Position numbers and translations under genes: made by a program. This document shows, in pieces, positions 1 to 64,000 of a DNA stretch of 64,000 nucleotides. The notes under the pieces are model-generated. The model ran no database searches. It was not told the origin of the DNA and saw only the letters and a list, made by a program, of their open reading frames with translations. Within the stretch, counting starts at the first letter, position 1, and the number at the start of each line of letters is the position of its first letter. The DNA is from Peribacillus simplex (GTDB lineage: Bacteria > Bacillota > Bacilli > Bacillales > DSM-1321): contig NZ_CP011008.1 of the NCBI RefSeq assembly GCF_001578185.1, forward strand, positions 2,632,001-2,696,000. Reading direction: 5' to 3'.

Positions 1-523
1 AATCCTTAAGCAATGCTCGATAGAAGTCTTTTCTTACTGCCACATCCATTCCTGTAGTTGGTTCATCAAAAATTGTTAATGGACAACGGGATGCTAAGCC
101 GATAACCATATTAAAGGTACTTGTTTTTCCTTTCGAAAGCCGATTATGATAAGATTTTGAATCAAAAGAAAAATAGTCAAGTAAGCGCTTAGCTAATTTC
201 CTATCCCAATTTGGATAGAAGTTCCCTGCCACTGTTAATATTTCACCAAGTGGTATGGCTGGTGGAAAACTCATTTGGTCGTCCACAAAGATGGAGTTTA
301 TAGAGACGTTCAGGCTGTTATATGGTCTTTCAGAAAAAACCTTGACCTGTCCTGACGTTTCTTTGATGAACCCAGCAATAATTTTAAGTAAGGTCGTTTT
401 TCCAACTCCATTTCGACCAATTAATCCCGTTATTTTATTTTCTTCAATTGAAAAAGAGAGCTTATCTAAAATATTTTTCCTTAAATAAGTTTTCGTTAAA
501 TCCGTACATTCAATCACCCTCAT
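1..523 (-). CDS. ABC transporter ATP-binding protein, YtrB-like (3' end beyond window)
   Basis: The reading frame starts at the ATG complementary to 521-523 and leaves the window on the left after about 174 codons, so the C-terminus is missing. The N-terminal half is a standard ABC ATPase: Walker A GRNGVGKTT near residue 35, a degenerate signature LSKGKTSTF, and Walker B LTIFDEPTTGMD. Its start overlaps the stop of the GntR gene by ATGA, so the two are translationally coupled. A YtrA-type regulator followed by an ABC ATPase is the arrangement of the Bacillus ytr operon, which responds to cell-wall antibiotics. That role is known for the family and only inferred here. The permease would lie outside the window. 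Confidence 0.9.
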   Translation of the reverse strand, partial: MRVIECTDLTKTYLRKNILDKLSFSIEENKITGLIGRNGVGKTTLLKIIAGFIKETSGQVKVFSERPYNSLNVSINSIFVDDQMSFPPAIPLGEILTVAGNFYPNWDRKLAKRLLDYFSFDSKSYHNRLSKGKTSTFNMVIGLASRCPLTIFDEPTTGMDVAVRKDFYRALLKD

Positions 524-897
524 TGTTCAGCCTCCTGATTATTTGCTACTTTTATCATTTTGATTAATTCTATTTTACTTATTTGTAATCGATTAGCTTC
601 TAAAACCAACTCCCGTACTAATCGCTTCAATGTTTGGTTTTTTCGTTTATAGATGATGATTTCTTTTGCATCACCAGCGACAAACATACCAAGTCCTCGC
701 TTTTTATACAGGATATTTTCGTCCACCAGAAGATTGAGGCCCTTTGCTGCAGTTGCAGGATTGATCGTATACATTTCAGCTAATTGGTATTGTGAGTACA
801 CCTTTTCGTCACTTTTAAAATGACCATTTAAAATTTCCGATTCAATCCACTCTGCAATTTGCACATAAATAGGCTTAGTACTATCCGTATTTAGAAT
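520..897 (-). CDS. GntR-family transcriptional regulator, YtrA subfamily
   Basis: This is a 125-residue regulator with an N-terminal winged helix (KPIYVQIAEWIESEILNG, then a recognition helix near INPATAAKGLNLL) and a short helical tail, the size and shape of the YtrA subfamily, which normally represses its own ABC operon. The start is unusual. The only frame-compatible TTG (913-915) lies directly upstream of the GGAGGAGG Shine-Dalgarno and has none of its own. The codon at correct spacing is ATT at 895-897, and translation from there gives the usual N-terminus beginning ILNTDSTKPIY. I therefore place the start at ATT. An inverted repeat just upstream is the likely operator. Confidence 0.85.
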   Translation of the reverse strand: MLNTDSTKPIYVQIAEWIESEILNGHFKSDEKVYSQYQLAEMYTINPATAAKGLNLLVDENILYKKRGLGMFVAGDAKEIIIYKRKNQTLKRLVRELVLEANRLQISKIELIKMIKVANNQEAEQ

Positions 898-921
898 TGT
901 TTCCTCCTCCTTCAAATGTAG

Positions 922-941
922 TACATTACTGTTGTAATGTA
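922..941. promoter_or_regulatory. Inverted repeat, likely operator of the YtrA-type regulator
   Basis: TACATTAC, a 4-base spacer TGTT, then GTAATGTA form a perfect 8-base inverted repeat 25 bases upstream of the GntR start. YtrA-type repressors bind such palindromes in their own promoters. Binding is inferred. Confidence 0.65.
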
Positions 942-1187
942 GTATATATTAATTTGGAATATATTACAATAACTGTTTTTATTTGCTTTGTTAGGTTGGT
1001 ATCTCCAGTTTGTACTTTATTCCATACATAAACGACCGTTTTTTGGTTATAGAAAAGAGATTCTCTAAAAAATATCTGTCATAATTTGCGCTTATTTTAA
1101 ATGCTATTTTTTCACATTCAAGTTTAAAACCCAGCTACCTTCACATGAGAAGATTAGCTGGGTTCCGTCATTATTTACCTCCAATTA
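942..1187. other. Intergenic, one perfect 10-bp stem
   Basis: No gene is seen. AACCCAGCTA at 1128-1137 pairs with TAGCTGGGTT at 1155-1164. Neither side has a U-run, so terminator function is doubtful. Confidence 0.4.
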
Positions 1188-1990
1188 CTAGCTAGCTAGT
1201 GCAGCTTCTACGACTTCTGTCGTAATGGAAGTCAGTTGATTGATTTCAAGAATACGTTCAATTTGAGTAAATAGCCGATGAATGAGTTTAAAATTGCCGT
1301 TGTGACTTTCATGATGTTAGTGAGTGCCTCATAATCGGAAAGGTCCTCTTTATTAATAGAGATCCCGAGTTCATCCAATTAGTATTCTAAGATATGGTGC
1401 ATCTCGTCTTTACTAAGCTTCTGAAATTCGTGTGCAAAACCGATACGGAAGTAAGGCTGAGGGTAACGCGCAAACCTTATTTCCTTCCCTGGCATCCCGA
1501 TGAATCATGGCTACGCCATGTTGAACATAAATATCACGAAGTTGTTCCTAATGTTTCAGTTTTAAACGATCGATTTCATGGACTATAATTAAGTGAATCT
1601 CCTCGAAAGCGTTAGAAGTGTTCTTTTCTTTCTCACTAATACGTACCCGATAGAAGTCCTTCACTTTATTGAATCTTATCCCCGATACATGAATGGCACT
1701 GGTTAATTTCGTTGCAATGACGGGTGGGGCAGTATAGAAAAGTGTATGACAATCTAAGATTTTTTCATCAGCATGAGCATCTATCCATTCAACTTTTTCA
1801 TAATTGATTTGCTTCTCGAGATATTCCCACTGGGCATACTGTCAGCTGACAGTGTTTTCCCGACACCTGGTAGACCATAACAAATGCCCATATATTGATA
1901 CTTGATATTGGCATCACAAAACTCGGCAAATCGCTTATATTCCTTCGTTTCAAAAAATGATTGATAATTTCTATAATATTAATAGGCAGC
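1188..1990 (-). pseudogene. Decayed TniB/MuB-like AAA+ transposition ATPase
   Basis: Reading the minus strand in shifting frames gives a recognisable ATP-binding protein: YMGICYGLPGVGKTLSA (Walker A), then EKQINYEKVEWIDAHADEK, LDCHTLFYTAPPVIATKLTS, a Walker-B-like LIIVHEIDRLK, and a C-terminus resembling RLFTQIERILEINQLTSITT. At least two frameshifts (one directly after the Walker A) and in-frame stops break it, so no ORF over 100 codons remains. TniB/MuB-type ATPases deliver transposase to target DNA in Tn7- and Mu-like elements. No matching transposase survives in the window. Confidence 0.75.
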
Positions 1991-2110
1991 CTTATATAAT
2001 TCTACTTGGCATTGGAATAGGGGAAGCATAGAGCAGTTTATTGAAACATCGTAAAAAAAATGTTAGTAATTAAGATCTTCGATAATCGGGCGCTTTTCCG
2101 GTGTAACGAT

Positions 2111-2154
2111 AAAAGTCCAATTTCTCAATTTTAATGCTGAGAAATTGGACTTTT
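2111..2154 (-). terminator. Bidirectional intrinsic terminator
   Basis: A perfect 17-bp stem (AAAAGTCCAATTTCTCA and its complement) has a 10-base loop and A/T tails on both sides. It follows the remnant at 2162-2345 and faces the TniB-like remnant. Confidence 0.85.
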
Positions 2155-2161
2155 TTATATT

Positions 2162-2345
2162 CACTTATAGTACAAAATCACTCCTGAAGTGACACCTCGG
2201 GTATTACTATCACTGCCAGCGTTATGATAACAGTAGACAACTTCCTGTTTTTTGTTAGGTTATAACTGTAGTTTTTCCCCAAGTTGCCGTCCAGAACATG
2301 TGTATTTTGCCTGACTTTGAACTGAACTGCACCATTTTTTATTTA
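2162..2345 (-). pseudogene. Remnant of a small secreted-type protein gene, unrecognised
   Basis: Two coding-like segments lie in different frames: one begins at an ATG near 2335 (FSSKSGKIHMFWTATWGK) and the other ends at a TGA near 2162 (CYHNAGSDSNTRGVTSGVIL). A frameshift and a stop separate them. The strong terminator immediately downstream supports a former gene. I do not recognise the family. Confidence 0.4.
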
Positions 2346-2413
2346 AGATGTCTGTCTGGTTCTTGAACTACTTCTTTACTAGAAAACACTTAGTTTTTTT
2401 ACCTTTCGATTCC

Positions 2414-2917
2414 TTAAACCTCAGGGGTTGGTGTCGGTTTGGCATATCCACTTTTGTATTTTTCATCCACTTTATTCCGGATATCTTTAATGCTCATACC
2501 TTCATTCCAATCTAAAATGGATTGTGCAGCTATTTCTAAGCAAACTCCACATCTTGTCCCGTGGTCATCCCAAACCACTTCCCCATTTTTCTTATTCTCA
2601 TGGATAAAACAATCGTAATTGTTTTTATGGTTCGCTGATTCCCCGCAACCACAGTAACAAGGTATTTTTTCTAGTAAATCTTTATTTTGAGCAACAGCTA
2701 AATAGATCGTCTTCATTTCTTCTGGTTTTTCAGATAAGAAATCCGGTGCTATGTCCTTACTGCCTGTCTCTTCCTGAAGGTCACCGGATACTGTATGTGC
2801 TGGATGTCCTTCATGACTGCTTTCTTTTTGAACAACACTTTCTCCTTCACTCGAACAGCCTGAAAGTAATAAAGAACAACAGATCCCAAAAGTCATGGTC
2901 ATTAATTTAGTCTTCAT
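2414..2917 (-). CDS. PCYCGC-motif lipoprotein
   Basis: This 167-residue protein has a lipoprotein signal with lipobox LLLSGC (Cys about residue 21), a low-complexity linker, and a cysteine-rich domain with IPCYCGCGESANHKNNYDCF followed by HGTRCGVCLEIA, which defines the PCYCGC family found in Bacillus. Clustered cysteines and histidines suggest metal or redox chemistry on the outer face of the membrane, but the function is not established. AAGGAGTG lies 8 bases before the ATG. It stands alone, with decayed genes on both sides. Confidence 0.85.
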   Translation of the reverse strand: MKTKLMTMTFGICCSLLLSGCSSEGESVVQKESSHEGHPAHTVSGDLQEETGSKDIAPDFLSEKPEEMKTIYLAVAQNKDLLEKIPCYCGCGESANHKNNYDCFIHENKKNGEVVWDDHGTRCGVCLEIAAQSILDWNEGMSIKDIRNKVDEKYKSGYAKPTPTPEV

Positions 2918-3299
2918 TTATACACTCCTTGAATATTATTGATACTTCCATTTTATGTTATGGGATGCACTTTCTACAAGATAATTCACAAAAGGTACAT
3001 AAATCTCCTTTAATTGATATGATAAGGGTCTTCGAATCATGATAAGGACTCATAAAAATAATAAAAAGGTTTTCAATTTATTTGCTTCTGTTTATTTCTT
3101 TTCGACAAAGTAAGCGGAATGGCTGCGAGCGAAACTCCGGCTGTAATCCAAATCCCAGCTGGTCTTTCGTTTATTTTCGTTCCTTACTGGATCGTAGGAC
3201 ATTCTTGGAAATCGGCCGTTCTATGTCCACTGTTTCATTTGCTTTATACAATTGCTGATTCTCTGGTAATTGGGTGTTTCTTTCTAAATTGCTTGTATC

Positions 3300-3555
3300 T
3301 TCTCCTAAGGAAAGTCATCGCTTGTTTTAATTCTTGGTCATTCAAGGAACGATGTCAAGTATGAGAAGGAGATTTTTAAGCGTATTTGCCGTTTCGGGAG
3401 TATCTGCTGTCCTGGCAAGAATGTTCAGCACTTTGTCCCCTTTCTTCTAACCATTGGTAAAATCCCACGGCCTGCATGCCTTTCATCACTTTAAACGATT
3501 CTTTAATCACTTCTTTACATTCCAAAAGGGTACTCTCGATATCCTTGAGTTCTGT
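3300..3555 (-). pseudogene. Remnant of a DUF1641 (YjgD/YrhD-like) gene
   Basis: The minus strand encodes a helical segment (ECKEVIKESFKVMKGMQAVG) in one frame and, after a shift, VLNILARTADTPETANTLKN in another. This pattern resembles DUF1641 proteins encoded next to formate dehydrogenase alpha subunits in Bacillus (yjgCD, yrhED). The frame is broken and no full ORF survives. The neighbouring formate dehydrogenase fragment supports the assignment. Confidence 0.5.
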
Positions 3556-3724
3556 ATAGCAATGCCTGTTAAAATCCTGCTTCACCCTCCATTCCTTTTT
3601 CCATCATTGCATTACACGGGCTAACTGTGGAACAGTGTCCACATGATACACATGAGGATTCATTGATTGGAACATTATTATCCAAAATGACACGTGGGCG
3701 TTTTGCTTCAATCAAGTCAATGTT
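3556..3724 (-). pseudogene. Remnant of formate dehydrogenase alpha subunit (iron-sulfur region)
   Basis: The minus-strand translation contains [20 protein letters not shown] followed by [20 protein letters not shown], matching the ferredoxin-like 4Fe-4S region of YjgC/YrhE-type formate dehydrogenases. One cluster cysteine has become serine (VSPC for VCPC). A one-base deletion near 3571 shifts GEAGFLTGIA out of frame. Upstream and downstream parts of the enzyme are gone, and the piece is joined almost directly to the DUF1641 remnant, so most of the gene was deleted. Confidence 0.75.
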
Positions 3725-4041
3725 TCAGTGGCCTGTCAGCTTGGCATGCTTCAACACTACGGCCGCAAAGGATGCATTGATACGATTATATCGATAGAAT
3801 AGTTCCTAAACTAGGATGATAACATGAAGCTTACTGTTAGCATTTGTAATATCGTTCGATTACCGTCCAGCCTGGCCTCGGCACCTTTGATTTTTATATG
3901 TATTTTATCTGAGAAAAATAATCGCTCCCTTATAAAAAATGATATAATACAGTTTATAATTTTCTACCCCGACATTTTTTTCTCACGTGAGAGTACATAA
4001 TGGAGGATTTAATTCCGCCAATAGATTTCATATCAAATAAT
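3725..4041. other. Intergenic, nothing recognised
   Basis: This AT-rich stretch has scattered stops in all frames. It may include more decayed formate dehydrogenase sequence, but I cannot support a feature. Confidence 0.3.
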
Positions 4042-4090
4042 GAACTAAAACGAAGTGAGAAACAGCATTCTCTCACTTCCACTTTAGTTC
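4042..4090 (-). terminator. Terminator of the pullulanase gene
   Basis: GAACTAAAACGAAGTGAGAA pairs with TTCTCTCACTTCCACTTTAGTTC across a short loop, with a T-rich stretch on the minus-strand 3' side. It lies just after the pullulanase stop. Confidence 0.7.
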
Positions 4091-4096
4091 AATTGA

Positions 4097-6088
4097 TTAC
4101 AAGTTTATTTTCAATACAAACGAACTTAAAGCTGCAACGGTTGCCTGACTCCCTTTAATCCTTTCTATACCTCCCAGGCCTGCCTGCTGTCCATTCACTA
4201 AAACGGACCATTCTCCTTCATGGGGAAGTGTAATGCTTATCGCGTCCCAATTTGCGTTATGAATCACTGCGATTTTGTAATCATTATGTTTTAGAGTGAA
4301 GGCAACTGCATTTGGTGGAGCATCGATGAATTGTAAATGCTCCTCAATTTCTTCCGGTGTGCTTAACCTAAATACAGAATGGTTTTTCCTGAGAGAAATC
4401 AGCCCTTTCATATACTCCACTTCGCGATCTAACTCCGCTCTTCTTTTCCAATCCAACCTATTAATCCAATCAGAAGATTGATAGCTATTTTCATCCCCAC
4501 CCTTTGTACGCATAAATTCTTGTCCAGCATGGATCATTGGAATTCCTTGTGCCAGTAAGACAATTGCTGAAGCCAGTTTATGCATCTGTTTACGTGATTG
4601 TTCTGTCGCATCAGGATTAGTGATGAGAAGCTTATCCCATAAAGTATAATTATCATGTGCTTCAACATAATTGATCACTTGATCTGGTTTTTTGTATGTG
4701 GCGATATTCTCATCATATTTCAAACCACCAGCGATGCCCTTTTTTATAATATCTTCCATACCTGGTTTGCCATTAATGAACCCTTTATCATGTTCATTCA
4801 TCACAAATCCTTTTAAACCATCGCGGATAGCATCATTAAAATGAGCGATGCCAGGCATTTTAAAAGCATTCTTTTGATTTGCTTTCTGCTCTTGGGCCAA
4901 GGGGGTGTTCATATCCCAGCCTTCGCCTAAAACAATAAGGGTCGGATCAATTTCTGCCAGCGCCTTTTTCACTTCATTCATCGTTTCCACATCATGGATT
5001 CCCATTAAATCGAAACGAAAACCATCAAGGTTAAATTCTTTCGCCCAATAGGTTACGGATTCAACGATGAATTTCCGCATCATTTTATGTTCAGACGCGG
5101 TATCATTTCCTACACCAGTACCATTTGATAAGGTACCGTCACCGTTATACCGAAAAAAGTAGGTGGGAACCAGTTTATTGAAATTTGAATCATCCACGGA
5201 ATAAACGTGATTATATACAACATCCATGATTACTCGCAATCCGTGATCATGTAAGCCTTGGATCATTTCCTTTAACTCACGGATCCTGACCTTTGGTTGA
5301 TACGGGTCAGTCGAATAAGAGCCCTCGGGAGCGTTATAATTTTTCGGATCATATCCCCAGTTATATTGTGGTTCATTCAATTTCATTTCATTGACAGTAG
5401 CAAAATCGAATATGGGGATAAATTGCACATGGGTTACACCTAAATCTTTTATATGATCAAGACCCGTTTTCACATCCTCTGGACCTTTGGTTCCGGTTTC
5501 AATTACTCCTAAGAATTTACCTTTATGATGGATTCCACTTTCGGGATGAATCGACAAATCCCGTGTATGCAATTCATAAATGATAATGTCCTCAGCTTTG
5601 TCGAGCGGTGGTTTATCCCGTGTCCACTTTTCAGGGTCCGTGTCCGTTAAATCTATTACGACTCCCTTATTACCATTTACCGTGACTGCACGAACATAGG
5701 GATCTACGGCTTCACTCCAGACTTCTCCCACTTTCACTTTATATGTATAAATCAATTCATCCTGATCACCCGTAAGTTCAATGGTCCAGGTTCCCTTTTC
5801 CGAACGATCCATCTGAATCTCCATTCCGCCTGAATCATCCAAATGTTTATAAGTAACTAGTTTAGCTTCAGATGCAAGAGGTGCCCATAACCGGAATGCC
5901 GTTTTATCCTTTTGATAGGAGTTCCCCAAATCTTTTCCGTCATAGTAATAAGATTCATCTAGTTCTGCCGGGTTCACTGGATTAATATTTGCAATCGGAA
6001 GGGTTTCCGACTGGTTTTCGGTTTTTATGTCCACGGGTTTTCGAATATTGGTATTTTCCTCTTCAAAAGAAGAAAGCGAATCTTTAAT
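4097..6088 (-). CDS. pulA: Type I pullulanase (GH13)
   Basis: This enzyme hydrolyses alpha-1,6 branch points of pullulan, amylopectin or glycogen. An N-terminal CBM48-like region (about residues 40-130) precedes a GH13 barrel. Numbered from the GTG at 6034, it carries the type I signature YNWGYDP (224-230), DVVYNH (271-276), nucleophile Asp342 in GFRFDLMGIHD, acid/base Glu371 in GEGW and VEAHDN (457-462). No signal peptide is seen, so it is probably cytoplasmic. The GTG has no Shine-Dalgarno. GGAGGA lies 8 bases before an in-frame ATT (6086-6088), with a stop immediately upstream, so I extend the start to ATT (663 residues). It is monocistronic. Confidence 0.93.
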   Translation of the reverse strand: MKDSLSSFEEENTNIRKPVDIKTENQSETLPIANINPVNPAELDESYYYDGKDLGNSYQKDKTAFRLWAPLASEAKLVTYKHLDDSGGMEIQMDRSEKGTWTIELTGDQDELIYTYKVKVGEVWSEAVDPYVRAVTVNGNKGVVIDLTDTDPEKWTRDKPPLDKAEDIIIYELHTRDLSIHPESGIHHKGKFLGVIETGTKGPEDVKTGLDHIKDLGVTHVQFIPIFDFATVNEMKLNEPQYNWGYDPKNYNAPEGSYSTDPYQPKVRIRELKEMIQGLHDHGLRVIMDVVYNHVYSVDDSNFNKLVPTYFFRYNGDGTLSNGTGVGNDTASEHKMMRKFIVESVTYWAKEFNLDGFRFDLMGIHDVETMNEVKKALAEIDPTLIVLGEGWDMNTPLAQEQKANQKNAFKMPGIAHFNDAIRDGLKGFVMNEHDKGFINGKPGMEDIIKKGIAGGLKYDENIATYKKPDQVINYVEAHDNYTLWDKLLITNPDATEQSRKQMHKLASAIVLLAQGIPMIHAGQEFMRTKGGDENSYQSSDWINRLDWKRRAELDREVEYMKGLISLRKNHSVFRLSTPEEIEEHLQFIDAPPNAVAFTLKHNDYKIAVIHNANWDAISITLPHEGEWSVLVNGQQAGLGGIERIKGSQATVAALSSFVLKINL

Positions 6089-6346
6089 AGGTCATTCCTC
6101 CATTGAAATTCCCAATTAGAACAGGAATTTTTTATTTAAAATCAAGGGTGAATCTTACCGTATGCTATTATTCCGCAGATATTACCCTTCAAAACATCCT
6201 CACTGCAGATTATGTTGAAGATTCAGAAATCAATAAGCGGATTTTACAGTTTAAATTACCAAATGCTCCAAGTGATTCAAGTTCCGGACTGGACCTTTGC
6301 TATCCTTTTGAATGGCCATTATAAAAAGGAAAACCTGAAAAAGATA
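6089..6346. other. pulA upstream region
   Basis: Besides the pulA Shine-Dalgarno (6093-6099 on the complement) I see no gene, riboswitch or convincing cre site. Confidence 0.3.
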
Positions 6347-6390
6347 AAAAAATGCCTCCATAACAGTTTTACGGTCTTGGAGGCATTTCT
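6347..6390 (-). terminator. clpE terminator
   Basis: AAATGCCTCCA pairs with TGGAGGCATTT, and a run of seven Us follows on the minus strand, 10 bases after the clpE stop. Confidence 0.9.
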
Positions 6391-6398
6391 AGTACTCT

Positions 6399-8528
6399 TT
6401 ATGGTGTTTTAATAATTTTCACAGAAGTACCTTCCACAATTGCAGTGAAGTTCTTAACTTCAGGCTGCTCAAAGATAAAATCAGTGATGCCGTCTTCGAG
6501 CTGTTCTTGAAGAACACGGCGGAGCGGTCTCGCTCCGAAAGTTGGATGATATCCAAGTTCAATTAGCCTTTGTTTCGCTTCATGAGTTACATCTAAAGAC
6601 AAACCATTTGCTGTAAGTGTTTCATCAAGTTCTTGAATCATGATATCAACGATTTGAAGAAGATCTTCTTTCTTTAAAGCTGAGAATTCAATGATACTAT
6701 CAAAACGGTTCAGGAATTCCGGTTTGAAGAAACTGCCTAATGATTGGAGGATTGATGCTTCTTCTACAGCTGTACTTGTACCGAATCCCATTACTTTTTG
6801 TTTTTCACCGACTCCAGCGTTACTCGTCATGATAATCACTGTATCTTTAAAAGCTACTGTCCTGCCTTGACTGTCCGTTAACCGGCCATCTTCCATGATT
6901 TGAAGGAACATATGCATTACATCTGGATGAGCCTTTTCGATTTCATCCAATAAAATAATACTGTAAGGTTTGCGGCGAACTTTTTCAGTCAATTGTCCCG
7001 CTTCCTCGTGTCCTACGTATCCAGGAGGAGAACCGATTAATTTAGAAACACTATGTTTCTCCATGAATTCACTCATGTCAAGACGGATCATCGCTTCCTT
7101 GTCCCCGAATAATTCCTCAGCTAGAGTTTTCGCCAATTCGGTTTTACCGACACCTGTTGGACCAACAAAAAGGAAAGATCCGGTTGGACGTTTTTTGGAT
7201 TTTAGCCCGGCACGACTTCTTCGGACGGCCTTAGAAACCTTTTTGACAGCCTCTTCCTGCCCGATGACCTTTTTCATAAGTTCCTCTTGAAGATTGACCA
7301 TTCTTTCTTGCTCATCTTCTTGCAGCTTACCTACAGGAATACCAGTCTTTTGTTCGATGATATTTTGAATGTCTTCAACGTTAACGGTTGGTTTAACTGC
7401 ATTTTCTCCAACCTGTAAAGATTTTTCCAATTTTTCTTCTTCATCACGAAGAACTGCAGCTTTTTCGTATGCTTCTTCTTTTAAGGCCTTTTCTTTTTCT
7501 TTATAGATTTGCGCCAGGCGCTCTTTCATGTTTTCTACCTGGCCGTCTTCAATGGTCAAGTTCAACTTGGAACCTGCTTCATCCATCAAGTCGATTGCCT
7601 TGTCCGGCAAGAATCGATCTTGAATGTATCGGTTCGAGAGTTCAACAGCCGCTTTTAGTGCTTTCTCACTATATGTGACTCCATGATAAGATTCATAACT
7701 TTCTTTTAAACCCTGTAAGATGACCAATGTCTCAGCTGTTGTCGGCTCATTAACCTGTACAGGCTGAAAGCGTCTCTCAAGGGCACCATCTTTTTCAATT
7801 TTCCTATATTCAGATAAAGTGGTGGCTCCGACAAGCTGAAGTTCTCCGCGTGCAAGTGCCGGTTTTAAAATATTTCCTGCATCCATTGACCCTTCGGCTG
7901 AGCCCGCACCCACAAGTTGGTGAATTTCATCGATGAATAAAATGACATTTTTTCTTTCCTGTAATTCACTGATCAATTGCTTCATTCGTTCTTCGAATTG
8001 ACCTCTAATTCCAGTATTCGAAACAAGTGACGCGACATCAAGCATATATACCAGCTTATTACGTAATTTACCAGGCACTGAACCTGAAACAATGGCTAAA
8101 GCCAGACCTTCAGCAATGGCTGTTTTACCTACTCCGGGTTCACCAATTAAAACTGGATTATTTTTATTACGTCTATTAAGGACTTCGATGACACGTTTTA
8201 TTTCTTCATTTCTTCCAATAACCGGATCAATCAGCCCTGCTCTAGCAACATCGGTCAGATTGCGGCCATACTCTTCAAGCAATCCTCCGCCATCATCGTG
8301 TTCAACGGAATCCGGTTTAGGAACTTCATTATAATTAAATGGATTGAATGAATTTAGGGATCCGTTATATTGGAAATGCCCTGTATCCATTCCGCCCATC
8401 GCTGCTCCAAGTTTACTTCGCTCTTCTTTATAACAAGTGGAGCACAGTTTAACTTCATGCTCCTGACCATTCATATTAAGATGTACTTGAATATTAGCTT
8501 GGTTTACATGGCATTTTTCACAAAGCAT
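6399..8528 (-). CDS. clpE: ATP-dependent Clp protease ATP-binding subunit ClpE
   Basis: This HSP100 unfoldase partners with ClpP during heat or disulfide stress. The 709-residue protein has the ClpE hallmark N-terminal zinc finger (Cys 3, 6, 29, 32: CEKC and CSTC), AAA1 with Walker A GEPGVGKT (about 129-136), a UVR-like coiled segment (about 331-371), and AAA2 with GPTGVGKT (about 456-464). A longer upstream reading is possible, but AAGGAGGAGTACTAC directly before the ATG at 8526-8528 and the zinc finger set the start. Tandem CtsR boxes overlap its promoter. A terminator follows, so it is monocistronic. Confidence 0.95.
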
Positions 8529-8574
8529 GTAGTACTCCTCCTTTAGTATTAATATTGGTAATTTCACAAAAAAC

Positions 8575-8630
8575 TTTGACCTTCTTTGACTTTCTGTTTT
8601 TATTATACATTGACCTTCTTTGACTTTCAA
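8575..8630 (-). promoter_or_regulatory. clpE sigma-A promoter with two CtsR boxes
   Basis: On the minus strand TTGAAA (8630-8625), 17 bases, then TATAAT (8607-8602) form a good sigma-A promoter. Two copies of AGTCAAAGAAGGTCAA (8610-8625 and 8575-8591) match the CtsR heptad direct repeat. One lies between -35 and -10 and the other just downstream, a layout for heat-inducible repression. Confidence 0.92.
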
Positions 8631-8903
8631 GGTTTTTGTCTGGGAATTTTTTTGAATAAATTAAAAACTCCCTCGGATTGGTTTGCTAAGCATATTAAAC
8701 TATCCATTTCCAGTCAAATAAAAAGATTCTATGTATCCTCTTAGTATATTCAGTCATGATTTCTTCGTTCAGGATAACCATAGCCTAAACTATTAACAAA
8801 ACACCAATTCACCCTTTTTCAGGACTAATCATAATCTTGTCCTCATGCCTCAGCCACTCTCATTTTTTAAAACAAAAAAAAAGACTTCATTAAGTCTCTT
8901 ACC

Positions 8904-9058
8904 GACTGTAGACAAACTCGATGAAAATTATCTACAATTTTTTAGGGTCTTTTCAAATTTGATCGTTGCCACCAGGCACTCTATTTCCGTAGGCGGTCCT
9001 CCCTTGCGTTTTTCCTGCAGGAATCTCGAACACCCGTTCCAATCTACTTTGTTTTAAC
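8904..9058 (-). repeat. Dispersed Bacillus repeat A, diverged copy 1
   Basis: Reversed, this stretch aligns with 38482-38678: both run GTTAAAACAAAG, TTGGAACGG, CGAGA(C/T)TCCTGC, GAGTGCCTGG, then a segment ending in GAGTTTGTCTACAG. It is diverged and non-coding. Such GC-richer repeats recur in Bacillaceae intergenic regions. Mobility is unproven. Confidence 0.75.
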
Positions 9059-9120
9059 TTTTAGATAGAACACTTTTCCCTACAGTCTTTTTTGTTTTTA
9101 AAAATAGTAGTATTAAAACT

Positions 9121-9200
9121 TGAGGTCATAAAGATACTTTCTTATAAGTCCCCTCGTTGTCCAACCCATGCCATGCTTTCCTTATAACTGCTTCAATTCC
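9121..9200 (-). mobile_element. Short IS1182-type transposase remnant
   Basis: The minus strand encodes KHGMGWTTRGLIRK, matching KHGMRWTTLRGLKK near the C-terminus of the IS1182-type transposase at 37051-38417. Only about 25 codons remain. Confidence 0.55.
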
Positions 9201-9210
9201 AATAAAAAAT

Positions 9211-9250
9211 CAAAAAGGTTTCGGAATGATACCATTCCGAAACCTTTTTG
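9211..9250 (-). terminator. Terminator of the NlpC/P60 gene, hairpin family C
   Basis: A perfect 18-bp stem (CAAAAAGGTTTCGGAATG and its complement) has a 4-base loop. Nearly the same hairpin and flank occur at 35517-35554, and a variant at 36952-36989. Confidence 0.85.
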
Positions 9251-9296
9251 ACTACAAACTGAAAGAGTTTTTTATATTAAGGTTGATTTTCTTCTA

Positions 9297-9740
9297 TTAT
9301 ATACGTTTCGCACCAATATACTTTGGCTTCCAATAACTATTATTGGTTTTAGCATATGACACTCCTTTAGATGATGCAGAGTGTATGAATTCATTGTTTC
9401 CTATGTAAATAGCCACATGTGTAGGTTTTTTCGCTTTATTTGGTGCAAAAAACATTAAGTCACCTTTTTGCAGGCTTTTGACTTTCTTTCCTTTTTTATA
9501 TATGTCAGCGGCGGTTCTTGGTAAATTCTTACCAGCCTTTTGATATGAATACTTCACTAAACCTGAGCAATCAAAACCTGAAGAAGAAATGCCACCCATT
9601 TTATATTTTGTACCTAATTCACTTTTCGCCACTTTAATCGCTTTTGTATGATATGTAGCAGCTTCCACTTGGTCCCCAGCAAAGGATCCGGTTACAAGCA
9701 TGATAGCCAATGACAATCCGACGACAATTTTCTTAAACAA
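9297..9740 (-). CDS. Secreted NlpC/P60 peptidoglycan endopeptidase
   Basis: This 147-residue cell-wall hydrolase has a signal peptide (FKKIVVGLSLAIMLVTGSFA, cleavage near VEA-AT at about 27) and one NlpC/P60 domain. Catalytic residues are visible: Cys58 in GFDCSG, His108 in THVAIYIG and His120 as third residue. These enzymes cut the D-Glu/diamino-acid bond of stem peptides. It lacks LysM or SH3 anchors. The start is TTG with AGGGGGT 8 bases upstream. A perfect WalR-type box lies about 75 bases upstream, consistent with control by the WalRK cell-wall system. A terminator follows. Confidence 0.92.
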   Translation of the reverse strand: MFKKIVVGLSLAIMLVTGSFAGDQVEAATYHTKAIKVAKSELGTKYKMGGISSSGFDCSGLVKYSYQKAGKNLPRTAADIYKKGKKVKSLQKGDLMFFAPNKAKKPTHVAIYIGNNEFIHSASSKGVSYAKTNNSYWKPKYIGAKRI

Positions 9741-9813
9741 ATTTTTTTACCCCCTGATGTGATTTGCTAAACCTAATATACTAGAATGGGTATATCACTC
9801 GCATCACAGGATC

Positions 9814-9830
9814 TTTACAAATATGTTACA
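9814..9830 (-). promoter_or_regulatory. Predicted WalR binding site
   Basis: The minus strand reads TGTAAC-ATATT-TGTAAA, an exact fit to the WalR (YycF) consensus of two TGTWAH hexamers five bases apart. It is placed before a cell-wall hydrolase, the typical target class. Binding is inferred. Confidence 0.7.
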
Positions 9831-9966
9831 TTTGGTAGAAATAGGAAGAATGACCATATAAAACATAAGAATAAGTCGAATCAAGCTTCCAACATCCGCC
9901 TTTTTGAAAGCACGTATTTTAAAACTTACTATTCCTCATGGAAAAACAGCGGTAAGAAAACCACTG

Positions 9967-10593
9967 TCAGAATTCTTTTGAGAAAAATGGTAGAAATAAC
10001 TTTACCCCACGTTTGTTAAAAGGTAAACATTTCAAATCTGCAAATAAATGACTTATGTATCCGAATAAACAAGTAGTCAAAATTCCGTCAATCCCCATAA
10101 AGGCTTCGAATTGAAAAGCAATGATGCCAAAGAAAGCGATACCGGCAATCGAATGGGTATAACTTCTATGTGGTGTAAAGGATGCCAGGATTATATAGGC
10201 GCCTAAAAGCCACAACCAGCTTTCCTGCAAAGATATACCGCCGCCTAAAACCGCTAATCCAGTCAAGGTCAGCATATGCCTTTGTCTCATGAATGATGAA
10301 ATGATGATGATCCCGATTCCTGCTCCTACACCGATCCACTTTTCCTTATCAGTGCCTTCCAAAAGACTATAAATGATCATTAATATACCAATCGTTTGTG
10401 CTATCGTTCGGATAAACTTATGTGAAAAAGTAATCCTATTACTTAACTTCCCATCAATATCCATATCGGGCATAAGGCCTGAAATCCCCCCAATGCCAAC
10501 CAAGAATAAAGTGGTCGTTGGATCTGTTTGAAGTGTGTTTGCCGTTAAGAATCCAACTGTTGCCCCTAATGCCATGTGTGCTGTACCGTTCAC
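9967..10593 (-). CDS. YdjM-family membrane-bound metal-dependent hydrolase
   Basis: The 208-residue protein has five or six hydrophobic segments and the family's conserved polar residues: NGTAHMALG at the N-terminus, MPDMDIDG near residue 42, PHRSYTHS near 140 and HLFADL near 185. These His/Asp clusters resemble a metal site and define the YdjM/YvsG (DUF457) family. The biochemical role is not established, though E. coli YdjM is SOS-induced. It stands alone. The ATG is the first in frame. Confidence 0.85.
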   Translation of the reverse strand: MNGTAHMALGATVGFLTANTLQTDPTTTLFLVGIGGISGLMPDMDIDGKLSNRITFSHKFIRTIAQTIGILMIIYSLLEGTDKEKWIGVGAGIGIIIISSFMRQRHMLTLTGLAVLGGGISLQESWLWLLGAYIILASFTPHRSYTHSIAGIAFFGIIAFQFEAFMGIDGILTTCLFGYISHLFADLKCLPFNKRGVKLFLPFFSKEF

Positions 10594-10898
10594 TGTCTCT
10601 CTCCTGTCCTACTAAGAAGTAATCTCTGTTACCAAGAAACGAATGTTTGTTCGAATCCCAGCATTCTAACTATACAATATTTTTAATGAAATTTCTTTAT
10701 ATTTTATAAAAAAGCCGTAGTAATCAATAATTAGTGCTTATAAATTCCTCGTTCTAATTAAAATCAATTCTTCTAGAATGTCTATAATTCCTTTGTTTAG
10801 GTAATTTTCAACAATTAAAACCGCAAAATATTTTTCTGTGAATAGAGGTATTTCATGAAATTTTATCCGTCATATGAATATACTAATCTATAAGGGGA
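10594..10898. other. Intergenic, nothing recognised
   Basis: AT-rich sequence between divergent genes. Promoters for both must lie here, but none is clear enough to place. Confidence 0.3.
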
Positions 10899-11081
10899 GT
10901 GATTCAGATAGCTTTTTTAAATGCCTTCAATAATTTTAAAAAAGGGAAAAAGTCTAAGAAAATAAAGAACATGGATTTTCGGGAACAACACGTAAATAAA
11001 TCGTCAGAGCTCATTGGAAATAATGTAATTGTACAAAATATTATTAACAATCACCTTTCCAAAAAAAATAACCACTTGTAG
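10899..11081 (+). CDS. Small basic hypothetical protein
   Basis: An ORF of about 60 codons has a lysine-rich N-terminal half (FNNFKKGKKSKKIKN) and a helical C-terminal half. Its stop abuts a strong terminator, which supports a real transcript. The start is uncertain: the GTG at 10899 touches its own AAGGGGA Shine-Dalgarno, while the codon at normal spacing is ATA (10908). I do not recognise a family. It could be a small DNA-binding or membrane-associated peptide, or a non-coding transcript. Confidence 0.45.
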   Translation: MIQIAFLNAFNNFKKGKKSKKIKNMDFREQHVNKSSELIGNNVIVQNIINNHLSKKNNHL

Positions 11082-11093
11082 GGTGGTTTTTTT
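11070..11093. terminator. Bidirectional terminator
   Basis: AACCAC pairs with GTGGTT, flanked by eight As on the left and seven Ts on the right. It serves the small plus-strand ORF and the convergent minus-strand gene. Confidence 0.8.
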
Positions 11094-12006
11094 ATTTATT
11101 ATCGGAAATCCCTTCATTTTTTTCCATTTTCTCGCTCACACCATAAATATAGTTATACTGCAAATAGTAATCATATATGACATTTTGCAGGATCTTAAGC
11201 AGTGATTTATCAAATGTATCGAATTCAGTTTGATAGCTATTTAAGACAGTGACAAATTTCCCGTCCATGTTTTCAAAATAATGGAGAAGAAAATTCTTGT
11301 AAAATTCACTATCACTATTGCTTTTATTCGTTATGCACGGATCACCGGTTTGGATAGACTTATCAAGCATCGCTTTGATGGATTTAGGCAGCTTCGCTTT
11401 CTTGAACTGGTTCAAGGTATAGATATCATAGGTAAAGGAAAGTCCTAATTGATTGGAATAAAAGTCCATGGCACTGTCCAATGTATAGATTAAGGGGGTT
11501 TTAAAGTCCTTGCTGTTGGCAATTTCCTCTGATATTTCCAATTGATATTCCTCTGATGTTAAATACGCAGCAAATTTCATTTTCGAACTGCTCACACTGA
11601 ACACCTCATAGACGGCTGCATCCTGTTTTTCAATTTCAATTTCTATATTAAAAAACTTAAAGTGCTTTAAACGGTAAAAAGCAATCGGTGCTAATAGGAA
11701 AAGCAGTATCCATACAAGGTAAAGAAATAACGTGTTAAAGATAATTTGATAAAATTCTGAAGTTACGATCGGCTCGATGATTAATGTAATCAATGTATGT
11801 TCAAAGCCCTCAGAAATAGGGGGATTCTGTGTAATTACCGGATCAACAGCTTCCTCTGGCTTATTCCAAGTTTGGATACCTAAATGAGACATCGCAACAA
11901 GCGTATATACAAAAATTAAAATAGTTCCAATCACATATAATTTTGGCATGAACCCTATAATTCTGTCGAAAACAGAAATCCGCTTATCTTTCTGCTCTAT
12001 AGCCAA
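11092..12006 (-). CDS. Two-TM membrane protein of unknown function
   Basis: The 304-residue protein has two hydrophobic helices (about residues 22-40 and 90-112, the second being FNTLFLYLVWILLFLLAPIA) and a soluble C-terminal domain of about 190 residues with no catalytic motif I recognise. The segment between the helices is acidic and proline-rich, probably extracellular. The C-terminal domain should then be cytoplasmic. It is monocistronic, ends at a shared terminator and has no informative neighbours. The ATG has AAAAGGAGCAACCAC upstream. Confidence 0.75.
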   Translation of the reverse strand: MAIEQKDKRISVFDRIIGFMPKLYVIGTILIFVYTLVAMSHLGIQTWNKPEEAVDPVITQNPPISEGFEHTLITLIIEPIVTSEFYQIIFNTLFLYLVWILLFLLAPIAFYRLKHFKFFNIEIEIEKQDAAVYEVFSVSSSKMKFAAYLTSEEYQLEISEEIANSKDFKTPLIYTLDSAMDFYSNQLGLSFTYDIYTLNQFKKAKLPKSIKAMLDKSIQTGDPCITNKSNSDSEFYKNFLLHYFENMDGKFVTVLNSYQTEFDTFDKSLLKILQNVIYDYYLQYNYIYGVSEKMEKNEGISDNK

Positions 12007-12198
12007 TGTGGTTGCTCCTTTTAAGATTAATAAATGCGGAAAAGTCCTACAGGGACTGAAAAGTTCCTGGAGACTACCTATTTAATTTATATGTTGGTAA
12101 TTATGTTAAAATACGTAAAAATTGTTTATTGATTGACATATACCATAATACTTTCGACGTTTTCATTAAAATTAAAAAAAATTCGTCATTCAATAAAA

Positions 12199-12238
12199 AC
12201 CCATCCCCTTCATTCATGAAATGTAAAGGATGGGCTTA
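12199..12238 (-). terminator. Terminator of the LysR gene
   Basis: ACCCATCC pairs with GGATGGG. The minus-strand 3' side is T-rich (GGGTTTTTATTG). Confidence 0.8.
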
Positions 12239-12250
12239 AAGTGTAAGGTT

Positions 12251-13144
12251 TTATTTAGGATGACCCTTTATCGCAAAGTCTTCTACCTTCCTTAAAAATA
12301 GATCCATGGCTTTTGATGCTTCAAAGTCTAACTTTTTCACGATTGAAAAAGGTCTTATAATGGGTTCATTTTTCAAATGAAAGGTTTTCAATTCATTGGA
12401 TTTCAATTCTTTTTGTACAGTCAAACGGGATAACAAGGCAATGCCAAGTCCGGCCATCACCGCTTCTTTCACTCCCTGGATACTGGTGAAAATAAAGGTT
12501 TTCTTTATGTTTAGTTCCAGACTGCTCAGAAGTTTATCCGAATATGTACGGGTCCCCGATCCTTGCTCCCTAAGTACCCATGTTTGGTTTTGGAGCAATG
12601 TGCCCTCGATGATATCCGTCTGTGAAAGTGGATGAACCGGGGGGACGACGACAATCATCTCGTCATTCATGAAGGGTCTGACATCAATATCTTTATAATC
12701 CGTTTCCCCTTCTATCAAGCCTATATCAAGCTTATTCGAACGTATTCCTTGTATGACTTCATTAGAATTCGAGATGATGATTTGTATGTCCACCAGCGGA
12801 TATTGAGCCGCAAATTCTGCTAAAACTTTTGGAAGGTAGTATTCCCCTATCGTGAAGCTTGCACCTATTTTCATCGTTCCGCTAACCACGTTATTAAATT
12901 CATTTATTTCTCTTATTGCTGTCTCATAATGATCAAGCATTTGCTTTGCATGTCTATATAAAATTTTTCCCGGCTCTGTTATTTGAACTTGTTTGGGAGA
13001 ACGATAAATTAATTTCGTTCCTAACTCATTTTCCAGATTCTTAATATGGAGACTGACTCCTGGCTGCGACAGGTTCAGAATATCCCCAGCTTTAGAAAAG
13101 TTTTTCTGTTCTATCACGGTTACGAATACTTTTAAAGGATCCAT
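12251..13144 (-). CDS. LysR-family transcriptional regulator, CysL-like
   Basis: The 297-residue protein has an N-terminal winged HTH (FSKAGDILNLSQPGVSLHIKNLE, about residues 16-38) and a periplasmic-binding-like effector domain (about 90-290). It most resembles the CysL/YwfK branch. It is transcribed away from a YeiH-family transporter, a common pairing in which the LysR protein activates the exporter gene. The effector (a sulfur compound in CysL) is inferred. GGAGGTAACC precedes the ATG. Confidence 0.88.
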   Translation of the reverse strand: MDPLKVFVTVIEQKNFSKAGDILNLSQPGVSLHIKNLENELGTKLIYRSPKQVQITEPGKILYRHAKQMLDHYETAIREINEFNNVVSGTMKIGASFTIGEYYLPKVLAEFAAQYPLVDIQIIISNSNEVIQGIRSNKLDIGLIEGETDYKDIDVRPFMNDEMIVVVPPVHPLSQTDIIEGTLLQNQTWVLREQGSGTRTYSDKLLSSLELNIKKTFIFTSIQGVKEAVMAGLGIALLSRLTVQKELKSNELKTFHLKNEPIIRPFSIVKKLDFEASKAMDLFLRKVEDFAIKGHPK

Positions 13145-13268
13145 GGTTACCTCCTTATTTACCTATGCATTTTATTTTATCATAAGTAGAAGTAATCATT
13201 GAAATAGCAAAAATATATTTCACTTATTCTTAATTAAGCTTTAAAGTAAAGGCATCAACATAGATGGA
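13145..13268. promoter_or_regulatory. Divergent LysR/YeiH control region
   Basis: ATAAGTAGAAG on one side and TTCACTTATTCTTAATTAAG on the other form an interrupted inverted repeat. CTTATTCTTAATTAAG contains a T-N11-A LysR-type motif. Exact sites are not determined. Confidence 0.45.
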
Positions 13269-14303
13269 GTGATCACACTGGAACGAACAGAGGTTGAAAC
13301 TAGAAAACTTGGATTTACAAAAGGAATAGCTTTAACTTTGCTAATTGCTATTGCAGCTAAATACTTAGCAGAGCTTCCATTCCTTCATATATTGGGACAG
13401 CTAGTCATTGCGATACTGATTGGTGTTGTTTGGAAATCGATTTTCGGCGTACCCGCTTACGCCGTCGCTGGGACAAATTATTCTAGTAAAGTCCTTTTGA
13501 GAATGGGCATTATCTTATTGGGGATGCGCTTGAACCTGAAGGATATTTTTAACGCCGGCCCGAAAACGTTTGCTGTTGGAGCCATTAGTCTAATATTTGC
13601 TATATTGGTAGTTTATGGATTGACTCGTCTATTTAAAGTGGAAAAAAAGCTAGGCTTACTGACAGCTTGTGGTACAGCAATTTGTGGAGCTGCTGCAGTC
13701 CTCGCAATTTCCTCCCAAATTAAAGCAAAAGAAAAAGATACAGCAATAGCTGTAGCGACGGTTGCTGTTTTAGGTACAACCTTCACTTTCGGTTACACGA
13801 TCCTTTATCCCTTTTTGGGGTTATCCGATCCAGGTTACGGTATATTTTCGGGTGCGACACTACATGAAATTGCTCACGTCATCGCTGCTGCAGCACCAGG
13901 GGGAAATGAAGCAGTCGACTTGGCAGTCATGGTCAAATTGACTAGGGTGGCCCTGCTCATTCCCGTAGCCCTTTTAATTGGATTCATCATGAGTTGGAAA
14001 GAGCGATCAACAGATAAGGGAAAGAGATTTTCCTGGAAGTCCATTCAGATACCTTGGTTTATTTTTGGATTTCTATTAATGAGTGCCCTCTACTCTACAG
14101 GGGCAGTTCCTGAACTTATAGCCGAAAAACTTGTTATGCTTTCCTATATCCTCATGGCTATGTCCATGGCAGGACTAGGATTGAATATTGACCTTGTCAC
14201 TTTTAAAAAATATGGCGGCAAACCTTTTATTGCTGGATTGATTGGCTCAATTTTATTAACGTGTCTCGGTTATGTATTGGTTCATGTTTTCCAGTTAAAT
14301 TAA
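13269..14303 (+). CDS. YeiH/UPF0324 family membrane transporter (putative sulfate exporter)
   Basis: The protein of about 340 residues has roughly ten hydrophobic helices and the family motif around TACGTAICGAAAVLAIS (about 135-155) and EIAHVIAAA (about 195). The family (YeiH, PSE) is annotated as putative sulfate exporters, with weak experimental support. The start is uncertain: the GTG at 13269 overlaps the only Shine-Dalgarno (GATGGAGTGATC), whereas an in-frame CTG at 13278 lies 8 bases after GGAG and gives ERTEVETRKLG. The divergent LysR gene probably regulates it. Confidence 0.85.
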   Translation: MITLERTEVETRKLGFTKGIALTLLIAIAAKYLAELPFLHILGQLVIAILIGVVWKSIFGVPAYAVAGTNYSSKVLLRMGIILLGMRLNLKDIFNAGPKTFAVGAISLIFAILVVYGLTRLFKVEKKLGLLTACGTAICGAAAVLAISSQIKAKEKDTAIAVATVAVLGTTFTFGYTILYPFLGLSDPGYGIFSGATLHEIAHVIAAAAPGGNEAVDLAVMVKLTRVALLIPVALLIGFIMSWKERSTDKGKRFSWKSIQIPWFIFGFLLMSALYSTGAVPELIAEKLVMLSYILMAMSMAGLGLNIDLVTFKKYGGKPFIAGLIGSILLTCLGYVLVHVFQLN

Positions 14304-14314
14304 TATTTCACTTA

Positions 14315-14344
14315 AACAAGCATCCCTTAATCGGCATGCTTGTT
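14315..14344 (+). terminator. YeiH-gene terminator
   Basis: AACAAGCAT pairs with ATGCTTGTT followed by CTTTTC. The hairpin overlaps the last codons of speD on the other strand. Confidence 0.7.
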
Positions 14345-15163
14345 CTTTTCTGTTGGATGCGGGACATTGGCACCATAAAAAATTTCGTCCATCTCCGTTT
14401 GAAGCCTTTCTATTATTACCTGCCTTTCTTCTGTTTTCAGCTTTTCCTCTGTATAACCGAATAAGTAATTATTAATATCGAATCTTTTCAGCTTACATTT
14501 TGTATGGAATATATTTTCCTGGTATACATTCACATCAATCATGTCATATAAGCCCTTTACTTCATCAGGAATATAGTTTTGAATGGAATTAATATCGTGG
14601 TCAATGAACAATTTTCGCCCATCTTTATCTCTCGTAAACCCTCTTACACGGTAATCAATCGTGATAATATCGGTATCGAAGGAATGGATCAGATAATTAA
14701 GGGCTTTAAGCGGTGATATTTCTCCACAAGTAGAGACATCGATGTCGGCCCTGAATGTGCTTATGCCTTCATTTGGATGGAATTCAGGGTATGTATGAAC
14801 AGTAATATGGCTCTTATCCAGTTGCATGACCACATTATCAGGTAAGGGCCCTGGTGATTCCTCATAAGTTCCAGTAGGTACTTCGACGACAGGACCTTCT
14901 GAAACAAGAATGGTTACACTGGCGCCTTGAGGGACATAATCCTGCTTGGCCGTATTTAAAACGTGTGCACCTATTAAATCAGAAACGTTGTGCAAGATCT
15001 TCGAAAGCCTTTCTGCATTATATTGTTCATCGATATAATCCAGGTAGGCCTCTCTCTCTTCCCTGGTTTTTGTGTAGCAAATATCATACATATTAAAACT
15101 TAGAGATTTCGTAAGATTATTAAAGCCGTGAAGTTCAATACGCTGCTCTGGTGTAAGTTTCAT
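14327..15163 (-). CDS. speD: S-adenosylmethionine decarboxylase proenzyme, E. coli type
   Basis: The enzyme decarboxylates AdoMet to supply aminopropyl groups for spermidine. The 278-residue protein has the E. coli (class 1A) architecture, not the short 126-residue Bacillus form. The self-cleavage site [12 protein letters not shown] is present, with Ser118 expected to become the pyruvoyl group, and [15 protein letters not shown] follows. AAGGGGAATCAATC precedes the ATG. It is monocistronic. A speE partner is not in the window. I looked for a SAM riboswitch upstream and saw none. Confidence 0.93.
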
Positions 15164-15301
15164 GATTGATTCCCCTTATATTTTTTTACAACTATCCTTA
15201 TAGTTACCCTTTTTCTGAAATAAAAAACTAAGCCGGTCAGTCCCTGCTTGTAACCTTTTAATCGGCAATGGTTATTTTTCTGGCCAAAAAGCTAAGAATA
15301 T

Positions 15302-15329
15302 GAGCCATTGCAATAACATGCAATGGCTC
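15302..15329 (-). terminator. Terminator of the OpuC-type operon
   Basis: GAGCCATTGCA pairs perfectly with TGCAATGGCTC, 20 bases after the last stop of the operon. The U-run is weak. 15164-15301, between here and speD, has nothing else I recognise. Confidence 0.65.
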
Positions 15330-15349
15330 TTTCAATGTCCTGGTTTGTT

Positions 15350-16012
15350 TTAGGCAGAATGAATTTTTTTCTTTTTTATCGGAGAAAGCAACCGTTCCAA
15401 CCATCCTAGTAAGAGGTCTGACAGAATGGCCATCAATGCCGTTGGGATTGCTCCTGCAAGTATAATGGCCGTTCCATTAGATGCATTCGTTCCCCTGACA
15501 ATGATATCCCCCAGCCCTCCTGCCCCTACGAATGTCCCTACAGCAGTGACTCCAATTGCAACCACAAGAGCTGTCCGTAATCCAGCCATGATGACAGAGA
15601 GGGATAATGGCAGTTCGACCATTCTTAGTAACTGGAGTTTCGTCATCCCCATTGCCTTGCCAGGTTCTAAATAAGCATGATCTATACTTGTAATTCCGAC
15701 ATAAGTGTTCCTAAGGATTGGCAGTAAGGAGTATAAAAACAATGATAAGATAACTGTATTTGTTCCTAACCCCATCACTAGCATAAGAAGAGCAAGCATG
15801 GCCAAGGCTGGTGTGGTTTGAATAACATTAGTTATGGAAAATACCCATTTACTCAATTTCTTATGTTTCGCGATGAAAATCCCCATCGGGATGGCTGCGA
15901 TTGCAGCAAATAAAACTCCATAAGCGGACATTAAAAAGTGGCGATAAAACTCAGTAAGTACATACATCCAATTTTGAGAATAATACGTTCCCAGCTGTTG
16001 TAAGGTTTCCAT
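15350..16012 (-). CDS. opuCD: Glycine betaine/carnitine/choline ABC permease, OpuCD-like
   Basis: This 220-residue inner-membrane permease has five or six helices and the binding-protein-dependent transport loop GMTKLQLLRMVELPLSLSVIM (about 122-142), which contacts the ATPase. Fourth gene of the operon, it forms the second permease of a heterodimer with the gene at 16959-17612. GGGAGGTG lies before the ATG. The four-gene order ATPase, permease, lipoprotein, permease matches opuB/opuC of Bacillus. Confidence 0.9.
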   Translation of the reverse strand: METLQQLGTYYSQNWMYVLTEFYRHFLMSAYGVLFAAIAAIPMGIFIAKHKKLSKWVFSITNVIQTTPALAMLALLMLVMGLGTNTVILSLFLYSLLPILRNTYVGITSIDHAYLEPGKAMGMTKLQLLRMVELPLSLSVIMAGLRTALVVAIGVTAVGTFVGAGGLGDIIVRGTNASNGTAIILAGAIPTALMAILSDLLLGWLERLLSPIKKKKIHSA

Positions 16013-16029
16013 TATTTTGCACCTCCCAT

Positions 16030-17612
<1,583 letters not shown>

Positions 17613-17624
17613 CTAATACACCTC

Positions 17625-18770
17625 CTAGAACATTTCTGCCACTTGATTTTCTACCTCTCCCCATATACTGTCGTATACGATGTCTACCAATGTTGCCCTA
17701 GTGACAATTCCGACCAAATGTTTATTCTGGTCAACAACAGGCACATATTTGAATCCCCGTTTTAATATCTTCTGAACGGAATCACGAATTAATGAATCCT
17801 GCTTTACTGAATAGACTTCAGTATTGATGACTTCGCTGATAAATTTTGCTTTTTTTCGGTATTCACTGATCGTTTCAACATCTACGAACCCTTTCAAAAC
17901 ATTTTGCTCATCGACCACAAGTAAAGAATCGACCCTTTTCTCGCGCATTATCGTAATAGCATCCGTAAGGGATTTTTCCTCAGTAATGGATATGGGATTA
18001 CGGCTCATGATTTGTTCTACCAATTCAACATTTGGTCTTGTTTGAAGCAATCGATCTTTACCTATGAATTCTTCCACGAACTCATTGGCTGGGTATCGGA
18101 GGATTTCATCCGGTGTTCCCACTTGGACGACTTCACCAGCTTTTAAGATGACGATCCTGTCGGCTAGCTTAATGGCTTCATCCATATCATGGGTAACAAA
18201 AACGATTGTTTTATCAAGTGTGCGCTGCAGATTTTTAAATTCCTCCTGAAGGGCATCGCGGGTGATTGGATCTAGTGCTCCAAAAGGTTCATCCATTAAA
18301 ATGAGTGGGGGATTTGAAGCAAGAGCTCTCAGAACGCCAATCCTTTGTTGCTGCCCGCCGCTCAATTCGTATGGATACCTTTCTAAATACTCGGGTCCCA
18401 TATCGACAAGCTGAAGCAATTCCAGTGCACGTTCTTTTTTCTTCTGGTCATTCCACTTTAGAAGTTTTGGAACGAGGGTGATATTTTCAAGAATCGTCAT
18501 GTGTGGGAAAAGTCCGATTTGCTGGATAACGTACCCGATCTGTCTTCTTAACTCAACTGGATCTTTATCCATTATATTTTCCCCATTAATAAGTATCTTT
18601 CCTTCAGTTGGTTCGATTAGACGGTTAATCATTTTCATTGTCGTTGTTTTGCCACATCCACTCGGACCAATGAAGCAAATGAACTCTCCTTTTTTAATAT
18701 CCAATGATATATTCTTTACAGCTTTCTTTCCTCCCTTATAGATTTTCGATACATTTTCAATTTTTAACAC
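17625..18770 (-). CDS. opuCA: Compatible-solute ABC ATPase with CBS pair, OpuCA-like
   Basis: The 381-residue ATPase has Walker A GPSGCGKTT (about 36-44), signature LSGGQQQRIGV, Walker B PLILMDEPFGALDPITRD, then two C-terminal CBS domains (about 250-370), which in OpuA/OpuC-type systems sense ionic strength or nucleotides. A longer reading exists, but GGAGGTG lies 8 bases before the GTG at 18768-18770, giving the family N-terminus LKIENVSKIYKGG. It is the first gene of the osmoprotectant operon, with a near-match WalR-like box (18807-18823) about 40 bases upstream. Confidence 0.92.
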   Translation of the reverse strand: MLKIENVSKIYKGGKKAVKNISLDIKKGEFICFIGPSGCGKTTTMKMINRLIEPTEGKILINGENIMDKDPVELRRQIGYVIQQIGLFPHMTILENITLVPKLLKWNDQKKKERALELLQLVDMGPEYLERYPYELSGGQQQRIGVLRALASNPPLILMDEPFGALDPITRDALQEEFKNLQRTLDKTIVFVTHDMDEAIKLADRIVILKAGEVVQVGTPDEILRYPANEFVEEFIGKDRLLQTRPNVELVEQIMSRNPISITEEKSLTDAITIMREKRVDSLLVVDEQNVLKGFVDVETISEYRKKAKFISEVINTEVYSVKQDSLIRDSVQKILKRGFKYVPVVDQNKHLVGIVTRATLVDIVYDSIWGEVENQVAEMF

Positions 18771-18806
18771 AACAAGCACCTCCATCATTCGCATACAATT
18801 ACAATT

Positions 18807-18823
18807 TTTACAAATATGTTACT
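18807..18823 (-). promoter_or_regulatory. WalR-like sequence before opuCA
   Basis: The minus strand reads AGTAAC-ATATT-TGTAAA, one base from the box at 9814-9830 and from the WalR consensus. The shared core of 11 bases may be chance in AT-rich DNA. Confidence 0.3.
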
Positions 18824-18923
18824 TTTTATATGCACAGTCTCTTATACCCAGAAAAAAACTACATAAACCATTTTAACAAAAAAACTAGTTCATTGTAATT
18901 ATATTGAATAAATGGAATAAAAA

Positions 18924-18946
18924 AACTACCTCATTTTAAGGTAGTT
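18924..18946 (-). terminator. Terminator of the acyl-CoA dehydrogenase gene
   Basis: AACTACCT pairs with AGGTAGTT, followed by seven Us on the minus strand. Confidence 0.88.
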
Positions 18947-18972
18947 AATAGATTTAAGTTATTAAAAATGAA

Positions 18973-20148
18973 TTATAACCCAATATTTTTAGCAATGAGG
19001 ATTTTCAGGATTTCATCTGACCCTGTATATAATGTTGTCACAGGAATGTCCCGATGACGCCGGGCAATTTTATAGTCACCCATATTTCCGTATCCATCAT
19101 GTAACTGCATGCACTTTTCAGATATTCGCTTAGACATCTCCGTGATCCAATATTTAGCCATCGATACTTCCGTTATGATCTTCTCCCCTTTCATATGTTT
19201 ACAGATCAAACCATCAACAAACGTTCTTCCCAACTGAATATCGGTCGCTATTTCAACGATGGTAAACTGTGCATTTTTAAATTTACTAATTTTCTTACCA
19301 AATGCTTTTCGTTCTTTAATAAAATTCACAGTTAAGTCGAGCATATCCTTAGCTGCCATTAAAGACCCAATCGCACACATAAGCCTTTCCTGCTGCAGTT
19401 TTTGCATTATATATGAAAGCCCTTTACCTTCCTCCCCAAGAAGGTTCCCAATAGGAACAGAGGCATCATCGAAAAATAGTTCGGCTGTTTCTGAACTTTC
19501 CTGGCCTTCTTTGTCAAGTTTTCTTCCTCGTGAAAACCCTGGTGTATCTTTATCAAGGAGCAACAAACTGATTCCGTCATGAGAAGGAACAGCATCTAGA
19601 TCAGTTTTGCATGCTACTATCAAGAAGTCAGCGTTAAAGCCATTTGTAATAAACGATTTCGCTCCATTGACAATATAATATCCATCTTTCTTGATGGCTG
19701 TGGTTCGAATATTCGCTAATTCAGAACCCAGCCCTGGCTCTGTCACTGCAAAGGCAGAAATCATTTCTCCAGTAATGAACTTGGGTAAATATCTATGTTT
19801 TTGATCTATTGTGCCGAATGAAGCAATATAAGGGGCCACAACATCAGAGTGAATTGATATTCCTCCTAAGGCTGATCCAACCATTTCCAGTTCCTCTGCC
19901 AGTACAACTGAATATCCAAAATCTGCTCCCGCCCCACCGAACTCTACATCAAGCCATGGACATAAAAATCCATTATCCCCAATCTTTTTCCAAAACAAGC
20001 GGGGTATCCCCCCCTCTTTTTCCCACTGATCATAATAGGGGGAAGCCTCCTTGTGGAGAAATTCACGAATTGATTGTTTAAATAATAAGTGTTTTTCAGT
20101 GAGGAAGGAACGTGAATCATCCATATTGATCGCCATCAAGCTAACCAT
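18973..20148 (-). CDS. Acyl-CoA dehydrogenase
   Basis: The 391-residue flavoenzyme oxidises an acyl-CoA to the trans-2-enoyl-CoA, passing electrons to ETF. Motifs include FAVTEPGLGSELANI (about 134), SFITNG (165-170) and the C-terminal LHDGYGNMGDYKIARRHRD. The usual catalytic Glu of the C-terminal YEGT motif is Thr here (YTGSDEI). A Glu is present at position 254 in LQQERL, the place used by isovaleryl- and long-chain-type enzymes, so the substrate may be branched or long-chain. GGAGGTTAACAG precedes the ATG. Codons 2-7 match an IS end 320 bases upstream. It is monocistronic. Confidence 0.92.
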   Translation of the reverse strand: MVSLMAINMDDSRSFLTEKHLLFKQSIREFLHKEASPYYDQWEKEGGIPRLFWKKIGDNGFLCPWLDVEFGGAGADFGYSVVLAEELEMVGSALGGISIHSDVVAPYIASFGTIDQKHRYLPKFITGEMISAFAVTEPGLGSELANIRTTAIKKDGYYIVNGAKSFITNGFNADFLIVACKTDLDAVPSHDGISLLLLDKDTPGFSRGRKLDKEGQESSETAELFFDDASVPIGNLLGEEGKGLSYIMQKLQQERLMCAIGSLMAAKDMLDLTVNFIKERKAFGKKISKFKNAQFTIVEIATDIQLGRTFVDGLICKHMKGEKIITEVSMAKYWITEMSKRISEKCMQLHDGYGNMGDYKIARRHRDIPVTTLYTGSDEILKILIAKNIGL

Positions 20149-20464
20149 CTGTTAACCTCCATTCGCTAATGATTTTTTTGATACAATCCATTACCATGAA
20201 CAAGATAAATATGTTAATTACCTCGATGTAATCAGTTACAATAAAAATCATCAAACGGTAAATTTGCCTACAATATTCATGTTCAACAAAAATAATGAAT
20301 TCCCTTTTAAAAACTATTTTTAACAAGTGGAATTATTTTTTGATAATAAATACTTAACTGCTAAATTATGTATTCATTTTATATTCTAACGAGGTGATTT
20401 TTGAAATATCACTTGTCTTAATTTAAGATTTTATAAGGGTAGCGTCACATCGCCATCAAGCTAA
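20129..20464. repeat. 16-bp direct repeat, IS end copied at the acyl-CoA dehydrogenase start
   Basis: ATCGCCATCAAGCTAA occurs at 20129-20144 (inside the dehydrogenase 5' end) and at 20449-20464, where it forms part of an IS231-type terminal sequence continuing GGGTAGCGTCACATCG. Confidence 0.6.
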
Positions 20465-20533
20465 GCGCGCAAGAGATAATATAAAAGTGTGTTCTCTTTA
20501 ATTTGCTATGGTAACACTAAAAATGCGCATGAC

Positions 20534-20559
20534 AAAAAAACCATCAAATTGGTTTTTTT
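20534..20559. terminator. Symmetric hairpin, terminator-like
   Basis: AAAAAAACCA pairs with TGGTTTTTTT at the 3' edge of the IS231-type transposase remnant. It could terminate transcription in both directions. Confidence 0.7.
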
Positions 20560-20567
20560 AAAAAATA

Positions 20568-21035
20568 TTAGGCAGCTTTAAGTTTTTGTGACGTACAATC
20601 ATACACAATACCTAAGATATCAAAGACCGTTTTCTTGTTATAACGATGACATTTCCGTCCGTTTTTTCTCCAAAAGGTGAAACAGACGTAGAAAAATTTT
20701 TGATAATTCTTTGGCGTCCTTTTGTAATCCTTGATAAAACAATAAATAATAGTCTTTTATCATATAGATGGATTTATATTCACTTAACTCCTTCTTTTTC
20801 TTATCTAAAAGTAACTGACGCATTCTAAACATCGTAGATGAACAAAGTAAAATGCTAATAAGTTGCCCATACAAGTGACACTCTAAGCGTTCCCTCTTAA
20901 TCTCTTTGCACTTGTCAATTTGAAAGAAAGATTTCCATGTCTTAAATAGAATTTCAATCTGCCAACGTAACGAATACAGTTCATGAATATGTTCCGTTGG
21001 AACGTCTTCAAAAGAAAGATTTGTAATATAGGTGG
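20568..21035 (-). pseudogene. IS231-type (IS4 family) transposase, C-terminal remnant
   Basis: The minus strand encodes [18 protein letters not shown] (the catalytic Glu region of IS4 enzymes), then [20 protein letters not shown] and IYMIKDYY, closely parallel to the copy at 27431-28357. Stops and shifts break it and the N-terminal two thirds are missing. Confidence 0.8.
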
Positions 21036-21303
21036 GTATCTATGATAGGCTTCTTTGCCTGATGAAACCTTAGCTTCAGCCTTTCATGACAAATCGTACC
21101 CACAGAGGCTCCAAGTCAAGTCCTTAACCACTTATCTATGCTTTCATGTAAACAAAGATAAAAGTTGCATTCTAACAGTATTTTTAGGATGATACTGTAT
21201 ATAATGGCAGTTTAGTTTAAGTGAAATATTCACATTTTTTACGTTTTGTAATTTTGAAATTTAATTTATTCCATTGATCAGTACATGGTGAGGATGTAAA
21301 AAC
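21036..21303. other. Intergenic, probable IS debris
   Basis: No ORF is seen. The stretch 21040-21180 sits where the missing IS231 5' part would be but does not read as that transposase. Confidence 0.3.
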
Positions 21304-21332
21304 GGGAATCCTATTATTTTTTGGGGATTCCC
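21304..21332 (-). terminator. Terminator of the flavin electron-transfer operon
   Basis: GGGAATCC pairs with GGATTCCC, and five Us follow on the minus strand (CCCGTTTTTAC). Confidence 0.85.
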
Positions 21333-21401
21333 TATTTTTGATTTTCTTATTAGTTTGTTAACTGCCCCCATTAGCAGGGTTATATAATTTGTTACTTTTT
21401 A

Positions 21402-22229
21402 TTAAGAACCATACCTGATAGTTCTTGTTATACCTGTACGTTTGACAGCTCTTTTTGAAAGTGAACGCTTTTTAAGATAGGTAAAAAGATTTCCAAGACA
21501 TAAACTGATAAACAAATAGATTAGTCCACCAAATATTGCGTAGATGATTGTTCCTGCTGCTGCTGTCAAGAAACCCATTATTACTTGATCTTTATCCTTA
21601 GCTGGTGATGTAGGTGGATCTGTAAGCATAAAAAACCCAAAGAAGAGAGTAGTATTTATAAATGGTGGCCTAAGTGCATTAACTGCATCTCCAATATTGA
21701 AATGCCCCATTAGAGCCAATAGTACAAAAGAAGTCCCTAAAAATGTAAAAACCTGAGGGAACTTATGAATTCTGTTCGTAATGATGTATCCTCCCACTAA
21801 AAGAAAGATAATTATCCATACTGAAAGGTCTCCAAATGCCCCCCACCAGCTTTGTCCCGTTTTTAAAAAAAGGGCAGATAAAAGTAAACCAAATGCTGCA
21901 GGATTAAAAATTGGTTTTTTCATATAAACAAGTAGATGCTTTGATAAAATTGCAAGTATAGCGGTAGCTGTAATTATACCTATAGAGGTCGTGGAACTTA
22001 AAATAAGGCCAATAATTAAACCTGTAATAACTGCACCGTCTGGCATTGTCCATTTTCTTTTTTTGAGAATATTAAAGATAATGTCAGCGATGACAGCAGT
22101 TATAACTGCTACCATGGTATTTTTTATTCCCAATATATTTTTATAGCCGATTGATGCAATAAGAAGATACGCCAACAAGGTAATCGTAACATATCCCTTA
22201 GGTGTTTTAAGCCATTTCTTCATTGTCAT
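21402..22229 (-). CDS. RnfD/NqrB-family membrane electron-transfer protein
   Basis: The 275-residue protein has about eight to ten hydrophobic helices and the family features PIFNPAAFGLLLSALFL and FFMLTDPPTSPAKDKDQ. RnfD/NqrB proteins carry flavins that move electrons across the membrane. I do not see the SGAT-type covalent FMN motif of true RnfD/NqrB, so it may use non-covalent flavin or hand electrons to the FMN-binding partner. The start is the ATG after GGAGGAGATAGTA, overlapping apbE by 23 bases. It is the last gene of an operon with apbE and the FMN-binding protein. Confidence 0.88.
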   Translation of the reverse strand: MTMKKWLKTPKGYVTITLLAYLLIASIGYKNILGIKNTMVAVITAVIADIIFNILKKRKWTMPDGAVITGLIIGLILSSTTSIGIITATAILAILSKHLLVYMKKPIFNPAAFGLLLSALFLKTGQSWWGAFGDLSVWIIIFLLVGGYIITNRIHKFPQVFTFLGTSFVLLALMGHFNIGDAVNALRPPFINTTLFFGFFMLTDPPTSPAKDKDQVIMGFLTAAAGTIIYAIFGGLIYLFISLCLGNLFTYLKKRSLSKRAVKRTGITRTIRYGS

Positions 22230-23118
22230 TACTATCTCCTCCAACATGAACAATCTGTAATTCAGAAGTGATAAAAAGTCCCCTTAAATTAACATCTTCA
22301 ATTAATTTCTTCCCGTTTTCATTTCCTAACAAAAAGGCTGCAGTCGAAATAGCATCTGCCATCATCGCGAAAGGAGCAATAACAGTTGAACTCACCCAAT
22401 CATTGGGTGACTCCTTTGTTTGAGGATTAATGATATGATGCATACTGGGAAGTTTTGCATTCTTGCGCTCGTAACTACCTGAAGTACATACTGCTTGATT
22501 TGAAATTTCTATTACAGAAATAATCTCATCTTTTTTTTCAGGATGTTGAATGCCAATCTTCCATGGTTCTCCCTTTTGATCAAATCCGCCTGCAAATAGG
22601 TCTCCACCTGCGTTGACAACAAATCCTTTAAATTCTTTTAGTTCATTTGTTGCCAAATCGATGGCAAAACCTTTTGCGACCGCTCCTAAATCTATCACTA
22701 GGGGCTTGTTTAAAAACAATGTCTGGGATTTTTCGTCTAAAACAATATCTCGATACGTTACGGATTCTGCAGAAGGATTTTGAATAAAGTAACCTGTTAA
22801 ATAATGACGATTAAATCCTTGCTCCTCCATGATTTTCCCAATTGTAGGATCAAATTCACCGTCCGTTAATTTAGCCATTTCTAAAGCAAATCTCAAGGGC
22901 TCAAATAAAAACGGACTTATTTGAACTGGTTTTCCAATCACCTTGGTAACGTTCATTAATTCACTGTCAGGGCTAAAACGGCTGCACGCCTGTTCCACTT
23001 TTCGAAACATGTCAAAAGCACGGTTGATCTTTGCTTCAGCCAATTCCTCAGATGTCCCTTCCCCAATAACTACTTGGATATCTACGACTGTATCCATATA
23101 TAATTTAGTTTTTCTCAT
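22207..23118 (-). CDS. apbE: ApbE-family FAD:protein FMN transferase
   Basis: The 303-residue enzyme attaches FMN from FAD to threonine of target proteins. Family motifs are present: FDPTIGKIMEEQGF (about 92), DLGAVAKGFAIDLA (about 143), NAGGDLFAGG (about 167) and the metal-site region VIAPFAMMADAISTAAFLLG. No signal peptide or lipobox is seen. The protein begins directly at the fold (KLYMDTVVDIQV), which is unusual since most ApbE proteins act outside the membrane. AAGGAGTAAAA precedes the ATG. The likely target, an FMN-binding protein with SGATYS, is the adjacent gene. Confidence 0.93.
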   Translation of the reverse strand: MRKTKLYMDTVVDIQVVIGEGTSEELAEAKINRAFDMFRKVEQACSRFSPDSELMNVTKVIGKPVQISPFLFEPLRFALEMAKLTDGEFDPTIGKIMEEQGFNRHYLTGYFIQNPSAESVTYRDIVLDEKSQTLFLNKPLVIDLGAVAKGFAIDLATNELKEFKGFVVNAGGDLFAGGFDQKGEPWKIGIQHPEKKDEIISVIEISNQAVCTSGSYERKNAKLPSMHHIINPQTKESPNDWVSSTVIAPFAMMADAISTAAFLLGNENGKKLIEDVNLRGLFITSELQIVHVGGDSNDNEEMA

Positions 23119-23127
23119 TTTTACTCC

Positions 23128-23634
23128 TTAGGAATTTTGTGCCTTATTGAGAGCATCCTGGACAGCATCTGTAAACGCTTGAGAACTGTAGGTTGCCCCT
23201 GAAACAAAATCTACATTAACACTTTGCCGTTTGATAACCTCACCCGGTAGCCCATCTAAATCACTTTCAGAATAGTGCATCCCCCAATTTATAATTTGTG
23301 CATCTGTAATTTTGTCCTTATTTAAGGTTACTGCAACTTCTATTTCCCCGCGCCGATTCATTCCTGTACCTTTAAAAGTTCCATCTTTATATTTTTGTCT
23401 AGGCTGAACATTTTGTATTTTTGAAGAAGTAACGCTACTTTTATTTCCATTTACTTCGTTAGCTTTGTCTATAACCAAGCTTGAGGGCTGTACTTTGTTT
23501 TGCATACTAATTTGTGTGTGGGTTGCCGAATTCATTTTGATTGCTTGTGCTTCTGTTGAAAAATAACCAGTTGCATAAGCAGCAGCTACAGCTGTGGAAC
23601 AAAGAAGTACCCATTTTTTATTCTTTTTAGACAT
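23128..23634 (-). CDS. Exported FMN-binding domain protein
   Basis: The 168-residue protein has an N-terminal signal or anchor segment (KKWVLLCSTAVAAAYATGYF), a linker to about residue 75, and one FMN-bind domain ending in VDFVSGATYSSQAFTDAVQD. The SGAT motif is the site where ApbE couples FMN to Thr, here about residue 151. It should carry a covalent flavin on the outer face, receiving or donating electrons through the RnfD-like protein. First of three genes (FMN-bind, apbE, rnfD-like), nine bases before apbE. Confidence 0.9.
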   Translation of the reverse strand: MSKKNKKWVLLCSTAVAAAYATGYFSTEAQAIKMNSATHTQISMQNKVQPSSLVIDKANEVNGNKSSVTSSKIQNVQPRQKYKDGTFKGTGMNRRGEIEVAVTLNKDKITDAQIINWGMHYSESDLDGLPGEVIKRQSVNVDFVSGATYSSQAFTDAVQDALNKAQNS

Positions 23635-23639
23635 TTTAA

Positions 23640-23784
23640 AATCCTTCCTATCTCTTTTGGTTTAGCTTCTAATTAATCGTTAACACCACAAAGTATATTT
23701 AATCACTTTTAAAATTCCTTTAAAAACATAATAGAAAATATAGATATCCTTTCTAAATCATTTAAAAATTTTTAAAAAACTCCT
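23640..23784 (-). promoter_or_regulatory. Upstream region of the flavin operon with TTTAAA repeats
   Basis: The minus strand carries several TTTAAA/TTTTAAA elements at roughly 10-11 or 20-base intervals between the kinase stop and the FMN-bind start. Similar elements precede the response-regulator gene near 25750-25790. OmpR-type regulators bind such direct repeats, so these may be its sites. This is inference. Confidence 0.4.
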
Positions 23785-25053
23785 TTAAGTGAGTTTAGAT
23801 GATTGATTCTTAAAGGGAAGTTTTATAATAAACTGACTCCCTTTGTGGAACCTACTTTCTGCAGAAATTTGCCCTCCATGAGCCTCAACAATCCATTTGG
23901 CAATAGACAAACCAAGCCCTGTTCCTCCTGTTGCCTTTGTTCTTGCCTTATCACTTCGATAAAAACGATCAAATATGAATGGTAAATCTTTATCTGGTAT
24001 TCCTGTCCCGGTATCTTCAATGTTTATTCTTAAACTGCTACCTTCTTTTTTGGAAAAAATGGTTATTTTACCGTTTAGGTCCGAGTATTTTAGCGCATTA
24101 TCCAGCAAGATGACTAAAAGCTGATGAATTCTATCTTTATCTCCAAAGTAAATTATATTTTTTTCTATCTCATCCTCTATTTTGATATCCTTCATATCAG
24201 CAATTGGTTCAAACTGTTCCACTATATGTCTAAGCAGTTCATCCATTGAAAATAATTCCTGATTAATAAGCTGTTCATTTGAGTCACTCCTTGCTAAGGT
24301 CAATAGATCCTGTACTAATTTACTCAGGCGTTTTACTTCAGTCAGACTTTTATATATTGTCGCACATTCCTCCTCAATTGTATTAGTTGGGTGACGAAAG
24401 AGGAGTTCCAAATGAGTTTGAATAACCGAAAGTGGTGTTCGTAATTCATGGGAAGCATCACTAACAAACTGTGTTTGTTTTTCCCAAGACCTTTGAATTG
24501 GCACTAATGCTCTACTTGACAAAAATAAACCAACAAAAAAAGAGATCAGCAAACCTATGAAACAGCCAAATCCAATTAATAGCAGCAGTTGTTTTATAAC
24601 ATTCACCTCAGGATCAATGTTATAAACTAGTTGGATGGTTGCAGCAGATGGAAAGCTTTTAAGTTCATCCCTCTTTTTAACATGAGTCAGAATTCTATAG
24701 GAATGTCCGCTTATGGTTTGGATGCGCATTTTTTTGTCATTCCTATTTGGTTTAAAAGAGGATATTTCTTTTTTGTAAAAGGCGTTTTTTGGGTTACTTA
24801 AAAGGAGATTCCCTTTTTTATCCCAAAATAAATAGGAAACCTTCCGTTCTGATTCCCTTTCATTTTTTTCATCAGGTAAATCTTCAATTGATTTTTGGAT
24901 CAGATAGGTTTCCTTATTTCGCAAATTATCATCAACTGAGGCAAGAGAAACTTTTTGCATATATAAATAGAGACTAATACCCAAAATACTCAAGACACAA
25001 AAGAAAACAAGAGTAAAAAGTAATGCCAACTGGATTTTAGTTTTACGAAACAT
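23785..25053 (-). CDS. Sensor histidine kinase (class with HAMP-less extracellular sensor)
   Basis: This membrane kinase has two transmembrane helices (about residues 10-33 and 158-182 in the long reading) around an extracellular sensor of about 120 residues, then HisKA with FVSDASHELRTPLSV (His about 205), N box LLDNALKYS, DTGTGIP and GGTGLGLSIAKWI. It pairs with the response regulator immediately upstream. Its ATG at 25051-25053 lies inside the regulator's last codons, and an in-frame GTG at 25060-25062 is an alternative. Its position directly before the flavin operon suggests it controls that operon, sensing a redox or envelope signal that is unknown. Confidence 0.9.
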   Translation of the reverse strand: MFRKTKIQLALLFTLVFFCVLSILGISLYLYMQKVSLASVDDNLRNKETYLIQKSIEDLPDEKNERESERKVSYLFWDKKGNLLLSNPKNAFYKKEISSFKPNRNDKKMRIQTISGHSYRILTHVKKRDELKSFPSAATIQLVYNIDPEVNVIKQLLLLIGFGCFIGLLISFFVGLFLSSRALVPIQRSWEKQTQFVSDASHELRTPLSVIQTHLELLFRHPTNTIEEECATIYKSLTEVKRLSKLVQDLLTLARSDSNEQLINQELFSMDELLRHIVEQFEPIADMKDIKIEDEIEKNIIYFGDKDRIHQLLVILLDNALKYSDLNGKITIFSKKEGSSLRINIEDTGTGIPDKDLPFIFDRFYRSDKARTKATGGTGLGLSIAKWIVEAHGGQISAESRFHKGSQFIIKLPFKNQSSKLT

Positions 25054-25720
25054 CCTGATCACCCACTTTTAGCATGAACCCGATTCCTCGTACGGTTACA
25101 ATCCAGTGGTCCAAATGGAAGGGGGTAAGCTTTTTTCTAAGATGATGAACATACACATCCACAACATTTAATCCTGCTTCTGAACTAAAGCCCCAGATTC
25201 GGTTAAAAATTTGATCACGTAACAGGATTTGTTCCTTGTTTAGAATGAAGAATTCCAGCAACTGATATTCCTTTACAGTTAAATTTAATTTCTTCCCATT
25301 TACAAATCCGTCATGCTCAATAATTTTTATAGGTCCGTATCCTAGTTCTTCTGCCTGTTCCCCTTTTCCCCGCAAAAGCACACGTATTCGAGCTAATAAT
25401 TCAGGACCAGCAAAGGGCTTAATTAAATAATCATCTGCACCTAAATCTAATCCCATCACCCTGTCCTTTATACTATCCTTTGCTGTCAGAAGTAAAATAG
25501 GAGTTCTCACTGATTCTTTTCTTAATGTTTTTACAATCGAAAAGCCGTCCACTTCAGGAAGCATAATATCGAGTATGATCACATCATAAATGCCTTTTTT
25601 TGCAAGCTCAAGTCCATCATAACCATTTAGGGCAATGTCTACATCATAATTTTCTTCTTCTAATATTTTTGAAATTCCCTCAGTTAATGATTTCTCATCA
25701 TCAACAATTAATATTTTCAT
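25043..25720 (-). CDS. OmpR-family response regulator
   Basis: The 225-residue regulator has a receiver domain with phospho-acceptor Asp51 (VIILDIMLP), Lys101 in LIKPF and a C-terminal winged helix (VKEYQLLEFFILNKEQILLR, then VVDVYVHHLRKKL). It is first of the regulator/kinase pair, overlapping the kinase start, and lies upstream of the flavin electron-transfer genes in the same direction. GAGGAAGAC precedes the ATG. Confidence 0.93.
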   Translation of the reverse strand: MKILIVDDEKSLTEGISKILEEENYDVDIALNGYDGLELAKKGIYDVIILDIMLPEVDGFSIVKTLRKESVRTPILLLTAKDSIKDRVMGLDLGADDYLIKPFAGPELLARIRVLLRGKGEQAEELGYGPIKIIEHDGFVNGKKLNLTVKEYQLLEFFILNKEQILLRDQIFNRIWGFSSEAGLNVVDVYVHHLRKKLTPFHLDHWIVTVRGIGFMLKVGDQDVS

Positions 25721-25860
25721 GTCTTCCTCCGGTACTGCATTAAATTTTGACTTTTATATTTTAACCTTAGTTTTTTAAAGAATTATTAAAAAGCATTTTG
25801 TATATCAGCGTTCCTTATTAACTATACTGATCCTTTAGTCATAATGAACGAAACAGCTCC

Positions 25861-26060
25861 TATCGCTTAACGTAGGTTGCACTTGGTCATAATTTTACTA
25901 CCAAAAAAATCCAAGTGTAGAGCTACACACGAAAAGGAGCCGAATATTATGAAGGATGTACAAAAATTTGTTGGTTTAGACGTATCTAAAGTCAATTGCT
26001 GTTTTATTCGGTTCGCCTGCCCGTTGAAGAAAGTCATGATTCTCTTGCTTTTTATAGTTT
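25861..26060 (+). mobile_element. IS110-family transposase 5' remnant
   Basis: A start ATG near 25950 with AAAAGGAGCCG upstream encodes MKDVQKFVGLDVSK, the N-terminal DEDD-domain motif of IS110 transposases. The reading then diverges and stops, so only the first 14 or so codons and the 5' leader remain. Confidence 0.65.
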
Positions 26061-26222
26061 AATTAAAACTACACTTAATGCTTTTTTAATATTTTTTTAG
26101 ATACACTTAATTTTTTTTGTGTAAATATATGTTAAGTTTTTGGAGTTAGTATAGTTTCATGGACACATTTTAGTTAAGTCCTTACAATGATTTTTGAGAG
26201 GATGTGGATTGTCAACACTAAA

Positions 26223-27055
26223 TCAAACAACTTTTTTAAGGGATAATTTTTTATATTCTAGAGGACTTAAGTAGCCAAGAGTTCCATGAATTCTTAGCTT
26301 ATTAAACCAGTTCACATAGTCTCCAAATTCGAGTGTAAGCTGATCTAAGCTTGCGAATGTTGTTTGATTGGGAACTCAGTCTTAATGATTTTAAAGGTCG
26401 CTTCCGCGACAGTGTTATCATAAGGGCAACCTTTCATACTTAGTGAACGACCAATCTCAAATATGGTTAACGTTTCGTCAATCAGCTTGTTTTTAAATTC
26501 ATTCCCTCGATCTGTGTGGAAGAGCTGAATATCACGGAGGTTCCCTTTGATAGATGCAAACGCTCTAGCTACAAGCTTGGCGTCCTTGTTAGGTCCTGTG
26601 CTAAATCCAATGATTTCACGATTAAAGAGATCGACAAAGACACATATGTAATGCCATTTATTTTTGACTTTGACATATGTTAAATCGCTGACCACTACTT
26701 TTTTCTCTTCTTCTTGTAGGAATTCCCGATTTAATTCGTTAGCCTGGACTGATTCGTTATTTGAAGTCTTTTGCGGTTTGTACTGAGCGACTGTATATGA
26801 GGAAACAAGCCCCTGTTCTTTCATGATCCGGCCAATTCGCCTTCTGGAGACCGTAAAGCCTCTTTTCTTTAATTCAACCTTAATCTTACGTGTTCCGTAC
26901 GCCTTACGGTTTTTATCAAAAATATCTAAAATGGCGTTTGTGACATCGTCTTCTGAGATTCGTTCTTTTGCTTCGTAATAATAGGTACTCCGTGAAAGCT
27001 CTAGGACGCCACACATTGCTGATACCGAGTATTTATCTTTGTTCCGTTTAATGAC
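26223..27055 (-). pseudogene. IS3-family transposase OrfB, frameshifted
   Basis: The DDE integrase core is intact: VVVSDLTYVKVKNKWHY (first Asp), LFHTDRGNEFKN (second Asp), NTVAEATFKIIKTEF (Glu), after an HTH_21 region. A one-base deletion near 26370 puts the last 48 codons (FASLDQLTLEFGDYVNWFNK to the stop at 26223) out of frame. The tail contributes to the fold, so the copy is probably inactive. Confidence 0.85.
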
Positions 27056-27057
27056 AT

Positions 27058-27342
27058 TTACTTTCGTCCTAGTATCAGCGCGGCTTGCTTTAAAATATCA
27101 TTCTCCATCTGTAACTTCTTCAGTTCTTTTCGTAGTTTAATAAGTTCTTGTTCCTCAGGTGAACGGTTATCTTTTTCTTTAAAAGAACCTGTGTTTTCAC
27201 TCTGTTGTATCCACCGGTCTAAAGAAGAAGGAGTAAGTTCATATTCTTCAATAAGAGCCTTACGGTTTTTCCCATTTTGGTAGAGTTGAATGATCTGTTG
27301 TTTAAATTCGGAAGTGAACGTACGGCGTTCTCGCTTGGTCAT
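27058..27342 (-). CDS. IS3-family transposase OrfA
   Basis: This 94-residue protein has an N-terminal HTH (TFTSEFKQQIIQLYQNGKNR, SSLDRWIQQ) and a C-terminal leucine-zipper-like coiled coil (ELIKLRKELKKLQMENDILKQA), standard for IS3 OrfA. OrfB normally follows by -1 frameshifting. Here OrfB is damaged, so OrfA may act only as a DNA-binding inhibitor. Confidence 0.88.
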   Translation of the reverse strand: MTKRERRTFTSEFKQQIIQLYQNGKNRKALIEEYELTPSSLDRWIQQSENTGSFKEKDNRSPEEQELIKLRKELKKLQMENDILKQAALILGRK

Positions 27343-27430
27343 TTTGAATTCTCCCTTATCTGTAGTGTGTTAAGTGTATCTGCCCTTAAAACTTCTGTCC
27401 AGATAAGTGTAGACGATTCAATTTCTTAAC

Positions 27431-28357
27431 GTGCAACTTGGACCAGGAAAGAATAATGATAAAACATACTGTACCATCTGCCTTGAAACCGTAGAGGCAG
27501 GCGATTTGTGTTTGCGTGATCTTGGTTACTTCGATTTAGGAGACTTACAAGCCATTCATGATAAAGAGGCTTACTTTATCTCGCGGTTGAAGCTGAATAC
27601 ACGCATTTATATCAAGAACCCTGAGCCCGAATACTTCAACAATGGCACGTTAAAAAAGCAAACCGAATACATCCAGCTTGATATGACACAAATGATGTCT
27701 GGTCTACCCCCTGGTGAAACGATAGAAATCCCCGAGGCATACATGGGCCAAAATCAGAAGCTTCCAGCACGTGTCATGATTCATCGTTTAACCGACGACC
27801 AAACGCAAACACGCCTGAAAAACCAAGCGATACGTGAAAAGAAGAACGGCATTGTCATGAAGGAGAAAAGTAAGCGCTTGATGGGAATGAACGTCTATAT
27901 CACGAACACATCGCCAGAAGAAGTCCCCACTGATTATGTCCATTCCCTCTATTCCCTGCGTTGGCAGATTGAGATTTCATTTAAAACATGGAAGTCATTC
28001 TTTGAAATCGATGAATGCAAAACGATCAAAAAAGAACGCCTAGAGTGCCATTTATATGGACAACTCATTGGCATTCTCCTCTGTTCTTCTACGATGTTTC
28101 AAATGCGACAGCTTCTGCTTGAAAAGAAAAAGCAGGAGTTGAGTGAATACAAAGCGATTTATATGATTAAAGATTACTTTCCGTTACTGTTTCAAGCGAT
28201 AGCAGTTGGCACAGAAGAACTTTTGAACATTCTGCATCGCCTTTATCAGCTGCTAAAAAAGAACGGTCGTAAATGTCATCGGTATAAGAAGATGACCGTA
28301 TTTGATATTCTAGGGGTCGTGTATGAAACGACGGTGAAGCATAGACAAGCTGCCTAG
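27431..28357 (+). pseudogene. IS231-type (IS4 family) transposase lacking its N-terminus
   Basis: The 308-codon frame has [14 protein letters not shown] (second catalytic Asp region) and [20 protein letters not shown] (catalytic Glu), then the conserved [22 protein letters not shown]231 transposases are about 475 residues, so about 150 N-terminal residues with the first catalytic Asp are missing, cut off by the IS3 copy. The start shown is only the first in-frame codon. Confidence 0.85.
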
Positions 28358-28457
28358 CGAAAAAATCGCGTTTTAATAGGCTTCTTTGGCATGCCTACTA
28401 TTCCATCACTCGCTAGTTTTGAAACAAGGATCATTTCATATCTAGTCATTTACGTTG

Positions 28458-28502
28458 TTAGCTTGATGGGCATGGGGTAGCGTCACATTGCCATCAAGTT
28501 AA
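28458..28502. mobile_element. IS231-type terminal repeats, two ends back to back
   Basis: TTAGCTTGATGGGCATG (the complement begins CATGCCCATCAAGCTAA, close to IS231 termini) is followed at once by GGGTAGCGTCACATTGCCATC, which recurs as GGGTAGCGTCACATCGCCATC at 20438-20458. Ends of two related elements therefore meet here. Confidence 0.65.
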
Positions 28503-28600
28503 AGTTTTGTAGTACCCCCAGTACGAAATTTTGGACTTTCTTGTAACTTATGAGCTCAGTTTATCGTTTTTGGGGAGACGCGGTACCCTTTTTTATCAAC

Positions 28601-28735
28601 TTACTGCCGTTTATAGTCTGATACAAAATTTCTTATTTCTTGTATCGGTATTTCCAAATTAATAACCCTTTGAATGAGTTCAACCAATTCTTTATCAAGT
28701 TCTTCTACTGTATCGTTTGCCTCCATACTTAGCAT
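28601..28735 (-). CDS. SinI-like anti-repressor micro-protein
   Basis: The 44-residue ORF has AGGGGA 6-7 bases before its ATG. The sequence EELDKELVELIQRVINLEIP followed by IQEIRNFVSDYK fits the SinI/SinR dimerisation motif (ELDxEWVELI...I..EEIRxFL) along most of its length, with Leu in place of the usual Trp. SinI proteins bind and disarm SinR-type repressors of biofilm and sporulation genes. No SinR is nearby, so it may target a distant SinR. It lies downstream of a decayed gene in the same direction. The homology call is by eye. Confidence 0.6.
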   Translation of the reverse strand: MLSMEANDTVEELDKELVELIQRVINLEIPIQEIRNFVSDYKRQ

Positions 28736-28737
28736 TA

Positions 28738-29087
28738 CTATTCCCCTATCAGTATCAGCGGGTAACCCCCAGGTATCTTTCTCACACCAGATTCACCTTC
28801 TTTTTCTTGATAACCCTGTGATTCTTCGAGTAGCAGTTCCGACTGCTCATATAGGCTTTTAGCTGCCTGATAGTCATCGAAATCCACTTTTAAATCTGGC
28901 TGTAATTTTCCTTTTAATTCGCGATTTGACTTTTTCCATTCCTCTAAACTTTTTATGTAAAAGAGTTTTGAAAACCTCGGTTTTATATTTTCCCAGTGAA
29001 AATAAATAAGATATCACTCCATTGCAACAAATCTTCACGGTATTGTTTTTGTTCTTCTATAAACAGCTTTAAAAGCATATCCCGCAT
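28738..29087 (-). pseudogene. Broken gene of unknown family
   Basis: The minus strand starts as MRDMLLKLFIEEQKQYREDL, shifts frame near 28990, and continues LEEWKKSNRELKGKLQPDLK and FDDYQAAKSLYEQSELLLEE before a stop at 28738, three bases from the SinI-like ATG. The helical, charged sequence looks coding but I do not recognise it. One frameshift separates the two halves. Confidence 0.45.
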
Positions 29088-29173
29088 CGGCTAACACGTG
29101 CTCAATGTTCAAAATAAGGATGCTGTTATGCCTTTAAGCAAAGGATTTTTGCGAATTTTTTTCTGATTTCCGC

Positions 29174-29210
29174 AAAAAAAGACCACCCTTACTAAAAAGG
29201 ATGATCGGTC
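29174..29210 (-). terminator. proA terminator
   Basis: GACCGATCATCCTT pairs imperfectly with AAGGGTGGTC, then seven Us follow on the minus strand. Confidence 0.85.
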
Positions 29211-29228
29211 CTGTTGAAAATAGACTTC

Positions 29229-30494
29229 TTACCTAATCTGCCCATTCCCACTCATCATATATTTAATCGTTGTCAGTGCAGGCAATCCCATCGGTCCGCG
29301 CGCGTGAAGCTTTTGGGTTGAGATGCCGATTTCTGCCCCAAAGCCGAGTGCTCCTCCATCTGTAAATCTAGTGGAAGCATTGTGGTATACTGCGGCTGCA
29401 TCCACTAATTGCATGAATCGCTTAGCCGTATCATCATTTTCTGTAATGATAGCCTCTGAATGCTTTGTGCCGTACTGATCAATATGCTCAATGGCTTCAT
29501 CTAGACTGTTGACCGTTTTAACTGCAAGATCTAAGCTTAAATATTCGTTGGCCCAATCTTCTTCGTTTGCAGGGATTACATTGAGCAAGACTGCAGCTGC
29601 TTCTTGATCACCATGAATCGTAATGCCATATTCCTTTAACGTTTCTGCAAGGATTTCTTTATTTTCACTCAGCCAATCTTTATGAACGATAAGTGTTTCC
29701 GCTGCATTGCATACAGCAGGACGATCTGTCTTGGCATTGAGAATTATGTTTAAAGCTTTTTCTGTCTCAGCTTCTTTATCAAAATAGATGTGGCAATTTC
29801 CTACACCTGTTTCAAGGACCGGAACCGTCGCATTTTCTACAACCGCCTTGATTAAAGAAGCACCGCCTCTAGGAATCAAAACGTCGATATGCTCCTTCAT
29901 GGTAAATAACTTCTGAGTTGTCGCACGGTCTGTTGAAGCAATGAATTGCACGGCTTCTTTAGGTATATTTGTTTTTTCAAGGGCGCGGTGCATCACTTCA
30001 ACAATCATTTTGTTGGATGAAAGCGCGGATGATCCTCCTTTCAGCACAATTGCATTACCTGATTTCAATGCAAGTCCTGCCGCATCTGCCGTTACATTTG
30101 GACGTGCTTCGTAAATCATTCCAATGACACCAAGGGGAACGCGTACCTCTTGCACTTTCAAACCATTTTCAAGCGTCCAGTCGGAAAGAACATCACCCGT
30201 TGGATCCGGAAGACCAGCAACCTGGCGCAGTCCCTCTGCAAAGTCCCTGACTCTTTCTTGAGTTAGTGCAAGACGATCCATATACGCCTGGTCAAACCCT
30301 TTTTCTCTTCCTTTTTTCAAGTCTTTTTTATTTGCGTCCAAAATGATTCCATATTCTTTTTCTAATTCATTCGCTACAATTGTAAGTGCATCATTTTTTT
30401 CCTCAGTTGTCAGCATGCTTAATATTTTCGCTGCTTTTTTCGCTGTGATTGCCTGTTCTTCCACCGTCATTGGTTTAAGCGGTGCAACACTCAT
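29229..30494 (-). CDS. proA: Glutamate-5-semialdehyde dehydrogenase (gamma-glutamyl phosphate reductase)
   Basis: This enzyme reduces gamma-glutamyl phosphate with NADPH, the second step of proline synthesis. The 421-residue protein has the ALDH fold with catalytic Cys in RPAVCNAAETLIV (about residue 285), GGSSALSSN, and the terminal ARGPMGLPALTTIKYMM. AGGAGGGGTTTTG precedes the ATG (a TTG just upstream is less likely). Last gene of a three-gene proline operon with terminator. Confidence 0.95.
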   Translation of the reverse strand: MSVAPLKPMTVEEQAITAKKAAKILSMLTTEEKNDALTIVANELEKEYGIILDANKKDLKKGREKGFDQAYMDRLALTQERVRDFAEGLRQVAGLPDPTGDVLSDWTLENGLKVQEVRVPLGVIGMIYEARPNVTADAAGLALKSGNAIVLKGGSSALSSNKMIVEVMHRALEKTNIPKEAVQFIASTDRATTQKLFTMKEHIDVLIPRGGASLIKAVVENATVPVLETGVGNCHIYFDKEAETEKALNIILNAKTDRPAVCNAAETLIVHKDWLSENKEILAETLKEYGITIHGDQEAAAVLLNVIPANEEDWANEYLSLDLAVKTVNSLDEAIEHIDQYGTKHSEAIITENDDTAKRFMQLVDAAAVYHNASTRFTDGGALGFGAEIGISTQKLHARGPMGLPALTTIKYMMSGNGQIR

Positions 30495-30515
30495 CAAAAC
30501 CCCTCCTGTAAGTTT

Positions 30516-31631
30516 TTAGCTTGGCACCTTCATTGAGAAATCGAGAGCACATACAAACGTCTCTTGATCAATAGCTGCCGCCGTTTCGTTTTTAGTTTCT
30601 TGTGTCAGCTGTTCAGTTGAAAAGTTGATTCTGCCGAGACCGAATTCTTCTCCCTCTTCGTCAAGGATGGTCACAACGGCCCCATCGTTAAATCTTCCGT
30701 TCACTTCTTGAATATCGATTGGATATATATTTCTCTGCTGGTCAATTATAGCTGTTTTCGCTTTTTGAGAAATGATGATTTTGCCCTCAGGGCCTGAATG
30801 AAACGCAATCCATTGCTTTTTCTTATCAAGGTTAAAGGCATTCGGTTTCGGCTCAAAATACGTACCTCTCGCAGTGCCCTTCACTGCATCCATCAGGATA
30901 TCCCTTGTGCTTGATTTCCCTAAAAAGGACTGAATGCCGGATGCCATCGCGATTTTAAAGGCTGCAATTTTTGATTTCATGCCGCCTGTACCGACTGGGC
31001 TTCCTGTTCCCCCAGCTGCTGCTTCAATTTCAGGTGTGATGGCATCTACTTTTTTAAGCAATTTCGCATCTGGATTATTGTTCGGATTGTCATTAAAAAG
31101 TCCATCAATATCAGATAAAATAATCAGGAAATCAGCACCAATCAGCGCGGCCACCTTAGCAGACAGCGTATCATTGTCTCCAAATTTCAATCGATCGACT
31201 GTGACTGTATCATTTTCATTTACAATCGGAATAATTCCGCGTTCCAATAAGACATTCATCGTATTTTTCATATTGCCATAGCGTGTTTCATCGGAAAAAT
31301 CACTTCTTGTAATTAACAGCTGTGAAGCGACGTATCCGTGAGATAAAAAGAGTTCTGAGTAAGATTCCATTAATAGACCCTGTCCGATGGAAGCTGCTGC
31401 CTGCTTTTCAGGTAAGGCAGATGGACGCTTGATGCACCCTAACTTACGATAGCCCGCTGCTACTGCTCCAGATGAAACTAAAACCGTTTCATATCCTGCA
31501 TCCTTTAGCTCTACAATCTGATCCGCCAGCTTCTCAAGTTTTCTGCGGCTTAGCTCACCATGCATGCTGGTCAGTGAACTGCTTCCAATCTTAATAACAA
31601 CTCTCTTTATCTGTTTCTTTTCTTTGAACAT
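30516..31631 (-). CDS. proB: Glutamate 5-kinase with PUA domain (ProB/ProJ)
   Basis: This enzyme phosphorylates glutamate to start proline synthesis. The 371-residue protein has the amino-acid-kinase domain (VVIKIGSSSLTS near 10, FGDNDTLSAKVAALI near 150, GTGGMKSKIAAFKIA near 215) and a C-terminal PUA domain (about 280-365) that takes part in feedback regulation. AGGAGGGATAGG precedes the ATG. It lies between the P5C reductase and proA genes, the order of osmostress proHJA operons, so it may be the stress isoform ProJ. Sequence alone does not separate ProB from ProJ. Confidence 0.93.
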   Translation of the reverse strand: MFKEKKQIKRVVIKIGSSSLTSMHGELSRRKLEKLADQIVELKDAGYETVLVSSGAVAAGYRKLGCIKRPSALPEKQAAASIGQGLLMESYSELFLSHGYVASQLLITRSDFSDETRYGNMKNTMNVLLERGIIPIVNENDTVTVDRLKFGDNDTLSAKVAALIGADFLIILSDIDGLFNDNPNNNPDAKLLKKVDAITPEIEAAAGGTGSPVGTGGMKSKIAAFKIAMASGIQSFLGKSSTRDILMDAVKGTARGTYFEPKPNAFNLDKKKQWIAFHSGPEGKIIISQKAKTAIIDQQRNIYPIDIQEVNGRFNDGAVVTILDEEGEEFGLGRINFSTEQLTQETKNETAAAIDQETFVCALDFSMKVPS

Positions 31632-31680
31632 CCTATCCCTCCTGATTTTTCTCCTTTAAACCTACATTCTTAAACCCTGA

Positions 31681-32523
31681 TTAAGACGTCACCAATGCTA
31701 CTGCCATCTCTTCATTCAGCTCTTTCGAACGTTTCGCCGCTTGATGAATCGCCTGTGAAATGGCTCTGCCGCCATTATTTTTCCTTAAAGCAGCAAGTCC
31801 GGATGCTGTCGTTCCATTTGGTGAAGTGACCTTCTCTCTGAGACTTGCCGGTGCTTCGTCGTTCACCAAAATCATCTTGGCTGCGCCTAAAATCGTTTGG
31901 GCGACAATCTCACGGACCATCGCTTCATCCATACCCTTTTCAACGCCAGCGTGTTCCATATGCTCCATTAAATAATAGAAGTATGCAGGTCCGCTTCCTG
32001 CAATCCCTGTAAAAATATCCATTTGCTCTTCCTCGATTAAGAACACTTTTCCCATACAGCCAAGCAGTTCTTTCACTGCTATCACATTGTCCATCCCTGT
32101 ATGTCTTCCCGGACATAACGCAGTTGCCGACTCCCGGATCATGCTCGACGTATTCGGCATCAACCGCACAACCTGCTGTCCAGGCTGTAGATGATTTTCC
32201 ATAAATTCAGTGGAAATGCCCGCTAATACAGAAATCACAACTTGATCCACTCTTACTTTATCTTTGAGTGCATCGAGAGCATCTGCTGCTCCCTGGGGCT
32301 TCATTGCCAAAATAAAGAAATCAACTTCTTCATATGGCAATGCATCCTGATGGACCGCATGAACTCCATACACGTGATTCATTTCCTCTAGTCGTAATTG
32401 ATTGCTGCGATTTGTCACATAAATTCTCTCTGCTGGTATGCTCCCAACCTGCACAATTCCTGAAATCATCGACTCTGCCATCGAACCGGCTCCTAAAAAT
32501 GCAACAATTTTATCTCTCAACAT
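31681..32523 (-). CDS. proC: Pyrroline-5-carboxylate reductase (ProC/ProH)
   Basis: This enzyme reduces P5C to proline. The 280-residue protein has the N-terminal Rossmann motif FLGAGSMAESMISG and the C-terminal signature VTSPNGTTASGLAALRKNNG, where the family usually has PGGTT. First gene of the proC-proB-proA operon, with AGGGGGGC before the ATG. Whether it answers to osmolarity (ProH role) or proline need cannot be read. I looked for a proline T-box leader upstream and did not find one. Confidence 0.93.
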   Translation of the reverse strand: MLRDKIVAFLGAGSMAESMISGIVQVGSIPAERIYVTNRSNQLRLEEMNHVYGVHAVHQDALPYEEVDFFILAMKPQGAADALDALKDKVRVDQVVISVLAGISTEFMENHLQPGQQVVRLMPNTSSMIRESATALCPGRHTGMDNVIAVKELLGCMGKVFLIEEEQMDIFTGIAGSGPAYFYYLMEHMEHAGVEKGMDEAMVREIVAQTILGAAKMILVNDEAPASLREKVTSPNGTTASGLAALRKNNGGRAISQAIHQAAKRSKELNEEMAVALVTS

Positions 32524-32997
32524 TATGCCCCCCTAAAAGTTCATTGTTCGTAATTCCGTTCGTATTTTTCAACCTTTTTATCGTAACATGCTGAGATTTA
32601 GATTCAAGGGAAGAGAGGACATTCATAAGGAAAAGGCCGAGATAGTGAAAGGAAGCGTTTTCATCCGGTGCTTACATGCCAGTCAGGTCATTTAATCAGG
32701 GATAATCCGCTGTAATCGGGGTATTTGGGGATATTTTAGGAAGAAAAACGAAATAAAACAATTCAGTAGCTGTTTTCTCGTTCGAAAAAATATATTAAAA
32801 ATAGGCGAACGTTCGAAAATGATTTTTGTGGTTTTACAAACGCTCAAAACAGGTGTTTTTAATCAAAAATACCCCATTCGTAAAAGTATACTTTTATGAA
32901 CGGCAGCGACAATGCTATATTACCTATCTAACTTTATGGGGTCAGTTCAACGTTAAGAAATCGACTTTTTTTACTTTTTCTTAAAGAACAAACGCCC
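32524..32997. other. Upstream region of the proline operon
   Basis: There is no gene and no recognisable T-box. The stretch 32760-32900 contains repeated TTCGAA/GTTCG motifs (GAACGTTCGAAAATG) of unknown meaning. Confidence 0.35.
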
Positions 32998-33348
32998 CCG
33001 TTAGCCATTCATGAAGCGCAAAAATCAGCGCTTCACCACAGAGAATGAAAATTGATCTCTATGTCGATAATGTTTTAATGGCTGGCGAAGTATCCGTTAG
33101 TCTGCCTCCAACGATCCAACGTTACCATCGACTGTCGCTCCCTTTAAGGGCAGCACTCATGGGAGATTAATCAATTTTTGGTCGTCGCCCTAGCCTCTAC
33201 TTAATTTGCTATAAATGGAGGTTTTTGTTTAACGATTTACCAAACTCAATCATATCGCTCTTAAGGCTTAGCCTTTTTATTGGGTCTATTTTGTTGTTGC
33301 TGTGGTTTTTTCTAGATTTTGTGCTTTTTTAATTTTCATGGGAGTTCA
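32998..33348. repeat. Dispersed repeat B, copy 1
   Basis: 32998-33054 matches 50527-50583 over 57 bases and then diverges gradually to about 33143. A second block, 33317-33348 (TTTTGTGCTTTTTTAATTTT), matches the end of copy 2. Inside is the hairpin TGAAGCGC-8 bases-GCGCTTCA (33012-33035). No protein is encoded consistently by both copies. Confidence 0.75.
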
Positions 33349-33417
33349 TTATGAAAAGCGAGTCTTCTTCAATAATCGCGTCTGTTTGTTAAAATATTAC
33401 ACTCGACATTTTTCACA

Positions 33418-33969
33418 TTAAAACGCAGGTGGGGTAACTGAAAATAATACAACAGCATTTTGACTAAAATTATTTTCCCATTTATGTTTCAAATTTGCTG
33501 GTATTTTCACACTATCACCAGCTTCTAAAAGATATTCTTCTTCGCCTAAATACAGCTTAATTTTCCCTTCCAAAATAAATGCTACTTCCTCTCCTTTATG
33601 TTCTAGAAGATTTTCTGACGAAGAAATATTGGAAGGAACTTTCATAATCGCTGTTGCTAAATTACCCGTAAAATCAGGTGACAATAACTCATAAGACAAA
33701 TTATCAATGATCATTTTCTTACGTTTACCGGATCTAACGATCAAGTCTTCCGTATTTATTTCTTCAAGTAAAAAACTAAAAGTTGGAACATTCAGGGTTT
33801 TAGCTAAAACCTTTAGGGTTTGAATAGAAGGATTCGCCAAACCTCGTTCAATTTGGCTTAACATTGAAGGTGTAATTTCAGCTAATTTTGCCAACTCTCT
33901 ACTACTCAATCCTTTAGCTTTTCTATATTTTTCAACTTTCTTACCAATATCTATATTTTCCATAATCAA
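33418..33969 (-). CDS. XRE-family regulator with cupin domain
   Basis: The 183-residue protein has an N-terminal XRE helix-turn-helix (KAKGLSSRELAKLAEITPSM, LSQIERGLANPSIQTL) and a C-terminal cupin (about 115-180, HKGEEVAFILEGKIKLYLGE, IPANLKHKWEN) that may bind a small ligand. It diverges from the D-serine dehydratase gene over a region with three inverted repeats and is its likely regulator. The cupin may sense D-serine or a related amino acid, which is inference. Confidence 0.88.
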   Translation of the reverse strand: MIMENIDIGKKVEKYRKAKGLSSRELAKLAEITPSMLSQIERGLANPSIQTLKVLAKTLNVPTFSFLLEEINTEDLIVRSGKRKKMIIDNLSYELLSPDFTGNLATAIMKVPSNISSSENLLEHKGEEVAFILEGKIKLYLGEEEYLLEAGDSVKIPANLKHKWENNFSQNAVVLFSVTPPAF

Positions 33970-33975
33970 TACTCC

Positions 33976-34088
33976 TTAACAAGTTGTTAAATTTCATTTA
34001 AATAAGGTAAATATAAATTAACACAAAGATGATTATGTGTTAAACTGTAATAAATTTTATTTAATTATAATTCACAAAACAACTTGTT
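33976..34088. promoter_or_regulatory. Divergent operator region between the XRE regulator and dsdA
   Basis: There are three inverted repeats: the perfect 15-base palindrome TTAACAAGTTGTTAA (33976-33990), TTAACACA with TGTGTTAA (34018-34025, 34036-34043), and AACAACTTGTT (34078-34088). Two share the core AACAAsTTGTT and lie next to each gene's Shine-Dalgarno, fitting autorepression plus control of dsdA. Binding is inferred. Confidence 0.65.
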
Positions 34089-34114
34089 ACAAGAAAATGA
34101 GGAGGATCAAGCAA

Positions 34115-35476
34115 ATGAAAGAGATTGAAAGCAAGGAAATACAAACATGGAAAGACCAATATCCTTTACTAAACAAGCTCATTTCGATGGATGAAGTATT
34201 TTGGCTGAATCCAAATGTCGAAAAATATCAAACGGGAATAAAAAAATCCTCCCTTACTCAAGAAGATGTAAAAGATGCAGAGGAAAGGTTGAAGCGTTTT
34301 GCTCCATATATCGCCAAGGTTTTCCCTGAAACAAAAGGAACGAACGGTATCATAGAATCTCCTTTAGTGAGAATTCCTGCCATGAAACAATCCTTAGAAC
34401 AAGATTATCAACAACCTATATCAGGAGAATTATTACTAAAATGTGATAGTCACCTTCCTATATCAGGATCTATTAAAGCAAGAGGCGGGATTTATGAAAT
34501 TCTCAAACATGCAGAAGAATTAGCTTTTCAACATCAATTGTTAACAAAACAAGATGATTATTCGATTTTAGATAGTGATAGATTCCGGACCCTTTTCTCA
34601 AAATATTCAATCGCGGTAGGCTCGACTGGAAACTTAGGACTTAGTATTGGCATCATCAGTGCAAAGTTAGGTTTTAATGTTTCTGTTCATATGTCAGCTG
34701 ATGCAAAACAGTGGAAAAAAGACTTGCTTAGAAGCAAAAATGTCAAAGTTATTGAATATGAAGCTGATTATAGTAAAGCTGTAGAGGAAGGCCGAATCCA
34801 AGCAGATAGTGATCCAACATGTTATTTTGTGGATGATGAAAATTCTCACGACCTATTTTTAGGATATGCAGTGGCTGCATCTCGATTGAAAAAACAATTA
34901 GAAGAGCTAGAGATAATAATAGATGAAAATCATCCTTTGTTCGTTTACCTTCCATGTGGAGTAGGTGGTGGCCCTGGAGGCGTAGCTTTTGGTTTGAAAT
35001 TATTGTACCAAGACCATATTCACTGTTTCTTTGCAGAACCTACCCACTCACCATGTATGTTACTCGGTTTAATGACTGGACTTCATGATAAAGTTTCTGT
35101 ACAAGATGTTGGTATCGATAATGTAACAGACGCGGATGGACTTGCTGTAGGAAAGCCATCAGGGTTTGTGGGTAAAACTATGGAACCTTTTTTAAGTGGC
35201 AATTATACGGTTAGCGATGAACAGTTGTATAAGTTGCTAAAAGAACTAGTCGATACAGAGGGGATCCATTTAGAACCTTCCGCACTAGCAGGCATGATAG
35301 GACCAAGTAAATTATGTAAAGAGGGCATCAATTATTTACAAAAGCATAGTTTAACGGAAAAGATGAGTGAAGCTACACATATTATTTGGGGGACTGGTGG
35401 AAGCATGGTTCCTGAAGAAATGATGACGCAATATTATCAAAAAGGGTTGAAATTAGCGTTAGAGAAACAGAAGTAA
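34115..35476 (+). CDS. dsdA: D-serine dehydratase
   Basis: This PLP enzyme converts D-serine to pyruvate and ammonia. The 453-residue protein has the PLP lysine in [11 protein letters not shown] (Lys121), [13 protein letters not shown] (phosphate region), the glycine loop [13 protein letters not shown] and the fold type II layout of DsdA. A longer reading exists, but GGAGGATCAAGCAA precedes the ATG at 34115. No transporter or LysR-type DsdC is adjacent; a cupin XRE protein takes the regulator's place. The role is D-serine detoxification or use. Confidence 0.94.
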
Positions 35477-35516
35477 TTTTACACGAGGTAGTTTAACCCC
35501 GTGTCAGTTTGTAGAC

Positions 35517-35554
35517 CAAAAGGTTTCGGATTGTTCTCATTCCGAAACCTTTTT
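35517..35554 (+). terminator. dsdA terminator, hairpin family C
   Basis: CAAAAGGTTTCGGA pairs with TCCGAAACCTTTTG. The hairpin and the flank GATTTTTTATTGGA also occur, inverted, near 9200-9250. Confidence 0.85.
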
Positions 35555-35589
35555 GATTTTTTATTGGATTTGAAGCTGTTATAGAAAAT

Positions 35590-36440
35590 AGCTGACCTCT
35601 CCATTATTTAGACCTTTTCTGGCCCTCGCAAGTCCAGTTGGCCATCTTCTTTACATTAATGGCAGCGGAAAGTAAGCATCGCCTTGCCATGCTTTCCTTT
35701 TCCATCTGCGAATACTCGCTCAATTGCTTCTTTGCATTTTGCATAAATTGGCTTTATATCTCGTGATGGCGCAGATGTTCTGCTACTTCCACGTATTTTT
35801 GCCAAATGGGACGTATAACTACTTATTGATGATCTTTACTATCCGTACATTGTGCTAAAAAAAAGGGCACGTTGCGCAAATATGTTTTAGTGATTTGTAC
35901 TCACGATTCACCTGCCCGGCAAAGATAACAGTCAAAGAATTCTTTCGTAAACATATCGTGTTTATGGTAAGGCAGGTGTATTCTCCTGTACAAATAAGTA
36001 TCTCGTAATCGCAGGTATTTTATAAGCTTTATCTCAGCAACAGCTTCGGGTTTTCCAACTCTTCTAATCACGTTTTCCACTTGTGGCTCTAAGATATTAC
36101 TATCATGTGTGTTACCTGGTGTTACAATCATACCGACTACAAAACCGTTTCGGTCTAAGGCAACATGGAATGAATAGGCAAACTGTTTTGTACGTTCGTT
36201 TTCGACGTAGTATTCACTCTCTGGATCGGTTGTACTTTCTTTCATTTCTTTCTCTTCTTCATTAGTGAACTTTTTTGGAAAGAATGGCTTTTTTTCGTGT
36301 TCTTTACGTCCTGGTTAATCTCATTTTGAAGACGTTCTCGAAAAGCATCGGTTTCTTTCCAAACGATTTTCTTTTCAAATTTGTGCAATTCTCATTAGCC
36401 TTCACATGTGCCGAAAACGTGTTCTGCAATGATTGGTCTG
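35590..36440 (-). pseudogene. IS1182-type transposase, decayed copy
   Basis: The minus strand preserves TDPESEYYVENERTKQFAYS and GMIVTPGNTHDSNILEPQVE, parallel to the copy at 37051-38417, plus shorter blocks at both ends. Frameshifts and small deletions abound, and the N-terminal third is missing beyond about 36440. Confidence 0.85.
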
Positions 36441-36785
36441 TCTATCTAATTACCTTTCCTATTAATTGGGGGGGTTACACTATCTAAATTCTGTCTATTA
36501 TCTTCGATTTTATCAACATAAATCGAAAGAAGTGATAACTAATATACAGTTATTAGGAAATTGTCTGTTGTCAAATTACCCTTCAAAAGTTTTCTTGTAT
36601 CGAAGCAGTAGGAGGGTTCGAATTAGAAAAAAACTTAACTGCTTCTGCTACGGGGCAGTCCTTGACTTATCTACCAATGAAAGTTTATAAATAGGAATTT
36701 AAAAGTTCATAAAAAATATGTCTAAAGCTTATTAATTAGTCAGAGATAGATTACCCATGGTTTCTTAAGGAAGTTAAATTATGTC
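36441..36785. other. Intergenic with a coding-like scrap
   Basis: No gene is seen. On the plus strand, 36598-36690 reads EAVGGFELEKNLTASATGQS before a stop, which looks like the C-terminal end of a lost protein that I cannot name. Confidence 0.3.
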
Positions 36786-36827
36786 CCTATCCATTTCCTT
36801 ATCTAATAAGATAAGGAAATGGATAGG
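36786..36827. repeat. Perfect 19-bp hairpin
   Basis: CCTATCCATTTCCTTATCT, loop AATA, then the exact complement. No gene is adjacent and no U-run follows. Confidence 0.75.
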
Positions 36828-36918
36828 TCAATTGTAAAAGAAATTGTTGGTTGGTAGGTAAGAATAACGACAACAAAAATAACCTTGTTTTTTTACGGAG
36901 ATTGAGGTAAAAAAAATG

Positions 36919-36989
36919 AAGGTTGCTATGGCAACCTTTCAGTTTGTCGACAAAAGGGGCTCGGAATGTATTAATTCCGAACCCCTTTT
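36919..36989. repeat. Tandem hairpins of families D and C downstream of an IS1182-type copy
   Basis: AAGGTTGCTATGGCAACCTT (36919-36938) is also found exactly at 38684-38703. The next hairpin (AAAAGGGG..TCGGAAT with ATTCCGA..CCCCTTTT, 36952-36989) is a variant of family C. Both lie just after the transposase stop in its direction of reading. Confidence 0.7.
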
Positions 36990-37050
36990 GATATTTTCTT
37001 GGAATTTTGCTCAAGATTAAGAGCTTGGGTCTCTACGAGCCCACTATGTT

Positions 37051-38417
37051 TTAGGCCATTTTTGGACCTTGCCATGTCCAATTGGCCATCTTCTTTAAAT
37101 TCATGGCAGCGAAAGTAAGCATCGCCTGCATCGACAATTTTTTAAGTCCCCTTAAAGTAGTCCAACGCATACCATGCTTTTCTTTTGCATCTGCGAATAC
37201 ACGCTCAATCGTTTCCTTGCGTTTCGCATAGATAGGTTTTACATCTTGATGATGACGCAGGTGATCTGCTTCTTCCATATTTTCTTGCCAGATATGGCGC
37301 GTCACCACTTTTTGATGGTCTTTGCTTTCTGTACACTGTGATAAAAATGAACATGTCTTACAAATGTGTTTGGGAGATTTGTACTCACGATATCCCTCTT
37401 TATTTGTTGTTGGGTACTTTAAAATCTCGCCCGATGGGCAAAGATAACAGTCAAAATGTTCATCGTAAACATACTCATGTTTGCGGAAGAATCCTTCTTT
37501 TGTTCGAGGCCGTGTATAGGGTAAAGCCGGTGTGATTTCTTTGTCAAAGAGGTAGCTTGTAATGGCTGGTGTTTTATAAGCTGCATCTGCGGCAACGGCT
37601 TCAGGCTTTCCAACTTTCTCAATCACTTGTTCAACCAGTGGCTCTAACATATGGCTATCATGCGTATTTCCAGGTGTTACAATCGACCCTAGCACAAAAC
37701 CATTGCGGTCTGCAGCCGTGTCAAATGAATAGGCAAACTGTTTTGTCCGTTCATCTTTCACATAGTAACCACTTTCAGGATCTGTTGTACTTTCTTTAAT
37801 CTCTTTGGTTTCTTCCTTATAAAATTTATCTGGTGGAAAAGGTTTCTTTCATGGTTTTCACGATCTTGATTTATTTCTTCTTGAAGGCGTTCTTGATACG
37901 CTCGTGTTTCCTCGCGAACGATTTTCTTTGCGAACTTTCGCTTATTTGCACTGGCTTTCACATGAGTGGAATCAACGAATACATGCTCAGCACTTATTAA
38001 CTTTCTTTCGGAAGCTGTCATTAAGATGCGATAGAAAATCTGTTCAAACAGGTCAGTATCTTTAAAGCGTCGCTCGTAATTTTTCCCAAACGTTGAGAAG
38101 TGAGGCACTTTATCATGGAAACCGTAACCTAAAAACCAACGGTAAGCCATATTCGTTTCAACTTCTTCAATTGTTTTACGCATCGAACGAATACCGAAGG
38201 TATATTGAATGAATGTCAATTTAACTAAAATAATTGGATCAATACTTGGGCGCCCTATCTCTGAATACATATCTTTCACCAAGTCATAAATGAAATTGAA
38301 GTCAATGGCCGCCTCCATTTTACGAACCAAATGGTTCGCTGGCACCAGTTGATCCAAAGTAATCATTTCAAGTTGATCTCGCTGAATAGAATTATGTTTC
38401 GAAAGCATCGTCATCAC
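37051..38417 (-). pseudogene. IS1182-family transposase split by one frameshift
   Basis: The N-terminal part (37758-38417) has the DUF772-like region RPSIDPIILVKLTFIQYTFG and VFVDSTHVKASANKRK. The C-terminal part (37051-37761) has VTPGNTHDSHMLEPLVEQV, ERVFADAKEKHGMRWTTLRG and MAAMNLKKMANW-like motifs, together about 455 residues, full length for the family. A missing base near 37850 shifts HERNLF out of frame with the conserved PPDKFYKEET segment. A single repair would restore it, so the loss is recent. Confidence 0.9.
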
Positions 38418-38481
38418 CTCAAGTTTTAATACTCCTATTTTAAAACAAAAAAGACTATAGGCAAAAGCGGTTATATCTAAT

Positions 38482-38640
38482 TGTTAAAACAAAGTTGAAT
38501 TGGAACGGAAGGTGCGAGACTCCTGCGGGAAAAGCGCGTCCAAGGGAGACCCCACAGGCGCAAAGGCTCCCGGACCGCCCGCGGAAAGCGAGTGCCTGGA
38601 GTGGAAATCAACGTTCGAATTTTTAAAACCCTCAAAAAAA
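38482..38640 (+). repeat. Dispersed Bacillus repeat A, copy 2
   Basis: This GC-rich non-coding stretch (GACTCCTGCGGGAAAAGCGC, CCACAGGCGCAAAGGCTCCC, CGCGGAAAGCGAGTGCCTGG) is shared in inverted, diverged form with 8904-9058. It stands out from its AT-rich surroundings. Related sequences are familiar from many Bacillus intergenic regions. Confidence 0.8.
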
Positions 38641-38703
38641 CTGTAGACAAACTCGATTTTCATCGAGTTTGTCTACAGTCTGGAAGGTTGCTATGGCAAC
38701 CTT
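38641..38703. terminator. Two tandem hairpins after repeat A
   Basis: A perfect 17-bp stem CTGTAGACAAACTCGAT with 4-base loop (38641-38678) has As before it, so it can terminate minus-strand transcription. It is followed by AAGGTTGCTATGGCAACCTT and a T-run (plus-strand terminator). Confidence 0.75.
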
Positions 38704-38780
38704 TTTGTTATTGTCATAATGAAGCAGGTTAGTAATTAATTTGCAGCTAAAGTCTAATTAAGAAACTTATTGGATTTTTT

Positions 38781-38946
38781 TATTGTGGTGTAAATAATAT
38801 GTCATTAACCTCTTTAGCTAGTTCCAGTATTTCTAATTGCTTGATTTCATTAAACCTGTACCAATAATTATGGCCTTTCCCACTCCTAACTACAGTAATT
38901 TTTATCCCGTCATAATGACTAACGTTTAGAATGCTTTCAAGAGTTC
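38781..38946 (-). pseudogene. Short coding remnant after meaB
   Basis: The frame YDGIKITVVRSGKGHNYWYR, FNEIKQLEILELAKEVNDIL ends at a TAA (38781-38783). It opens directly after meaB's stop with no start codon or Shine-Dalgarno, so it looks like the 3' end of a lost gene. The family is unrecognised. Confidence 0.4.
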
Positions 38947-38949
38947 ATT

Positions 38950-40086
38950 TTAATATTCAACATTTTTTAACAATTCCTTCGCTGCCATCGTGACGGATAA
39001 CGTCCCCTCAACAACTGCCTGTTCAATCTGCGGTAGATCCTTAGTTACTTTTGGATGAGTATAGAATTGCACTCGCAGGTACTCTTCAACCATGTAATGT
39101 AGCCAATCTAAGGTTTGTTTTTGACGTCTTTTATTAAAGATTCCTGATTCGTTCGTTTTTTTATGGAATATTTCAATGATTGACCATATTTCATCCAGAC
39201 CTGCTCCCGTTAAAGCAGACACAGCAAACGCCCTTGTTTCCCATCCTTCCGTTGCAGGCTGTAAGAAATGGAGGAGCCGGTTGTATTCCACCTTTACATT
39301 CAAAGCAGCCTGCTTGTTTTCACCATCTGCTTTATTGATGAAAATGGCATCGGCTAATTCCATTACACCTTTTTTCATTCCTTGCAATTCATCACCAGCA
39401 CCAGTCAACATTATTACAAGGAAAAAATCGACCATAGAACGAACAGCTATTTCACTTTGACCGACTCCTATCGTTTCAACGACAATCACGTCATAACCAG
39501 CTGCCTCAAAAATAAGCAGGATTTCACGGCTTTTTCTAGTGACTCCACCGAGCGTCCCACTTGAAGGGGATGGACGAACATATGCGTGGGGATGACGAGA
39601 AAGCTGTTCCATTCTAGTTTTGTCACCTAAGATGCTTCCTTTTGAAACACTACTCGAAGGATCAACGGCTAGTACAGCTACACGATGATTTTCTTCACAG
39701 AGCATCATACCAAATGATTCAATTAGTGTACTCTTACCAGCCCCAGGAACTCCTGTAAATCCAATCCGAATTGATTTTCCTGTATATGGAATGAGTTGTT
39801 TCAATACTTGTTGTGCCATTTCTATATGTTTTGGTAAATTGCTCTCTACTAATGTTATCGCTTGAGCAATAATTGCACGATCTCCATTTATCACACCTTG
39901 CACATAATCATCAATCGCAAGCTTTTTTCGTCTAGGAATAGGATTCTGTTTATTCGATTGTATATTTTTGCTTACAGTCATCCCATCTTGTTCTCCTTTC
40001 ACGCCTTTCATGTAGTTTGTAAAGTATGAGCTTTTTAACAAGTTACCGGACTTTTCTGGACTTATTTTATCGTTACCGTTACTCAT
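38950..40086 (-). CDS. meaB: Methylmalonyl-CoA mutase-associated GTPase MeaB
   Basis: This G3E-family P-loop GTPase loads and protects the B12 cofactor of methylmalonyl-CoA mutase. The 378-residue protein has Walker [10 protein letters not shown] (112-120), [27 protein letters not shown] and NKADGEN (base recognition). The N-terminal 60 residues are a poorly conserved extension. It overlaps mutB by 8 bases and is third in mutA-mutB-meaB. Confidence 0.95.
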
Positions 40087-42271
40087 TTTCTTCCTCGTCG
40101 TACCCTAGTCGACGATTTACTTCCTTCAACACTTTTTGTGCAGCAACTGGGATAACCGTTCCTGGTCCGAATATTGCAGCTGCCCCATTTTCTTTTAAGA
40201 AATCGTAATCTTGAGCTGGAATAACACCGCCAATCACGACGGAAATATCTTCACGACCTAAACGCTTCAGCTCTTCCACGACTTGAGGTAGTAACGTTTT
40301 GTGTCCAGCAGCAAGCGAGCTCATTCCTAGTACGTGTACATCATTTTCAACAGCTTGTAAAGCTGCTTCCAAGGGGGTCTGGAATAAAGGACCAATATCA
40401 ACATCAAAGCCAAGGTCTGCAAATGCCGTCGCAATCACCTTGGCACCACGGTCATGCCCGTCCTGTCCCATTTTCGCGACCATAATTCGAGGGCGACGTC
40501 CTTCAACTTTTTCAAATTGATCCGCCATTTCACGGACAGCCTTCACTTGCTCCACTTCACCGAACTCTGCACTGTACACGCCACTAATTGAACGAATGAT
40601 TGCTTTATGTCTCCCTACTACTTTTTCGTATGCTTCCGAAATTTCCCCTAAGCTTGCTCTGGCACGAGCTGCATGAATGGCTAGCTCTAAAAGGTTTCCT
40701 TCTCCAGTTTCAGCTGCTTTTGTGATCCCTTGTAGTGCAGCTTCTACATTTGCATCATCTCTTTCGGCACGAAGTTTCTCTAAACGCCGAATTTGTGCAT
40801 CGCGTACTGCAGTATTATCGATATCCAAAATTTCAAGCGGATCCTCTTTTTCTAAACGGTATTTATTCACGCCAATAATTGATTCTTTACCAGAATCAAT
40901 ATGTGCTTGTCTTCTAGCAGCCGCTTCTTCAATTCTCATCTTTGGCAGGCCTGTTTCAATGGCTTTTGCCATTCCACCAAGTGCCTCAATTTCTTCAATA
41001 TGTGCCCAAGCTTTTTCAAGTAGTTTAGCAGTTAATGACTCCACATAATAAGAACCACCCCAAGGGTCTAATACGTTAGTTATACCTGTTTCATCTTGAA
41101 GGTATAATTGTGTATTCCGAGCAATTCGAGCAGAGAAATCAGTCGGTAAAGCAATTGCCTCATCCAGAGCGTTTGTATGAAGGGATTGCGTATGACCTAA
41201 GGCAGCGGCCATCGCTTCTATACACGTGCGTGTCACATTATTAAATGGATCTTGCTCGGTTAAGCTCCATCCTGATGTTTGTGAATGTGTTCGAAGTGCT
41301 AGCGACTTTTCATTTTTAGGATTAAATCTTTTCATTAATTTCGCCCAAATTAATCGACCAGCACGCATTTTAGCCACTTCCATATAGTAATTCATTCCGA
41401 TTGCCCAGAAAAAAGAAAGACGTGGAGCAAATCGATCAATATCAATCCCTGCTTTTAAACCCGTTTTGACATATTCTAATCCATCTGCAAGGGTATAGCC
41501 CAACTCTATATCAGCTGTAGCACCAGCTTCTTGCATATGATAACCAGAGATACTAATAGAGTTAAATTTCGGCATATGCTGAGACGTATATTCAAAGATA
41601 TCTGCGATTATTTTCATTGACGGTGCCGGTGGATAAATGTACGTATTTCGGACCATATATTCTTTTAATATATCATTTTGAATTGTTCCAGAAAGTTTAT
41701 CTTGGGGTACTCCTTGTTCTTCAGCTGCTACGATGTAAAATGCCATAATCGGTAAAACGGCTCCGTTCATCGTCATTGAAACAGACATTTGGTCTAATGG
41801 AATTTCATCAAATAAAACCTTCATGTCAAAGATGGAATCAACTGCAACACCAGCTTTTCCTACATCCCCAACGACTCTAGGGTGATCCGAATCATACCCA
41901 CGATGTGTAGCTAGGTCAAATGCTATAGAAAGGCCCTTTTGTCCTGCAGCTAAGTTTCGACGGTAAAACGCATTACTTTCTTCCGCTGTTGAAAAGCCTG
42001 CATATTGACGAACTGTCCAAGGCTGTGTTTTATACATAGCCGGGTATGGACCTCGAAAGAATGGTGCAATGCCTGCCACATAATCTAAATGCTTCATTTC
42101 TTTTGTGTCGTTATTTGTGTAGAGAGGCTTTACATCAATTTTTTCATACGTCGGAACTGTTAATTCTTCAAAAGACTTTCCAGAAAGTTTTTCTGCTTGT
42201 TTACGCCACTCGCTATATTCTGCTATTCTTTCATCCTTATATTTTACTTGGCTGAAATCTGGTTTTGTCAT
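40079..42271 (-). CDS. mutB: Methylmalonyl-CoA mutase large (catalytic) subunit
   Basis: This B12 enzyme interconverts (R)-methylmalonyl-CoA and succinyl-CoA. The 730-residue protein has the TIM-barrel substrate domain ([39 protein letters not shown]) and a C-terminal B12 domain with the DxHxxG motif in MGQDGHDRG (cobalt-ligand His606). It overlaps mutA by four bases and forms a heterodimer with it. Confidence 0.97.
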
Positions 42272-44397
42272 AATGCAGCAACTCCTTTCTTATCTAGAAG
42301 TTGACTTAGCACGTCATAGCAATTTGAGCCAACGTGAATATACTCAGATATTCCAGCCTCTTTAAAGCTGACTTCGTACTCTTCGCTAGGCTTTCCTACT
42401 AATAAAACAATTGCTTGTTCTGCTGCATTTTTAATCGTCTTTGCAAGTGGAATCGCTGTTTGTTGGTAGTCTTCGTCTTTTCCACAAATGATGACAATAC
42501 CGGCGTTTGAAGCAATAGCTGCATCTGCTGCTTCCTTAGCAGAAGTAAATCCATTGTTTTGAATAACATCGAAGCCACCAACTCCAAAAAATCCTGATGC
42601 AAATTCAGCTCGCGCTTTAAAAGCTGATATAGGTCCTAAGTTTGCTAGAAAAACTTTCGGACGATTACCTGCCTTTTCTGCATTTTCATTGATGGTTTGA
42701 CGGAGTTGTTCAAACTGAGTGGAACCTCTCGTAGGACGGATTGCTTTAACGCTAACTACAGCTTCCGACCTTCTACCTGTTGCCTCTGCAATTTCACCTA
42801 ACGATGCACCTTGTTTCGCTACCTGAATCGACGCTTCTGTTTTATTGGGAATTGAAGCTAAGCTTTTAACCGGTCTATGTGCTCGACCTTTAACCTTATT
42901 GATATGATCATCAATTTGAGACGTCTCATCAACAGCTAACCAACCTATTCCTTTTTCGTCAATATTCACATACATATTTGTCCCAACAAATATATCCTTT
43001 CGACTAGCGATGTTCCCTACTCGCTTTGAAGCCGTTTGTTCAACCACTTTTTGTGGAAATTCTTCTTTTAAAGCTTCCACAATACCACCTTTTGCTTCTG
43101 TTTCTTGGAAAAGCTCCCATGCCTTTTTCGCCACCTCATTTGTCAGTACCTCCACGTACCAAGAGCCACCTGCAGGATCATTTGTCCTCGCAATATAAGC
43201 TTCTTCTTTTAAGATAATCGAAGCATTTCGTGCAATTCGTCGTGAAAAAGCGGAGGACTTTTGAATCGCTTCATCAAAACAACTAACATGAATGCTGTCT
43301 GCCCCACCTACTGCAGCTGAAAATGCTTCAGTTGTTGCTCGTAACATATTTACATAAGGATCAAAAATCGTTTTTGTCCATGCAGATGTTCGTGCATGCA
43401 TCGTCATCTTTTGAGCGTCTTCATTCCCACCAAACGTTTCTACAATTCTGGCCCAAAGAGTTCTTGCGGCCCGTAGTTTTGCAATCTCTATAAAATAATC
43501 AGAGCCTACTGAGAACGAAAAAAGGATTTTACCTGCAGCTTTATTTATATCCACTCCATGAGTCGTTAGCGCATGTAAATATTCGACTCCTGTTGATAAT
43601 GCAAATGCCAATTCTTCAACCGCACTGCTTCCGCCATCATGATAGACGTTTCCATGAATAAGAACAGTTTGTAAATTAGGGGTATTCTCAATCGCCCAAT
43701 TTGTTACATCCGCCATCATTGTATAACATTCTTCCAATTCGTAAACTAATGTTCCATTTTTAACCAATTCTGAAATAGGATCCATACCTATACATCCATG
43801 AAATTCTTGCACTGGTCGTTTTTCCTGTTCTAAATGGGCAATAAATAAAGCTAGTAGTGGAATTGAATTTGCCCCCGAGTTAACATGAATGGGGACATGT
43901 GCAAGGTCAATATCTTTTAGAACACTAGTTACATCGGTTACCCCTGAAATCGATAGTCCTGCTTTTCCGACCTCTGAAGTAGCGTCGTTCGCATTTAGTC
44001 CCCGTTTAGTTGGTGTGTCAAGGACGATATTTAACGAGGTTTGCCCTCGGCCAAGGTCAACCCTTGCAACTTCATTAAAAGCAGAAGGCGTTGCTAGATC
44101 TAATTCTTGATTGATTTCCCATCCATCTGAAAGCGTTTGAGTTCCTCGAGTAAAAGGAGCCTTACCTGGCAAAGAATTAAGAAAAGGGAGATTATCCGCA
44201 TCCTCCTTTCTATACATCGGTTGAAGTGAAATTCCTTCATATGTCTCTGTGATAAGTTTTTTTTCAAATGAAGCTCCTTTCAAAGACATATCTACGATTT
44301 GTTTCCACTGCTCATATTTTGGTTTAGGAAACTCATTGAATAAACAAGTTTGCTTGTCTATTATTTTTTGGCCTTCTTTTTGAAGTTCATATACCAT
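42268..44397 (-). CDS. mutA: Methylmalonyl-CoA mutase small (non-catalytic) subunit
   Basis: The 709-residue partner of MutB has the barrel domain ([20 protein letters not shown]) and a C-terminal B12-like domain without DxHxxG ([15 protein letters not shown] takes its place), as expected for the inactive subunit. First gene of mutA-mutB-meaB, with AAGGAGT before the ATG. Two copies of the regulon palindrome lie upstream (44532 and 44670). Confidence 0.96.
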
Positions 44398-44531
44398 AGT
44401 GTTTTTACTCCTTCCTGATATATTTCACTGAAGTTAATTAATCTAACCAGTTTAGGCTAAACAATCGATAAAATACTTGTTGCATATCAGTTCTCCTTTT
44501 AATTTTAAGGAAAATTCAAAATATAACTTTG

Positions 44532-44548
44532 GTCGATTGTCGACAATA
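44532..44548 (-). promoter_or_regulatory. GntR operator site 1, upstream of mutA
   Basis: GTCGATTGTCGACAATA contains the perfect 12-base palindrome ATTGTCGACAAT. The same motif is found at 44670, 45577 and 47036. Confidence 0.8.
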
Positions 44549-44669
44549 TACACATGCCTAAAGGTTAAATATTTCTTCTGAAATCTAAATCTCAATCATG
44601 TTCTGATATAAATATTATTTTTAAACCAAGAGATATCACCTCCTTTTAGAATAAAATTAGATTAGCAAC

Positions 44670-44685
44670 GTCGATTGTCGACTAC
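44670..44685 (-). promoter_or_regulatory. GntR operator site 2, between gntR and mutA
   Basis: GTCGATTGTCGACTAC is a partial palindrome sharing 13 bases with site 1, about 125 bases away. Paired sites may allow cooperative binding. Confidence 0.75.
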
Positions 44686-44701
44686 TTATTAAAACTAAAA
44701 T

Positions 44702-45355
44702 TCAATCTTTGAGTGATCCTTCAATTCGTGGAAATACTGCCTCATTATGAGAATTCAATATTGATTTCGCTTTCTCAATCTCACCTAAGGAAAGATACTT
44801 TTCAAATTCCTTGTGTTCTTTTAATGAATTTTTGACCACATCATCTTCTCCCATTAAAGAAAATGTTTGTAATGAGATTAACGGAGATCCTAATCTAGAA
44901 TATATATTCCGAAAAGTCTCACTACCGCTTGCTAAAATTAACTGAAAATGAAATTCATAATTCAGTTGTGCATACTCCCTTATTTCAACTTCTTTTTTTT
45001 CCATTTCTAAAATGATCTTCCTCATCTCATGAGTACAATTTTCTCTTGCCTTTAAAGTTAATTTATCAATGGCTAATTGCTCTAAGAAGTTTCTGATTTT
45101 TAATATATCTGACATCTCTTCTCTAGAAAAGCCTTTAACTATTGTTCCCTTTCTTGGGATCTTTTTCACAATTCCTTCTATAGTTAAAAGGTAGAATGCT
45201 TCTCTTACTGGAGCTCTACTAGTACCAAAAATCTGAGAATACTCTGCTTCGACCAATTTATCTCCAGCCACAATTTCTCCTTTCATAATATCTTCTATTA
45301 TACTTTCTTTTATTAGTTTGGGAAGAGCATTATCAACCTTTCTGTTTTCAACCAT
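44702..45355 (-). CDS. GntR-family regulator, FadR (FCD) subfamily
   Basis: The 217-residue regulator has an N-terminal winged helix (VAGDKLVEAEYSQIFGTSRA, PVREAFYLLTIEGIV) and a C-terminal FCD ligand domain whose metal-binding histidines are visible (NYEFHFQLI, LKEHKEFEKYL, LNSHNEAV). It lies between the mut operon and the CoA-transferase gene, and palindromes with core GTCGATTGTCGAC flank all these genes. A half-site overlaps its own ATG (45355-45364), suggesting autoregulation. The effector is probably a carboxylate or CoA ester. AAAGGAGTCGATTGT precedes the ATG. Confidence 0.9.
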   Translation of the reverse strand: MVENRKVDNALPKLIKESIIEDIMKGEIVAGDKLVEAEYSQIFGTSRAPVREAFYLLTIEGIVKKIPRKGTIVKGFSREEMSDILKIRNFLEQLAIDKLTLKARENCTHEMRKIILEMEKKEVEIREYAQLNYEFHFQLILASGSETFRNIYSRLGSPLISLQTFSLMGEDDVVKNSLKEHKEFEKYLSLGEIEKAKSILNSHNEAVFPRIEGSLKD

Positions 45356-45364
45356 ACAATCGAC
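45355..45364 (-). promoter_or_regulatory. Operator half-site overlapping the gntR start
   Basis: GTCGATTGTAT on the minus strand is one arm of the regulon palindrome, placed between Shine-Dalgarno and ATG. Confidence 0.5.
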
Positions 45365-45540
45365 TCCTTTAAAATATTGGGTTTATTTAATGTTTTTCTG
45401 ATTTCTTCTTTATTATTATTTTACTGTTTATTATAACTCAATTGCATGAGTCTCCGAAACCTAAAATTAAAAAGTTTGTTTTGAAGAAAAAATGCAATAA
45501 AAAAGAACTAAATTAGGGGTACGATTATTTAAAAAAGTGA

Positions 45541-45591
45541 TTGACAGAAAATTCTTATTCATTTAGAATTCACATTATGTCGACAATCGAC
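45541..45591 (+). promoter_or_regulatory. Promoter of the CoA-transferase gene with GntR operator
   Basis: TTGACA (45541), 17 bases, TAGAAT (45564-45569), then the operator ATGTCGACAATCGAC (45577-45591) directly downstream of -10, a position that would block transcription when occupied. Confidence 0.85.
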
Positions 45592-45725
45592 ATTTTAAGT
45601 TTTTTTAAACAGCTATTTTTCGAAACATTTGATGAATATGCTGAATAAAAAACAAAGATTAAACGGTCAAGTATAAGAATATTATGTGAATTTAGGATTA
45701 CTATTAAATCAAGGAGGTTAAATTA

Positions 45726-46940
45726 ATGAAACCACTTCAAGGCTTAAAGGTACTAGATTTATCACGTATATTGAGCGGTCCATATTGTACGATGATTCTT
45801 GCTGATATGGGAGCTGACGTCATTAAAATTGAAGCGCCTCAAGGTGATGATACCCGTACTTGGGGTCCCCCATTTATTGGAACTGAAAGTTGTTATTTTC
45901 TTAGTGTGAACCGAAATAAAAAAAGCTTGGTTCTTAACCTAAAAACCCCAGAAGGAAAAGCAATTTTTTTAGACCTTGTAAAGTCAGCCGACATTGTAGT
46001 AGAAAACTTTCGTCCAGGTACACTAGATAAGTTAGGGATCAGCTATAATGTGTTGAAAGAGATTAACGAGAAAATTATCCTTGCATCCATTTCCGGTTTT
46101 GGGCAGACTGGACCTTATGCTAAACGCCCTGGGTATGATGTAATTGCTCAGGGAATGGGGGGACTGATGAGTGTTACCGGTGAACCCGACGGCACTCCTA
46201 TGAAAGCCGGTTTTTCATTTGCTGATTTAGGATCTGGAATGTGGGCATTAATCGGTATCCTGATGGCTTTGCAAGCAAGGAATAGTACCAGAAAAGGACA
46301 ATGGGTTGATGCATCTCTTTTAGATACAATGATTTCTTGGCAAACTTATTTAGCAACTGGTTTCTTTGCAACCGGAAGAAATCCCCAACCTATGGGAAAT
46401 GCTCATCCTAGCATTTGTCCCTACCAAGTTTTTCAAGCAAACGATGGCTACTTTAATGTTGGTGTTGGAAATGAAACTCAATGGAATAAGTTTTGTCAAA
46501 TTATGAAGCTAAATATAGCTAATGATCCACGTTTTTTAACAAATTCAAAGCGTGTAGAGAATCGTGATCAATTGATTCCAATTCTAGAAAATCTCTTTAA
46601 GGCAGAATCATTTAAATATTGGGTTAAAATTCTAGATGACGGCGGCATCCCAGCCGGTCCTGTGTATCAACTGTCTGATTTATATGCTGACCCCCATGTA
46701 TCAGAGCGAGAGATGTTACTTTCACTACAGCATCCAACAATTGGTGAGATTAAACAAGTGGGCATACCTATTAAGCTTTCTGATACGCCTGGAGAGTTAA
46801 AAACTCCTCCACCTTTATTAGGAGAACATTCCTATGAAATTTTGGAAGAGCTTGGATATAGTAATGAGGATATTATTAAATTTTATAATAATGGCGTTTC
46901 TGGTGGAAAAAATACAATTTTTCAAAATGCAAAAAAATAA
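45726..46940 (+). CDS. Class III (CaiB/BaiF) CoA-transferase
   Basis: The 404-residue enzyme moves CoA between carboxylates without a covalent enzyme-CoA thioester. It has the family N-terminus LKVLDLSRILSGPYCTMILA, ADVIKIEAPQGDDTR, SGFGQTGPY and catalytic Asp167 in GFSFADLGSG. In this regulon it plausibly activates an imported dicarboxylate using succinyl-CoA or acetyl-CoA, supplying methylmalonyl-CoA to the mutase. The substrate is inferred. AAGGAGGTTAAATTA precedes the ATG. Confidence 0.93.
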   Translation: MKPLQGLKVLDLSRILSGPYCTMILADMGADVIKIEAPQGDDTRTWGPPFIGTESCYFLSVNRNKKSLVLNLKTPEGKAIFLDLVKSADIVVENFRPGTLDKLGISYNVLKEINEKIILASISGFGQTGPYAKRPGYDVIAQGMGGLMSVTGEPDGTPMKAGFSFADLGSGMWALIGILMALQARNSTRKGQWVDASLLDTMISWQTYLATGFFATGRNPQPMGNAHPSICPYQVFQANDGYFNVGVGNETQWNKFCQIMKLNIANDPRFLTNSKRVENRDQLIPILENLFKAESFKYWVKILDDGGIPAGPVYQLSDLYADPHVSEREMLLSLQHPTIGEIKQVGIPIKLSDTPGELKTPPPLLGEHSYEILEELGYSNEDIIKFYNNGVSGGKNTIFQNAKK

Positions 46941-47002
46941 ATTGCTATCATGGCCGATAAAAAGATGCATTTAGGTAAATGATACTTTCTGCAATATATT
47001 AT

Positions 47003-47051
47003 TTGACTTTTCTGAAAAATAATTGCTATAATTTAATTGTCGACAATCGAC
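47003..47051 (+). promoter_or_regulatory. Promoter with GntR operator upstream of the MatC transcript
   Basis: TTGACT (47003-47008), 18 bases, TATAAT (47027-47032), then ATTGTCGACAATCGAC (47036-47051). It has the same geometry as the promoter at 45541, which strongly supports a shared repressor. Confidence 0.87.
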
Positions 47052-47143
47052 TTAAAAAGCAAAAAGAAAGTTATGAACAAAACTGGACATTAAAAGGGGG
47101 ACTTCAAACAAAAAAATGAAATAAAAAAGTATAAAAATGTATT

Positions 47144-47158
47144 TTGAAAGCGCTTTTA
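47144..47158 (+). promoter_or_regulatory. Probable cre (CcpA) site
   Basis: TTGAAAGCGCTTTTA fits the cre consensus WTGNAANCGNWNNCW except at one position. It lies about 100 bases downstream of the predicted start, as a roadblock-type cre would. It would add glucose repression to the regulon. Confidence 0.5.
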
Positions 47159-47239
47159 CTGCGGTATCTGCCAGCAGGCACTGCTTATCTTTTACTTTAT
47201 AACACAACTTTTTTCTAAAAAAATTCTTAAATCTACCAA

Positions 47240-47940
<701 letters not shown>

Positions 47941-47962
47941 GAAAGAAATGAGGTGAAGCTTA

Positions 47963-48214
47963 TTGTTTGATAAGACTTTAGGGATCGATTGGGATTTTTG
48001 GTATCAGAGAGGCCAAGTCTATATGAAGGTAGATTCGTATAATCAAAATAATTATGAGACCCTGGCTCGGGTTCTCCAGCCGGGATGGCCTAACGCGGCG
48101 CCAGCATCTGTATTTTGTAGCAGGTCGGTATGTAAGCAGGTCACTGTTTTCGCAACATGGTTTTGCCCCCAGACCTTGAGCTCACTTTCAAAACTTAGGA
48201 GGAGGAGACTATGA
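47963..48214 (+). other. Doubtful ORF before the MatC-type gene
   Basis: An 83-codon frame starts at TTG with GAGGTGAAG 6-7 bases upstream and ends on the carrier's start codon. The sequence is cysteine- and tryptophan-rich and matches nothing I know. It could be a remnant following ilvC or simply 5' UTR. Confidence 0.25.
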
Positions 48215-49518
48215 GCATAGAAATCGTTGCTATTATTGTACTTTTAGTCATGTTTATCATTGGAGCCATTTTTCCAATAAACATCGGGATTATTGGTTTT
48301 GTTGCTGCTTTTATCATGGGTGTGGTAGTTAGCGGGTTGAGCGTTGACGACATCTTCAATGCCTTTCCTGCAGATTTATTCGTCCTACTTTCAGGAGTCA
48401 CATTCCTATTCGCTATTGTCCAAAAAAATGGAACCATTGACTTGATTAGTAGATGGGGACTCCTCTTAGTTAGAGGTAACACCGGCTTGATTCCATGGGT
48501 TATGTTCGCACTGGGCGCTCTTTTGACAAGCATCGGTACATCTGCAATTGCTGCTGCATCTATCTTAATTCCCATTGCGTTACGGATTGCTAACCAATAC
48601 AAGATTAATCCTCTTATGATGGGCTTAATGCTCCTTATAGGGGTGACTGCAGGTGGCTTCTCACCACTTCATCTTTTCGGTGTGGTTGTGAACGGTATGA
48701 TGGATTCCCAAAATATCCCACATTCACCAGGCTTGCTTTTTTTAAACACCTTTATATTATGTGTAATCGTTGCGATTATAGTATTCATTCTTTTTAGCGG
48801 ACTTCGTAAGTTTATTAGGAAAGATTCTGTTAAACATTATTCAGCGGCTGCAACAGAAATAATCGATATAAATGTAAATCAGGAAGAAGAAAGTTCAGAA
48901 GATAGTTTAAAAGAACGTTTGACTTGGTATAAAGGATTCACACTTATTGGAATAGCTCTTCTAGTCATACTAGCACTTGGTTACAATGTGCACATGGGTT
49001 TTGCCGCGTTCGGAGTAGGATTGGTACTATCCTTGATTGCTCCAAAAAGACAAGAAGGCGTCTTACAAAGTATACCTTGGCCAATTATCCTTATGGTAAC
49101 AGGGATTGTAACATATGTAGGGGTACTAGAACAAATCGGTGTTATAAAATATATGACTCATCTTATAGCTGGCATGAATAATCCTATAATAGCAACGCTT
49201 ACAGCATCATATATAGGGGGAATTATCTCATCTTTCGCCTCAACAACAGGTTTTTTGGCAGCCATTATCCCGCTCGCCATTCCAATTCTCAAGGATCCAC
49301 ATGTTTCATCCATAGGTGTTATATCATCCATCTCGTTTGCATCGAGCATTGTGGATATAAGTCCCTTCTCGACAAATGGGGCTATGTTGCTTGCAAATGC
49401 ACAAGGTATGAACCAAAATGAATTTTTCAGAAAACTCTTAATTGCATCCGTATGCTTTATTGCTCTCGGACCTGGACTTGCTTGGGTTATTTTTGTGGTA
49501 ATTGGAACACCATGGTAA
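48211..49518 (+). CDS. MatC-type dicarboxylate (malonate-like) carrier
   Basis: The 435-residue membrane protein has 11-12 hydrophobic helices. The N-terminal half resembles the MatC_N domain of the rhizobial malonate carrier (FPINIGIIGFVAAFIMGVVV, GGFSPLHLFGVVVNGMM) within the ion-transporter superfamily. The C-terminal repeat has SSIVDISPFSTNGAMLLANA. AGGAGGAGGAGACT precedes the ATG. It is the last gene of the GntR transcript, with a terminator. Expected cargo is malonate, methylmalonate or a similar C3-C4 dicarboxylate, inferred from family and neighbours. Confidence 0.88.
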   Translation: MSIEIVAIIVLLVMFIIGAIFPINIGIIGFVAAFIMGVVVSGLSVDDIFNAFPADLFVLLSGVTFLFAIVQKNGTIDLISRWGLLLVRGNTGLIPWVMFALGALLTSIGTSAIAAASILIPIALRIANQYKINPLMMGLMLLIGVTAGGFSPLHLFGVVVNGMMDSQNIPHSPGLLFLNTFILCVIVAIIVFILFSGLRKFIRKDSVKHYSAAATEIIDINVNQEEESSEDSLKERLTWYKGFTLIGIALLVILALGYNVHMGFAAFGVGLVLSLIAPKRQEGVLQSIPWPIILMVTGIVTYVGVLEQIGVIKYMTHLIAGMNNPIIATLTASYIGGIISSFASTTGFLAAIIPLAIPILKDPHVSSIGVISSISFASSIVDISPFSTNGAMLLANAQGMNQNEFFRKLLIASVCFIALGPGLAWVIFVVIGTPW

Positions 49519-49598
49519 AAGTTGGGGAAAAACATATACCAGCATTCAAACCAGGTAAAGAGTAAAAGAATCTGTAAAATAAGTAGTTAATTAAAAAG

Positions 49599-49634
49599 CG
49601 CTAAGAGAGCTTTTATGTTCTCTCTTAGCGTTTT
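49599..49634 (+). terminator. Terminator of the MatC transcript
   Basis: CGCTAAGAGAG pairs perfectly with CTCTCTTAGCG followed by TTTT. Confidence 0.88.
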
Positions 49635-50065
49635 ATGGTCTGTACAGGTATGATCTATTCCGCAAGAACTTTCCCAAACAGGGGCCAGAACAAAAAACGC
49701 GAATATGGTACGCTGAGCAAATTTGAATATAAGATTGATTGATAAAATCGAAATCACGTCACAATCCGTACACATCACGCTTTTGCTTATAATTTGAATT
49801 ACATATGTTTTTATAAGGAGTTTGCCCAGTATGCCACTAGAATAATAATGATTACAGTAACAATAACAAGCAGTTTTTTACTGTAATTTCTATCTTCTTT
49901 CTATCCCCTTATTTTCTCTCTATATTTCATTTGTACCTTTTTCTTTTTATCATCTAATTTCATATTGCAGGTAGACTCCTTAATGAAGATAATTAAGTTG
50001 ATTTTTCACCATAAAAAATCACATTCATACTTCAACTACCCTGCCCCTTTCGTGCCATAAAAAAA
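49635..50065. other. Intergenic, nothing recognised
   Basis: AT-rich sequence. A 63-codon minus-strand frame (49587-49778) has no Shine-Dalgarno or family resemblance. Confidence 0.3.
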
Positions 50066-50094
50066 AGGCTACGGCAGCAACCTTCCTTATTGAC
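50066..50094 (-). terminator. Terminator of the small membrane protein gene, hairpin family D variant
   Basis: The minus strand reads AAGGTTGCTGCCGTAGCCTT then eight Ts, a diverged version of AAGGTTGCTATGGCAACCTT. Confidence 0.75.
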
Positions 50095-50124
50095 GTAAAG
50101 CACCTTTCCAGTTGAATAACCAAT

Positions 50125-50394
50125 TTAAAATCCATTACCATGGAATACTATTCTCATTAATTCGATGGCAATAAAGTAAACGAAACCAGCAAATATACTA
50201 AGACCTAAAGCTAATTTTCTCCAAAGTCCTTTCTCACTGAGAAAAGAAAAAGAGAACGATATAATGATTCCACATATCATTAATACACGAAAAGTTGTTA
50301 CTCCAGGATCAATTACTTGTGTTATATTCGCAGTAAAAAAACAAATAACCAAGATAATTAAAGCAAACGAAATAACCCCTAAATATTTTGTCAT
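50125..50394 (-). CDS. Small three-TM membrane protein
   Basis: The 89-residue protein has three hydrophobic segments (ISFALIILVICFFTA, FRVLMICGIIISFSFSFL, LGLSIFAGFVYFIAIELM). GGGTGGGGAATC precedes the ATG and a terminator follows the stop, so it is probably real. The family is unrecognised. Confidence 0.7.
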   Translation of the reverse strand: MTKYLGVISFALIILVICFFTANITQVIDPGVTTFRVLMICGIIISFSFSFLSEKGLWRKLALGLSIFAGFVYFIAIELMRIVFHGNGF

Positions 50395-50526
50395 GATTCC
50401 CCACCCTTCTCCTCTAATCTAATTTACTAATTTATGGTTAAAATGTATATTTTTATTTGATTATCTTGCCCTATAGTTTCATAAAGAAAAGCTTCCTTAA
50501 AGACCCCTCAATTTTCAACGAATGCA

Positions 50527-50734
50527 CCGTTAGCCATTCATGAAGCGCAAAAATCAGCGCTTCACCACAGAGAATGAAAATTGGTATCTATATCGATACT
50601 GTTTTAATGGCTGGCGAAGAAGGTCGTCGAACTATGTGCCTTTGAGCTCATCCGTTAGTCTGACTCCGGCGACCACGGTGTACCACCGACTGTCGCGCCC
50701 TTTTTGTGCTTTTTTAATTTTCATGGGAGTTCAA
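50527..50734. repeat. Dispersed repeat B, copy 2
   Basis: It shares the first 57 bases exactly with 32998-33054, then TTTTAATGGCTGGCGAAG, TCCGTTAGTCTG and the terminal block TTTTGTGCTTTTTTAATTTT. Hairpin TGAAGCGC/GCGCTTCA lies at 50541-50564. This copy is contiguous, while copy 1 is split by about 170 bases. Confidence 0.78.
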
Positions 50735-50747
50735 CAAAAGCCTACCC

Positions 50748-51539
50748 TTAAATCCACTCTTTTCCATGTTCACAAATGAATTTAATATCGTTTTGGTAAT
50801 GTTCAAGATGCCCTTCATCTATCATCTTTTGAAATGCAATGTCACCTTCACTGGATTTTTTTGTAATTGTTTTACATAACCCCTCTAATCGTAGCAATAC
50901 CATTTCCAAATAATCTTCGTCTATTCCTTCACCGTAAGATTCAAAAAACAATCTAACTCTTTGTTTTATACGGTTAGCATGCTGTAATGAATTATAATAA
51001 ACTCTCTCACCTGTTTCAGAAAGGTAAAATCTACTTAAGGGGACGCAATTATAAAGAGTATAAGCCATGTCCCAAAGTCTTGGACCAGGTCCAGCAACAT
51101 CGAAATCAATAATACCTATTGGTCTTTCATGTTTAAAAATAATGTTGTATATCGCAAAATCATTATGGCATAGTACCTCAAATTGTTGGGGGGTGTTATC
51201 TATCGATTCCCAGCTATCATCAAATGAAAAATCACTGACAGAATCATGATAAAGACGGAGCATTTTCGCTATTTCTATTAAGACATCATTAGACCGCATG
51301 TATTCTTTTAAAGGATAATTACCAGCTTCTCCTTCAATAAATGATAATATCTCCCTTCCTTTTTCATCAATACCTAACAACTTTGGGGCATAACTGAAAC
51401 CTTTGTTCTCCAAATGCTTTAATAGCTTATGAATTTTGGGACTATCTGGCTTTAATTCTCGTCGCACAGTATCTCCCGAACGATAAACCCTAGAGACATT
51501 CCCTCCTGTTAGCATTTCTTCGTTTTCATGGTTTGACAT
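50748..51539 (-). CDS. APH-family phosphotransferase (aminoglycoside kinase-like)
   Basis: The 263-residue small-molecule kinase has catalytic loop LCHNDFAIYNIIF (Asp127) and metal site IGIIDFDVAGPGPRLWDMAY (Asp about 146). The N-terminal lobe is short and lacks a clear P-loop, as in many APH-like proteins. The family covers aminoglycoside, choline and homoserine kinases. The substrate cannot be read, so resistance should not be assumed. AAGGAGGGATATTTAG precedes the ATG. Confidence 0.88.
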   Translation of the reverse strand: MSNHENEEMLTGGNVSRVYRSGDTVRRELKPDSPKIHKLLKHLENKGFSYAPKLLGIDEKGREILSFIEGEAGNYPLKEYMRSNDVLIEIAKMLRLYHDSVSDFSFDDSWESIDNTPQQFEVLCHNDFAIYNIIFKHERPIGIIDFDVAGPGPRLWDMAYTLYNCVPLSRFYLSETGERVYYNSLQHANRIKQRVRLFFESYGEGIDEDYLEMVLLRLEGLCKTITKKSSEGDIAFQKMIDEGHLEHYQNDIKFICEHGKEWI

Positions 51540-52369
51540 CTAAATATCCCTCCTTGATATGACTTTCTATAAACCATAAAATAAATCCTGTTTGTTAAAC
51601 TAATCTCTTTCAATTTATACCGGTCAAAGTACTTTGGGAGTTTCCGATTTCCTTAGAGCTGCCTCTAAAATGGATTAATCCCCGATCCATTCTTTCCTTT
51701 ATAATCGTTACAGGATAAACCTACTTTTCTTCAACCATTCCCTGGTTGCAACAGTCTCCCTGTCCGTCATACCCTTCAACAAAGATCATCTCCCATTCCC
51801 GTGATTTCATTAGGTGGGATTATTTGGACACGTGCCTTCAACCAGGTGTTATGTTTTTACCTTATACCCACAGCCTTAATGATTCCATCCTTCTTCAAAT
51901 TGTTCTCTAATCCTTGAACCATATCGCGGATTCACTTCCAAATTCATGACTTTTATAAGCCCTTTGCCTCTCCTGTTATGATAAGCCCTGAGATAGCCCG
52001 TACTCCTCTGGCGAATCCTCCATTGCCAGGACAGTACTGGATAACCGTTTAGGGTATCTTTACTTAATTGGATGGTATTCAAGAGTCTTTAATGCAGAGC
52101 AGCCCACTGCGGAACCATACAAGAAGTTGGCAAGCAATTCCCTGGACGAATGCTGCATTCATAAATACCAAATCGGATTCCCCCCCCCGCTACCCACAAA
52201 AAACAAGGAATTGAACTGCATTTGGCCAAACTTTCACAAAGTCTCCCTGATTTTCATTAATGAACCTCAAATTCTCTTTTTCTGATCCATATCGTTGTGA
52301 GCACAATCTAGCGTTTATAATAGTTCCTGTTCCATTACTTAATTAAAAACAGAAGTTGCCGAAACCACT
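51540..52369. other. Degenerate region with coding scraps
   Basis: On the minus strand, 52210-52330 reads INARLCSQRYGSEKENLRFI then NENQGDFVKVWPNAV before stops. A 68-codon frame at 51876-52082 contains YLRAYHNRRGKGLIKVMNLE, and near 51700-51770 is MTDRETVATREWLKKS. These look like fragments of one or more lost genes. I do not recognise them. Confidence 0.35.
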
Positions 52370-52395
52370 AAAAAAAGCCGCCGGTAATGGCAGCT
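52370..52395 (-). terminator. Glycosyltransferase-gene terminator
   Basis: GCTGCC pairs with GGCGGC (one G-U pair), followed by seven Us on the minus strand. Confidence 0.8.
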
Positions 52396-52416
52396 GGGAA
52401 ATCTTTATATTTATAT

Positions 52417-53619
52417 TTATATATCATATTGACTTTTAAATTGGAAAATCTCATCAACAGCTTGATGATACCCACCCGATTTTTGAAAGGATTCACTAAT
52501 ATTTGAAACAGCTTTATGGAAGGATGGGTGGTTTAACAAATGCTCTACCGCTTCATTAAGTTGATTTGCCGTCAAACTTTGCATTTGTAATTGAATACCT
52601 GCTCCTATATTGGCAACTTGCTTGGCAATTATCGGCTGATCCGCACTTTGCGGAATTACAATTAGCGGAACCCCGTAGTAGAGACCCTCATTGGTACTGT
52701 TCATTCCACCATGAGTGATAAATAATTTCGTGTATTTCAGCACCTCAGTTTGTGGAACATAATTTTTCACAATGAAGTTTCTAGGAATATCCCCCAAGTC
52801 AGATATTTGAGCATTTTTCCCGATAGACATCAAGACAGTATGATCAGTGGCCTCGAATGCCTTAAAACATAGCTTATAGAAATCAATTTCTTGGTTAAAG
52901 ACAGTACCCAGTGAAATATAAATTGGGCTTTTTCCTTTGATTGAAGTAAGGTCGAAGTTTTCTTGCTTTAATCGTGTGGAGATGGATGGACCAACAAATT
53001 TGTAAGTTTGGTTGAATACTTCTCCGAAAGGTTGAAACTCCCTAGTTGTATAAATGATTGTAAGTGGTGCAGGATTACAAAAAACTTCGTAAGGAGAATC
53101 GATCACCACATCATATTTTTCCTTCACCATTGCCGTCAGGCTTTGATATTCATCGTATATAGGTTTAACTCTTTCTGTAGGGATTTTTTTAGAAAGTTGT
53201 TCCAACATTTTATCGAATGATGCTTTTGTCTGCGCAAAAGATGTACAAGAATTAATTGCCGGAAGTTTAAGTATTTGTGCAAGTAAATACCCACAACCAA
53301 ACATGGAATCGTGGATGATATAATCAAAATGTTCTCCTTCGATTTGCTTCAGAACACTAGGTATCACGACATCAGCTGTATGCAAAAGACCGTTGATTCT
53401 TTCGAGTAAATAATTTCTTCCACCAGAGATAAAGGCTTTTACAAATTTTTCACCGTCTAATGTTCGTACAGTAGCTCCGGTCTTCTCAATACGCTCTCGA
53501 AAAGCTTCTATCGTAAAGTACACCACCTCTTCTCCACGCGAAATAAGCTCATGCACAACTCCAATAGTTGGATTGATATGTCCTTCTGATCCACCATTAA
53601 TAAATAAAACACGTGCCAT
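52417..53619 (-). CDS. Macrolide-type UDP-glycosyltransferase (MGT/YjiC family, GT1)
   Basis: The 400-residue GT-B enzyme transfers sugar from UDP-sugar to a small acceptor. It has the N-terminal acceptor domain (VLFINGGSEGHINPTIGVVH) and the C-terminal donor motif ISLGTVFNQ, then VPQTEVLKYTKLFITHGGMN and PLIVIPQSADQP. Bacillus relatives glycosylate flavonoids, macrolides and bacteriocins. The natural acceptor is unknown. AAGGAGTGGTTATA sets the ATG at 53617-53619 as start. No signal peptide, so cytoplasmic. Confidence 0.92.
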   Translation of the reverse strand: MARVLFINGGSEGHINPTIGVVHELISRGEEVVYFTIEAFRERIEKTGATVRTLDGEKFVKAFISGGRNYLLERINGLLHTADVVIPSVLKQIEGEHFDYIIHDSMFGCGYLLAQILKLPAINSCTSFAQTKASFDKMLEQLSKKIPTERVKPIYDEYQSLTAMVKEKYDVVIDSPYEVFCNPAPLTIIYTTREFQPFGEVFNQTYKFVGPSISTRLKQENFDLTSIKGKSPIYISLGTVFNQEIDFYKLCFKAFEATDHTVLMSIGKNAQISDLGDIPRNFIVKNYVPQTEVLKYTKLFITHGGMNSTNEGLYYGVPLIVIPQSADQPIIAKQVANIGAGIQLQMQSLTANQLNEAVEHLLNHPSFHKAVSNISESFQKSGGYHQAVDEIFQFKSQYDI

Positions 53620-53989
53620 TATAACCACTCCTTAAGTAAAACGTTCACTTGATTTGATATGAGTAAGGGGCACTGCCCCATACCTTTCTCAACTATGTTA
53701 AAACTCCGTGGGCTCTTTTAGCAAGTGCAATCAAGTATCATTTTTAACTAAATTGCCCAGTTTAGTGAAAATCCTCACACTCTCTTCACCATTACCGATT
53801 TTCTTTAAATTGTTTTTCAATAATATGTGCGATTGCTAAATAAGAAAAAACCCTACATTATCAAAAAACAGCATATAAACGGCCTACTTAGGGTTATGCT
53901 CTTCAAGCATTACTGATTTCCCCATTAACTAGGTCACCTTTTAATTAAAAACAGTTAAATCCCAAGTTACAAGAACGATTATATGTGAC
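53620..53989. other. Intergenic
   Basis: AACCCTACATTA and TACTTAGGGTT near 53847-53896 could form a loose hairpin. No gene is seen. The glycosyltransferase promoter should be here. Confidence 0.3.
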
Positions 53990-54245
53990 ATAAAAGAATG
54001 GACAAAATCCTTTTTCAGATTTTAGTGATGTAGACATGCTACAGTGGTTTCTTCAACGGCGAGAGCATTTATAACTGCAACATGAAAAGTCCACCCGCAC
54101 CTTCCAAGCCTAAGAGCGAAAACTTCTTCAATTTATTGAACAATTACCCACATATTCAGTGGAAATCCATGTAGACTTGGAAATGGTTGTGGAGGGTTCC
54201 CTTTTTAAATCTTTATCTAGCCGGCAGATTCGAGGTATCAGGAAT
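53990..54245 (+). pseudogene. Tyrosine recombinase, 5' fragment (interrupted by group II intron)
   Basis: The plus strand, through several frameshifts, reads DVDMLQWFLQRRE, then a heavily decayed stretch, then VDLEMVVEGSLFKSLSSRQI and YQEW at the intron edge. These fit the N-terminal SAM-like domain of the recombinase whose catalytic part continues at 56143. Confidence 0.7.
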
Positions 54246-56142
54246 GGTTATCAATCGAGTAGGAGGAGGCGCCTAGCCTCCGACCTCTCACACCACCGTA
54301 CGTACCGTTCGGTATACGGCGGTTCAGTTTAAGTCTGACGTAGTTTTGTATATCGTTCATATAGATTTACTAACCCATGATGGAGCCAATAAACATTATT
54401 AAGGGTTTTGTCTAGAATAGGACTATGCGCTATGCGCCAATAACCCTTTCTGCTATTTCCCCATTCATATGCTTTTCCAAATGGGACGCCTAATCCTTTG
54501 AGTTTCCTCACCCTCGTTCTTGGTAATTTCCATTGTTTCCATAGGCACATTCTGAGTCTTCTTCGAATCCATGAATCTAAATTCTTCAATACGTTCGGAG
54601 TATCAATGAGGGCGAAATACCCCATCCAACCTCTAAGGTATTGCTTTAACTTATTTATTCGGAGTTCCATGGGTATCGGTAATTTTCTCGAGGTCATTTC
54701 CCTGATTCGTTTCTTTACCCTCTTCACTGTTTGTTTAGCCAGTAGAACCTTCGGGTTCTTCTTTGACTTCGTGAAACTAAAACCGAGAAACGTTCTGTTC
54801 CAAGGGCGATCATACTTCGACTTCTCGTAGTTGACCTTTAGCTTCAGTTTATTTTCAATGAAGCTTGAGATATTTCCCATTGCACGTTTGGCGGCTTTTC
54901 GTGTCTTCACAAAGATAGTATTGTCATCCGCATACCTTACAAATCGAAGATTGCGTTTCTCTAGTTCTTTATCTAAATCGTCTAACATGATATTAGATAA
55001 TAAAGGACTTAACGGACCTCCTTCCGGAGTTCCCTCCTCACTTTTATGAAAAAGTCCGCCTATCATAATGCCTGCTTGAAGGAACTTACGAATCAGTTTA
55101 AGAACTCGTTTATCTTCAATTTTCCGCTCTAACATTCCCATGAGCTTGTCATGATTCACTTTATCGAAGAACTTCTCCAAATCCATATCCACTACCCATT
55201 TATAACATTCGGTTATATAGGACTTTGCCTTTCGAACCGCCTGGTGCCCTTGTTTGTTAGGGGCGAAATCCATAGCTATTCTCCGAAAAGGTTGAGTCAT
55301 ATATCTTGGTCAATATTTGGGCAATGGCTTGTTGAATGAAACGGTCTAGAACGGTTGGAATACCCAAAAGCCGAACTCCGCCGTTTGGTTTCGGGATTTC
55401 GATACGACGGACGGGCTTCGGTTGATAGGTACCCTGTAAAAGGGCAGTTTTCATGTTGTACCATTCGGTTACGAGGTGCGGTCTCAGGTTTTGGACCCGC
55501 ATTCCATCTACACCATGGCTTCCCTTATTTCTTTCTACACGCTTCAATGCCTGTATTAAGTTTTCCCTCTCTAGTATCTGTTCCATTAACATCGTTGATA
55601 TCCTTTCTACGTGGATAAATGGTCTATTTGTGCCTTTATCTGCTCCACCCTTTTGAAGTTCCCCGTGTATTCACCACTTCTTCCTTCAAATAAGTTCCGT
55701 TAGGAATTGTTTGCTTCTTCACAGATAACGAACGCCTAGTATTCATCCTCCTTAATCTGTTCGGTCCTTCCTTGTCTTCTCGAGGAGACAAGTACTATGA
55801 CCTCTGCTGACTTCTGATGATTCAGCTGTCCATCACTGGAAAGGTTACCAAGTGTACTTGGCTGTCATCAGACCTCCCCGGGTAAGAGTGCAATCTTTCC
55901 CTCCATCTATCTGCTTCATTTACTCTGTACCACCTTCGGCAGTAAGGACTTTGTTTTGTTTCGCAAACTCATCCAATGATACCTAGCCTTATATGAAGTT
56001 CGTGTTCCTCAGACCGGAGGTTTGCCGCTTGCTTCCTTCAGATTCCACGTCACCGTGGACACCCTTGCATTAAGCTAACCACTACTACTGCCTTCATGAT
56101 TCGGGACTTCCACCCTATAGATTGCACCCATGCCGGGCGCAC
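54245..56142 (-). mobile_element. Group II intron, about 1.9 kb, inserted antisense in the recombinase
   Basis: The minus strand begins GTGCGCCCGGCATGGGTGCA at 56142, a typical group II 5' end. It carries about 550 bases of structured RNA, the maturase frame, and a 3' domain with GTACGTACGGTGGTGTGAGA and GGAGGCTAGGCGCCTCCTCC ending near 54245. The 3' boundary is approximate. Because it reads opposite to the recombinase, it cannot splice out of that gene's mRNA, so the recombinase is destroyed. Confidence 0.85.
54329..55592 (-). pseudogene. ltrA: Group II intron reverse transcriptase/maturase, frameshifted
   Basis: The two frames join at SYGFRP/NKQGHQAV near 55268, where one extra T interrupts the conserved GFRPN motif. 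Together they give about 420 residues: RT0-RT7 with catalytic FVRYADDNTIF, PLSPLLSNIMLDDLD, and the maturase X domain (LKQYLRGWMGYF, GYWRIAHSPILDKTLNN). No HNH endonuclease domain is present. With the frameshift the intron should be immobile unless helped in trans. Confidence 0.9.
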
Positions 56143-56835
56143 GAAAAAAGCCCCTATGTCTTAACAAAAGGAGCGTATTCCGTTGCCACATTATCCAGAA
56201 AGACAACCATCATTAAGAGTTTTTTGAAATTCCTGTTCGAAGCAGGCTATATCACGGAACCTATTCATGAAGGTTTCTTTAATGTTCGTAAAGATGATCG
56301 GCCCAACGTGATTTGGGACCAAAGGAAATCATTCAGCTACTTGATTACTTCAGGGAAATTAACCACCCCATCGTTTTTTCGATTATTCATATCCTAACGA
56401 TGACAGGCATGCGTAATGAAGAGTTTACAAGACTCCGAGTCAAGGACTTCAATATGATTCCATTTCCAGTACGTATTTTTTAGAGGTCCTAGGTAAGGGA
56501 GTAAAAAAAGGCAAATACCAGACATCGACGATATAGATGCAGCAGAAGGAGACGACCCTCTTTTTACGACCAATACCGGCCGTGCCTACTCTCCCTCTTA
56601 TTTGTCTCAATTCTTAAAAAAAGTCATAAAAGAGAGTGGATTGCTCTTTTTGAAGTTCCGTTCTTCCTCCGTTGGTCCTCATACCTTTAGGCATGCTTTC
56701 GCCATCATTTCTCACTTAAATGGAGTTAATGTCTATCAGATTATGATGAGTCTGGGCCATGAGCAGCTATCCACTATAGAAATTTATTTGCAAAAGGTTT
56801 TTGAAAAAGAACGCCATGCGATTTCATTTGTGTAA
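56143..56835 (+). pseudogene. Tyrosine recombinase/integrase, 3' fragment
   Basis: The plus strand has KSPYVLTKGAYSVATLSRKT, FLKFLFEAGYITEPIHEGFF, a shifted region with MTGMRNEEFTRLRVKDF, and SVGPHTFRHAFAIISHLNGV, SLGHEQLSTIEIYL carrying the HxxR box and the catalytic Tyr. Several frameshifts break it, besides the intron. The recombinase probably belonged to a mobile element whose other parts are gone. Confidence 0.82.
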
Positions 56836-57074
56836 ATCAGATGTGTTTGGAGAGTATATATAATAGAAGAAAGTCGTCCTATTTAGAGAAGTTTTTGAAG
56901 CATATCGCTGATAACTAAGAACTTCTTCGTAAATTTGAACAATCATTTCCTTGGAATCGTTCATTGTTATACCGCCTAGTATATTATGTTTAGGCTCTTT
57001 ATTTAGAGCACATATTCTTCTTGCTTTTTCTGCAAAATATAGTCCAATTACTTGAACTAAATTGAAAGGGTGGG

Positions 57075-57133
57075 GAAAAAAGGAGCGTCTCAAGGGGACG
57101 AATTTAGATCCTTTTGGGTCGCTCCTTTTTTTG
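57075..57133 (-). terminator. Strong hairpin after the gerXC remnant
   Basis: AAAAAAGGAGCG pairs with CGCTCCTTTTTT around an internal arm (CAAGGGGACG ... TCCTTTTGGG). A/T tails on both sides make it bidirectional. Confidence 0.8.
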
Positions 57134-57178
57134 ACGTCACTTTCTATTCGGTGATGCCGGTGTTCACAATACGAACCT

Positions 57179-57934
57179 TCATATAAAATTGAACAGGAAC
57201 GGTTGGGTAGCGGTCAAGTTCCGAAAATGGCTCCGGACTTTTTCACCGATTCCGAGCGGATCAATCTTTAGCTCCTGAAATTTCCTCATCATTTTTTCCG
57301 CTCTTTCCGTCGTCTCTTTGCTCCATTCCTTCTCCACTTCTTTCATCGTGTTCCCTTTCTTCAACACGCTGGAAGCATCTTTAACCTCTCCTATCACCGA
57401 GACATGAACCGACACCCGCGGATTGTCTTGGCTGCCGGACACTTTATATTTCACTTTGGATCGAATATTTTCAGTAGCAATGTACTTTTTATTTTTGAAG
57501 CTTATTTCATATGTGCCTGTTTTAGTCTTTTCGTAAAAGAGTTTAAATATATAACTGTCCTTATTGGAAAGCTCTCCTACGTAGAGATCATCCTTAAAAA
57601 GAGCGAGACCTTTATATTGAATATGATCGTCTTTTTTCCTAATAATAGGTAGAAAAGGATCTTGATTGAACCCTTCATATTGATCCAGGAAAGCATGAAC
57701 AGTTGGCTGAGGAATAATATCCTTCAGATTTCTCTCCATGAAATCGGAAAGATATTCAGCAGATGTCGGCGCATTAGGATACTCAAAAGTTAACAGCTCC
57801 TCAACGCTGCCGTCGACGACCGCCATGTAAACATCTCTGCCAATATCGGTAGAGCGTCCAAGCGGATCAGCAAGCTCGGCGACTCCGTGTTTTGCCAGCT
57901 CTTTTTTGTGTCCAAAATATTGACTCAAATCCAC
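57179..57934 (-). pseudogene. Ger(x)C-type germination protein, truncated at both ends
   Basis: The 251-codon frame matches the middle and C-terminal domain of GerAC/GerBC proteins, the lipoprotein subunits of spore nutrient receptors: SQYFGHKKELAKHGVAELAD, GRSTDIGRDVYMAVVDGS and IGEKVRSHFRNLTATQ. Full proteins are about 380-400 residues. The lipobox and first 100 or so residues are absent and the end runs into PFLFNFI instead of the usual 20-30 more residues. No A or B subunit is nearby. The start shown is the first in-frame ATG. Confidence 0.85.
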
Positions 57935-58014
57935 GTAGCTTTCTAAATATATGCCTAATATACAAAGGAATATCAGGGAACTATACCTAGATAAAGTATA
58001 AAGGGGACATAATT

Positions 58015-58869
58015 ATGAAGAAAATAATGCTATTTATCTTACTATCATCCTTATTATTAAACCTTTCTCCGATAATTGTTCAAGCTGACAAAAAACTGAA
58101 TAAAGAGCTAATGAAAATTGTTAATGAGTTTAAACCGTCGAACTCGTTAATTGTAAGTCCTGACAAACCTTTCCCTACAAAGTCAATTAAACTATATGAC
58201 TTTAATCAAGATGGACGGAAAGAAATAATCGTTACTTTTGAAGTTAAAGCAAAAGAACAGCCTTCCCCTTCCCAGTATGGAGCAATGGTATTAAAGAAGG
58301 TTAATAATAAGTGGGAAAAAATATGGGAGACAAGAATTAAAGGAGTAGATTTAGATTTTTCTGGATTAGCTGATATTACTGGTGATGGTACAAAAGAATA
58401 TCTATTTGGTGTTACAATTGGCGCAGCATTAGGAAGTAAACTTAAAATTTTCCAGTGGAATGATAACTCATTCAAAAATATTGCAGAAGTTCTTTATCAT
58501 GAAATTGACATTTTGAATGGAAATCAAAAAGAAGGTTTAGCAGTTTGGCGATGGTATCTTGCTGAGTGTTCTTTAGTAGATGTATTAAAATGGAATGGTG
58601 ATCAATTAGTTTATGATAAAGAATTATTTTCTAAATATTATCCTGTTATCGAAAAATTTTATAACGATAAAATTTCTAAAATGGATGCGTGGTTCTACTG
58701 GTATTGCCTTGCAGATGCTCAAATTAAAGCGAATTTATTTGAAGAAGCTTCTAAATCAATCGAAAAAGGGAGTTTGTTAGCAAAAAAATTATCAATGCCT
58801 GAGGGAGTCCAAAACTTTAACAAATTAAGGGACAGACTGGAAGAAAAGAAAAAAAGCTTAAAGAACTAA
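58015..58869 (+). CDS. Secreted protein with FG-GAP/VCBS-like repeats, unknown function
   Basis: The 284-residue protein has a signal peptide (MKKIMLFILLSSLLLNLSPI, cleavage near VQA-DK at about 25). Two calcium-loop-like repeats (YDFNQDGRKEIIVTF and LADITGDGTKEYLFG) resemble FG-GAP/VCBS modules, and the C-terminal helical part is lysine-rich. AAAGGGGACATAATT precedes the ATG. It diverges from the gerXC remnant. Related proteins occur in Bacillus but the function is unknown. Confidence 0.8.
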   Translation: MKKIMLFILLSSLLLNLSPIIVQADKKLNKELMKIVNEFKPSNSLIVSPDKPFPTKSIKLYDFNQDGRKEIIVTFEVKAKEQPSPSQYGAMVLKKVNNKWEKIWETRIKGVDLDFSGLADITGDGTKEYLFGVTIGAALGSKLKIFQWNDNSFKNIAEVLYHEIDILNGNQKEGLAVWRWYLAECSLVDVLKWNGDQLVYDKELFSKYYPVIEKFYNDKISKMDAWFYWYCLADAQIKANLFEEASKSIEKGSLLAKKLSMPEGVQNFNKLRDRLEEKKKSLKN

Positions 58870-58884
58870 CGGGTGCTTTAATTC

Positions 58885-58910
58885 AAGAAGGTTGCTGGGG
58901 CAGCCTTTCT
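58885..58910 (+). terminator. Terminator-like hairpin, family D variant
   Basis: AGAAGGTTGCTGGGGCAGCCTTTCT follows the secreted-protein stop and resembles the hairpins at 36919 and 38684. Confidence 0.65.
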
Positions 58911-58929
58911 CTTATGGCACTAAAGGGAC

Positions 58930-59352
58930 AGTTTAGTTACACAAGGAGTTATAATATATTAGATTCAGAAGCTTGTAAAAGTGGTGATGAAAAGTGTATA
59001 TAAAGTAACGAGTATATGTAAAGACGCGAAGCTTTGAACAAAGTTGCGATGTTTATAAAAATGATGCGATGCTTTATCTCTTTGATTGAAGAATTTTAAA
59101 TAGTTTGGATATAGGATTAGGTGAAGATGATTCACATATTGCATTCCGTATAAAAGAATGTTATTTTAAAAATAGAATTATGAGAGGACTGATGGTTGAA
59201 TAATGATTAACTAATCTATATTTTAATTTGAAATTAATATTCAAACTAAAAAAATAGGGTTGGTCTATCCATTTTTATAAATCAGTTCATACTTTATTTA
59301 TCATGATTCCAATGATTAATAAGGACTTATTTAGTATGAGTGAAAGACTAAT
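58930..59352. other. Intergenic with a coding scrap
   Basis: The plus strand near 59105-59203 reads LDIGLGEDDSHIAFRIKECY then FKNRIMRGLMVE and a stop, probably the tail of a lost gene. The ABC-F promoter should lie between about 59200 and 59350 but is not clear. Confidence 0.3.
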
Positions 59353-59384
59353 CCTTCCAATTATAAATTGGGAGGTATTTTTTA
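59353..59384 (+). terminator. Intrinsic terminator in the ABC-F leader
   Basis: CCTTCCAATT, loop ATA, AATTGGGAGG (10 bp, one G-U), then TATTTTTTA. It lies 69 bases before a leader ORF, so it may act as an attenuator for the ABC-F transcript. It could instead end a lost upstream gene. Confidence 0.75.
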
Positions 59385-59452
59385 TTCTCTAATAGATAAG
59401 TCGATATTTATTAATCCGTAACTTTAACCCAACAAACAAAGGAGAGAGAAAA

Positions 59453-59506
59453 ATGAGTAATTCAGACACTATTGTTACACATGTAATGCTCTATATAAGT
59501 CGTTAG
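59453..59506 (+). CDS. Leader peptide (uORF1) of the ABC-F gene
   Basis: The 17-codon ORF MSNSDTIVTHVMLYISR has GGAGAGAG 5-6 bases before its ATG. Its last codons form one arm (ATATAAGT, 59493-59500) of alternative hairpins with downstream leader sequence. Such peptides upstream of ribosome-protection genes sense antibiotic-stalled ribosomes, as with erm and vga/vmlR-type leaders. Stalling here would free or mask downstream signals. Confidence 0.65.
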   Translation: MSNSDTIVTHVMLYISR

Positions 59507-59564
59507 TATCCATCAAACTTATATGGAGGAATTAATAAATTGATGGATATTCCGACTTTATATG
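59493..59564 (+). promoter_or_regulatory. Competing hairpins in the ABC-F leader
   Basis: TATCCATCAA (59507-59516) pairs exactly with TTGATGGATA (59540-59549). ATATAAGT (59493-59500) can pair with ACTTATAT (59517-59524) or, as CTATATAAGTCG, with CGACTTTATATG (59553-59564). These pairings exclude one another and cover uORF1's end and uORF2's start. Confidence 0.65.
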
Positions 59565-59605
59565 AAAAGTGTCGATATATAAAGGAGGAATTATTATGTC
59601 AATGA
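59543..59605 (+). CDS. Possible second upstream ORF (uORF2), overlapping the ABC-F start
   Basis: ATG at 59543 (within the 10-bp stem) opens a 20-codon frame starting MDIPTLYEKC and ending at a TGA (59603-59605) seven bases beyond the ABC-F ATG, which would couple translation of the two. GGAGGA at 59525-59530 lies 12 bases upstream, longer than ideal. Confidence 0.4.
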   Translation: MDIPTLYEKCRYIKEELLCQ

Positions 59606-61074
59606 TAAAAGTTCAAGACTTAACTTTTTCATATCCAGGTAGCTTTGATAATATTTTTGAAGGTGTAAACTTTCAAATGGATACGGATTGGAAACTAGGA
59701 TTTATCGGTAGAAACGGACGAGGAAAAACGACATTCTTTAATTTATTATTAGGGAATTATGAGTATAGTGGGAAAATCACTTCTTCGGTAGAATTTAATT
59801 ATTTCCCTTACCCAGTTTCAGATAAGAACAAGTTTACTCATGAAATCCTTGAAGAAATTTGTCCCCAAGCAGAAGATTGGGAATTTCTTCGTGAAATATC
59901 CTATTTAAATGTTGATGCCGAGGTCATGTACCGACCATTTAAAACATTATCAAATGGAGAACAAACAAAGGTATTGCTTGCTGCACTGTTTTTGAATGAG
60001 GGTCAATTTCTATTAATTGATGAGCCAACAAATCATCTAGATACTGATGCACGAAAGATGGTCTCTGATTATCTAAGGAAGAAAAAAGGATTTATTTTAA
60101 TTTCACATGACAGAATCTTTTTAGACGGGTGCGTTGACCATATCTTATCTATAAATAGAGCAAACATTGAAGTCCAAAGTGGTAACTTTTCTTCTTGGAA
60201 GTTAAATTTTGATAGACAGCAGGAACACGAAGAAGCAACAAATGAGCGTCTACAAAAAGACATAGGGAGATTAAAACAGTCTTCAAAGCGTTCAGAAGCT
60301 TGGTCTCATCAAGTGGAGGCCACTAAAAACGGGACAAGGAATTCTGGTTCCAAGTTGGACAAAGGTTTTGTAGGGCATAAAGCGGCCAAGATGATGAAGA
60401 GATCGAAGAATCTTGAATCAAGGAAACAAAAAGCTATTGAAGAAAAGTCAAAATTACTAAAAAATGTAGAGAAAACTGATTCGTTAAAATTAGAACAATT
60501 GAAATTCCAGTCAAATGAATTGGTTGTTTTGGCTGATGTGTCTGTTCAGTATGATGACCAAATAGTGAATGAGCCAATTAGCTTTATAATTGAACAAGGT
60601 GACCGAATTGTACTTGATGGAAAGAATGGAAGTGGGAAAAGTAGTATCCTAAAACTAATTCTAGGACATCCGATTCAGCATACAGGCTCAGTTAATTTAG
60701 GCTCAGGACTCATCATTTCCTATGTCCAACAAGATACTTCTCATTTGAAAGGATCGTTATCAGATTTTATTGAAGAGCAAGAGATTGATGAGACGTTATT
60801 TAAATCTATCCTACGTAAGATGGATTTTGACCGAATTCAATTTGAGAAAGAAATATCTCATTATTCTGGTGGACAAAAGAAAAAGCTGCTTATCGCTAAA
60901 AGTTTATGTGAAAAAGCTCATTTATATATATGGGATGAACCATTAAATTTTATTGATATTTATTCGCGTATGCAGATTGAAGAGCTTATTCAACAATTTA
61001 ATCCCACAATGGTTATTGTTGAGCATGATCAGGCATTTCAACAAACAGTTGCAACAAAAACTATATCTATGTAG
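59596..61074 (+). CDS. ABC-F ribosome-protection protein, Lsa-type
   Basis: The 492-residue protein has two ABC domains and no transmembrane part. NBD1 has GRNGRGKTT, LSNGEQTKVLLAALFLNEGQ and LLIDEPTNHLDTDARK. An interdomain linker of about 90 residues is rich in Lys/Arg/Glu (about 200-300). NBD2 has GKNGSGKSS, YSGGQKKKLLIAKSL and IWDEPLNFID. Linker length and motifs (MDTDWKLGFIGRNGRGKTT) match the Lsa group, which displaces lincosamides, streptogramin A and pleuromutilins. AAAGGAGGAATTATT sets the ATG at 59596. The elaborate leader suggests antibiotic-induced expression. Confidence 0.92.
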   Translation: MSMIKVQDLTFSYPGSFDNIFEGVNFQMDTDWKLGFIGRNGRGKTTFFNLLLGNYEYSGKITSSVEFNYFPYPVSDKNKFTHEILEEICPQAEDWEFLREISYLNVDAEVMYRPFKTLSNGEQTKVLLAALFLNEGQFLLIDEPTNHLDTDARKMVSDYLRKKKGFILISHDRIFLDGCVDHILSINRANIEVQSGNFSSWKLNFDRQQEHEEATNERLQKDIGRLKQSSKRSEAWSHQVEATKNGTRNSGSKLDKGFVGHKAAKMMKRSKNLESRKQKAIEEKSKLLKNVEKTDSLKLEQLKFQSNELVVLADVSVQYDDQIVNEPISFIIEQGDRIVLDGKNGSGKSSILKLILGHPIQHTGSVNLGSGLIISYVQQDTSHLKGSLSDFIEEQEIDETLFKSILRKMDFDRIQFEKEISHYSGGQKKKLLIAKSLCEKAHLYIWDEPLNFIDIYSRMQIEELIQQFNPTMVIVEHDQAFQQTVATKTISM

Positions 61075-61151
61075 TTCAAAGTGAATGATTGAAAGTATAT
61101 TCAGTAAATCAAGTCATTAAACTATAAGGCGCTTTAATGGAGTAGTGAAAA

Positions 61152-61195
61152 AAGGCCTAATTCCTCTACAATAAGTTGAGAATTAGGCTTTTTAA
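61152..61195 (+). terminator. ABC-F terminator
   Basis: AAGGCCTAATTC pairs with GAATTAGGCTT followed by TTTT. Confidence 0.85.
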
Positions 61196-61299
61196 TGGGG
61201 AAATAGGAAATACTTTAACGAAATGCACTTATATCTGGGAATATATAAGACCATAAGGTTTTCCTACTATTAAAGAAGATGTTTAAGAATGTTTCCCTG

Positions 61300-61415
61300 G
61301 TAAGGGCGATAACTGGTAGCTAGCCTTTCCTCCATCGGCATTACCCAACTTCATTGGTACTACGCTGCTATCCGACTCCCTACACAGCATTTGGTTTCCT
61401 TGCATCATATCGATG
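61300..61415 (-). mobile_element. Group II intron maturase 5' remnant
   Basis: The minus strand reads like the region at the start of many Firmicute group II maturase genes: ESDSSVVPMKLGNADGGKAS in one frame. No RT motifs follow. It is distinct from the intron at 54245-56142. Confidence 0.45.
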
Positions 61416-61468
61416 TGTAACGTGCCCAATTGTTAGTCACAATTAACAATTGGAGGTGCAGTTTTTTT

Positions 61469-61657
61469 ATGACAAAGTATTCGTTAGAAACTAAGCTAGC
61501 TGCCGTTCATTTTTTTATTGAGGGTCATGAATCTTTTAAAAATGTAGCTCAGAAGTATGAAGTAAGCAAAACTAAAAGGATTGAGTCCTGTAAAATACAG
61601 GATCCAATCCTTATCAGCTGCTTAAAATACTTTGTCTAACTTTTTGGGTTCACTTCA
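61469..61657 (+). mobile_element. IS3-family (IS150-like) remnant with internal deletion
   Basis: After TTGGAGGTGCAG, an ATG at 61469 encodes MTKYSLETKLAAVHFFIEGH and ESFKNVAQKYEVSKT, the HTH of IS150-type OrfA. The frame then breaks off at a hairpin (AAGGATTGAGTCCTG to CAATCCTT, 61576-61612). TTTGTCTAACTTTTTGGGTT at 61637-61656 looks like the IS right end, so most of orfA and all of orfB were deleted. Confidence 0.7.
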
Positions 61658-61697
61658 CAATACAGGGATCATCTGTTCAATGCTTTCTAGCTTTTTT

Positions 61698-61724
61698 TAA
61701 AATATCCTTTACAAGGGATACACT
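61698..61724 (-). terminator. Probable inhA terminator
   Basis: On the minus strand TATCCCTTGTAAAGGATA forms a short stem followed by TTTTAAAAAAAG, 20-45 bases after the stop. Confidence 0.5.
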
Positions 61725-61745
61725 TTAAATAAGAGAACCACCTTA

Positions 61746-64000
61746 TTATTTATAAAGTACAATTTTACCTACAGTACCGTCAGCACTTTGGCCAACAACG
61801 CGAACCTTTAGTCCGAATTTTGGAATATTACGGCCAACGTCAGGAGCTTGGGTATTGCTGTAATTCTGTTTATCATCAAACATGGCATTGCTTTGAGTAA
61901 AGTTATCTTTCAAGTAGAAAGAAGAATCACCAATGGTCACTTTACTACCTTTGTTTAAGCTAAATGCTGCATCATGCATTTGATAGCTGTTTGAGCCAAG
62001 GACTTTATTAACATCATATACACCGTTTGGATCCTTCCAGTCTTTATAATGCCAGATATTATTGTGCTGGTCGGCGTCGACAACACCTAAGAAACCATCA
62101 CCAGGGTGGTAGTCTGGACCTGTCCAGTTGTTATCGTAGGAGTTATCAACATACCAAACTACTAAACCTTGATCATAAGATAACATGGTTCCTTTACGGT
62201 TCACATTGGCTAAACCTGAATCAGAACCGTTATGGGATCTCCATTCAAGAAGGTAATACTGACTTGCATGTTTTTTGCCATCAGATTTGGAGAAACCTAC
62301 AAAAGTAAATGGTGAAGTTCCTTCCGCATCATCGGACAGAATTGTGCTGCCACCCGCACTTACCTTGATATCATCAACATAAAAACCAGCCATTGCCAAT
62401 CCGCCATCAGTGACATAATTGAAGCTTAATTGGACTTTTTGGCCAGCAAATTGAGATAAATCAAATGTTGCATCTACCCATTTGTTTCCGGAATCTCCTG
62501 TAATACCATTGCCTGGATTTGACCCTTGAGGATCATCATTCGTTGTGATGTTACCATGAACCGTTTGACCATTGACACGAACAGTAGCATAATCATAATC
62601 TTGTTCGATAGAGTACCAGGTTTTAAATGTAAGTTGAGCAGAAGTAGCATTGGATAAGTCAATAGTCGTGTTCATTTTGTTACTTAGATTATTTCCACTC
62701 CCACTGAAGTACTCTGACTTCCCACTTGCAGGCGTATTAACTAATATCTCCTTTTCAGGAAGATTTACTTTAACAACATCATCATTTGTGCCTTTTGTAC
62801 TTGCTTCATCAAGCAAGTACTCTGTTCCTTTAGAAGTAACATCATTTACGTTTATTTGACTTCCTGACTGCCAGTTTGGTATAAAGTCATTTGTTGTCAT
62901 CGTTTGCTGTAAAAACTCTTTGTCATATGGACTGAAGCCAGATGGTTCCGTACCTGGAATTTTCCCTGTCCAGCTTCCACTTGACATGAGTGACCAGTAG
63001 CTGACTGGTTCACCTAAACCGCTGTAAAGAGTGTCATACTCATCCGGCAAGCCTAAATCGTGACCGAATTCATGAGCAAATACGCCCGCAGCTCCATCTT
63101 CTGGTTCAATGGTATAGGCTAGTCCTAACAAATTATCAACACCAAAATAGTTTACATCCGCTTTTGTTTCGGGAATTGGGTAGAGACCGCCTAGATCCCA
63201 GCTGTGAGACCAAATTGCCTCTTCACCAATTTTACCGCCGCCTGCTTCTTCCCCGACACCAGAGTGAATGACCATGACATGGTCAATGATTCCATCTGGT
63301 TCGCGCATATTGCCGTCACCGTCCAAATCAAACTGATCTTCTTTGTCATATTGATTCAAATCAATTGAAGGATCTTTAGCCGCATCAGCAAGGGCTTCCC
63401 GAATAAGTGCTCTTGGATTTTTATCATTACCGGCATTTTCATCATGAGCGCCGTAATAAGCAGCTGGATGTTTGGCTGTATACCAGCCGGCAACCTTACC
63501 ATCCACCGTATAACTGCCGCCGGACTGTTGCTCGTAATACTGTTTCATGGAGATCTTCTTTTTACCATCCGGACCGACATAGCCATTTTCACCGAAAATC
63601 ATATCCTGATAATGTTGGTTGGAGTATGCATCGGGTCCGCTATAATACATGTCTGTTTCATCGGAAGTTAATTGTCCGTGTGGAAGATTAGGAAAATCAA
63701 TTAATAGAACGAGGACCTCGTCTTTCCTTTCCGTACCATCCCAATCTTCTTTTTTGACAGAGGAAACAGTATTTTTCTTTGCTTGCCCTGACTTGTTTCC
63801 TTTTCCCTCATTTAGACCGTTACTATCCATTTTTGCTTTAACTTGTTCTTTTAGTGCGGCCTGCTTCTTTTCAAAAGAATTTTCTTTTTTATTAGTTTCC
63901 GAGGCCGTCGCTAGCTTATGTAAGTACTTTTGTAATGCCTTTTCTGCTTCTGTGGCCGTCGCATCTTTCGGAATCGTTCCATTTTTCTTTAACATCTCAA
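61746..64000 (-). CDS. inhA: Immune inhibitor A-type M6 metalloprotease (5' end beyond window)
   Basis: The frame enters from the right edge, so the true start and signal peptide are missing. About 750 residues are visible: a propeptide with lysine-rich linker, the M6 catalytic domain with zinc motif HEFGHDLGLPDEYD (about 63050-63090), calcium-binding DLDGDGN, and C-terminal MAM-like and VEG modules (TFKTWYSIEQDYDYATVRVN, AGFYVDDIKVSAGG). InhA proteins are secreted zinc proteases of about 790 residues that degrade antimicrobial peptides and matrix proteins and are linked to virulence and spore exosporium in the B. cereus group. Here it is likely a general secreted protease. The ATG at 63993-63995 is internal. 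Confidence 0.94.
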   Translation of the reverse strand, partial: EMLKKNGTIPKDATATEAEKALQKYLHKLATASETNKKENSFEKKQAALKEQVKAKMDSNGLNEGKGNKSGQAKKNTVSSVKKEDWDGTERKDEVLVLLIDFPNLPHGQLTSDETDMYYSGPDAYSNQHYQDMIFGENGYVGPDGKKKISMKQYYEQQSGGSYTVDGKVAGWYTAKHPAAYYGAHDENAGNDKNPRALIREALADAAKDPSIDLNQYDKEDQFDLDGDGNMREPDGIIDHVMVIHSGVGEEAGGGKIGEEAIWSHSWDLGGLYPIPETKADVNYFGVDNLLGLAYTIEPEDGAAGVFAHEFGHDLGLPDEYDTLYSGLGEPVSYWSLMSSGSWTGKIPGTEPSGFSPYDKEFLQQTMTTNDFIPNWQSGSQINVNDVTSKGTEYLLDEASTKGTNDDVVKVNLPEKEILVNTPASGKSEYFSGSGNNLSNKMNTTIDLSNATSAQLTFKTWYSIEQDYDYATVRVNGQTVHGNITTNDDPQGSNPGNGITGDSGNKWVDATFDLSQFAGQKVQLSFNYVTDGGLAMAGFYVDDIKVSAGGSTILSDDAEGTSPFTFVGFSKSDGKKHASQYYLLEWRSHNGSDSGLANVNRKGTMLSYDQGLVVWYVDNSYDNNWTGPDYHPGDGFLGVVDADQHNNIWHYKDWKDPNGVYDVNKVLGSNSYQMHDAAFSLNKGSKVTIGDSSFYLKDNFTQSNAMFDDKQNYSNTQAPDVGRNIPKFGLKVRVVGQSADGTVGKIVLYK

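Follow-up and report, generated by a model that had tools for sequence, protein, structure and literature searches.

Organization of the lsa leader

The locus analyzed here raises the question of how the leader in front of an lsa gene controls that gene, and how many switches the leader contains. It lies in a stretch of 64,000 nucleotides of Peribacillus simplex DNA, which is referred to below as the window. The leader looks like two ribosome-stalling switches arranged in tandem, which are predicted to act first on completion of the RNA and then on its translation. The first switch (module 1) is already known in kind; the second (the VTH switch, module 2) and its conserved peptide are apparently undescribed. 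The gene and the element at the upstream edge of its leader are as follows:

59139–59167, + strand: TTGCAT-17-TATTTT, promoter-like element; TG precedes the second hexamer (alignment, by eye)
59596–61074, + strand: lsa-family ABC-F ribosomal protection gene, 492 codons (NF000167 match; Lsa(A), 7nhk)

In a preliminary description of this DNA, the gene had been called an Lsa-type ABC-F gene, in agreement with the score of its product against NCBIfam NF000167 ABCF_Lsa_all (814.4 bits; the cut-off is 750). The closest solved chain is Lsa(A) (7nhk, E 2.6e-126), to which the protein is clearly less than 80% identical, as read from the alignment. According to the available text of PMC10201436, Lsa proteins provide resistance to lincosamides, pleuromutilins and streptogramin A. 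The leader had been placed at 59353–59605; its true start lies ∼180 nt upstream of this segment, and the region from ∼59139 to 59352 had been overlooked. The promoter-like element reads TTGTAT-17-TAATAT in many relatives (alignment, by eye) and is absent from the output of the consensus promoter scan.

Module 1 resembles the vmlR transcription attenuator

The upstream part of the leader contains the following features:

59170–59384, + strand: module 1, vmlR-type transcription attenuator, Rfam RF02452 ncr1575 (covariance model, fold)
59203–59214, + strand: uORF(MIN), ATG ATT AAC TAA, predicted sensor of module 1 (alignment, vmlR tripeptide)
59256–59266, + strand: switch segment of module 1 (complementarity read from the sequence; conserved in the alignment)
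59353–59384, + strand: intrinsic terminator of module 1 (terminator scan; end of the RF02452 match)

The RF02452 match scores 108.1 bits (the gathering score is 60) and covers model positions 1–212 of 212. The same segment folds with a z of −3.35, and none of 200 shuffled sequences folds as well. The MIN tripeptide uORF, which starts 393 nt upstream of lsa, sits inside the first stem. Its Shine-Dalgarno (SD) sequence is poor in the window (GGTTGA; most relatives have GGATGGAC or a close form), with GAGAGG ∼15 nt upstream. The switch segment is complementary to ∼59209–59219, forming an anti-antiterminator, or to ∼59345–59355, forming an antiterminator; the anti-antiterminator and the terminator appear in the computed fold, and the antiterminator is predicted from complementarity. 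An alignment of 35 leaders shows conservation of the mutually exclusive anti-antiterminator, antiterminator and terminator segments and of a MIN-type uORF. A TTNTTT-type motif is present as TTATTT at 59294–59299. The second and third residues of MIN are not fixed, because MNN, MMN, MKN, MVN, MIQ (locus L044) and MIY (locus L112) occur as variants among the lsa leaders.

The terminator reported earlier is readily seen, with a stem at 59353–59375 followed by a T-rich tail (there are 3 terminator-like sites in 2.7 kb vs 1.0 expected). It had been listed together with a 17-codon ORF that is described below. This ORF lies downstream of the terminator, so a ribosome on it is unable to control termination there, and the terminator belongs to a separate upstream attenuator with MIN as the sensor. 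The idea of attenuation by ribosome stalling at both the transcription and translation levels fits the anatomy in kind, but the anatomy had been given incompletely or wrongly.

Module 1 shares with the B. subtilis vmlR leader the MIN tripeptide, the order of anti-antiterminator, antiterminator and terminator, and the TTNTTT-type motif, and it differs in that it precedes an Lsa (ARE3) gene and not a VmlR (ARE2) gene (PMC9226507, available text). By analogy, RF02452 is probably the vmlR leader itself. The attenuation mechanism of vmlR was measured experimentally (Takada et al. 2022, PMC9226507, available text). By homology, ribosomes would complete the MIN uORF when no drug is present, the anti-antiterminator would form and polymerase would stop at 59353–59384; a ribosome stalled on MIN would let the antiterminator form, resulting in read-through.

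A BLAST search of the genome of the window for a second leader of this kind returned the window copy alone, and two other ABC-F loci that were examined (L146 and L147) are without module 1. Rfam matches to mir-2943 and sR36 in the leader were far below the gathering scores and were discarded.

Module 2 encodes a conserved leader peptide

The downstream part of the leader begins with the second uORF:

59453–59506, + strand: module 2 leader peptide MSNSDTIVTHVMLYISR, 17-codon uORF (ORF list, relatives, alignment)

This ORF had been recognized earlier together with its own SD, and both are borne out: the ATG is at 59453, the stop codon at 59504–59506 and an SD-like AAAGGAG at 59438–59444. The codons for V8-T9-H10 occupy 59474–59482. 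The relatives of the Lsa protein that were compared are the best 80 of 561 in the genome_contigs collection (loci L032–L111). A VTH-type uORF is present in 58 of these 80 loci, comprising 57 ATG-started ORFs with [VIL]TH and one with VVH (L065). It is missing in 22, namely L042, L075, L078, L079 and L085, which are the five such cases among the 63 loci L032–L094, and L095–L111; a similar ORF in L107 has VTY in place of VTH.

The VTH peptide spans Bacilli to Clostridia. In many Bacilli it reads MSxSDTIVTHxxLRISR, other forms resemble MSLELDVTHxLLRISR or MSTDTVVTHxLLRISR, and the Clostridia have peptides similar to MNSAEQIVTHDxLRIVSV. Two plasmids carry it as well, one staphylococcal (L112, MVLELDVTH..., 5′ of lsa(B)) and one from Priestia (L113, 5′ of lsa). 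After identical rows (L040 and L090–L094) were merged, there were 56 distinct leaders; L078 was a false match and was dropped, so the codon table comprises 55.

The core of the peptide is [D/E]xx(V/I)TH. Across the 55 leaders, the residue before Thr is Val in 53 and Ile in two, Thr itself is kept in 54 (Val in one), His is present in all 55, and the residue four positions before Thr (T-4) is always acidic (Asp in 36, Glu in 19). The two residues after His and most of the N-terminus are variable. Thr is encoded by ACG in 30 leaders and by ACA in 24, His by CAT in 54 and CAC in one, and the acidic residue by GAC in 30, GAA in 17, GAT in six and GAG in two. The leader thus encodes a conserved peptide that has its own SD and has undergone synonymous changes, as in translational attenuators. 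Because the core residues remain constant while their codons vary, the pattern in these sequences points to selection on the peptide.

Pairing and covariation in module 2

The RNA of module 2 contains the following elements:

59489–59500, + strand: arm A, within the uORF; partner of B (pair counts)
59497–59516, + strand: arm A′ (AAGTCG and TATCCATCAA), antisequestor with 59540–59558 (pair counts; Clostridia folds)
59517–59528, + strand: arm B, pairs with A (pair counts; inverted-repeat search)
59540–59558, + strand: partner of A′ (TTGATGGATA and CGACTT) (pair counts, folds, inverted-repeat search)
59543–59605, + strand: 20-codon second ORF, seen in the window but not conserved; not taken to be functional
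59556–59563, + strand: arm C of the SD-sequestering stem; overlap with the partner of A′ (pair counts)
59577–59588, + strand: arm D (59577–59584) and lsa SD AAAGGAGG (59581–59588) (pair counts)

In an unsupervised inverted-repeat search, the pairings of module 2 were the first three of 8 pairs listed. The exact 10-bp pair 59507–59516/59540–59549 that had been noticed earlier forms the core of a 24-nt inverted repeat (59493–59516/59540–59563, 71% complementary). The competing pairings proposed with it were also recovered: 59489–59500 pairs with 59517–59528 (12 nt, 92% complementary), and 59549–59563 pairs with 59577–59591 (15 nt, 87%) and covers the lsa SD.

Base pairs were counted in 44 Bacilli leaders; the 8 Clostridia, L078, and L043, L047 and L051, which have no C and D, were left out. 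A:B was paired in 98.5% of 528 cells, the SD-sequestering stem C:D in 99.4% of 352 cells and A′:C in 90.2% of 697 cells. When the partner was shifted by 1–3 columns, these values were at most 61.5%, 69.3% and 48.3%, respectively, in a control that favors any structure read from the sequence. The C:D stem contained 8 double-change cells, a number reached in none of 500 shuffles; these are cells and not events, as they come from one column pair with two kinds of change (G-C to U-A in seven leaders and to A-U in one, the window). Covariation is weak for A:B (2 double-change cells; its paired percentage was reached in 48 of 500 shuffles) and modest for A′:C within Bacilli (20 of 500 shuffles reached the double-change cells and 262 of 500 the pair types). 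In Clostridia, the A′:C hairpin forms in all 8 distinct leaders when the fold is computed from a point within A to one ahead of D, and the letters of its upper stem are different (GGTGA/TCACC vs TATCCATC/GATGGATA). We regard this hairpin, predicted from other letters, as the best evidence that the alternative pairing is functional.

The segment 59435–59607 folds with a z of −2.17, and 4 of 200 shuffled sequences fold as well; conservation and covariation are much stronger evidence against chance than the fold z. The preliminary description had proposed that the leaders of orthologs be compared for both the peptide and the stems, and had named the lack of both as a refutation. The comparison does not refute its reading. 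The peptide is found in the 58 of the best 80 of 561 relatives, and the stems are kept in the leaders that were aligned or folded. Leaders L043, L047 and L051 are short, and in the absence of C and D their B arm is the lsa SD, which makes them a simpler natural form of the switch.

The 20-codon second ORF, which had been proposed as a further uORF overlapping the start of lsa, is indeed present in the window but is not conserved in relatives. An ORF from the homologous ATG reaches the lsa start in 13 of 52 leaders, not all in one frame, and 8 of 52 (the Clostridia) have no ATG there. This candidate was therefore rejected as a regulatory uORF.

Computed accessibility of the lsa Shine-Dalgarno sequence

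The energy required to open the lsa SD was computed with a ribosome placed on each codon of the uORF, with its footprint set at −15 to +16 relative to the P-site codon. A toeprint in the available text of PMC9226507 is consistent with the +16 edge. The summary comprises 52 leaders, including the window (L043, L047, L051 and L078 were left out). The minimum was at V, T or H for 43 of them and elsewhere for nine. The median opening energy was 4.06 kcal/mol for V, 2.34 for T and 2.55 for H, with values of 5.3–6.4 for codons −7 to −2 from Thr and 5.4–6.4 kcal/mol for the four codons past His. The median was 4.67 kcal/mol without a ribosome and 6.24 kcal/mol with a ribosome at the start codon. Controls were run on 16 of the 52 leaders. 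With footprint edges of +12, +14, +16 and +18, the dip stayed between V and the codon after H, with a shift of at most about one codon; it was absent in 64 shuffled copies, whose SD was less hidden at the outset (1.75 vs 5.91). The conserved VTH core and the dip in SD opening coincide, so the peptide and the RNA switch point to the same three codons. Across relatives, an alternative stem thus frees the SD in silico when the uORF is stalled, and in the window alone this effect is relative to other codons and not to the state with no ribosome.

The window is not the cleanest case of the VTH switch. Its SD opens at 0.98 kcal/mol without a ribosome, and its centroid fold already contains A′:C. With a ribosome, opening costs 3.6–4.1 kcal/mol at codons 1–7, 1.10 at V8, 2.24 at T9, 2.66 at H10 and 5.3–7.4 kcal/mol at codons 11–17; a V8 stall is therefore lower than codons 1–7 and 11–17 and not lower than no ribosome. 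Since the SD is cheap to open when unconstrained, the off state would have to depend on the order in which the RNA folds or on ribosomes moving along the uORF. Among the Clostridia, five of 8 leaders have an SD that opens at low cost in any case (0.3–2.0 kcal/mol). In L043, L047 and L051, the opening energy falls from 9.6–11.2 to 0.1–0.8 kcal/mol once the P site is at codon 9.

Distribution and upstream neighbors of the two modules

Rfam searches covered 60 of the 82 loci L032–L113, and an nhmmer profile of module 1 was applied to all 82; the profile was built from 35 leaders, which match it by construction. Among the 58 VTH loci in the best 80 of 561 relatives, nhmmer detected a module-1 homolog upstream in 34. 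The Rfam run covered 49 of the 58 loci, and 29 of the 34 homologs were above the gathering score, the weaker ones being L057, L067–L069 and L071. No module-1 homolog was found by nhmmer in the other 24 VTH loci, two of which (L032 and L082) end at a contig edge. Module 1 occurs without the VTH uORF in L075, L079 and L099.

A cfr gene (TIGR04432, 612 and 622 bits; the cut-off is 550) precedes lsa in L058 and L064; its end is ∼175 nt away from lsa, with module 2 in the space between the two genes. A cfr-type methyltransferase gene located just 5′ of the VTH module was observed in L058, L064 and L072 (the Cfr family was confirmed for L058 and L064 only), which suggests cfr-lsa operons in these loci. 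Thirteen Clostridia-type loci have the VTH uORF (L081–L084 and L086–L094), and 10 of them (L083 and L086–L094) contain a different upstream uORF, MINFSC(K/R). The three kinds of upstream neighbor, i.e. the MIN attenuator, the MINFSCK-type attenuator and the cfr gene, suggest that VTH-type leaders are modular.

An M(I/F/R)(N/H/R)(F/I)SC(K/R) uORF lies upstream in 20 of the best 80 of 561 relatives, in their Clostridia-type part (L083, L085–L095, L097, L098, L101, L103, L104, L107, L109 and L110). A TTGCAAGAAAGT-like segment follows the MINFSCK-type uORF in 18 of these 20, and a CTTTCTTGC-type terminator arm is present in 11 of 20. Judged from these elements, the MINFSCK-type leader is apparently a separate transcription attenuator. 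The staphylococcal plasmid locus L112 has a second ncr1575 copy at 1218–1435, downstream of cfr, in which the MIN start codon is ATA; the VTH pattern occurs just once in this locus, before lsa(B). In L042, the lsa gene of which is 93% identical to that of the window, a stretch resembling the Cfr C-terminus (cf. L058) is found where the VTH uORF would be expected.

The exact VTH pattern was also scanned for in overlapping sets of 43, 397 and 398 genomes. In the order scan (397 genomes), the core was found in 18 genomes and was a uORF before lsa in 13 of them, with the backward control matching in 8. All 13 pattern-found uORFs precede lsa; other target genes may exist, since the exact pattern misses variants. 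The order-scan matches L116, L117, L118, L130 and L131 have no lsa start downstream and were taken as chance. The phylum scan (398 genomes) gave six matching genomes, one being that of the window and five taken as chance, and the control gave five. No match to the pattern was found in phage records, and viral contigs contained 8 matches, one with an lsa gene.

Within the genus of the window, the exact VTH core occurs in two of 36 genomes. Of 11 loci examined in other genomes of the genus, 8 have a leader-like MIN module before an ABC-F gene whose beginning is unlike that of lsa. Two such genes belong to the general ribosomal-protection ABC-F family, with no Lsa match at the threshold used, and we take these non-lsa genes to be VmlR-like. 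The small number of VTH cores and the MIN modules before non-lsa ABC-F genes fit acquisition of lsa by transfer in this genus.

Proposed mechanism and alternatives

We consider it likely that lsa in the window is controlled by two ribosome-stalling attenuators in series. This prediction builds on anatomy, conservation, covariation and codon-specific computed SD accessibility, which are observed across relatives. Both uORFs would be translated, drugs would induce ribosome stalling on both, and the two steps would act together. In the second step, module 2 (59435–59595) would function as a translational attenuator. With no stall inside the 17-codon uORF, A:B and C:D would form and the lsa SD would be hidden. 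With the P site of a stalled ribosome at V8-T9-H10, the 5′ part of A would be covered and A:B would be unable to form; the freed A′ would then capture the segment just before and overlapping C, C:D would be lost and lsa would be translated. The second step would need arrest after about nine residues, because arrest at the start codon gives no help in the model.

A stricter version of this scheme, which we offer tentatively, is a two-input gate in which lsa is made only if the MIN and VTH stalls both occur. MIN would register drugs that act at the start codon by blocking formation of the first peptide bonds, and [D/E]xx(V/I)TH would be a new arrest motif that permits about nine codons of translation and then a stop. 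When His is in the P site, Thr is the penultimate residue. At this position, phenicols and oxazolidinones prefer Ala and, to a lesser degree, Ser or Thr (PMC8987054, available text), and the Thr before the P-site residue would fit drugs with such a preference; the resistance known for Lsa proteins, however, is to lincosamides, pleuromutilins and streptogramin A. PMC13410324 was consulted for a context preference of lincosamides or pleuromutilins, and its text contains neither word.

Several other explanations were considered. The one that survives best, although we judge it unlikely, is that module 1 alone regulates lsa through antitermination, with module 2 as a passive SD-masking hairpin and the 17-codon ORF as no sensor at all. 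The SD hairpin of vmlR, SL-4, is sensorless in this way, and its mutation left near-wild-type induction (PMC9226507, available text); L075, L079 and L099 also carry module 1 without the VTH uORF. However, the uORF residues are constant across Bacilli and Clostridia while the codons change, 24 of 58 VTH loci are without a detected module-1 homolog (L032 and L082 at a contig end), and stall-position folding has a sharp codon optimum.

Somewhat less probable still is a two-arm translational attenuator, in which the uORF ribosome just frees B, the GGAG(G) of B is the entry site and A′:C is incidental. Against such an arrangement, D contains the lsa SD in 52 leaders, at 40–62 nt downstream of B, ORFs from an ATG after B reach lsa in just 13 of these 52, and Clostridia keep A′:C with different letters. 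It would suit L043, L047 and L051, which have neither C nor D and use the GGAGG of B as the SD of the gene, with opening at codon 9; B of the window likewise reads GGAGG.

It is improbable that the VTH uORF senses slow translation in general, caused by uncharged Thr or His tRNA or damaged ribosomes, and no particular drug. Induction of vmlR by ribosome assembly defects (PMC9226507, available text) and the invariant His in 55 of 55 leaders would agree with this, but the conserved Val (or Ile) and acidic T-4 residue would be needless for a tRNA sensor, and the controlled gene is lsa in 13 of 13 pattern-found uORFs. A chance ORF with inverted repeats in an AT-rich spacer, to which the fold z of just −2.17 for module 2 might point, is hardly credible in view of the covariation and of the peptide in 58 of the best 80 of 561 relatives.

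Comparison of the proposed serial attenuators with known systems

In attenuators of the ErmC/ErmB type, stalling on a leader peptide remodels RNA stems and frees the SD of the resistance gene. Module 2 is also predicted to free an SD by leader-peptide stalling; the ErmCL peptide is presumably unrelated to that of module 2. Two differences are that the ribosome in module 2 must cover just part of the first arm, the remainder of which pairs downstream, and that module 2 stands behind a transcription attenuator. The translational attenuation scheme of ermC is also given in PMC10219788 (available text). The vmlR leader has one uORF and the SL-4 hairpin, and the leader in the window has a second uORF and switch instead (PMC9226507, available text).

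The leaders of C. difficile cplR, VmlR2 and E. faecalis LsaA similarly contain a short uORF before an ABC-F gene (PMC10201436, available text), and the terminator hairpin of cplR also masks the SD (Obana et al. 2023, PMC10201436, available text). The uORFs of these leaders differ in having 3–4 codons, MR[I/M], MK[L/Q] and MAGN, and no 16–17 codon peptide was found for them in the available text of PMC10201436. In the uORF4u work of that source, as far as its text is available, MAGN is listed for LsaA, and the search was limited to proteins above an 80% identity cut-off and to 300 nt upstream. The protein encoded in the window falls outside this cut-off, because it is clearly less than 80% identical to Lsa(A), and the start of its MIN uORF, at 393 nt, lies beyond the 300 nt. 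The sequence ATGGCNGGNAAY, representing the LsaA-type MAGN uORF, has 0 matches in the whole window. The MsrD leader resembles module 2 in placing an elongation-arrest peptide (MsrDL, MYLIFM) before an ABC-F gene and differs in using transcription attenuation and macrolide sensing (PMC10314930, available text). In the accessible portion of the open-access literature, no description was found of the VTH peptide, of a comparable leader peptide for Lsa, or of a MIN attenuator combined with a second peptide switch; subscription papers on lsa(B) plasmids may describe such a peptide.

The VTH sequence is a compact candidate arrest motif that is common to Bacilli and Clostridia, and the predicted arrest codons make the context-dependent action of ribosome-targeting drugs directly testable. 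The staphylococcal plasmid with the VTH leader before lsa(B) (L112) also carries cfr, so the leader bears on inducible resistance to lincosamides, pleuromutilins and streptogramin A in clinical settings.

Two further elements of the window were observed outside the leader. On the 3′ side of lsa, at 61155–61194, a GCCTAATTC/GAATTAGGC stem followed by TTTTT is a likely terminator; it is missing from the terminator scan list, probably owing to its long loop. On the − strand, 54254–56059 contains a group II intron (RF00029, RF01998 and RF02001), and ∼1.9 kb of this region is 97.5–97.7% identical to introns on Peribacillus plasmids.
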